Shown in pieces: positions 1-31,793 of a stretch of DNA of 31,793 nucleotides (its first letter is position 1; each line of letters begins with the position of its first letter). The notes under the pieces were generated by a model. The model had not been told where the DNA came from. It did no database searches and was given only the letters and a program-made list of their open reading frames with translations. Location: positions 1 to 31,793 of the IMG/VR virus record IMGVR_UViG_3300040795_000064; one strand, written 5' to 3'. Origin of the DNA: a virus. The position numbers and the translations under genes are program-made.

Positions 1-228
1 ACGAAAAATCATATTGAACTTTTTTATCATGAGTATAATGAGTTTTATCATGATTTATTTTTTGAAATCAGTGACTTGTCTGAAAACGATGCGATCACAA
101 TTTTTATAAATAATGAAATTAAAGAAGATCTCAACGAATTCCTTTTAGAAGAAAGACCTGAGCTGTTTGAAATCTCTATAGAAAAACTCAAATCATCAAT
201 AAAATTTGACACTTATAAATCGAATTAA
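1..228 (+). CDS. Hypothetical protein, 3' part only
   Basis: An open frame runs from the first base of the window to a TAA at 226-228 (75 codons), so the start lies outside. The visible part is rich in acidic and aromatic residues (Glu, Asp, Phe, Tyr) and has no membrane segment; it reads like the C-terminus of a small soluble protein. I do not recognise the family. It points the same way as the next plus-strand genes but is separated from the 435 gene by about 200 bases, so co-transcription is uncertain. Coding use is plausible because the frame is open throughout and ends just before an A-rich spacer. Confidence 0.55.
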   Translation, partial: TKNHIELFYHEYNEFYHDLFFEISDLSENDAITIFINNEIKEDLNEFLLEERPELFEISIEKLKSSIKFDTYKSN

Positions 229-282
229 AAAAAATATGATAATCTAAAAAAATAATAATAGCTCTTTTGATACGAGACCTCT

Positions 283-381
283 ATGATTCAATTTAAATCA
301 GTGCTTTTGGCAACCGCTGTGGCCGGTCTAGCAGCGAGAAACATTTTCATGCAGCAGATGATCCCGAGTGATCTTGTGTGA
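283..381 (+). CDS. Possible 32-residue membrane or leader peptide
   Basis: A short ATG-to-TGA frame lies in the gap between the truncated first gene and the 435 gene. Its product starts with Met-Ile-Gln-Phe-Lys followed by a small hydrophobic, alanine-rich stretch and an amphipathic end. It could be a tiny membrane peptide. No convincing Shine-Dalgarno sequence precedes it, and a frame of this length is easily expected by chance, so this is a weak call. If it is not a gene, positions 229-434 hold only AT-rich spacer plus the G-rich ribosome-binding region of the next gene. Confidence 0.2.
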   Translation: MIQFKSVLLATAVAGLAARNIFMQQMIPSDLV

Positions 382-434
382 ATGTCGTCACCAGAACCCT
401 TCACGCTTTGACCTAGGGGGGTTGAAAAAAAAAA

Positions 435-755
435 ATGAAAAACCAAAAATTTTTTGAAAATGTCGGAAAATTAGTTCACGAAAACATAAAAAATAAAAAA
501 AATATAAATAAATTAAAAGACGATCATCTCGAGGTCCTCGAAATCGCCATCCCTGCGGGGGAGGAACAGATTTTTTTAATGTGTGACAAAAATTTAAGAA
601 CGTCTTCTCTGCCGATTTATACCACGTTTCAAAAATTTTTTAATTTAAAAAAAGACAAATTTGGAAATTATTTTCATCCTGAACCCAACCGCAAAAAAAT
701 CAATTATGGCGAAGCTGGGAAGAACTTATTGAAATTCCTTGTTTTTTCTGAATGA
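435..755 (+). CDS. Hypothetical 106-residue protein, translationally coupled to methyltransferase-like gene
   Basis: The protein is Lys/Asn/Phe-rich at the N-terminus, with no signal peptide or membrane span, and I recognise no domain. A G-run about a dozen bases upstream of the ATG can serve as ribosome-binding site. The stop codon overlaps the ATG of the next gene in an ATGA arrangement (752-755), the usual sign of translational coupling. The two products are therefore likely made together, and this one could be an accessory subunit or specificity partner of the methyltransferase-like protein; that is inference from position only. The basic N-terminal half would suit nucleic-acid contact, but no motif proves it. 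Confidence 0.65.
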   Translation: MKNQKFFENVGKLVHENIKNKKNINKLKDDHLEVLEIAIPAGEEQIFLMCDKNLRTSSLPIYTTFQKFFNLKKDKFGNYFHPEPNRKKINYGEAGKNLLKFLVFSE

Positions 756-1495
756 ATAAAATCAACCTCGTCGATTTGGAAAAGCTTTTCCATAGAAGTA
801 AAGACCGTATTAAAGACCTCGGAGAAGTATTCACTCCTGAATCCATCGTCGAGGATATGCTTGATCTACTTGCAAAAGACAAGCGTGGTTTGTGGAGTGA
901 CATAGACACAACTTTTTTCGAGCCCTGCTGCGGCCACGGGAATATAGTTCTCGCAATCTACCGAAGACGACTTGAAGCTATTTACAAGAAAGCTTTGTCG
1001 CAGAATATAAAAGAAGCTGCCTATTATGCTGTAGCCAATGCACTAAACACTCTCTGGGCAATCGATATTGACGCAAATAATGTCGAAGATTGCCGAACAC
1101 GAGTTTTTGCTGCAACATTAGATTTTTTAAAAGAGAAGCTACGAATAAATAGTGACTTCATTTTGATCTCCCATAAAAGAGAATTCTTTGCTCATGTGCT
1201 GTCTTGCATTCGATGGCAGGTCGATGAGAACGAAACACTATCCGCCCTTAGCTCACCAGCCTTGGCTAAAGAAAAGGCAAGTCTAACGAAACCAGGTGCA
1301 AAATGGTTAGCTCAAAACGGTCATCACCAGCTTGATTTTAATTATACATGGTGTGCTTTTTTTAAAGAGTGTGAATCAAAGGGCACTGTGCCCCCCGAAT
1401 TTGAAAGATCACTAAAATTCCTTGAGGCCGTTTTGACGGGCAAAGTTCGTGGTTTTGATGAATACAGATTTGTAAAAGTTATTATTTACGCATGA
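752..1495 (+). CDS. N6-adenine-type DNA methyltransferase-like protein lacking an NPPY motif
   Basis: Residues 24-40 (GEVFTPESIVEDMLDLL) match the conserved start of the N6-adenine methylase core of type I and type IIG enzymes. Motif I, which binds S-adenosylmethionine, is FEPCCGHGN at 56-64, and motif II is WAIDID at 102-107. The catalytic (N/D/S)PP(Y/F/W) motif expected after motif II is not visible anywhere in the 247 residues; the nearest string is a VPPEF near residue 210. Full-length enzymes of this class are far longer, so the protein is a methylase fold with an atypical or absent active site. Small phage proteins of this type are often annotated as restriction subunit M. It could protect phage DNA if another residue set replaces NPPY, or could bind SAM or DNA without methylation. 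It overlaps the preceding gene by four bases. Confidence 0.75.
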   Translation: MNKINLVDLEKLFHRSKDRIKDLGEVFTPESIVEDMLDLLAKDKRGLWSDIDTTFFEPCCGHGNIVLAIYRRRLEAIYKKALSQNIKEAAYYAVANALNTLWAIDIDANNVEDCRTRVFAATLDFLKEKLRINSDFILISHKREFFAHVLSCIRWQVDENETLSALSSPALAKEKASLTKPGAKWLAQNGHHQLDFNYTWCAFFKECESKGTVPPEFERSLKFLEAVLTGKVRGFDEYRFVKVIIYA

Positions 1496-1525
1496 GCTAA
1501 CACGGCCCTACCTGACACTAATCTC

Positions 1526-1554
1526 TTGACACCTAAATCAATTTTTGTTAGACT
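1526..1554 (+). promoter_or_regulatory. Sigma70-like promoter for the exported-protein cassette
   Basis: A perfect -35 box TTGACA (1526-1531) is followed after 17 bases by TAGACT (1549-1554), four of six matches to the -10 consensus. The start site would fall near 1561, about 40 bases before the ATG at 1602. It sits in the 106-base gap after the methyltransferase-like gene and is well placed to drive 1602-3948. Inference from consensus only. Confidence 0.5.
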
Positions 1555-1601
1555 CCAAAAAGTGTCTTGAGTTGAACTTTTTATTGTGGGGTGTTTGTTA
1601 T

Positions 1602-2168
1602 ATGAGATTTCATTTTTCTAGCGTGGTTTTATTTTTGTTTTCAAGCGTTGCCTTTGCGCAACTGCCGCCGGAGCTAAACCCGGGCGGATTTAAAGCGTAC
1701 TGGCCTGGCTCGGGCCGCATGGATCTTATCGTTCATTCCAGCCGGGGGTCGGTCGAACCACAAAATTATTGTATGGCCTACAGCGGCACCATGCTGAGGG
1801 GCCACACGATCCGCATGCAGCCTCCCGAGGGCTCGCATCAGTGGGGCAATCCCCATTTGGAGACCATCCAGGCCGCGCGCATTGAGAAAAATGGAGGCGC
1901 GTGGAATAAATTTTGGGGCAGCCACACGATCCAGCGCTGGACGTGGGGCAACACCAATCGTTTTGGGTACAACGTGGCGATGGGATCCGTATTTGTTCCG
2001 CGTGGGTATGTTTTAGAGCTCTATAACAATATTAATTATGAACCCTCCGGCGGCGGTTTGATCGTTGCGGGCGCCATCCTTACCGATCTAGAAGACTACG
2101 CGCCTCAAATTAATTCTGTGCTCTGCACACGGACGAACGAAGACGCTTCTTACGTTTTCCCTATGTGA
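1602..2168 (+). CDS. Secreted hypothetical protein, 188 residues, first gene of exported cassette
   Basis: The ATG at 1602 is chosen over an upstream TTG (1545) because it places a clean signal peptide at the N-terminus: Met-Arg, a hydrophobic core and the cleavage-type end SVAFA just before Gln-Leu-Pro. The mature part (about 169 residues) is Gly-, Trp- and Asn-rich, with features of a beta-rich extracytoplasmic domain, and has two well-separated cysteines that could pair in the periplasm. I recognise no family. The mature coding part is visibly GC-richer than the genes on either side. It is the first gene of a four-gene plus-strand run, all of them exported, and its stop overlaps the region where the next gene begins. 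Confidence 0.75.
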   Translation: MRFHFSSVVLFLFSSVAFAQLPPELNPGGFKAYWPGSGRMDLIVHSSRGSVEPQNYCMAYSGTMLRGHTIRMQPPEGSHQWGNPHLETIQAARIEKNGGAWNKFWGSHTIQRWTWGNTNRFGYNVAMGSVFVPRGYVLELYNNINYEPSGGGLIVAGAILTDLEDYAPQINSVLCTRTNEDASYVFPM

Positions 2169-2188
2169 GAAAAAAAAGGAAAAAAAAG

Positions 2189-2995
2189 ATGAATACAAAG
2201 ACTTTAGTGCCCCTCGCAACGCTCCTTTTCCTCACCCCCCGCGTGGGCGAGGGGGGCTACAAGGAAGACATGATTAAGAAATTTGGCCACTCTAATTTTA
2301 TTTATGATGCCGCGCATGATGTGGAAGAAGAGCAAAAAGTGCTTAAATTTAACATCCCAGAGCCCGTGCCCCTCGCTTCATTTGTCATAGATTTTCGCGT
2401 GTGCCCCCAAGATGCCGATTTAAATACATGCAGACTTGGAAAACAACGCTTCATTCGCGAGGCAAACCCCAGGCCCGCGCAAACGCCAAGGCGTTTTGAC
2501 CGCGAAATCACGGGGGTCCTCCGTGTTTATTCTGGGAATATTTTAAGTGTTGAGCGTTTTATAACAAAAGAAATGGAACGGACCCTCGAAAAACAAACCA
2601 TGGGAGCCGCGCACCTGGGGCAGCTCGCCTATCAAGCTGCTCAAGATGAGTTAGCTAAAATGCTTAAAGACCCCGAGAAGGGCATCCCCGATGACCATGA
2701 ATTTGGTGATGCGCGAGACGATCAAGCGCGTCGTCGGTATGAGGAGATTAAAGCACGGGCTCAAAAGCCTATAGAAGACAATTCGATGCCTCAAGAATCT
2801 GAACGATTACCGCCACTTATCGAAACCAAAGAGTTCAGTATGGGTGATCAAAGAAAAATTTGTATGGACATCATCGCGAGCAAACTCGAACTTCTAGAAG
2901 TTTACGAGTTGGATCGTGAAAATGAAGAAATAAAAGATGCGATTGAATTTTTGATTCAGCAATATGACAAATCAAAATGTAACGAGATTCTATAA
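2189..2995 (+). CDS. Exported hypothetical protein, 268 residues
   Basis: An AAGGA sequence lies before the ATG at 2189, which gives a short signal-peptide-like N-terminus with core LVPLATLLFL. Upstream in-frame codons starting at 2165 would add a poly-basic extension and are less likely used. The mature protein has an N-terminal region with two nearby cysteines (around CPQDADLNTC), a charged, probably helical middle with many Glu, Arg and Gln, and a C-terminal part with two more cysteines, so two disulfides are possible. The middle may form a coiled coil. I recognise no family. The gene is second in the exported cassette and follows the preceding gene by about 20 bases. Confidence 0.7.
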   Translation: MNTKTLVPLATLLFLTPRVGEGGYKEDMIKKFGHSNFIYDAAHDVEEEQKVLKFNIPEPVPLASFVIDFRVCPQDADLNTCRLGKQRFIREANPRPAQTPRRFDREITGVLRVYSGNILSVERFITKEMERTLEKQTMGAAHLGQLAYQAAQDELAKMLKDPEKGIPDDHEFGDARDDQARRRYEEIKARAQKPIEDNSMPQESERLPPLIETKEFSMGDQRKICMDIIASKLELLEVYELDRENEEIKDAIEFLIQQYDKSKCNEIL

Positions 2996-3012
2996 AAAGG
3001 AATACCACTCAC

Positions 3013-3531
3013 ATGAAAAAATTTTTAAGTTTTATTTTGGCGTTTTCAATACCCTTTAGCGGCTTTGCGAGCGAAAACCCCATAAATTATGAATTAATTA
3101 ACAGGCATTGCGAACTCTTAGAAGAAGCACTAATAAAAGGCGTTATAAAGTTTGAAGAAGTGGACACAGACGAGATAAAAAAAGGTATTTTCATGCTAGG
3201 AGATCGCTGTGAGATGAGAGTTGAAGATTATTGGCGTGCGCTGGAAACCGTTGCTTTAAGAGGGGGGGCCGCGGGTGGAGTTGCTTTGACTGCGGCCGGG
3301 GCTGGGAGTTCAAACTACATAAAACTTTTGACAAAAGGTGCACTGGTTGGGATTGCTCCGCGCTTTATCCCCGGTATTGCAGCTATTGCAGCCTCCTTGG
3401 GGGCGGTGAGTGGGGTCATGGAAACCATACGGGTTTTGGAAGAAGAGCAAAAAAAATGCTTGGACGATAAAAACGCCGAAATTATAAAAATGTTAGACGA
3501 TCATCTCAAAAAACTGGGTCACACGAGGTAG
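3013..3531 (+). CDS. Exported protein with Gly/Ala-rich hydrophobic segment
   Basis: A typical signal peptide is seen at residues 1-20 (basic start, hydrophobic core, SGFAS cleavage end). After an acidic helical region with two cysteines comes a long Gly/Ala-rich hydrophobic stretch, roughly residues 80-138, that contains GGAAGG and GAGSS-type patterns and two hydrophobic halves split by a Lys-Leu-Leu-Thr-Lys turn. This resembles a helical hairpin or glycine-zipper segment that inserts in a membrane. A charged, helical C-terminus with a third cysteine follows. No family recognised. Function could be envelope insertion, for example superinfection exclusion or host modification, but this is inference. 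It is third in the exported cassette, 17 bases after the previous stop. Confidence 0.7.
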   Translation: MKKFLSFILAFSIPFSGFASENPINYELINRHCELLEEALIKGVIKFEEVDTDEIKKGIFMLGDRCEMRVEDYWRALETVALRGGAAGGVALTAAGAGSSNYIKLLTKGALVGIAPRFIPGIAAIAASLGAVSGVMETIRVLEEEQKKCLDDKNAEIIKMLDDHLKKLGHTR

Positions 3532-3543
3532 GGAATTAAAAAA

Positions 3544-3948
3544 ATGAAAAAATATATTTACTTTTCTGTGTTAATAGCGCCCGTGTTTTTTTTATCATGT
3601 GGAAAAAAAACACAAAAATACCAAAAAGAATACCCGCTACATGACTCACGAAATCTCTTCGATCTCAATTATCTTTACTCAGCTTGTGCAAAACGGTATG
3701 CTGGACTAGATCCAATTTACATGCGCTCGGATGCGGGTACACCTGGGGAAGAAGAATTCCCTTCCTGCGTATCCGTTAAAAAAAAGCTTCTTGAAAATAA
3801 TTTGAGTGCAGCTCAAGTTGCTGAAATTTTACAAAATTTGAGAGAGGGCGACATTTTTGAAGCCAAGCAAAACACGAAATATTTTTCCCATGAAGCAATT
3901 AAAAATTTAAAAAATTTAATCACGCGATTTGAAGGGCCCCCTTCTTGA
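3544..3948 (+). CDS. Putative lipoprotein, 134 residues
   Basis: The N-terminus has two lysines, a hydrophobic core and then FFLSCGKK, a type II signal peptide with acylated Cys19. Position -3 is Phe rather than the more usual Leu, but -1 Ser and +1 Cys fit. Position +2 is Gly, not Asp, so outer-membrane sorting would be expected in an enterobacterial-type Lol system. The mature part has two further cysteines, in YSACAK and PSCVSV, that could form a disulfide. No family recognised. It closes the exported cassette 12 bases after the previous stop and converges on the C39-like peptidase gene. Phage lipoproteins often block superinfection by shielding receptors; that role is only a possibility here. 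Confidence 0.7.
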   Translation: MKKYIYFSVLIAPVFFLSCGKKTQKYQKEYPLHDSRNLFDLNYLYSACAKRYAGLDPIYMRSDAGTPGEEEFPSCVSVKKKLLENNLSAAQVAEILQNLREGDIFEAKQNTKYFSHEAIKNLKNLITRFEGPPS

Positions 3949-3980
3949 GGGAGCGTCCTTTAACCTCCGGTCTAAATAAA

Positions 3981-4619
3981 TTATTGCCCATCAAGTAAAA
4001 TTATGATTGAATACCAAATATCTCCATCGTTCCCAAGCATGCGATGCATTAAATTATAAGAATAATGCATTGATTTTGCGTCGACTTCTGTATCATAACC
4101 ATCCTCCCACCACTCTCCAAAGGGGTCATTCACAAAAAAACCTGAATCATCATAGCCTGTTATGACCACTATGTGCCCCGATTCGGTGAACCTCCCGTGG
4201 ACGATTACGGGAATTCCTACTTTCACAAATTTTTGAATATCCTCAAAATCCCCGTGATAGTTATTAAAAATCAATGGGTCGGGGTGTCCGTTTTCCTTGA
4301 GTTCCGCTCTCAAAATATCAGCAAGACCTGTTGGGCTTTGTCCTGCGGTCTTACCATATTTTGCGTAAATCTCATCAGGTGTGATTTTATGAGACCAATA
4401 ACTCAAAACCATGGCAGCACTCGAGATCCCACAGGTTCCATAAGGCTCGTTCTCGTTTAAAAGCTGGTGATAGTAGGGGACGTCGAGTGATTTTTTTTGT
4501 AGTATTATCGGAACCTTATCAATGTCGGCAATATTAAAATTATAATAAGTCATCACAACGGGCGTAGCGATCACCCCCGCAAGGGTTGTCGCTATAATAA
4601 AAGATTTGAGGGGGATCAT
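3981..4619 (-). CDS. Membrane-anchored C39-like cysteine peptidase
   Basis: The protein has an N-terminal hydrophobic signal-anchor (about residues 5-24) followed by a papain-fold domain of the peptidase C39-like type. The catalytic Cys63 sits in YGTCGISSAAMVL, the His149 in SGHIVVITGYDD and the acidic residue Asp165 in VNDPFG, in the order and spacing known for this superfamily. The catalytic domain would face the periplasm. There is no ABC transporter part, so it is not a bacteriocin exporter. Possible substrates are envelope proteins, the products of the neighbouring exported cassette, or peptidoglycan-linked peptides; the sequence does not decide. It is transcribed alone, converging on the lipoprotein gene with a 32-base gap. 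Confidence 0.8.
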   Translation of the reverse strand: MIPLKSFIIATTLAGVIATPVVMTYYNFNIADIDKVPIILQKKSLDVPYYHQLLNENEPYGTCGISSAAMVLSYWSHKITPDEIYAKYGKTAGQSPTGLADILRAELKENGHPDPLIFNNYHGDFEDIQKFVKVGIPVIVHGRFTESGHIVVITGYDDSGFFVNDPFGEWWEDGYDTEVDAKSMHYSYNLMHRMLGNDGDIWYSIIILLDGQ

Positions 4620-4677
4620 AGGATTTTTTAAAACCTCTAGGAGTGGGGGGCGTAACTTAGCAGACCTTTCTCATTTA

Positions 4678-4683
4678 ATTATA
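4678..4683 (-). promoter_or_regulatory. Possible -10 box for the C39-like peptidase gene
   Basis: The 103-base gap between the nuclease gene and the peptidase gene carries, read on the minus strand, a perfect TATAAT inside a very AT-rich stretch. No good -35 box is found at 16-18 bases upstream, so an activator or an AT-rich context would be needed. The position, about 60 bases before the ATG at 4619, suits a promoter for the lone peptidase gene. Confidence 0.3.
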
Positions 4684-4722
4684 TATTAAAAAAACTGTTT
4701 TCCACTTCTTTTTAACCTGAAT

Positions 4723-5088
4723 TTATATCTTTGAAACAAACTGAGCATACCCTCCGTGTTCGTTGACTAAATCAATAAAACGTTTTTGGGCAAGCTCTTT
4801 TGGCGTTTCTCGAAATTTCCAACCCGGCTTTTTTATTTCAAACGCAACGAACTGACCCAACAATTGCCCCACATGATCCTGTGTGATGAGGAGGGGCTTG
4901 ATGCCTACAAGGTCTGAGGATTTAAGTGCGGCGTTCATTTTTTGGGATTCGTTTGCGAGCCCAAAACGCAAAAAACCCCCATAAGGCGTTTTTAAAGCAC
5001 CCACATTATTCCTCCAAAGCACGTACCCCAAAGATTCATAATATTTTTTAACTTCATCCTGCAAAGACTTTTCTAATCTTTTATTCAT
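4723..5088 (-). CDS. VRR-NUC domain nuclease
   Basis: Starting at the ATG at 5088, which has an AAGGA sequence upstream, the product is 121 residues; the in-frame extension upstream would cross the divergent promoter region and is rejected. It shows the compact PD-(D/E)XK layout of VRR-NUC proteins: an N-terminal helix, a conserved region ending in Asp59 (SSDLVGIKP), then FEIKKPG with Glu84 and Lys86 as the metal-binding and catalytic pair. VRR-NUC proteins are structure-specific or Holliday-junction-type nucleases found in many phage replication modules together with DUF2800, DUF2815 and family A polymerase genes, as here. It is unusual in being transcribed away from its partners. Its role is probably in processing replication or recombination intermediates. 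Confidence 0.85.
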   Translation of the reverse strand: MNKRLEKSLQDEVKKYYESLGYVLWRNNVGALKTPYGGFLRFGLANESQKMNAALKSSDLVGIKPLLITQDHVGQLLGQFVAFEIKKPGWKFRETPKELAQKRFIDLVNEHGGYAQFVSKI

Positions 5089-5106
5089 GTGTTTTTTTTC
5101 CTTGCG

Positions 5107-5135
5107 TTGTAATCGCGACAAAAAAAAGATAACAT
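5107..5135 (+). promoter_or_regulatory. Candidate promoter for the replication module
   Basis: The 77-base gap between the two divergent replication genes contains TTGTAA (5107-5112) and, after exactly 17 bases, TAACAT (5130-5135), each matching four of six consensus bases. A transcript would start near 5142, about 24 bases before the ATG at 5166. The same gap must also carry the promoter of the minus-strand nuclease; an AT-rich stretch on that strand with TTGTCT is a weak candidate. Confidence 0.4.
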
Positions 5136-5165
5136 AAAATAAAAAAAGAAAGACAAAACCACACA

Positions 5166-6170
5166 ATGGAACACTCTCAATTCTCGCCGAGCTCCTCCCA
5201 CATTTGGTCCCGATGCCCCGGATCTTTAAGTCTACCGATTCAAGAAACATTTCTTGAGAGCGAATTTGCCCTCGAAGGCCATAAAAAACACTGCGAAGCC
5301 CACGATTTTTTCAGTAAAAATATTTTTCAATGCGATGACCCCCACGTTTCTTTTTATTTGTCTGTTCTAGAAAAATTAAAGGAAGAAGAGGGGGTTTCTG
5401 TCTTAAAACTTGAAGAAAAAATTCATGTGCATGGGGAATGTTTTGGCACCGCCGACGCTTTTGCTTTCAACGCGCATACCCATGTTTTAACCGTGATTGA
5501 TTTTAAATACGGTATATATCCTGTGGAAGTAGATGAAAACACTCAACTTTTACTTTATGCGTATGGTCTTTTAAAAAAATATAACGCGCACTACATCGTT
5601 TTAAAAATCGTACAACCCAGAGCGCATCACCCCGAAGGCCCCACACGTTCGGTGGTCTACACCCGAGACCAATTGCTTGAATTCGTCCACCCATTAAAAA
5701 AAATTATAGATGAGCCTAAAGAAGAATTTAAAACGGGGGGACATTGCAAGTTTTGCAAACGCAAGTTTTTTTGTAAAGCCTTCCACGACGCGGCCGTTTC
5801 TTTAACCGAGGTGGCTTTAAAAAGCCCAAAACCTCAAAAAATTGAAAAAAATCACGTCGGAAAATTTTATGAGCAGATCAAAATTGCTCTTGAAAAACTC
5901 ACTGCTCTTGAAAAAATATATGCTCAGCATATAAAACATTCGCTCGGGGTTCCCGGCTACAATGTAGTTCCCGCGTTATCCACACGAAAATGGGTTGCTA
6001 CCCCTCGCGAATTAAAATCGTGGGCGCTAGCTAATAATTTTGAAATATGTGAAGAAGTTTTTTTAAGCCCTGCGCAGATTGAAAAAAAATACAACACGCA
6101 AGTACCTAAAAATTTTGTAAATCGCGAAATCATAGGCGTAAGAATAAAAAAAGGAGAAGAAAGCGTATGA
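5166..6170 (+). CDS. DUF2800 family RecB/Cas4-like nuclease
   Basis: This 334-residue protein matches the phage DUF2800 family: it opens with the signature SSSHIWSRCPGS (Cys17), then has a PD-(D/E)XK nuclease core with Asp97 (GTADAF), Asp112 and Lys114 (VIDFKYG) and a later Gln-Leu-Tyr-Ala-type helix. Cys194, Cys197 and Cys203 (CKFCKRKFFC) with Cys17 form the cysteine set expected for an iron-sulfur cluster, as in Cas4 and AddB-type nucleases. It is likely a 5' or 3' exonuclease working with the adjacent ssDNA-binding protein in replication and recombination. Its stop overlaps the next ATG by four bases, so the two are translationally coupled. Confidence 0.88.
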   Translation: MEHSQFSPSSSHIWSRCPGSLSLPIQETFLESEFALEGHKKHCEAHDFFSKNIFQCDDPHVSFYLSVLEKLKEEEGVSVLKLEEKIHVHGECFGTADAFAFNAHTHVLTVIDFKYGIYPVEVDENTQLLLYAYGLLKKYNAHYIVLKIVQPRAHHPEGPTRSVVYTRDQLLEFVHPLKKIIDEPKEEFKTGGHCKFCKRKFFCKAFHDAAVSLTEVALKSPKPQKIEKNHVGKFYEQIKIALEKLTALEKIYAQHIKHSLGVPGYNVVPALSTRKWVATPRELKSWALANNFEICEEVFLSPAQIEKKYNTQVPKNFVNREIIGVRIKKGEESV

Positions 6171-6739
6171 CTGGAATTTTATCACCTGTCGGGATTCTGG
6201 TTGGTGGAAATCTTTTAAATCCATACCCAGACAACAAATATTTTTTTGCTTTTGCGATCGATAAAAAAAATCAAGATTGGGAGCGTGTAAAAAATGAAAT
6301 ATATAGGGTCGCAAAAGAGGGCTTTCCTAAACTTTTTAACGCCGATGGAGCGTGTTTGAGCCCAAAATTTGCTTTTAAAATAGTGGATGGAGACAGCCAA
6401 TTACCCAATTCAAAAGGGGTTGCCCCATGTGAAAAATCGGGGTATCCGGGGCACTGGGTTTTAAATTTCGGCGGGATGTTCCCCCCAAAAGTGTTCACGA
6501 AGGGGGGCGCGAGCATCGTAAGTGATGCTGATTTAATTCAACGAGGGGCTAAAATTCGTGTCAATTTCTCAGTAAAATCAAACGGTTCCACACAGCAACC
6601 CGGTGTTTATCTCAATGCGCGTCTTGTTGAATATATTGACCCCGGGGTTCCTTTAAAAAGCATGGGGCTTCAAGATGACGGCTCTATTTTTCAAAAAAAT
6701 CCAGTCGACGCAAACGGACTTGAAGAATTTCCTTTTTAA
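6167..6739 (+). CDS. DUF2815 family ssDNA-binding-like protein
   Basis: The 190-residue protein has the DUF2815 pattern: a beta-rich OB-fold-like body with LLNPYPD near the start, a Pro-Gly-rich HWVLNFGG region in the middle and a G(V/P)YLNARLVEY strand. In phages this family sits between DUF2800 and family A polymerase genes, as here, and is regarded as a single-stranded DNA-binding protein. The C-terminus ends in LEEFPF, which resembles the acidic DDIPF tip by which bacterial SSB recruits partner proteins. Start by ATGA overlap with the nuclease gene. It should coat ssDNA during phage replication and help the polymerase and nuclease. Confidence 0.85.
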   Translation: MTGILSPVGILVGGNLLNPYPDNKYFFAFAIDKKNQDWERVKNEIYRVAKEGFPKLFNADGACLSPKFAFKIVDGDSQLPNSKGVAPCEKSGYPGHWVLNFGGMFPPKVFTKGGASIVSDADLIQRGAKIRVNFSVKSNGSTQQPGVYLNARLVEYIDPGVPLKSMGLQDDGSIFQKNPVDANGLEEFPF

Positions 6740-6755
6740 GAAAAAAAAATAGATT

Positions 6756-8708
6756 ATGCACATAGATTTTGAAACTTATTCCGAGGCGGGTTATGTGTTT
6801 GATAACACTCAAAAAAAGTGGGTGTCTATCACGCAATCCCCACCCTTTGGACTCGGTGCTGTAGGCGCGGCGGTCTACGCAGAACACCCCTCCACTGAGA
6901 TTTTATGTTTGGCTTATGACGAACATTTTTGGAAACCCGGCGATCCCCCGCCAACAAAACTGTTAAATCACGTGGAATCGGGCGGCACAATTTTTGCTTG
7001 GAACTGCTTATTTGAGTTTTGGATCTGGCAGCAACTCGCACATAAAAAAATGGGCTGGCCTCCACTAAAAATTGAGCAATTACGAGACCCTATGGCACGC
7101 GCGCGCGCTTTCACACTCCCCTCAAGCCTTAAAAAAGTCGGCGAGATTTTGAACGTTGAGAGTCAAAAAATTGACACTCCTGTGCTTAAAATTTTTTCAG
7201 TCCCACGAAACCCAAGCAAAACGGACCCAAGGAGGCGGATCCGTCCCTGGGATTTTATGGCAAACCCGGGAGAACTCTACGCATATAATATTCAAGATGT
7301 CCGTTCAGAGACAGAAATAGAGCAACGATTACCAGAGCTTACAGAGTTTGAACACAAAGTGTTTTTACTTGATCTTAAAATTAATAATCGCGGCGTGTTT
7401 GTTGATAAAGAACTTTTAAACACCTCTATAAAAATTATTAAAAAAACACACGCAGAGCTTACAAAAGAACTTTCTTACCTGACCGAAAACCAAATTACCA
7501 GCGCAAGCCAAGTCAAAAAAATCTGTGATTATACGGGGTTAGAAGATCTTTCACTTGAAAGTTTAGAAGAAGCATTAAAAAACCGTCAAAAATTTGACGC
7601 CAAACAATTTCGGGTTTTAGAAATCCGTCACCAGCTCGCGAGCGCAAGCATTAAAAAAACTTTTGCGATCAAACGCAGAATCAGCCAAGACGGGCGTTTG
7701 AGGGGTATGTTTGCCTACTGTGGCGCTGACCGCACGGGCAGGTGGGCCGGACGTGGGCCCCAACCCCAGAACTTGCCCGCGAGTTTTTCAGAGCTGGAAA
7801 ATTCGGATCACAGAAAGTGGGTAAATTTAAACGAAAAGCTTGAGTCCCATATCTCAGGTCATCCGCGTCCTTTGGAGCTCGTAGGAAGCTATTTACGGGC
7901 TTTATTCTGTGCACCTGAGGGTAAGGTATTGATATGTTCTGACTTTTCATCTATCGAAGCGGTCGTCCTTTCTTTTTTGTCAAATGAAGAGTGGAGGAAG
8001 GAATCTTTTTATAAAAAACAAGACATTTATAAACTTTCAGCAAGCCGCATCCTTAAAAAACCTGTTGATATGATTACAAAAATGGAACGTCGGATGGGAA
8101 AGATCGCCGAGCTCGCCCTCGGGTACGGTGGGGGAATAAATGCGTGGAGGGCTTTTGATTCTCATTCCGGCATGTCAGAATTTAATATAAAAAAGACTAT
8201 CGAAAACTGGCGGCAAGGAAGCCCACAGATTATAAAATTCTGGGCGCGGTGTGAATCCGCAATGAAAACAAGCATCTACCACCCGCATAAAAAAATTCCG
8301 ATTGTAAAAAATATTTACGCATATTTCGATAACGATACAAAAATAGCGTCAATTACACTTCCATCGAAAAGAAATTTATACTACCACAACGCCCACATTG
8401 ACTTTTCGGGCTCGATCGGCTACCGTGGGGGGCCCGCTTGGGTCCCGTTGCGGACGTATGGCGGAAAACTGACTGAAAATATAGTCCAAGGCGTAGCACG
8501 TGACCTACTCGCCCACGCTTTAATTAATTTAGAGGATGCGGGCTACCCGGTCGTGATGCACATCCACGACGAAATTGTTTGTGAAATACCAGAGGGTTAC
8601 GGGTCTTTAGAAGAGTTTGAGCGTATTATGTCACGTGTTCCCGATTGGGCCGCCGGTTGGCCAGTCCGGGCTACGGGCGGCTGGGTCGGAAAATATTATC
8701 GCAAATGA
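6756..8708 (+). CDS. Family A DNA polymerase with 3'-5' exonuclease domain
   Basis: The 650-residue protein is a phage replicative DNA polymerase of the Pol I family. The exonuclease domain has Asp4 and Glu6 (DFETYSE), the Exo II region around Asn83 (WNCLFEF) and Exo III in YAYNIQDVRSE near 176-186. The polymerase domain has motif A with Asp396 (SDFSSIEAVV), motif B with the KMERRMGKIAELALGYGGG region near 440-460 and motif C with HDE (Asp605) in VMHIHDEIV. No 5'-3' exonuclease domain is present. The start is fixed: an in-frame TAG lies two codons upstream, and the first exonuclease Asp is residue 4. The ribosome-binding site is weak. It ends 11 bases from the convergent late operon, with no clear terminator between. 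Confidence 0.95.
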   Translation: MHIDFETYSEAGYVFDNTQKKWVSITQSPPFGLGAVGAAVYAEHPSTEILCLAYDEHFWKPGDPPPTKLLNHVESGGTIFAWNCLFEFWIWQQLAHKKMGWPPLKIEQLRDPMARARAFTLPSSLKKVGEILNVESQKIDTPVLKIFSVPRNPSKTDPRRRIRPWDFMANPGELYAYNIQDVRSETEIEQRLPELTEFEHKVFLLDLKINNRGVFVDKELLNTSIKIIKKTHAELTKELSYLTENQITSASQVKKICDYTGLEDLSLESLEEALKNRQKFDAKQFRVLEIRHQLASASIKKTFAIKRRISQDGRLRGMFAYCGADRTGRWAGRGPQPQNLPASFSELENSDHRKWVNLNEKLESHISGHPRPLELVGSYLRALFCAPEGKVLICSDFSSIEAVVLSFLSNEEWRKESFYKKQDIYKLSASRILKKPVDMITKMERRMGKIAELALGYGGGINAWRAFDSHSGMSEFNIKKTIENWRQGSPQIIKFWARCESAMKTSIYHPHKKIPIVKNIYAYFDNDTKIASITLPSKRNLYYHNAHIDFSGSIGYRGGPAWVPLRTYGGKLTENIVQGVARDLLAHALINLEDAGYPVVMHIHDEIVCEIPEGYGSLEEFERIMSRVPDWAAGWPVRATGGWVGKYYRK

Positions 8709-8719
8709 GAAAAAAAAAA

Positions 8720-9076
8720 TTAAAGCTCTGGGTTAAATTGTGTGCAGTTCGTCCCTTGCCCGCCACGCCAACACAAAACCTCAAGTTTTAACCGATGAGC
8801 GTTTTTTAGATTTTCGTAAAGCCTATGGTTATCTTCTTGTAATTTCTCATGTTTTTTTATAACCCCAATCTGCGAATAGGTGCTTATTCCACACAAAAAA
8901 GCAAAAACCCCCAAATGAACCCATCTTTTCACAAATAAAAACGCACACTTGTCAAAAAAATCGTAGGGCGGGTGGGCCGCTTCCGATTTTCTCGAAGCAG
9001 CTATCAAAAGAAGCGCGACCAAACCCATATTTAAAATATAGGCATTAAAAAGCAAAAAGAAATCACTAAAATTCAT
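8720..9076 (-). CDS. Membrane protein of the lysis region, candidate holin or inner-membrane spanin
   Basis: The 118-residue protein has two predicted membrane spans, about residues 8-27 and 49-68, and a hydrophilic tail (about 70-118) that looks helical (KKHEKLQEDNHRLYENLKN) and contains two cysteines close to the end. It is the last gene of the late operon, two genes after the endolysin. The endolysin has no signal peptide, so a holin is needed; this is the best candidate in the window. The coiled-coil-like tail also resembles an inner-membrane spanin subunit, but no outer-membrane partner is seen beside it. I do not recognise a named holin family. Confidence 0.6.
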   Translation of the reverse strand: MNFSDFFLLFNAYILNMGLVALLLIAASRKSEAAHPPYDFFDKCAFLFVKRWVHLGVFAFLCGISTYSQIGVIKKHEKLQEDNHRLYENLKNAHRLKLEVLCWRGGQGTNCTQFNPEL

Positions 9077-9130
9077 TTTTTTATTTCCAATCTTTTTTTT
9101 TTTTTAAAATCGTTGCGTTTAGGGGCGTGT

Positions 9131-9355
9131 TCACCCCGAAAAAGATTTGATAACCCCCTCAAGAATTGCTTCTACCGCGGAAACCGCAGCGTTATCAAAT
9201 TGTTCCCCGGGGACGAGGTCCCGCACTTTTTGATAAATTTTTTCTTTAAAAGCATTCTCATCAAAAGAATTATTTAAAACGCCGTCATCTAAATAATCGC
9301 CGAGAAGTGAAGTTATAACATGTGTGATTTTAGATAAATAAAAACTTTCTAGCAT
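9131..9355 (-). CDS. Small hypothetical protein between endolysin and membrane protein
   Basis: The ATG at 9355 with a GGGG sequence eight bases upstream is preferred; an in-frame TTG at 9388 would overlap the endolysin gene end. The product is 74 residues, acidic, probably helical, and has no strong membrane span, so it is not an obvious holin. Its position in the lysis region, with similar spacing to neighbours, suggests a lysis or tail accessory role. No family recognised. Confidence 0.6.
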   Translation of the reverse strand: MLESFYLSKITHVITSLLGDYLDDGVLNNSFDENAFKEKIYQKVRDLVPGEQFDNAAVSAVEAILEGVIKSFSG

Positions 9356-9368
9356 AAAAAAAACCCCA

Positions 9369-9914
9369 TCAAAAATCTTGGATGACAACCCGATTTTTTA
9401 TCCAGCCATATAAAAATTTTTTATCTTTAGGTCGGCGGCTCGCGAGATCCAGATAATGTGCTCCCTGCAAACAATTTAAAGCTGTTACGAACACGAGTTC
9501 ATCCCGCTCTTTTAAATACGCGCGCAACGCACTCATCGTCCTGCGCCCCACCAAACCATCGATAATCAATTTTTGCGATTCGCCCAAAAAAGCATTGAGT
9601 GTTGCTTGCAAAAATTTAGAAGCTTTTGAAACCCCCACATTGACCCCCGTATCAAAAATTTCCATCACGGTGTGAGGCGCGATATCTATCATCTCGTCGC
9701 CACAGATCGGATCCCAGTACATAATTTTATAAATATTTAAAGCAGTTTTTAACTCAAGATCTTTCATTTCTTTTGTGTACCCGAACTGCCGCGCAGTAGT
9801 TTCCGTGATCCCGTACTTCGTTTTTCCCCCCGAATCGGCGGGATCGTCGACATAACCACCCTCTTTTTCTAAAACGATGCCAACAGCATCTTCAAAGCTC
9901 TCAATTTTTCTCAC
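9369..9914 (-). CDS. Endolysin, GH108-type muramidase with peptidoglycan-binding C-terminus
   Basis: The N-terminal half carries the glycosyl hydrolase 108 signature: KEGGYVDDPADSGGKTKYGI with catalytic Glu18 (numbered from the GTG at 9914). The MYWDPI and FDTGVNVG strings follow as in the family, and the C-terminal part fits the short peptidoglycan-binding domain usual in these proteins (IDGLVGRRTMSAL). The enzyme should cleave peptidoglycan glycan strands for host lysis. No signal peptide or anchor is present, so export needs a holin. The start is a GTG: one at 9914 overlaps the preceding stop as GTGA and follows GGGTGGG at good spacing; another in-frame GTG at 9926 is possible. GH108 lysins are typical of phages of Gram-negative bacteria. 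Confidence 0.9.
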   Translation of the reverse strand: MRKIESFEDAVGIVLEKEGGYVDDPADSGGKTKYGITETTARQFGYTKEMKDLELKTALNIYKIMYWDPICGDEMIDIAPHTVMEIFDTGVNVGVSKASKFLQATLNAFLGESQKLIIDGLVGRRTMSALRAYLKERDELVFVTALNCLQGAHYLDLASRRPKDKKFLYGWIKNRVVIQDF

Positions 9915-10195
9915 GAATAAACCCACCCTGTATTTGTGAAAATAAACACATGTGTGCGGCGATTTTGAATAATTGGATTAAAAAACACACCAAAATCAAA
10001 ATTTCCCCCGCCCAACTCCAACGTAAAATTTTGACCGATGTTTGTTAAAAAAACAGTGTGTCCTTCTGGAATTTGAGAATCATCAGAAAAGTTTATCGTA
10101 TGAGCACTTTCAATCGTATTAAAATTTAAAAAAATGTTTTGAGCATTTTTGTCAATCTTTAAAATTTTATCTTGAACAGCCGCGTAATCCACCAT
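9911..10195 (-). CDS. Hypothetical 94-residue protein downstream of the tailspike
   Basis: The protein is predicted to be mostly beta-structured (FLNFNTIESAHTINF, HTVFLTNIGQNFTLEL) with no membrane span or signal peptide. A GGAG sequence stands eight bases before the ATG. It sits between the tailspike and endolysin genes and its stop overlaps the endolysin start. A virion-associated or tailspike accessory role is plausible from position, but no family is recognised. Confidence 0.65.
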   Translation of the reverse strand: MVDYAAVQDKILKIDKNAQNIFLNFNTIESAHTINFSDDSQIPEGHTVFLTNIGQNFTLELGGGNFDFGVFFNPIIQNRRTHVFIFTNTGWVYS

Positions 10196-10233
10196 AAAAA
10201 AAACTCCTACGAGGTATTAAATTAATTATTTTC

Positions 10234-12165
10234 TCACGCGATCCGCGTCGCTTTAATATAAATATAAGTGTTATTAGCCGTAACTCCCCCAGTCGACTGG
10301 ACATATATGCCCCACGTTGCGGGGGCCGCCAAAGAAATAATGACTGTGCCAATATCGCCGATCACGCGGGTCCCGTTGGCTAGATTCGTGTTATAATAAA
10401 GGCACGCGTTGTTATCAGTGGGAATGTTATGAACTGTCGCCCAAACGCTCTGTGTCGCGCCTGTTGTATTTTGAAAATCGTAGGTTCCGCAAAGGAGCCA
10501 AATGCCCGGGGTAAGAGCCTGAGCTACTGCTAGTCCATAGCTCACGGGGGCGACAAAAGACCCGGCCGAATTTATTTGAAAGCTTTCACCAACAAAACCC
10601 CCGGTAACCGCCCCGCCGCGAAAGCCCTGCACCCGCGTTCCTTGGCCTGCGCCCGCGCCCCCAAAATTATTAATCTCGGTGACGCCTGTCCCTTTGTTTA
10701 ATAATACAAGATCGCCATTCGCGCCGGAGCCTCTAATGAATCTGGCGTCAAAATCTGCGCCTGTGGTTCCATGAAAATCGACGTAAGCATCCCCTGCAAC
10801 CGGTCTTCCCTGACCGACTTCTAAAAATCCTGCTGTGAAATAATTATCGCCGCCGATCTCCCGCCACGCAGAGCCCACACGCACCAATTTGAGGGCTTCC
10901 CCTACGCGCAGGAGGCGATTCGCGTCATTTGAAAGTAAAATATTTCCCGTGCCGTGAACCACAGTCGTAGCCACCGTATCGGCAACCACGGTTAATTCAT
11001 AACCTTCAGGAATTGTACTTAACCCAATGATATTTAACGTTTCTATACTTGTAGAAGTGCCCTGCAAATAAATTTTATCAGTACCAAAACGTATAGAGAA
11101 AGTTGGAGTGCTTGAAGACACATTATACCCAGATCCCACTATATTTCCAGAAATTAAAGACCCATCCCCCAAAGCCGCAGCGATCGATGAGGAAGCGGCG
11201 TTAGATACATCATTATTTCTAAAAGATACCAGTATCCCCGCCGCAGCCAAAGGAATATTAAGTGGTGATAAGACTATAAAATCATTATTAAAAATAGAAA
11301 TTCTAGTCGTAGTTGTCCCAGTTAAAAAAACTGCCGTGTGTGTGGCGGAAGCTCCAATAAAATGATTATTTCCAATAAGCACATCCTGTGTATCAACCAA
11401 AACAATCGCTCCCCAGTCAATTCCCGCAAGAGAGATATTATTCCCGTGGATTATCCCCTGAGAGCCTGAAACGACTCGAACAAAACGGGCTTTGGTCGTT
11501 CCAGAGACACCGACTCCGGCCTGGATATTATTTATAATTTTAAATTTTGAGCATCCCGTTAAAAAAATAGGGTAACGACTGGTTGCAGCTTCGACTCTAA
11601 AAAAAAGACCAGCGATCTCAAAATTATTTATGCTTGTGTAACTAAAAGCCGCAGTGTCGGTTGCCCCACCGTTTATCAAAATAGCGGCTTGCCCATGCGA
11701 AAAGAGGCTTGAATTACACGTCACCGTACCATCGATTTTATAAGTCCCGCTTGGAAAATAAAGCGGCTTGTTTGTGTTTGCCGCCGCCTGGATGGCGGCG
11801 GTATCGTTTGTAACCCCGTCGCCCGTAGCGCCATAATCTTTTACGTTAACAAAATCGTTCCAACGGTCGAAGTTATCGCGAAACGTGGTGCCACCGTCCG
11901 TGGAGTACGGCCCCGTTCCAACGAGCGTGCCTACTGCATTGTAATAGTCGCTCGCACCCACCTGATCGGGCACTCCTGACGGCGTTATGCCCGCACCATC
12001 GAGCAGACTTTGAAAAAAGCCAAACCAGTCGTTTACTAAATCAGCCTCCCAGGGGGTGCCCGTCCCGTCGCCGGGACTCGAGATGTTTTGAGCAGACCCT
12101 TGTGGATAGGCGGCTGAGGGCGCGCCCGTTTGGCCGGGGTACCGCGAAGAGGGGATGATAGCCAT
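10234..12165 (-). CDS. Tailspike or tail fibre with pectate-lyase-like beta-helix
   Basis: The 643-residue protein starts with a Pro/Gly-rich adaptor (about 1-100, including a WEADLVNDWFGFFQ helix) for baseplate attachment. The classical tailspike motif VNVKDYGATGDGVTNDTAAI begins near residue 107 and marks the start of a right-handed parallel beta-helix of the pectate lyase 3 type, with repeated short Asn- and Ile-rich rungs up to about residue 380. A different C-terminal region, rich in Gly and Thr, may handle trimerisation or receptor contact. The protein should recognise and possibly degrade a surface polysaccharide of the host. Active-site residues cannot be assigned. It is the first gene after the baseplate cluster, as usual for receptor-binding proteins. 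Confidence 0.88.
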   Translation of the reverse strand: MAIIPSSRYPGQTGAPSAAYPQGSAQNISSPGDGTGTPWEADLVNDWFGFFQSLLDGAGITPSGVPDQVGASDYYNAVGTLVGTGPYSTDGGTTFRDNFDRWNDFVNVKDYGATGDGVTNDTAAIQAAANTNKPLYFPSGTYKIDGTVTCNSSLFSHGQAAILINGGATDTAAFSYTSINNFEIAGLFFRVEAATSRYPIFLTGCSKFKIINNIQAGVGVSGTTKARFVRVVSGSQGIIHGNNISLAGIDWGAIVLVDTQDVLIGNNHFIGASATHTAVFLTGTTTTRISIFNNDFIVLSPLNIPLAAAGILVSFRNNDVSNAASSSIAAALGDGSLISGNIVGSGYNVSSSTPTFSIRFGTDKIYLQGTSTSIETLNIIGLSTIPEGYELTVVADTVATTVVHGTGNILLSNDANRLLRVGEALKLVRVGSAWREIGGDNYFTAGFLEVGQGRPVAGDAYVDFHGTTGADFDARFIRGSGANGDLVLLNKGTGVTEINNFGGAGAGQGTRVQGFRGGAVTGGFVGESFQINSAGSFVAPVSYGLAVAQALTPGIWLLCGTYDFQNTTGATQSVWATVHNIPTDNNACLYYNTNLANGTRVIGDIGTVIISLAAPATWGIYVQSTGGVTANNTYIYIKATRIA

Positions 12166-12186
12166 AATTTAATTTTTCCTTATTTT

Positions 12187-12864
12187 TTAAGCATAATTCA
12201 CAAGAAGCCCAAGCCAGACGTGGGCAGGTGCTATTTTTTCACACAATGTTTGAAACTCGGTCTGCCTGTCTGCGGGGAGGGTCACTTGTGTGCCAAACGT
12301 TTGACCGCCGATATATAAAAAATAGGGCCACAGGCTGCCAGCAAAATTGGGGAGCGCGATAGGCACGCCGTTTTGCATGGCGTAGCCGGGGATTGTATAA
12401 AAATCGCCGCACTCCATCCACGACTGCCCGCATTCCGCGTTGGGCTCCCCGCACTCCGCGTTCCAGGCCCCCACACCTAAATCTTTTTTTAAATAATAGC
12501 TGGGGACCACCACAATGAGTGGGCTTTTTGATAGCCACCATTCATGGATAAAAACTGGAAAACCAGCAGTCTGGAGTGTTTCTTGAATATAACTAGGGGT
12601 TTGTCCCCCGAGCGCTACCCAAGCGCCAGCCAACCGTTCCCTACGCTCTAGCTCGCTGATTCCCGTTTCTAAAAGCCCAAATTGCGCTTCCCAAGCCGCG
12701 ATTTGACGGGTGGTTTCAGGAAAAATATCAAGCCACACGAGGTCAAAAAAAGTGCGAAAAGCCCCCACAGATGTCTCTAAAGACTCAAAAAAAGTCTTTA
12801 AATTCTTCTGAGCAACGAGGGACCACGCGCGGGCGTTTGGAAGTAACTGGCTAAAAATTTTCAT
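12187..12864 (-). CDS. Baseplate/tail protein, Mu gp48 (YmfQ, DUF2313) family
   Basis: The N-terminus LLPNARAWSL, the FFDLVWLDIFPETT region and the C-terminal KIAPAHVWLG string are the landmarks of the Mu gp48/YmfQ family, which joins the baseplate wedge to the tail fibre. The ATG at 12864 is preferred; a TTG at 12888 would overlap the previous gene. An unusual feature is a Cys cluster in the centre with three Glu-Cys-Gly triplets (NAECG, NAECG, WMECG) at intervals of about eight residues, encoded by near-repeated DNA; it might bind a metal ion. Position between the gp47-like and tailspike genes agrees with the Mu order. Confidence 0.85.
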   Translation of the reverse strand: MKIFSQLLPNARAWSLVAQKNLKTFFESLETSVGAFRTFFDLVWLDIFPETTRQIAAWEAQFGLLETGISELERRERLAGAWVALGGQTPSYIQETLQTAGFPVFIHEWWLSKSPLIVVVPSYYLKKDLGVGAWNAECGEPNAECGQSWMECGDFYTIPGYAMQNGVPIALPNFAGSLWPYFLYIGGQTFGTQVTLPADRQTEFQTLCEKIAPAHVWLGLLVNYA

Positions 12865-12877
12865 ATTTTTTATTTTA

Positions 12878-14047
12878 TCATGGAACAAATGAAATTGAAT
12901 TGAGTTTTGCTTTTTCGCCGTCGCCCAAAACGTAGCTCGGGCCGCCCGAGAGGGTCACACTGGTAAAAAATCCGTTGTTCGCTGAAACAATATCTTCCAC
13001 GATCCCACCGATCGCGGTTTGTGTGATGCGATCTTTCCTTGGAGGGATCGAAAGGCCAATAATATAAGGCGCGCGCGACCTAAAATACTCATCGATGGCA
13101 TCCTCGATAGCGGATTCCACAGCCGCGACGTCTTCCACAGAAGTGAGCCCGGCGACCGTGACGTCAAACCCCGTGCGCGTGATTGCGAAGGCATTAACTA
13201 ATGCGGTCGCGGGGCGGAATGGCTCCACTGCGTCTAAAACTTCTGTGAGTTGGGCCCCCGTGGGGATCCCGTCCGGCGACCCAGAAGACGCTTCGGTTGC
13301 CTCAACATACAAGTCGACTTGCCCCGGGGTCGCTGACGTGTAGGGATACACATTTAAAATTCCTGCGGGTGCTTCCGCCCATTGTTCATAATCCGCATAA
13401 GACCCTCCTTGTGGTCTTTTTTGAAACCGGTCTAAAATTCGTTGGCGGTAGGCTTCCTCGGTTTCCCCCGGAGCCCCCGTGGCTAGGGTAGCGGAAACGA
13501 TGGCGTCGCGGGCGACATTTGATAACGGATTTACAAAAGAAACAATAGATCCATTATTTAAATTGCCTATTGACCCCACCCCGCCGCCTCCGGCTTGGTC
13601 ACTTACGGCCCGGATCTGACCCGTTTTAGTAGAGGCGTCAAGAACAACCGGGGCGAGTAAAATATAAGTCACCCCGTTATCATTATTTATAAATTGTGTC
13701 CCGGACGCTAAAGATCCAATTTGGTTTTCAACTGTGATCGTAATTTCGAGTTCTGCTTGCGTCCCAAAAGCCGGGTCCCCGATGCCGATCAACCGGCCCC
13801 ACTCAATGAGGGGATTGACAACATTTCCATTAATTTCGGTGGCCGCAAACGCGGCCGTTTTCACAAAAACTTGTAAAAACATAAAGCCGCCGTACTTGTA
13901 AAGCAAAATAAACACGCCGGCCAAAACCTTGGATAGCACACGCAAAAACGCTTTTTTTAATATAGGCACGTCCTGCCCAAAGCTTGTTTCAAACTGGGCT
14001 AAAATGTTGTCCGCTATTTCTTTTGTTGTGGGGGTTTGCAAAGCCAT
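12878..14047 (-). CDS. Baseplate J-like protein (Mu gp47 family)
   Basis: The 389-residue protein has the baseplate-J architecture: an N-terminal helical segment (DNILAQFETSF), a membrane-free hydrophobic helix, a beta-rich core with ASGTQF and the diagnostic TGAPGETEEAYRQRIL region around residues 190-207, and a C-terminal part that ends with repeated VSANNGFF-type elements. It forms a wedge subunit of the contractile-tail baseplate. A GGCGG sequence before the ATG gives the ribosome-binding site. It follows the gp46-like gene after five bases and precedes the gp48-like gene, matching Mu gene order. Confidence 0.92.
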   Translation of the reverse strand: MALQTPTTKEIADNILAQFETSFGQDVPILKKAFLRVLSKVLAGVFILLYKYGGFMFLQVFVKTAAFAATEINGNVVNPLIEWGRLIGIGDPAFGTQAELEITITVENQIGSLASGTQFINNDNGVTYILLAPVVLDASTKTGQIRAVSDQAGGGGVGSIGNLNNGSIVSFVNPLSNVARDAIVSATLATGAPGETEEAYRQRILDRFQKRPQGGSYADYEQWAEAPAGILNVYPYTSATPGQVDLYVEATEASSGSPDGIPTGAQLTEVLDAVEPFRPATALVNAFAITRTGFDVTVAGLTSVEDVAAVESAIEDAIDEYFRSRAPYIIGLSIPPRKDRITQTAIGGIVEDIVSANNGFFTSVTLSGGPSYVLGDGEKAKLNSISFVP

Positions 14048-14052
14048 GTAAT

Positions 14053-14433
14053 TTAACCGCCTGTTATCGTTAAGTTTATGTCATCCACAACGAGCTGCAA
14101 AGTATTAATTCGGGGGATCCTTGCTTCAACCGAATTGAACTTCAAGTCTTTTAAATCCTGACGCACGGCTTCTTCAATCCGGCGTAACGTACCGGAATTT
14201 AAGGGCAAAGTTTTAAGCAAAAATTGTGTCCGCGATCGGTAGCTTGCTTCCTCATCTTCCCCAAGGTTACCCCACCATTCTTTTTTTTTGTCAGAAAGCC
14301 CGGGGTCGTCGTAGTTTCCGCCAAAAAGCGCAAGGTAGACATAGGTTTCAGGCCCATCAGTCTGTGTAACTAACCCTCTGTTAACATTAATATTTCCACC
14401 GTCGGGTGTGTTAAATAGATAAATATCAGACAT
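14053..14433 (-). CDS. Mu gp46-like baseplate protein
   Basis: This 126-residue protein shows the family's layout: a short N-terminal strand region (MSDIYLFNTPDGG), a central tyrosine-rich part with KKEWWGN, which is the hallmark WWG motif, and a C-terminal region with conserved alternating strands (INTLQLVVDDINLTI). In Mu, gp46 is a baseplate wedge component analogous to the gp25-type proteins of other contractile tails. The gene stands between the spike (gp45-like) and baseplate J (gp47-like) genes. A GAGG sequence precedes the ATG. Confidence 0.85.
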   Translation of the reverse strand: MSDIYLFNTPDGGNINVNRGLVTQTDGPETYVYLALFGGNYDDPGLSDKKKEWWGNLGEDEEASYRSRTQFLLKTLPLNSGTLRRIEEAVRQDLKDLKFNSVEARIPRINTLQLVVDDINLTITGG

Positions 14434-14451
14434 AATTTTTTTTATTTTCCT

Positions 14452-15171
14452 CTACTGCATGGGCCCGGAAGTCCCTCCCCCACTTGGAACTGTGTGGGTG
14501 TGCCCAGCGACCTCCACGCCGTTTGCTAAAATCGAAGTGGCAGAAAGATTCGAAGCCGTGACCGTACCCCCGCTCGCCGACATGCCGCCTCCAGAGATCG
14601 CCCCGGTGACCGCAAGCGAACCCCCCGCAAAGGAACCCGCGGTGATGACGCCGGGGGTCGTTATGTTCCCGGAAGCATCGATCGTCGCGGTATTTGCGGT
14701 GATTGTCCCTGAGGGCGCGAGTTCTACAGAGGCCGCCCCATTATTGGCGATTACCGTGCCATCCGAAGCAAGATTTAGAGAAGCGGATCCGGTGGTTATA
14801 GTAATCCCATCAGACCCATTCAGGGTTGTACTTCCAGAGCTTCCAACGGTTAACGTCACGTTATCATTAGATATAATGATATCGCCGGTGTTTAAAATTT
14901 TTATCTGGCAAGTGACCGCGCCGGAGGAATTTCTAGAATATAAAATGGTGTCTCCGGGCGTTGCTTGAGCACTGTTTTTAGTGTCATAACAACCTGTTAC
15001 AGTGTATTCTCCGGTGACTTTGTGGGAGGAAATAAAAACCAAATCGCCGGGTAAAGGCAAGCTATCCATACCTGGATTATTAAAAATAAAATGAGTAAGA
15101 TTTGCGCCACCGCCTGGATCACTTTTTATTTCCCCCGAACCCGCTGTTAATACACGACTTATGCGTCCCAT
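14452..15171 (-). CDS. Baseplate spike, gp45/gpV-like
   Basis: The N-terminal 90 residues look like the OB-fold baseplate V domain (PLPGDLVFISS, then a short CYDTKN loop and a PGDTILYSR motif). The rest, about residues 95-225, is a long run of Gly/Thr/Ala/Ser beta strands typical of the triple-stranded beta-helix of cell-puncturing spikes. The end has a His-Thr-His (VAGHTHTVPSGG), resembling the HxH metal site at the tip of P2 gpV-like spikes. The trimer should form the central membrane-piercing device under the tail tube. The start overlaps the preceding gene end by 13 bases. Confidence 0.87.
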   Translation of the reverse strand: MGRISRVLTAGSGEIKSDPGGGANLTHFIFNNPGMDSLPLPGDLVFISSHKVTGEYTVTGCYDTKNSAQATPGDTILYSRNSSGAVTCQIKILNTGDIIISNDNVTLTVGSSGSTTLNGSDGITITTGSASLNLASDGTVIANNGAASVELAPSGTITANTATIDASGNITTPGVITAGSFAGGSLAVTGAISGGGMSASGGTVTASNLSATSILANGVEVAGHTHTVPSGGGTSGPMQ

Positions 15172-16334
15172 GGCAACCCCACAGAGTCAATCGTCGGGAC
15201 AACCTCCAAAGACGCTGTCCTATCGCTTTTTAAAGTAACGGTTTCAATTAAAAATTCAAATTCTTTTTCAATAAAAACACTTGGATACAAGAGTTTTATT
15301 GTTGTGTTGGGGGCCCAAAGAGCCCCACTTGGGTCCCTCAAACTGGGGACACTAAAGCTATATTTTACACTATTTAAAATCATACGCCTGAGCTTGCTTT
15401 CTGTCGCCGTCTTCGCACCCCCGTCTTCAATATTGAAATTAAAATTACGTAACACATTGTTAAGTCTACTGTTTTTTGCTGTAAAATTAGTCGAAGGTTT
15501 GTAGACATTCCCGCTTGTGATCCCGGTTATGTGTGAAAAATAATTTTGGGGATCAAAATCGACTTCAATATTCAAAATAGCTGACTCGCCTTCTTTTAAA
15601 ACTGCAACCGGAGCCCCCGACGCGACGTGCGACTCAAACACAAGCTTTCCTTCTGGGTCGGACCGAACCAGCAAATTTCTTTGTTTTGCCAGATCCATTA
15701 AAAATTTTAGAATATTTTGAGTAGGATCCAATGCCACCTGAACAAATGGCCCCCCCGGGGCACTTAAAAAATCTACGCCGATCCCGTAAGGTGCGGTAAC
15801 TTTTTCACTAATTTGCTTCAGGTCGAGATTTCTAAATTCCAAAGGAAACGCACTGATCGGGGCCATGCATTCATTTAAAACACCCGCTTTCGAATAACAC
15901 GTGTAGTCTGAGGTCACACCTTGGGTATTAAAATTTACAGACACATCCACTATTGTCCCCGAAAAAAGCGGTTCTTTACCTAAAAAAATATCGCAATCAG
16001 GAAAAGTCAAGGGCTTAAATCCCAAGGATTTAAAAGGGGCGGAAAAGCTTGCCGTGTCTATAGAATCGAGTGTTTTTTTTATTGTGTAATCAGTAAAAAA
16101 AGTGACCGATCGGCCGTCCACAGAGATACTCGCCTGGTCTTTGTCTTGAATCTCTGGGGCTTTTTTTTGAGTTTTTTGAACGCTTGGAATTAAAATCTCA
16201 AGGCCCACAGTCAGCGGCTCAAGTACGCCCGGGTTTGCTTGTCGAATCGCAAGCTCTTCAAGCTCGGAACCTACTGTTTTCCTTGCAATTTCTGCAAAAG
16301 TGTCACCTGGAAGGGTTTTATAAATAGTAGACAA
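15159..16334 (-). CDS. Mu gp44/P2 gpD-like baseplate hub with N-terminal LysM-like domain
   Basis: The start is a TTG at 16334 preceded by AGGGG at good spacing and overlapping the previous gene end. Residues 3-51 read as a LysM-type module (YKTLPGDTFAEIARK, NPGVLEPLTVG, LIPS), the domain found as separate tail protein X in P2. The remainder, about 70-391, is of the gpD/gp44 late-control type hub: strand-rich with DISVNFNTQGV-like parts and a region that connects to the spike. The hub trimer links the tail tube to the spike. The fusion of an X-like LysM with the hub is notable; Mu gp44 itself has no such domain as far as I know. Confidence 0.82.
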   Translation of the reverse strand: MSTIYKTLPGDTFAEIARKTVGSELEELAIRQANPGVLEPLTVGLEILIPSVQKTQKKAPEIQDKDQASISVDGRSVTFFTDYTIKKTLDSIDTASFSAPFKSLGFKPLTFPDCDIFLGKEPLFSGTIVDVSVNFNTQGVTSDYTCYSKAGVLNECMAPISAFPLEFRNLDLKQISEKVTAPYGIGVDFLSAPGGPFVQVALDPTQNILKFLMDLAKQRNLLVRSDPEGKLVFESHVASGAPVAVLKEGESAILNIEVDFDPQNYFSHITGITSGNVYKPSTNFTAKNSRLNNVLRNFNFNIEDGGAKTATESKLRRMILNSVKYSFSVPSLRDPSGALWAPNTTIKLLYPSVFIEKEFEFLIETVTLKSDRTASLEVVPTIDSVGLPWDA

Positions 16335-17577
16335 TGCGCCGCCCCTTTGGTATCTCTATGATCTCAGAGCCCGTTAACTGATTGGTATTGATGAAAAAAT
16401 CAAGCTCTGAGTCGACCGCGCCATACAATTCGGCGCACAATTCTATAAAATTACGAGGACGATCCGTGGTGATTACAAATTCTTGTCTCAGATCAAAAGA
16501 CAGATCGATTAAAAACCCGCCAGCCAAAGCTACAAGACTCTGTAATGCTTGATATAATTCTCCCGTGTCTACAGACCCCGCGTCGAGGCCCGCTGCGGTG
16601 TTTATAAAAGAGTTAAAATTAGTGTCGCGCCAAGCAACTAAATTATCGAATTGCTCAATGGTACTCGCAACCGCCTCCACAGCTTCAAGTTTTGTTCTAT
16701 ACTTATTATTTAAAGCAGACAGAACCGCGCCCGTCGCGTAGGTGCTCGCAAAAAGTTCTCGTGTGCGATACTCTTGCTCGTTTTCAGCGGTTACAACCGC
16801 CCCATCCCCGTTTGTTAATGATATCGCGAGGTTACGGTATGCTTCTAGCCGGGCTTTTAAGTTTATAAAAGCACGTGCTGGGGCTTGAATTAACAGTGTG
16901 GTTTGAAAAGCCAGCGTAAGCGGGGTGGCAATGAGTATATCGATCCCTTGATTTATCGACTTGTCAATTGCTTCAAACGTATTTTTAATGTCGTCTTGAA
17001 AATCTGCAATCACTTGCAGCACTGACTTTGCTTCACTTAAAAATCCAAGATACCTATTTTTAAACAAAGCGCGCCCCACAGAGGTATCTAAGTCGCTGTT
17101 TTCATTGAAGGTATTTGCAAGGGCTGTATTATAGGTTTCTAGTGCAAAATCAAGAGTGGCTGCGGGGTCTGTAGATTCCCGGGGAAACACAAGACCTGTT
17201 GTTTCATAAAAAGTCACTTCAATTGTGGTTTGGTTCGCTGAAGAAACCAAATTATTCCGTCGGGTTATGCTACCAAACGGAACCACATCGATGCTTCCAT
17301 AGATGGGGTGCTCAAGGAGCCCCACACCCTTTTCAACCAGTAGATTTTCAAAAGCTTCCGCCCTAAGATCGTGGTCGCCGCCCCAAAAAATCACAGTCAG
17401 CGGATACCGTCGACCCGATCTTCCCAGATCCTGTACAAAAGTCCCATCAATGTCAGGGAACTCGTAAGCTGTTGTTTTCTTTGAAACTTCTCTTGAAACG
17501 TCTTCATAATAAAAAGGGATGCGCTGGCCGCTTGGGGATGTGTAAGCGGCCTCTTTTAATCGGTCAAGCCAGCTCAT
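16318..17577 (-). CDS. DNA circularisation / tail protein, Mu gp43 family
   Basis: The 419-residue protein begins with the DNA-circularisation N-terminal domain landmarks: MSWLDRLKEAAYTSPSG, a Phe-Tyr-Tyr-Glu stretch, and GRRYPLTVIFWGGDHD around residues 55-70, then VSSANQTTIEVTFYET. The middle is helical, and the C-terminus (NFIELCAELYG, IEIPKGRR) again resembles a LysM-like fold. Despite the historical family name, Mu gp43 belongs to the tail/baseplate hub. A G-run precedes the ATG. It follows the tape measure gene immediately, as in Mu. Confidence 0.85.
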   Translation of the reverse strand: MSWLDRLKEAAYTSPSGQRIPFYYEDVSREVSKKTTAYEFPDIDGTFVQDLGRSGRRYPLTVIFWGGDHDLRAEAFENLLVEKGVGLLEHPIYGSIDVVPFGSITRRNNLVSSANQTTIEVTFYETTGLVFPRESTDPAATLDFALETYNTALANTFNENSDLDTSVGRALFKNRYLGFLSEAKSVLQVIADFQDDIKNTFEAIDKSINQGIDILIATPLTLAFQTTLLIQAPARAFINLKARLEAYRNLAISLTNGDGAVVTAENEQEYRTRELFASTYATGAVLSALNNKYRTKLEAVEAVASTIEQFDNLVAWRDTNFNSFINTAAGLDAGSVDTGELYQALQSLVALAGGFLIDLSFDLRQEFVITTDRPRNFIELCAELYGAVDSELDFFINTNQLTGSEIIEIPKGRRIVYYL

Positions 17578-17580
17578 ATT

Positions 17581-19776
17581 TCAAAAACCCCCCGATTTTT
17601 GTAACCGCAGACTGCGGTTTGGGCGACCCCGACGCGTTCTCATTTCAGCGCGGCCCGTTTCGTCGCGAATCGTGAGCTCGGACTCATTGATTGTGCGCTT
17701 TTCCGAGAAAGACCGCAGAGCGCGTTCTGAAGCGGTGGGCATAGTCGTCAATCCCGGGCCTTTCGCCTCAAGGGATTCTGAGCTTGCTCCGGGTTGTAAA
17801 AAATCGGGTAAAAAACTTTTGAGCGTAGCCACACCGTTTTTTATACTTTTTAAGGCCCAATCAAAAATTCCTACAATCCCTTCCCACATCGTATAAAAAA
17901 AGTCTTTTACACCAAGAAAAGCCTCTGTGAGACTGCCGAACACTTTTTGAGCAATCTCTCCAGTTACAAGTCCTTGTAATGTTTCAAAAAACCACACATA
18001 GTATTCAAATAATTTTTTATAAGGCCAAGAGACCACATCGTAAACAGCTGACATAATTGAAGAAATAAAATTCAGCACACGTGAACCTAAATCTTTAATA
18101 AAATCCCACGTAAGCCCCCCCAGCTGAGTTAAATAGCTTAAAAAACGGGGCATGAGCCTTATCAAATGATCTAAAATGCGGTTTGGAAGCTGGTCCACCC
18201 AAACCAGCGCTTTATAAATAGCTTTTGCAAAATGCACTACAAAACCGCCGAGGGATTTAAAAAAACCGACCGCAGCTTCTTTCATACGAGCCCAAAGCGT
18301 GTGAGTTTCAAGCGCGCCTTTGACGATCTCTTTTAAAAATTTTGTTGTTATGAGATAAAGGGCAGCGAAAAGCGCAATTCCTGAGACAATACCCGCTAAA
18401 AATATTTTAATAGGGCTAACAAAACCCAACAAAATCATGAGTGCTACACCTAAAATAAAAACAAAAGCTTTTAGAAAAAATCCGATGGCCTTAAAGATGA
18501 CCCAAACTTTTAAAAGATTGAACATCCAATTCGCAATCGCGACTTTGTTTTCGTTGATGTAATTAAAGGCTGCTTGCAGAGTCGTTATGATCACCGGGGC
18601 CCAGTTCACAAGAAAAAGAGTGACTTGCTCTAGTAATTTTTCGAGCGGGCCTTGAATTTTTAAAAACACATTGATTAAAATTGCTTCGATTGTGGAAAGT
18701 AACGTATTCCAGCGGCCTTTGAATGTGTCCCTCATTTGATCGGCTAATTTAATTGATATGCCTTGGGAGCCTTCCAAGACTTTTCGATATTCTCGAACTT
18801 TATCTATGCCGTCTGTCAAAAGCGCCGAAACAGATACGATGGCTTCCTCACCGAACACATCTTTTAAAGCCCTATCTTGGGTGAAATTGTTCGTCTTTTT
18901 ACCCATTTCTTCAATGATATCAAGAACATCACGCAGCTTTCCTGAGGAATCGCGAGTCCTTATTCCCAGTGCTGCTAACGCCTTCGAACCCGCGCTTGCA
19001 GGGGCTTGCAGCTTTAAAAATAATTGCTTGAGGCCCGTTCCCGCAATCGAGCCTTTGATACCTTTTCCGGCAATTTGGCCCGCAATGGCCATATAAGTTT
19101 CGATACTCGCCCCTGCTTTTGTGGCAACGGGCGCGCCCTTTTTAAAGGTCTCATAAAGCAAATCTACGCGGGTGTTTGCCGTATTTGCGGTTTTTGCCAA
19201 CACATCATTTACTCGAGCTAAATTTTTCCCAAGTTGGATAGAGTCCGCCGACATAAGACTAAAAGCGCCTAGCGCGTCGGAAGCCACATCTGATGCGAGC
19301 CCGAGGTCTGTGGCGGAGGCTGTAGCAAGGTCGATCACGCCCGGCAGCGCGGCAAGGGATTGTTTGGAATTAAATCCGGCTGTTGCCAGGAAGTTTAAAG
19401 CCCCCGCGACTTCGGTGGCCGTAAATTCCGTTTTTGCAGAAACCTTTAAAACCGCGTCCTGAAAGGCCTCATATGCCTCCGTGCCCCTTTTGATCCCCTC
19501 TGGAAATTTTGAGGTGGCATTGACCATGATCTGCTCAAAATCCTGCCCGCGCACGACGGCCGCAGTCAAAATCCCGGTAACGCCGGCCACGCCCACTTTT
19601 GCCACGGTTTGAAGCCTCTGCATATTTCTTTGATGCCGAGCAGCGGCTTCTCGGGCCTTAACGCGGGCCTTGTCAGCTCTTCCACTGACTTCAGAAACGC
19701 CGATTCCAATAGCTTTCAGCGGAGCCGAGAATTTATCTACCAGCGAATAAATGGTTTGGACGGTATAACTACGCAT
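17581..19776 (-). CDS. Tail tape measure protein (TP901 core type)
   Basis: The 731-residue protein has the tape-measure core in its first half: a GQDFEQIMVNATSKF start near residue 77, FTATEVAGALNFLATAGFN, and the KTANTANTRVDLLYETFKKG to AIAGQIAGKGIKGSIAGTGL region near 190-245. Then comes a helical, hydrophobic part with predicted membrane-type spans around 420-475 and a basic Arg-rich C-terminus. It sets tail length: at the usual 0.15 nm per residue it predicts a tail near 110 nm. It starts 8 bases before the end of the frameshifted chaperone product. The coding is uninterrupted. Confidence 0.93.
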   Translation of the reverse strand: MRSYTVQTIYSLVDKFSAPLKAIGIGVSEVSGRADKARVKAREAAARHQRNMQRLQTVAKVGVAGVTGILTAAVVRGQDFEQIMVNATSKFPEGIKRGTEAYEAFQDAVLKVSAKTEFTATEVAGALNFLATAGFNSKQSLAALPGVIDLATASATDLGLASDVASDALGAFSLMSADSIQLGKNLARVNDVLAKTANTANTRVDLLYETFKKGAPVATKAGASIETYMAIAGQIAGKGIKGSIAGTGLKQLFLKLQAPASAGSKALAALGIRTRDSSGKLRDVLDIIEEMGKKTNNFTQDRALKDVFGEEAIVSVSALLTDGIDKVREYRKVLEGSQGISIKLADQMRDTFKGRWNTLLSTIEAILINVFLKIQGPLEKLLEQVTLFLVNWAPVIITTLQAAFNYINENKVAIANWMFNLLKVWVIFKAIGFFLKAFVFILGVALMILLGFVSPIKIFLAGIVSGIALFAALYLITTKFLKEIVKGALETHTLWARMKEAAVGFFKSLGGFVVHFAKAIYKALVWVDQLPNRILDHLIRLMPRFLSYLTQLGGLTWDFIKDLGSRVLNFISSIMSAVYDVVSWPYKKLFEYYVWFFETLQGLVTGEIAQKVFGSLTEAFLGVKDFFYTMWEGIVGIFDWALKSIKNGVATLKSFLPDFLQPGASSESLEAKGPGLTTMPTASERALRSFSEKRTINESELTIRDETGRAEMRTRRGRPNRSLRLQKSGGF

Positions 19777-20361
19777 ATTTTTTGAGCTCCGCCCTCAGCC
19801 CTTCATAAAAAAACCTGATTTCATGGGATTTTAATTCCCGTGCATCAGGCAACCCATTGTATTCCTTGCAGATTTGAATAAGCATCGATAGATACACATG
19901 GATATAAGGCATTGAATTCTCTGTCTTTTTTGATACAATGAGTGTTTTTGCGTTCAAGATAAAAAAAATGTGAACAGCGTCATACACACCTTTAAATCCG
20001 CCATTTTCATATTCGCAAAAGTCTTTGCGTGCGTTTTTGTCATGTCAGCCATTGCTGAATAAAGTTTTGCAATGTCCTCTCCACCTTTTTTTTTGTCCAT
20101 CGCCATCAAACTCGAGCCCGTGGGCTCATAAAAAATGATGGGTCCTATATCTTTTGTTCTTTGCGGAGTGAATGTGGGCTCTCCGTTTTCACTGATGAAA
20201 AGACTCCCTTTTTGAATAGCTTTAACAACAACACTTTTATTTTTTTGATACTCTTCTTTTTTTTCTTCGCTCATTTTTCCTTCATCAGCATCCAAGTCCA
20301 TAGACTCGCAGAAACGAAAAAACTCTTGCTCAGCAACCTCAAAAGAGACTTTATCTTTCAT
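19769..20361 (-). CDS. Tail assembly chaperone, -1 frameshift fusion (about 197 residues)
   Basis: An open frame lies -1 relative to the chaperone and runs to a TAG at 19769. It carries no plausible start of its own with a ribosome-binding site. If ribosomes slip at 19960-19966, the chaperone N-terminal 134 residues continue into ILNAKTLIVS and on to FYEGLRAELKKYA, giving a product with a 63-residue extra tail. The extra tail has the helical, basic character of such extensions. Its stop overlaps the tape measure start by eight bases. This is the same arrangement as the lambda G-T, P2 E-E' and Mu gp41 systems. Confidence 0.82.
19954..20361 (-). CDS. Tail assembly chaperone, unshifted form (gp41/P2 gpE-like)
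   Basis: This is the 135-residue in-frame product. The N-terminus is acidic and helical; the region from YEPTGSSLMAMDKKKGGEDI to MADLKVCMTL is the conserved segment of Mu gp41/P2 E-like tail assembly proteins. Such proteins bind the tape measure protein during tail assembly and are made in two forms, the second by ribosomal frameshifting. The gene sits between tube and tape measure, the standard place. The ribosome-binding site is AAAGGA upstream of the ATG at 20361. The frame closes with TGA two codons after the slippery site. Confidence 0.87.
   Translation of the reverse strand: MKDKVSFEVAEQEFFRFCESMDLDADEGKMSEEKKEEYQKNKSVVVKAIQKGSLFISENGEPTFTPQRTKDIGPIIFYEPTGSSLMAMDKKKGGEDIAKLYSAMADMTKTHAKTFANMKMADLKVCMTLFTFFLS
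19960..19966 (-). promoter_or_regulatory. -1 ribosomal frameshift slippery heptamer
   Basis: On the minus strand the frame reads ACA TTT TTT TTA TCT TGA, so the heptamer T TTT TTA has the exact X XXY YYZ phase relative to the chaperone frame. After a -1 slip the next codon is ATC in the downstream open frame. The zero-frame stop follows two codons later. No tool was used to look for a downstream pseudoknot. Confidence 0.82.
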
Positions 20362-20388
20362 GGAAACTTTGTTCCTTTCTTTTTTTTT

Positions 20389-20772
20389 TTATTGTTTCGT
20401 TAAGACCCCAGGTCCCATTAAATTAACACTCGCCGTCGCACTCTGCGAGCTTGCTTGTGTTTCTCCTGTGATCTGAGCGGTCCCTTGATAGACCGCCCCA
20501 GAAGCGTAGGTGAGCGCGATAGGAAAAAAATCCTGGCGATTCGAAAGCTGCTGCAAAAACTCGTGGTCCCCACGATCATCGTCTATTTCTAATGTGAGCC
20601 CATCTAAACTTAATGGCACTCTTGTCTTTATAAGACGCGCTGTGCCATCCCCGTTACTCTGCACTTCATTTTCAAACCCGCCCAATTTGCGGTTGGCTTC
20701 TGCGTCTGCGGAAATTGCAAAATTACGCCCATCCAAAGTGATAGATTCGAGTGATCCGCCGATTGCTGGCAT
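20389..20772 (-). CDS. Tail tube protein, Mu gpM-like family
   Basis: The 127-residue protein matches the contractile tail tube family: MPAIGGSLESITLDGRNF near the start, a central TRVPLSLDGL region and a C-terminal ITGETQASSQSATASVNLMG strand pair. The tube is the inner conduit beneath the sheath. The gene follows the sheath gene by 21 bases and precedes the chaperone, the standard order. The ribosome-binding site is GGGGG eight bases before the ATG. Confidence 0.9.
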   Translation of the reverse strand: MPAIGGSLESITLDGRNFAISADAEANRKLGGFENEVQSNGDGTARLIKTRVPLSLDGLTLEIDDDRGDHEFLQQLSNRQDFFPIALTYASGAVYQGTAQITGETQASSQSATASVNLMGPGVLTKQ

Positions 20773-20793
20773 ATAAGTAACCCCCTGTTATTA

Positions 20794-22296
20794 TTAAGCT
20801 ACCACGGGTGTGACGCCGAAATAAAAACCAAAATTAAGATCCACAGAAATTATATTCGTATTTCCAGATAGTTGCACTGTAGTTGTCACGTCAAGCCGTT
20901 TTGGATTTTGATCATTGATCGCGGCGAGCGTGCTTGCTTTGGCCGCCTCAGGATTACTTAAAATGGCGTTTAAAGCCAAAGAATCAAGTAACGCACAAAC
21001 CGCCGCTACCGCTGTTTTAGGTTTTTTAGCCGTGCGATTAACCGTAGGTTGGTCGTCGGGGAGCAAAGGTGCGCCATCCCACTCGGGGTTATTAAAAATA
21101 AGATCAATATTAAAAATAATGTTTTGTAATTTAATGATATCAACGACATACCTATATGCAGGCAGCGGATCCCCGGTAGGATGATAGAACGTCACGGTGT
21201 CCGCAAGGGTCACAACGCCGTCCCGGACTTCAACCGTTGAAGACCCTTTTTTAACTGCCTGGTCCCGGTCGGCATAAGTCCACTGGTCGCCGTCTGCGCC
21301 GGGGATCAGGCCGGTTGCCTGCTGGCTTCCATAGTCTTGAGGGGGGTTATTATTGGCTATTTTAGCAATCCGCGCAAGCTGTCGCGCTGCGACCACGAGG
21401 GGGAGATCGTCTGACCCGGGAGCAACCAGTTGAGCGTTCGTTCGATCATTTTTTCGCGCGTCTGAAATTGTCGTTGCAGCGGAAACCGTTGTTTTTGTGT
21501 TCCCAGAAAAAGCAACACACGGCTTACGCACAAGAGACCCCCAACGTCCTTCACCAAAATTTGAGTACAAATCCAGGGCGGTGGTGTCTTCAATATTTAA
21601 ACAATTCAAAAAGAGGCTTTCCCAGACATTCCCCACCTGATTGAGGGCGGTTTGTACCCCAGGATTCACAGCCCCGCCGGAGGGCTGCACAATAGCGTAG
21701 GTTACGCCTGTGTCGTTTTCAGAAAGCTCCACAAGAGAGACCACCAGATCATTGGCACTCTCTCCTTTCCACTTACTCGTGAGGGTAACTTCCGTGAGGG
21801 TGGCGGCCGCGGTCATAGGTAAATTAATGTTTGCGTTTATCGCGTCAGCGATTTTTGTACACTGACTTTCGATGGTTTCGTTGGCCTCTATTAAAAACGC
21901 TTCGCTTAACATATTATTTATAGAAACTCTAAAACTTCCCGTTCCTGAAGCGGGGCCTGAAGGGGTTAGGGTACTCGTCGCAGCGACCCCCGAGGCATCG
22001 TCTACAAGGGGGTACACTGTGACGGGAATGGTTCCGACCCCATCCCCATTTGTAGGAAATAATTGTTGCAGCGCGAGGTGGATTGGGCTGCCAAATCCGT
22101 ACACATTGGCTGCTGCAGTGGCACTGGTGAATTGGGCTTTTGTGGTGGAATAGGTAGAAGATGTGGACCCCTGGCCCACAACAGCTATGCGTTGGGGGAG
22201 AAATAAAGCCCCTCCGCCTCTTAAATCTTTAAAAGCGGTTTTAATACCAACGACCCTCGCAACGGCCGAAAGGTCAACTGCTGTAGATAATGCCAT
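20794..22296 (-). CDS. Contractile tail sheath protein, Mu gpL-like
   Basis: The 500-residue product (ATG at 22296, with GGAG at good spacing; a TTG five codons upstream is less likely) has the features of phage Mu-type sheath proteins: N-terminal AVARVVGIKTAFKDL, a LFLPQRIAVVGQG strand, a central domain with YPLVDDASG, and a C-terminal part containing the DGDQWTYADRDQAVKKGSS and GVVTLADTVTFYHP elements. Sheath identity makes this a myovirus. It begins a block transcribed leftwards with tube, chaperone and tape measure. The gap upstream (22297-22393) separates it from the plus-strand DUF4096 gene. Confidence 0.93.
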   Translation of the reverse strand: MALSTAVDLSAVARVVGIKTAFKDLRGGGALFLPQRIAVVGQGSTSSTYSTTKAQFTSATAAANVYGFGSPIHLALQQLFPTNGDGVGTIPVTVYPLVDDASGVAATSTLTPSGPASGTGSFRVSINNMLSEAFLIEANETIESQCTKIADAINANINLPMTAAATLTEVTLTSKWKGESANDLVVSLVELSENDTGVTYAIVQPSGGAVNPGVQTALNQVGNVWESLFLNCLNIEDTTALDLYSNFGEGRWGSLVRKPCVAFSGNTKTTVSAATTISDARKNDRTNAQLVAPGSDDLPLVVAARQLARIAKIANNNPPQDYGSQQATGLIPGADGDQWTYADRDQAVKKGSSTVEVRDGVVTLADTVTFYHPTGDPLPAYRYVVDIIKLQNIIFNIDLIFNNPEWDGAPLLPDDQPTVNRTAKKPKTAVAAVCALLDSLALNAILSNPEAAKASTLAAINDQNPKRLDVTTTVQLSGNTNIISVDLNFGFYFGVTPVVA

Positions 22297-22393
22297 ATTT
22301 TTTTTCTCCAAAAATTTTGCTTTTATTTTAAATACATTTTATCATAGAATGAAAAAAAACGTTTCATGAAAACCATAAGAAAGTCAAATTGTT

Positions 22394-22774
22394 ATGCAGG
22401 TATCTGATAAACTTTGGAATAAAATAAAAAATGAACTTCCTGGGACTCCACAGGGGTGGGGGCGCACGGGGACCGATAATAAAAAATTTTTTGAAAGTTT
22501 GTTAAAGATTTCAAAAGAAAACCTACAGTGGAAAGACGCCCCGCTCATCACCACTACTATAAAAAACACCAATTTAAGGGCACGCAGGTGGTTTAAAAAA
22601 GGAATTTTTGAAAAATTAACGGATCTTCTCGACCCCAAAGATCCAGAAGAAAAAAAAGTGCAAGACTTGCTTAAAAGGCTAACTCAAAAAATGCTGCGTC
22701 GTTCTCAATGTTTTGGACAGAAAGTGCAATCGATTCAAGGACTTCTGGAGCAATTTGAGGCGAAAACTCGTTAA
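22394..22774 (+). CDS. Stand-alone DUF4096 (IS5-type transposase N-terminal) protein, antisense in late operon
   Basis: The first 80 or so residues follow the DUF4096 domain found at the N-terminus of IS5-family transposases: VSDKLWNKIKNELPG, then GRTGTDNKKFFESLLKI, WKDAP and RARRWFKKGIFEKL. The usual continuation into a DDE core (DSTIVRAH-type) is absent; the last third is instead a basic helical tail. This tail overlaps antisense with the final 104 bases of the tail-completion gene, while the DUF4096 part fits the gap before the sheath gene. It is the only plus-strand gene in the late region. The domain is a probable DNA-binding helical module, so it may be a moron regulator. No inverted repeats or second ORF of an insertion sequence are seen. 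Confidence 0.68.
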   Translation: MQVSDKLWNKIKNELPGTPQGWGRTGTDNKKFFESLLKISKENLQWKDAPLITTTIKNTNLRARRWFKKGIFEKLTDLLDPKDPEEKKVQDLLKRLTQKMLRRSQCFGQKVQSIQGLLEQFEAKTR

Positions 22775-23300
22775 AACTCACACCAAAGGTCATCCGCCCC
22801 GCAACTACGCGTTGCATGCTCTGGATGTCCGGCGGCAGCTCAAACATGCTGATATTACGCACCCATCTTTGATAGACCGTCCCCTGGAGCCCAAGATACG
22901 TGTATTCGGCCGCCATAAGAATCGAGCGGCATAAACGAAGCGCTTTGTGGCACTCGAGGACTGAATTGCTGTCCCCCGCCACGTTCGCTTTAGAAACGCC
23001 GTAGCCGTAGCAATCGATGTTATAAAAAGCTTCACATTTTTGTCTTTCGACAATATTTGAATCTTTTAAATCATAGTTGCTGTTATCAAATCTCACATTG
23101 ACCACAGGTGAGGTGTCCTGCGGTCTATCTAAATATTGCTCGAGCGTGTTGGTCCTCTCACGAAAAATTCTCAATTTATAATCTTGTGCGTCGGGGCCTG
23201 CAAGCGTCATTTGATTTGCAATTTCAGTTGCTAGGATTGAAAAAATCTGATCGCGCACAACCTCCATAACATCAGGGCGATTAATTAAATGCTCAATCAT
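22671..23300 (-). CDS. Putative tail completion / terminator protein
   Basis: The 209-residue protein lies between the FII-like joining protein and the sheath, where the tail terminator is normally found. It is mixed alpha/beta, begins with a helical MIEHLINRPDVMEVVRD, has a Cys-containing middle (CEAFYNIDCYGYGV) and ends with a strand-rich VAGRMTFGVSFNEFSPQ part, which fits a ring-forming neck protein. I do not recognise a precise family by eye. Its start overlaps the upstream stop by eight bases, and its 3' end is overlapped antisense by the DUF4096 gene. Confidence 0.68.
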   Translation of the reverse strand: MIEHLINRPDVMEVVRDQIFSILATEIANQMTLAGPDAQDYKLRIFRERTNTLEQYLDRPQDTSPVVNVRFDNSNYDLKDSNIVERQKCEAFYNIDCYGYGVSKANVAGDSNSVLECHKALRLCRSILMAAEYTYLGLQGTVYQRWVRNISMFELPPDIQSMQRVVAGRMTFGVSFNEFSPQIAPEVLESIALSVQNIENDAAFFELAF

Positions 23301-23649
23301 CTGTATACACTTCTAATAATAAAATTACACACTCCATGCCCCGGTCGGGCATCGTGCGAAATATTTTATAAGGAATTCCAGCGATCTCAACGCGCCAAGG
23401 GGGTGTTGTAGTGCCCATCAGCCCCCGAGGTATCTCACCAAGGTCCATAGTTGAAATCACCACAGATTTCAACCGCCCGCTGACATCCTGGCCCGTGTCG
23501 GGGTCAATCAACTTACCTATATCATTAAAAAAACCAACCACATCCACACGTGTGCCTGCGGGGTCGACCAAGGTGACGGGTTCGCCAAAATGGGCGCTGT
23601 TTGTTGTGAATCGTTTAAAATCTTCTTTCGATTTAGTGACTAGACTCAA
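23293..23649 (-). CDS. Head-tail joining (stopper) protein, lambda FII-like
   Basis: The 118-residue protein is beta-rich with the pattern of small head-tail stopper proteins: GRLKSVVISTMDLGEIPRG, then PPWRVEIAGIPYKIFRTMPD and a final strand MECVILLLEVYTDD. In lambda, FII has this role and position. The start is a TTG at 23649 with AAAGG upstream, overlapping the preceding gene by 17 bases; no other start would preserve the N-terminal part. It should link the portal/neck to the tail terminator. Confidence 0.72.
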   Translation of the reverse strand: MSLVTKSKEDFKRFTTNSAHFGEPVTLVDPAGTRVDVVGFFNDIGKLIDPDTGQDVSGRLKSVVISTMDLGEIPRGLMGTTTPPWRVEIAGIPYKIFRTMPDRGMECVILLLEVYTDD

Positions 23650-23878
23650 CTAAAAAACCTTTCTCAACGAGCATTTTTAAAGTCTCTGCGCCCCCCACAA
23701 AATCTTTTGCGGACGCCTCGTCACCAGCGGAAAGGACCCCGCGTTTTGAAGTCAAAGACATTCCTTCTCCCACTTTAAAAAAAGTTTTGGATTCCCCCTC
23801 GGTTTCTTTTTTTTCTTCTAACGCCCCCAAAGAGTCGGACGCAAGATCCAACTCTTCTTTTTTACTTTTTTTAGCCAT
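23633..23878 (-). CDS. Small head protein in the lambda FI position
   Basis: The ATG at 23878 is preceded by a strong AAAGGAG sequence; an in-frame upstream extension is rejected. The 81-residue product has a basic-acidic disordered start (AKKSKKEELDL) and an ordered C-terminal part (LTSKRGVLSAGDEASAKDF, then LVEKGFLVE). It lies between the capsid and FII-like genes, where lambda has FI, a packaging accessory protein. The FI assignment is positional only. Confidence 0.65.
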   Translation of the reverse strand: MAKKSKKEELDLASDSLGALEEKKETEGESKTFFKVGEGMSLTSKRGVLSAGDEASAKDFVGGAETLKMLVEKGFLVESSH

Positions 23879-23892
23879 AGGAGCTCCTTTTT

Positions 23893-24987
23893 TTATAATT
23901 GTGTATCGAGGCACCCGTAGGTATCTATCGCGGTGGGTATCATGAGAGGACGCGTCCCTACTCCGCCCATCAGCTGCTCCCCATCTTCAGTCATCCACAC
24001 ATTGGTAAAAAGATCAATCCCCCGGGCCGCACTCGCAATGCGGGTGGGGAGCTCAGGAATCAGGCGATTTGCGCCGCCCCCAAAAATTTGACCAATGTTT
24101 GGAATTGCGCCAAAGGTGGCATCAAGACGGCCACTGGAGGCCCGTACGATCACTTTGCCGGGATCCATATAGGGGGTGCTGTTTCCAGTTTGCGGGTTTG
24201 TGTATTTACCCCCATAAGTCCACACATCATATCTATAATTCCCAACTTCGACAGTCCCCCTGTAGGATCCACCCTCACCCGTGACCTGAGCCGCAGCGAT
24301 AGTGCCTAGTTCATAACGCCGGGTGTCGAAACGGGAAAGCACTTCGGCATTTTTTATAAATGCTTCAAACGCAGAAATCCCCATAATAAGCTGATCGGGG
24401 CTTGCAAGTCCATCGCTCCTAACGACCTCCGCGAGCGCGCTGATGTCACCGAGGGGGTCTGCGAGGGCTTGGTCCCACGCTGTGGCGACCGTGGGGAAGT
24501 GGGTTGCTTTTGGCGAATAGTTCAATGTATACAATGTGTTACCTCCCGAATCGGTGAGCGTAATCACACCGGTTTGGAGGACTTGAGAAGCTTGGAGTTC
24601 GATTGCGCGGCGGATCTTACGCTCAACCTTTTCCATCCCCGAAAACATTTTCATCAAAACGTCGGCCCTAAATTCAGGGCTTTGATAAGGATCCCGTCCT
24701 GGCATGCGTTTTAAAAGATCGGAAGAAGACAAAACAATAGATTCTTTGTGAATGGGGGGGACAAAACTTTTATTTGTGTAAAGATCCTCAGAATTTTTTC
24801 TGTAACCTGTTGTTAAATCTTGAATAACTATGGAAACATCTTCCTCACAGCGCACAATATCGAGTTCGACTTCTTGGCTCGAGTGAAAATTCTCGGGAGC
24901 TGTTCTAAAAAAACTTGAAAAAAACATTGTGGGGGCCGCTTTTTGCTCGTACGCCGCGATCATGCGGCGTGTAATGCTATCTGCCAT
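23893..24987 (-). CDS. Major capsid protein, lambda gpE family
   Basis: With the ATG at 24987 (GAGG upstream) the product is 364 residues; an earlier GTG would add six. The protein follows the lambda E family: an N-terminal arm with TMFFSSFFRTAPE, SQEVELDIVRCEEDVS, a LSSSDLLKRMPG motif, a FRADVLMKMFSGMEKVERKIRRA helix and the later VGNYRYDVWTYGGKY strand pair, with NVWMTEDGE near the C-terminus. It forms the icosahedral shell and is preceded by the decoration protein and the protease/scaffold genes as in lambda. Confidence 0.93.
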   Translation of the reverse strand: MADSITRRMIAAYEQKAAPTMFFSSFFRTAPENFHSSQEVELDIVRCEEDVSIVIQDLTTGYRKNSEDLYTNKSFVPPIHKESIVLSSSDLLKRMPGRDPYQSPEFRADVLMKMFSGMEKVERKIRRAIELQASQVLQTGVITLTDSGGNTLYTLNYSPKATHFPTVATAWDQALADPLGDISALAEVVRSDGLASPDQLIMGISAFEAFIKNAEVLSRFDTRRYELGTIAAAQVTGEGGSYRGTVEVGNYRYDVWTYGGKYTNPQTGNSTPYMDPGKVIVRASSGRLDATFGAIPNIGQIFGGGANRLIPELPTRIASAARGIDLFTNVWMTEDGEQLMGGVGTRPLMIPTAIDTYGCLDTQL

Positions 24988-25024
24988 ATTATATAAACCT
25001 CGCACTTAATAAAAAAAAAAAAAA

Positions 25025-25414
25025 TTAATTGTCGTAAATGTTTAATTCTTCAACAGCGACCGGGGTGATTCCATAATTGCGCAAACCATCAATAACTGCC
25101 GCATCCACGTTTGACCCATCCCCATCCGCATCAATTATTAATTTTTCTTTTCTTACCTCACCCGACGCAAGCGCGCGGACAGCGACATCGCCAGCCCCTG
25201 CGGCCGTGACAGCGTAAGTGAGAACGGCTTTGGGTATGCCATTTTCGTTGGTCGACCCGCCCTTTACGAAAGGGACAAGTTTTAAAGATACGGAATCGCG
25301 AGCAAGAATTGTGCCAGCCAAAACTGTGGCAGCCCCACCAAAAGTGAGCAACTCGTCGGTAAATTCGTTGCCGCCCATTCCTACACTTGAATTATTTATT
25401 TGTGTTGTTGTCAT
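25025..25414 (-). CDS. Head decoration protein, lambda gpD-like
   Basis: The 129-residue protein has the D-protein features: an N-terminal arm, then FGGAATVLAGTILARDSVS, a Lys-rich KLVPF loop, TYAVTAAGAGDVAVRALASGEVR and a C-terminal Gly-Ile-Thr-Pro-Val-Ala-Val. In lambda, trimers of D stabilise the expanded capsid. It lies directly before the capsid gene. AGGA precedes the ATG. Confidence 0.88.
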   Translation of the reverse strand: MTTTQINNSSVGMGGNEFTDELLTFGGAATVLAGTILARDSVSLKLVPFVKGGSTNENGIPKAVLTYAVTAAGAGDVAVRALASGEVRKEKLIIDADGDGSNVDAAVIDGLRNYGITPVAVEELNIYDN

Positions 25415-25415
25415 A

Positions 25416-25721
25416 TTATATCCTAACCCCCATGCGGTCTTCTAAAATCGCAAGAACACGCTCAGATCCGGTTTCAAGATCCCCGTCTGATCTTGATACA
25501 TTTTTTAATTCCACAGAATCTTCTACCCGGGCGTTGTGGGCAGATCGGTCCATCGCAGCACTCAAATAAGTGGCTTGCAAAGAGCTCGTCATAAAAGAGC
25601 CATCTTTTATTGCTTGAGAAGCCACATCCATCGCCCCGCTCTTTTCCCCCATGATCAAATGGGCTACCACACGGTCCCTCTCAGCGGCTATCCCGTCTTC
25701 ATAAGTTTTTTCTAGTGACAT
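25416..25721 (-). CDS. Nested scaffold protein (Nu3-like), in frame with protease
   Basis: The codon for Met250 of the protease (ATG at 25721) is preceded by GGAGG at a distance of ten bases. Translation from it would give a 101-residue helical protein equal to the C-terminal domain of the protease. It is the same logic as lambda C/Nu3, where the scaffold is translated from an internal start of the protease gene. The spacing is a little long, but GGAGG is the strongest internal Shine-Dalgarno string I found. Direct evidence for use is lacking. Confidence 0.6.
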   Translation of the reverse strand: MSLEKTYEDGIAAERDRVVAHLIMGEKSGAMDVASQAIKDGSFMTSSLQATYLSAAMDRSAHNARVEDSVELKNVSRSDGDLETGSERVLAILEDRMGVRI

Positions 25722-26468
25722 TAATTTAAGTCCTCCAAAAGATTGGGTTTTTTTATCACTTATAGCGTCTATCATACCACGTTTTAAAGCATTTTTCGCA
25801 AGAAAAACAGAACCTTGGCCATAGCTTTCAATAACTTTCTCTTTTGTAGTTTTTCGAGAATCTGCCACATGCTCTAAAAAAAGGTCCTCTAGCTCGTCGA
25901 GTTCGGTTCTCACAACCCCGCGGCCTTCCGGGGTTCCCACGTCCGGGGCCTTGTTAGGGGCGTTGCTCGAGGCAATTGTGATTTCTTTTTCGTCACGATA
26001 AAAACTCGCAACCACCCCAATCGACCCAACCCGAGTTGCGTAGGATTTTGCCGTGATTTTAGAGGTTTGTGCGGCTATCGCGTAGGCAGCACTAGCTGCC
26101 ATCCCTGTCACAAAAGATTTAATCGGTTTTTTTGATGCTTTTATAACTTCCACCACATCAAACAACCCATCAAATTCACCCCCAGGGCTATTGATCACCA
26201 GTTCGATTTCCTGGACTTCAGGATCGTTGTTATAAAGTTCAATCATTTCAATAATTTGACTGTAGGTGGTATTGGGGAGCCCGAGCATCATTGACATAAA
26301 ATTTTTACGCTGGGTAAGCAACCCCTCAACGAAAATTTTTTTATCGCGACCCCCCGCCTCGGAGGAAGACACATAAAACTTCTCTTCATCTTCTAAAGAA
26401 AACCGAGGAGCCTTATAATCTAAATTATTCAGTCTTTTAAGCGTATATTCTTCTAAAAGCCACAACAT
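25416..26468 (-). CDS. S49 (SppA/gpC-like) prohead protease with scaffold C-terminus
   Basis: The 350-residue protein has the S49 fold: the INSPGGEFDGL oxyanion region at residues 92-102, GMAASAAYAIAA with nucleophile Ser126, and ATRVGSIGVV at 144-153. It should process the prohead, like lambda gpC. The C-terminal 100 residues (after Met250) are charged and helical and look like a scaffolding domain. A very strong GGAGGAGG sequence precedes the ATG. The presence of a ribosome-binding site inside the frame (25732-25736) indicates an additional scaffold product, as Nu3 in lambda. Confidence 0.9.
   Translation of the reverse strand: MLWLLEEYTLKRLNNLDYKAPRFSLEDEEKFYVSSSEAGGRDKKIFVEGLLTQRKNFMSMMLGLPNTTYSQIIEMIELYNNDPEVQEIELVINSPGGEFDGLFDVVEVIKASKKPIKSFVTGMAASAAYAIAAQTSKITAKSYATRVGSIGVVASFYRDEKEITIASSNAPNKAPDVGTPEGRGVVRTELDELEDLFLEHVADSRKTTKEKVIESYGQGSVFLAKNALKRGMIDAISDKKTQSFGGLKLMSLEKTYEDGIAAERDRVVAHLIMGEKSGAMDVASQAIKDGSFMTSSLQATYLSAAMDRSAHNARVEDSVELKNVSRSDGDLETGSERVLAILEDRMGVRI
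25732..25736 (-). promoter_or_regulatory. Internal ribosome-binding site for nested scaffold
   Basis: The minus strand reads GGAGG here inside the protease frame (encoding Gly-Gly), ten bases before an ATG at 25721. It decides the nested start described for the scaffold. Confidence 0.55.
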
Positions 26469-26469
26469 T

Positions 26470-27030
26470 TTACACCTCCTCCAAAGGGGGGACAGCCCCG
26501 GGGGATAGGGTCCAAAATTTAAAAGCGGAGAAGAAATCGCAGGCCCCCGCTGAAGTGTTTTGGTAATGGATTAAAATCAACGAATCAGGTTCAAACACCC
26601 GAATTGACTCAGGTTTTGAGAGGCTCCCTCCCTGGGTAACCTCGTTGCCCCGCCCGGAGTCCCCCCACAAAGGGGTCGAGGAAAAAGCGTCCCCCACATT
26701 ATAAGTTGGGGTGGTCACGACTTCAAATGCTGCCCCACTTGAAAAAATTGAATCATTCCGTAGGTTTACAATCGGAAGAGTTCTTGAAACGGCTCCTTCA
26801 GAAAAAATTTTATAGAGACGATAAAAGCCGCGCTCGCCGGAAGCCCTCACTTCCCTATAATTTAATAAAAGAAACTTATCGGAGGGCATAGTAGCGCGTA
26901 GAAATACAGAAGCTCCAGCAGGAATGGCCTCTTCATACCATTCCACTTCAAATTCGTTGCCCTCCATCGTGAGAGTGCGCCCTAGCTCGCTTGTGATTCC
27001 ACTATATAAATTTTGTTTAATTATTGACAT
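26470..27030 (-). CDS. Unrecognised 186-residue protein between portal and protease
   Basis: The protein is beta-rich throughout, with alternating hydrophobic strands (EFEVEWYEEAIPAGAS, RGFYRLYKIF, DSLILIHYQNTS, FFSAFKFWTL), no signal peptide and no membrane span. It looks like a beta-sandwich structural protein, possibly a head fibre or decoration. Lambda has nothing between portal B and protease C, so this is an insertion relative to that order. It begins with GAGG upstream of the ATG and ends one base before the protease ATG, tightly embedded in the late operon. I do not recognise the family. Confidence 0.75.
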   Translation of the reverse strand: MSIIKQNLYSGITSELGRTLTMEGNEFEVEWYEEAIPAGASVFLRATMPSDKFLLLNYREVRASGERGFYRLYKIFSEGAVSRTLPIVNLRNDSIFSSGAAFEVVTTPTYNVGDAFSSTPLWGDSGRGNEVTQGGSLSKPESIRVFEPDSLILIHYQNTSAGACDFFSAFKFWTLSPGAVPPLEEV

Positions 27031-27035
27031 GTTTT

Positions 27036-28691
27036 TTAGGGTTCCTCCAACATGTAAGGCTCTGTTTTTTCTAATAAATTCACAATATCATAGGTTTTGC
27101 CCAGCTCAAGAAGGGGCCTCATAGCTTCCACTTTTAATTCATTTTCTCGGCGTAACCTTTTGAGATTTTTAGAAAATTTCGTACCCGTGGTAATCCGCGA
27201 CTCGCGAGCGTTCGTTGACCAACCCTCTGCCACAAGCAATTTGCTGCCCTTGGCCTGCTTAAACATATCAGTACTTGGTTTTATGGAGCCGTACCAATCC
27301 ACGGAAAGCCACGCCGCGAATTCGTCATAGCGGCTCGGGTCGCGCCATGATTCTAAAAACCCTGGGGCGCTCAAACGGCGGCTCAGGGTTTCAGAAATCA
27401 TCCACTCAGTATAAATCGGGCTACAGAACTCCTCCCCAAATTCAGTCCAAATTTTATTTAAATAAATTTTAAACTCGTTGATCGCCGCTTGGCTTGCTGA
27501 GTAATTATTTGAAAACGCGAGCGTTAAGATCTCTGGGGGTATTTCGTTCGCCCAACCTATTGCATTTATTATCGTTTTTTCAAAAGACTCAAAGCTGAGG
27601 TCTGTGCCATGGGACCCAAAGCTCACGGGTTCTTCTCCCTGCTGCAACTCCTCTAAAATCATTCCGGGGTGGTGTTTCGTGATGTTATAAGATCTTGTAT
27701 TTCCAGAAGAATCCACTGAAGTGCGGCTTTCTTTTCGTGTTGCTCCTCCGGTTATGGGGAGTGTCCCTATTTTGTCTTGTGTTTTTTTTATAAACATGGC
27801 AACAAAACTATTAATTAGGGCTTTGCGTTGCGTCGAATCCCGATACCTGTCGATTTCTTTCAAACTTTGTAAAACAACAGACAAAATGGGTTGCCCCCGG
27901 GTTTCATCGAGCCTTTTAGAAGTGCCGTAGACAAGCCACGCGATCTTTCGCTTAGAGCGCGGCCCATATGCGGGGACACGTTTATATTCAAAATCATCTT
28001 GCTTCACCCAATAAGCCGCTTTTCTGCGTTTCGCGTCGAATTCGACGCCGTGAATGATCTCATGGCCTTTTGGCAATTTATAAAATTCTGTAAGCGGTGT
28101 GTCGACTCTATTCCCGCTCACAAGCTGCACTTGGGGAAGGCCCGTCTTTCTTGAAATATGAAGAATAACAAGCACATCACCCGTAATCAGAGCCTCCATG
28201 CGCGCGTCTCTTTGGATCGCACCGAAGGTCTTTTCTTGGTAATAATCGCAAAGATTGGGGTCTTTTGACCACAAATTAAAACGGGTTTCGGCGGTCTCCG
28301 TCCAGTCCGCGAGATCGCGTTTCAAAATCTCTTCATCCGGGGCCGCTTCCGGGGTCAGCCCCGTATTGATCTCATTTGTTATCAGCCTTTTTATGATCCC
28401 ACGCGCATATAAATTTTCATTAAAAAGCTGGCTCGAGCGAGCACGAAGCGTCCAATAATCAAGCATTTGCATTTGCGTGGGCCCAAAGCCGAAGGCAAAT
28501 TTGCTGCCATCAAAAACAGAAAACTCATAGGGCGACAACTCCGTTTGTCCCGCGTAAGCTTCTGGTTTTATGTGAGTTTTTAAACTAATCTCATTTTTTT
28601 GTGTGTAAACGGGGAGCGGCGGACTCCCTTGCGGGATTGTGACTTTAAACCCATTTTGAGTTCTCCACAAAGAAAAATCGTTGTTTACCAT
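27036..28691 (-). CDS. Portal protein, lambda gpB family
   Basis: The 551-residue protein contains the lambda-type portal landmarks: MLDYWTLRARSSQLFNENLYARGIIKRLITNEINTG is the N-terminal conserved region near residues 76-110, followed by DARMEALITGDVLVIL, QLVSGNRVDTPL, and KRLDETRGQPILSVVLQSLKEIDRYRD near 250-290. NYSASQAAINEFKIYLN marks the C-terminal conserved region. It forms the DNA-entry dodecamer and binds terminase. Its ATG overlaps the stop of the gpW-like gene by seven bases. Confidence 0.93.
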   Translation of the reverse strand: MVNNDFSLWRTQNGFKVTIPQGSPPLPVYTQKNEISLKTHIKPEAYAGQTELSPYEFSVFDGSKFAFGFGPTQMQMLDYWTLRARSSQLFNENLYARGIIKRLITNEINTGLTPEAAPDEEILKRDLADWTETAETRFNLWSKDPNLCDYYQEKTFGAIQRDARMEALITGDVLVILHISRKTGLPQVQLVSGNRVDTPLTEFYKLPKGHEIIHGVEFDAKRRKAAYWVKQDDFEYKRVPAYGPRSKRKIAWLVYGTSKRLDETRGQPILSVVLQSLKEIDRYRDSTQRKALINSFVAMFIKKTQDKIGTLPITGGATRKESRTSVDSSGNTRSYNITKHHPGMILEELQQGEEPVSFGSHGTDLSFESFEKTIINAIGWANEIPPEILTLAFSNNYSASQAAINEFKIYLNKIWTEFGEEFCSPIYTEWMISETLSRRLSAPGFLESWRDPSRYDEFAAWLSVDWYGSIKPSTDMFKQAKGSKLLVAEGWSTNARESRITTGTKFSKNLKRLRRENELKVEAMRPLLELGKTYDIVNLLEKTEPYMLEEP

Positions 28692-28933
28692 GCTGGGACT
28701 CCATGGATTGTGGCCCCATTTAGCCGAGCTTCGTAGGTCGCGAGCATATTATCGAGGGCATCATTTAATTTTATCAAATTGTCTAAATCAAATTTTGTGA
28801 CAGTTTGTTTTGTTTGGCCCGTGTCGATAACGTAAGTTTTGACTCCATCGGATAGAGCAAGAATGGCGGCTTCATTAGCCACAATTTGCTCTTTTATTTT
28901 CACTATGCGGGAAATTAAAAAATCTCTGTCCAT
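28685..28933 (-). CDS. Head-tail joining protein, gpW-like
   Basis: The ATG at 28933 follows GAGG at six bases; a TTG four codons upstream is less likely. The 82-residue product is a short helical protein with a central strand hairpin (KTYVIDTGQTKQTVTKF) between two helices, the gpW-type layout, and it stands between terminase and portal as W does in lambda. Resemblance is by layout and position rather than by diagnostic motif. Confidence 0.68.
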   Translation of the reverse strand: MDRDFLISRIVKIKEQIVANEAAILALSDGVKTYVIDTGQTKQTVTKFDLDNLIKLNDALDNMLATYEARLNGATIHGVPAW

Positions 28934-28956
28934 AAAAAACCTCAATGATATTAATA

Positions 28957-30927
28957 TTATATCATGGTTTTTCGACTAAATATAATCTCGTTTTTTTCAT
29001 CTTGAGCCGCATCCCAAAAAGCATCCCAGTCGAAAGAAACAAGCCCGAAGGTTTTTAAGCACAACGTATAAGCGAAAATCTCGGCGGCCGCGTGGGCGTA
29101 ACACGTTAGATCCCAAAGCTCGTTGGGCGCGTGGCCCGGTCTGTGCCAGTAGTACACCGAGTACCCCCTCGTGTCTGTTTTTGACCTCCGCGTCTCCACA
29201 GTGAGCTCCTTGAGGTCTTTATCCGTTATGTTTGACGGGGCGTTAAAATGATATTCTTTTTGGGGGCCTTTGTCCGGATCCCAGTCCCGGCGTAGGACGG
29301 GGGCGAGCCGGTCTTTGTAAAGATCCACTAGCACGCGGTAACCTATGGTGCCAAGCTGGGTTTTGAACTCACTAAATTCTTTGAGGGCTTGATTTCGTGA
29401 CGTGCGGTCACGGCCTACAATCGGGTAAACGCCGGATTCATAATCTGAGCAAAAAGACACCACGGTGTCATAGTTATAACCCGCGTCGATCAGCGTAATC
29501 GCTACGCTGTATTCTATTTTTTTGCCCTCGCTGTACCAATTTTTTTCTTCAATAAATTCACGAAGTTGCGACCACACAGGTGCTGCTTTTTCAGCAGTCT
29601 CGTGTTTTCCGCCGAGCAATTTAAAATAATTGATAACAAAAGTCTTGCAATCGACAGTAAATCCCGTAACAAGAACAAAAAGATCATGTTTGTGGACATC
29701 GACCGTGCAAACCATAAAAAGTATGGGGCTTCCCGCATGTAACTTTGCAAAATTATTAGGGATTTCGCCAAAACGGTACTCAAATCTTCTGTGGGCGGAG
29801 ACAGAAACAAAACTAATTTTTGATGAAATTTCTTCAAAGGGTTCGGCGAGCACGTTATTATAGAAAACCTGGTACTTACCCACATCTTTTATTTTTTTAG
29901 TTTTAGGATCATAGGATTGCAAAAAGCTAGAAACACACTTGTACCACGGCTGCATCCCAGCGGGGCTATAAAGAGCAGGGAGATGATACGATCTAATATG
30001 TGGCTCGATGGGTTGCTGCGTAGGGTGCCAGTGGGCTCCATGCTCCGGGGCGAAAAGCTTTGTTTTATCGCCCTCAAAATGCTCAAAACCACACTCTTTA
30101 CATTTAAACCGGACAGAATTTAAAATTAAAGACCCGTTTTCGTCGAGATCCCAGGTGAATTGCGGCCATTCGAGTTTTTGAGGAAAATTACACGAGCGGC
30201 ACAAAACGCGATACTCCCTTTGGTCGCCCCTTCGAAACTGATACTCGATTTTTGAAGACCCCTTGATCAGGGGGGTGGATCCCCTAAAAATTTTTCGCCG
30301 CTCCCAATAACCTGAGCACCGGTCATCGCTTAATGCGTCGGGGTCCCCATCCTTTCCAACCGCGTGGGGGAACGCGTCGAGCTCGTCTTTTAAAAGAACA
30401 CAAATCGAGTAAGAACGCATTTTATCAGCGTTCCGTGCACCAAAAGGAACGAGATAGCCGCCCCCCTCAAATTCGATCAATTTGTTTGTGTTGCCCGATT
30501 TTCTTGAGTTTTCCACATCCGCACTTTGAATAATGTGCGAAAACCCAGAATGATGAATCATGGGCAAAAAATTATTGGCTAAACGAGCCGTAGCGAGCTG
30601 GCGATCTGCTGTTAAGTACATGATCGGCAGCGTTTTAACATGCGCCATATAATAGAACGCGCCGGATTCGAGCACCGTAGAATATGTGATCTGCACGCCT
30701 TTTTTTAAAGAGACTTCCCTCACCGGGCTTTCCACATCAAAACAATCAAGGATTTCGCGCATATAAGGGTTCACGTCATACCTTATAAACCCCGGCATGC
30801 TGGTCACACTTTCAGGTAGATAGCGGTACTTTTCATTAAAATCGGAGGGCTTAAGCCGATGTAATTGTTCGGTTATTTCGCCTATTGCGTCTGCAAGCCA
30901 ATCAGAACCGAGTTTTTTTTTACTCAT
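28957..30927 (-). CDS. Terminase large subunit, lambda gpA (GpA) family
   Basis: The 656-residue protein is a GpA-type packaging motor. The N-terminus has YRYLPESVTSMPGFIRYD. The Walker A region of this family is KKGVQIT at 75-81, and Walker B is VLLKDELDAF near residue 180. A pair of CxxC units (CRSCNF and CKECGF, about 242-280) may bind zinc. The C-terminal nuclease domain starts at VCTVDVHKHDLFVLV and continues with LIDAGYNYDTVV. It cuts concatemeric DNA at cos sites in the lambda-type system. It is the second gene of the late operon, 30 bases after the small subunit. Confidence 0.95.
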   Translation of the reverse strand: MSKKKLGSDWLADAIGEITEQLHRLKPSDFNEKYRYLPESVTSMPGFIRYDVNPYMREILDCFDVESPVREVSLKKGVQITYSTVLESGAFYYMAHVKTLPIMYLTADRQLATARLANNFLPMIHHSGFSHIIQSADVENSRKSGNTNKLIEFEGGGYLVPFGARNADKMRSYSICVLLKDELDAFPHAVGKDGDPDALSDDRCSGYWERRKIFRGSTPLIKGSSKIEYQFRRGDQREYRVLCRSCNFPQKLEWPQFTWDLDENGSLILNSVRFKCKECGFEHFEGDKTKLFAPEHGAHWHPTQQPIEPHIRSYHLPALYSPAGMQPWYKCVSSFLQSYDPKTKKIKDVGKYQVFYNNVLAEPFEEISSKISFVSVSAHRRFEYRFGEIPNNFAKLHAGSPILFMVCTVDVHKHDLFVLVTGFTVDCKTFVINYFKLLGGKHETAEKAAPVWSQLREFIEEKNWYSEGKKIEYSVAITLIDAGYNYDTVVSFCSDYESGVYPIVGRDRTSRNQALKEFSEFKTQLGTIGYRVLVDLYKDRLAPVLRRDWDPDKGPQKEYHFNAPSNITDKDLKELTVETRRSKTDTRGYSVYYWHRPGHAPNELWDLTCYAHAAAEIFAYTLCLKTFGLVSFDWDAFWDAAQDEKNEIIFSRKTMI

Positions 30928-30957
30928 TAAACTTAAGTTCCCTTCTTTTTTTTTCTC

Positions 30958-31518
30958 TCAATTCGTAGAATCCCTTAAATTTTTCGAGATTTTTTCTTTC
31001 ATAGGACGCACAAAGCTTGTGATTTGGCTTCTTATAAATTCTTCCATCTCTTCCACAGAATAATCACTTTTGACCATCGCTTGAATTCTTTTAACAATCG
31101 TTTTAGCCCCGTCGTTTAAAATCTGCGTAAAGCACGTGTCAACCGGCTCTATCACGCCGCGCTTTATGAGATCACGATCCACTAACCGGCCTTCTTTTTC
31201 GGCGTTTTTTATGCGTTTTTCAGCAATATCTTCAATCATTTTAGTCGCTTTTAGCCAATCAATAAAAGCGAGGTCTGTACCAAATTGGGTGATCAGATCG
31301 CGCAGGCTCATGTCTGCTAAGTGTGCAATATTATTCGGTAAATTGACAGGACGTGGGGCGTCTTCGTTTTTTAAGTAAGCAACAACGATCTCGTGCTCTA
31401 AATTAATCGATGCGCCGACGCAAGCGTCTTTAAGCTTCCCCCGCATCAAGTCCCTTACTTTGTCGGGGTGCAGACCGGAGACGCGAGAAAAGTGACTTTG
31501 ACTAACGTATTTGCTCAT
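30958..31518 (-). CDS. Terminase small subunit, Nu1-like
   Basis: The 186-residue protein begins with a winged-helix-type DNA-binding start (SKYVSQSHFSRVSGLHPDKVRDLMRG), then a helical middle with IKNAEKEGRLVDRDLIKRG, a linker region usual in Nu1-type proteins, and a helical end for large-subunit contact. Position directly before the GpA gene supports the call. It should bind the packaging site, expected near or upstream of this gene. AAAGG precedes the ATG, and it is the first gene of the late operon in the window. Confidence 0.82.
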   Translation of the reverse strand: MSKYVSQSHFSRVSGLHPDKVRDLMRGKLKDACVGASINLEHEIVVAYLKNEDAPRPVNLPNNIAHLADMSLRDLITQFGTDLAFIDWLKATKMIEDIAEKRIKNAEKEGRLVDRDLIKRGVIEPVDTCFTQILNDGAKTIVKRIQAMVKSDYSVEEMEEFIRSQITSFVRPMKEKISKNLRDSTN

Positions 31519-31546
31519 TTTAGTAAACCTTTCTTTATTTTTATTT

Positions 31547-31576
31547 AAGTATTTTTACAAAATGTAAAATATACTT
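31547..31576. repeat. 30-base inverted repeat upstream of small terminase
   Basis: Two arms of 13 bases (AAGTAT + TTTTACA paired with TGTAAAA + ATACTT) flank a three-base AAA centre, with one unpaired base on one side. It lies 28 bases upstream of the small terminase ATG. No U-run follows on either strand, so it is not a standard terminator; it may be an operator, a packaging-protein site or a 5' leader hairpin. Confidence 0.65.
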
Positions 31577-31590
31577 GTATTAACAGTGAC

Positions 31591-31692
31591 TTAGAGCACA
31601 AGGTGCGGAGTGCAGGTTGACCGCGCTGCAAAAGCACAGTGTTTACAGTACCTTATGGACATTTCTCCTTTCGGTTCATTGAGTTTTAGCAT
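31591..31692 (-). CDS. Possible 33-residue CxxC mini-protein in the late leader
   Basis: A short frame starts immediately after the terminator U-run and ends before the inverted repeat. It contains IRYCKHCAF and one later Cys, like half a zinc ribbon. The inner ATG (MSIRYCKHC) has AAAGGAG upstream but too close for ideal spacing. It accounts for the GC-richer patch at 31600-31640, but the frame is short and may be chance. Confidence 0.2.
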   Translation of the reverse strand: MLKLNEPKGEMSIRYCKHCAFAARSTCTPHLVL

Positions 31693-31720
31693 AAAAAAAG
31701 CCAAAGTATGTGACTTTGGC
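31692..31720 (-). terminator. Rho-independent terminator facing the late operon
   Basis: Read on the minus strand, GCCAAAG and CTTTGGC form a 7-base-pair stem (31700-31706 with 31714-31720) around a 7-base loop, followed by seven T residues (31699-31693). It would stop leftward transcripts about 170 bases before the small terminase gene. The plus-strand side has no T-run. It may end a gene beyond the window or regulate late transcription as an attenuating leader terminator. Confidence 0.7.
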
Positions 31721-31793
31721 CTCTGAAATATAAATAATATTTTCTTTTTATGCGTATTTTTTCGAATTTTTTATAACAAAAAAAGGATAAGCG

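Follow-up and report, generated by a model that had tools for sequence, protein, structure and literature searches.

What are four adjacent genes for exported proteins doing in a phage genome? Where the function of an exported phage protein is known, it mostly concerns lysis, host conversion or superinfection exclusion, and those that have been studied determine who else infects the cell or the behavior of the host surface. The genes considered here, designated g1 to g4, lie near the left end of a 31,793-base stretch of DNA (the window), which is an entire virus record. Four orphan exported genes in a run make a small candidate envelope module that lends itself to testing. The original prediction for this locus had suggested that their products could modify the envelope or exclude superinfecting phages, with expression from a prophage or early in infection, and had considered a structural role in the virion unlikely.

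Genome context of the cassette

Judged by its shared genes, the window is an incomplete genome (31.8 of about 42-44 kb, the size of complete relatives) of a contractile-tailed myovirus similar to Shewanella phage SppYZU01. The terminase, portal, capsid, protease and tail-sheath genes are on the minus strand, and their closest counterparts are found in SppYZU01 (identity of 63% for terminase, 68% for portal, 67% for capsid and 74% for tail sheath) and in a set of uncultured phages. Further relatives include Acinetobacter phage Scuro and Pseudoalteromonas phage PY6. Because the helicase and primase-sized genes of these relatives were unmatched in the window, and the window ends without redundancy, about 10-12 kb appear to be absent. 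This segment would join the right end, at the small terminase, to the left end, close to the cassette. Terminases with 57% identity were also seen at two loci in metagenome-assembled genomes labelled Nitrospinota and Shimia, which are perhaps phage contigs binned with bacteria.

Several other features of the window were recorded. At 283-381 (plus strand), a 32-codon ORF has a signal-like start (MIQFKSVLLATAVAGLAARN...) and is possibly the remnant of another exported gene. It is followed by a methylase-like ORF at 752-1495 (plus strand), with an N-terminal FEPCCGHGN motif, no visible NPPY-type catalytic motif and foreign codon usage, which was possibly acquired recently or is catalytically dead. 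At 4723-5166, a nuclease gene abuts the exonuclease gene, an order that differs from that of the relatives: in SppYZU01, Scuro and PY6 a helicase gene, unmatched in the window, stands between the two. The ORF for a family A DNA polymerase (6756-8708, plus strand) encodes 650 aa against about 790-900 in relatives, and segments of the alignment are missing. Between the tail-sheath and neck-region genes lies a 126-aa ORF (22394-22774, plus strand) that runs against the structural genes and aligns with the N-terminal portion of the IS5-family transposase model NF033580 of NCBIfam (E 1.3e-11, positions 4-92 of 258). This ORF is not present in relatives, and may be either the remains of a transposase or a DNA-binding domain captured within the structural block.

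Four consecutive genes encode proteins with export signals

The cassette consists of g1 (1602-2168, 188 aa), g2 (2189-2995, 268 aa, or 276 aa from a GTG at 2165), g3 (3013-3531, 172 aa) and g4 (3544-3948, 134 aa), consecutive and all on the plus strand. The coordinates, strand and lengths given in the original prediction were all correct. Scored with codon statistics taken from phage core genes, g1 to g4 are coding in these frames (+0.09 to +0.18 bits per codon), with negative scores in the other five. Gaps of 20, 17 and 12 bp separate g1 from g2, g2 from g3 and g3 from g4. The tight spacing had been taken to suggest a single unit, and the four genes are probably transcribed together. A consensus-like promoter had also been placed at 1526-1554 (plus strand), about 48 bp upstream of g1. 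The site is present as a sigma-70-like consensus match (TTGACA-17-TAGACT, 10 of 12 positions, with a TG extension), but the stretch around the cassette is AT-rich and promoter-like sites are common there. Such sites are only modestly above chance, with 19 found in the region against 12.8 +/- 3.3 expected (1.5 times the shuffled expectation).

A uniform script and inspection of the N-termini both found Sec-type signals on all four products, as had been predicted. The N-termini of g1 (MRFHFSSVVLFLFSSVAFA followed by Q) and g3 (MKKFLSFILAFSIPFSGFA followed by S) are good Sec signals, while that of g4 (...FFLSC followed by GKK) contains a good lipobox, FLSC at residues 16-19, with Cys-19 as the lipid Cys. 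The N-terminus of g2 (MNTKTLVPLATLLFLTPRVGEG followed by GY) is the weakest of the four, having an h-region and a poor cleavage motif. The script applied a crude rule (basic n-region, uncharged hydrophobic stretch, A-X-A-like site or lipobox) to 39 window genes and flagged five of them: g1 to g3 with a type I signal, g4 with its lipobox, and the neighboring C39-type peptidase gene with an N-terminal anchor. The other 34 were unflagged. Five positives among 39 genes would fall in one block by chance with a probability of about 6e-5 (35 placements over C(39,5)). Few phage genes otherwise encode products that leave the cytoplasm: by the same crude script, one of 157 annotated genes in three relatives carried a type I/II signal, and three carried anchors.

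Export of g1 to g4 is thus well supported by their predicted signals. As had been suggested, a role in the envelope is better supported than one in the virion. A possible disulfide pair in each mature product had been proposed as a further common feature. The Cys counts of the mature proteins (two in g1, four in g2, three in g3, and two in g4 besides the lipid Cys) do allow one pair in each. They are weak evidence, since many non-exported phage proteins in the window also have at least two Cys, and so do not discriminate.

Properties and relatives of the individual proteins

The Trp-rich g1 protein, with a Sec signal peptide of about residues 1-19, probably has a mainly beta fold. By eye, its segment NRFGYNVAMGSVFVPRGYVLELYNNINYEPSG looks like the point where two Greek keys of a beta/gamma-crystallin meet, and the weakly crystallin-like stretch covers residues 114-147. 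A profile built from 16 bacterial crystallin domains was compared with g1. With the two-key profile, g1 scored above all other window proteins and was equaled by one of 3000 shuffles, whereas with the one-key profile 777 of 3000 shuffles scored as high. Alignment by hhalign gave a probability of 8.8% (0 of 400 shuffles as high), and the Pfam beta/gamma-crystallin models PF00030 and PF03995 gave no match above cut-off. The crystallin-like stretch is thus a weak indication, to be used as a lead only. The g3 protein is helical and contains a hydrophobic stretch rich in Gly and Ala, seen in 19-residue windows that start at residues 109-124. AlphaFold2 single-sequence models of mature g1 and g3 (mean pLDDT 35 and 41, respectively) were too poor for use.

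None of the four had been assigned to a recognized family, and this held in our searches of Pfam, NCBIfam and PADLOC, where nothing exceeded the cut-offs. Marginal Pfam/NCBIfam matches to LepB_GAP_N, BamJ and CcdB were far below them and were rejected. The one exception is a marginal match of g1 to phrog_20506 (function unknown, E 0.002-0.009). No credible match to g1 to g4 was found among 177,635 PDB sequences, nor any match by tblastn in 50,697 phage records. With g1 to g3 as queries, neither the plasmids of PLSDB nor a sample of about 400 genomes, all from one bacterial phylum, gave a credible match. Two hits were attributed to chance on inspection: one among the plasmids, between g1 and a type IV pilin of Comamonadaceae OS-4 (E 0.7 for the plasmid collection), and one among the genomes, with g2 (22 bits, with a stop inside). 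A scan of genome contigs with g1 found nothing, and tblastn searches of the early regions in a dozen relatives found none of the four genes, these relatives holding at most scattered export-like ORFs.

Pattern scans of IMG/VR with g1, g2, g3, g4, the C39-type peptidase and the methylase also returned no relatives. These scans need exact short peptide matches and have limited sensitivity: a control with the core exonuclease found none, though roughly 30%-identical homologues exist in IMG/VR contigs. Distant homologues of g1 to g4 may therefore exist. At the sensitivity reached, the cassette appears to be an orphan of its lineage; the lack of relatives fits a lineage-specific cassette and adds no independent support.

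A candidate accessory envelope operon

We propose that g1 to g4 form a phage-resident accessory ("moron") operon. Because all four carry export signals, their products would act outside the cytoplasm of the infected cell. They would cross into the envelope through the host Sec machinery, where g4 would be tethered as a lipoprotein, g1 and g2 would be soluble in the periplasm or secreted, and g3 would be soluble or inserted via its Gly/Ala-rich helix. In this location they may guard the infected cell's envelope or remodel it. In superinfection exclusion, a second phage would be denied its receptor, passage through the cell wall or entry of its DNA. We tentatively favor an accessory envelope operon with exclusion as its likeliest single role, because the lysis genes lie elsewhere, no lysogeny gene was recognized in three quarters of the genome, and good precedents exist. 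Against exclusion, g1 to g4 have no sequence relation to any known exclusion protein. Known exclusion factors are also mostly single proteins, and four would be unusual.

If the four products do work together, exclusion systems would extend beyond single proteins. A more elaborate version, in which four exported orphans (one lipid-anchored, perhaps one with a crystallin fold), possibly together with the anchored C39-type peptidase, would make up a phage multi-protein machine in the periplasm or outer membrane, is a long shot. The underlying observation is sound and statistically strong, and its interpretation is plausible. The cassette is rather uncommon, yet exported phage morons as such are already known, and it is not a demonstrated new system.

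Exported orphans and a lipoprotein behind their own promoter-like site would also fit a moron for host conversion, whose products serve the infected or lysogenic host in adhesion, protection or competition, unrelated to other phages. A secreted crystallin-like g1 would suit such a surface or secreted role. However, no integrase or repressor was recognized in the window, from which a quarter of the genome is missing, and the annotations of close relatives contain no lysogeny genes apart from one "putative integrase" label in PY6. We consider host conversion rather doubtful, and retain exclusion as the preferred role.

The C39-type peptidase and the lysis genes

Facing the cassette on the minus strand, and hence outside the g1-g4 transcript, is a gene for a C39-type (papain-like) peptidase (3981-4619). 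It matches Pfam PF13529 with an E value of 6.9e-23 (82 bits against a cut-off of 24), and inspection revealed the motifs GTCGISSAAM, GHIVVITGYDD and NDPFG, which supply the Cys, His and Asp/Asn of a C39-like peptidase. The N-terminal membrane anchor identified by the script is rich in Ala, Thr and Gly, and is signal-anchor-like. Phage relatives of this protein are labelled endolysin or C39 peptidase and come mostly from cyanophages. It shares its domain with the cyanophage "endolysin" group (31-38% identity), but unlike that group has its own N-terminal anchor and lies apart from the lysis genes. Though not one of g1 to g4, the peptidase is a possible partner of the cassette.

Its adjacency, its kinship with phage proteins labelled endolysin, and the fact that o-spanins, like g4, are lipoproteins would together suit an accessory lysis or cell-wall module, in which the exported proteins and the anchored peptidase act on peptidoglycan or the outer membrane at lysis. 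The usual lysis block, however, is already present at 8720-9926, comprising a GH108-type endolysin (9369-9926) and a small two-helix membrane protein. The endolysin gene is on the other strand from g1 to g4, which show no linkage to endolysin or holin genes, and g4 has no adjacent inner-membrane spanin partner. The opposite orientation of the cassette and the peptidase gene also argues against a joint module. With the lysis genes located elsewhere, a lysis cassette is less likely than exclusion, and we judge it improbable.

Origin of the cassette

The GC content drops along the run, from 0.53 in g1 to 0.36 in g4, which may hint at separate origins, and linkage of the four genes was seen in no relative. 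Both points would fit four independent morons placed side by side by chance, without a common function. The tight spacing on one strand and the similar codon bias speak against this, as does the absence of other exported genes from the window, and we give a chance assembly little credence.

A host or chimeric origin was weighed because the cassette is near the contig end and absent from the relatives: the left end might come from a bacterial chromosome flanking a prophage, or be an artefact of assembly, with the cassette as an ordinary bacterial operon. The methylase-like gene further left does differ from the phage core, with a codon-usage log-odds of -0.05 and 1.3 runs of G or C per kb. By contrast, the log-odds for g1 to g4 and the C39-type peptidase gene (+0.05 to +0.08) match those of the core (+0.03 to +0.10), as do the use of GGG for Gly (16 of 54 against 218 of 653) and the density of runs of at least four G or C (5-12 per kb). 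In the window, GGGG/CCCC occurs 2.7 times as often as base composition predicts, more than in any of 44 relative loci (0.3 to 2.0), and this excess spans the cassette, falling toward the left end (weaker at 1-1000). In addition, the gene after that for the C39-type peptidase encodes a nuclease and is conserved in relatives, and g1 to g3 had no bacterial homologue in the sampled genomes of one phylum. Residence in the phage is thus the simpler reading of these signatures, though a host could share them, and a bacterial or chimeric origin seems unlikely. The window also makes heavy use of GGG for Gly and CCC for Pro, and this G/C-run signature may be a clue to the host.

Comparison with known systems

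Bacterial secreted beta/gamma-crystallin-like proteins resemble g1 in being exported, and g1 is likewise probably beta, with a short stretch that fits a Greek-key junction. It differs from them in leaving the Pfam models unmatched and in aligning over only about 33 residues.

In phage T5, the early lipoprotein Llp acts from the periplasmic side to block the receptor FhuA (PMC9586334). Like exclusion lipoproteins of the Llp/Cor type, g4 is a small phage lipoprotein with a signal peptide and lipobox, and is predicted to be directed to the envelope. Its sequence, however, has no match among PDB sequences, which include Llp, or in Pfam, NCBIfam and PHROG. Whereas T5 llp adjoins pb5, g4 lies more than 6 kb from the tail-fibre gene (10234-12165), and unlike the Llp/Cor proteins it is accompanied by three further exported proteins. 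The predicted lipobox would thus be the sole defining feature of a named exclusion family that g4 shares.

In T4, Imm and Sp block DNA injection and lysozyme action (PMC11436027), and the exported Spackle (gp61.3) acts on lysozyme (PMC7650644, PMC11436027). Imm and Spackle are single proteins, and g1 to g4 have no sequence match to any PDB entry; the likeness is that the cassette products, as predicted here, would also be small phage proteins placed in the envelope or periplasm.
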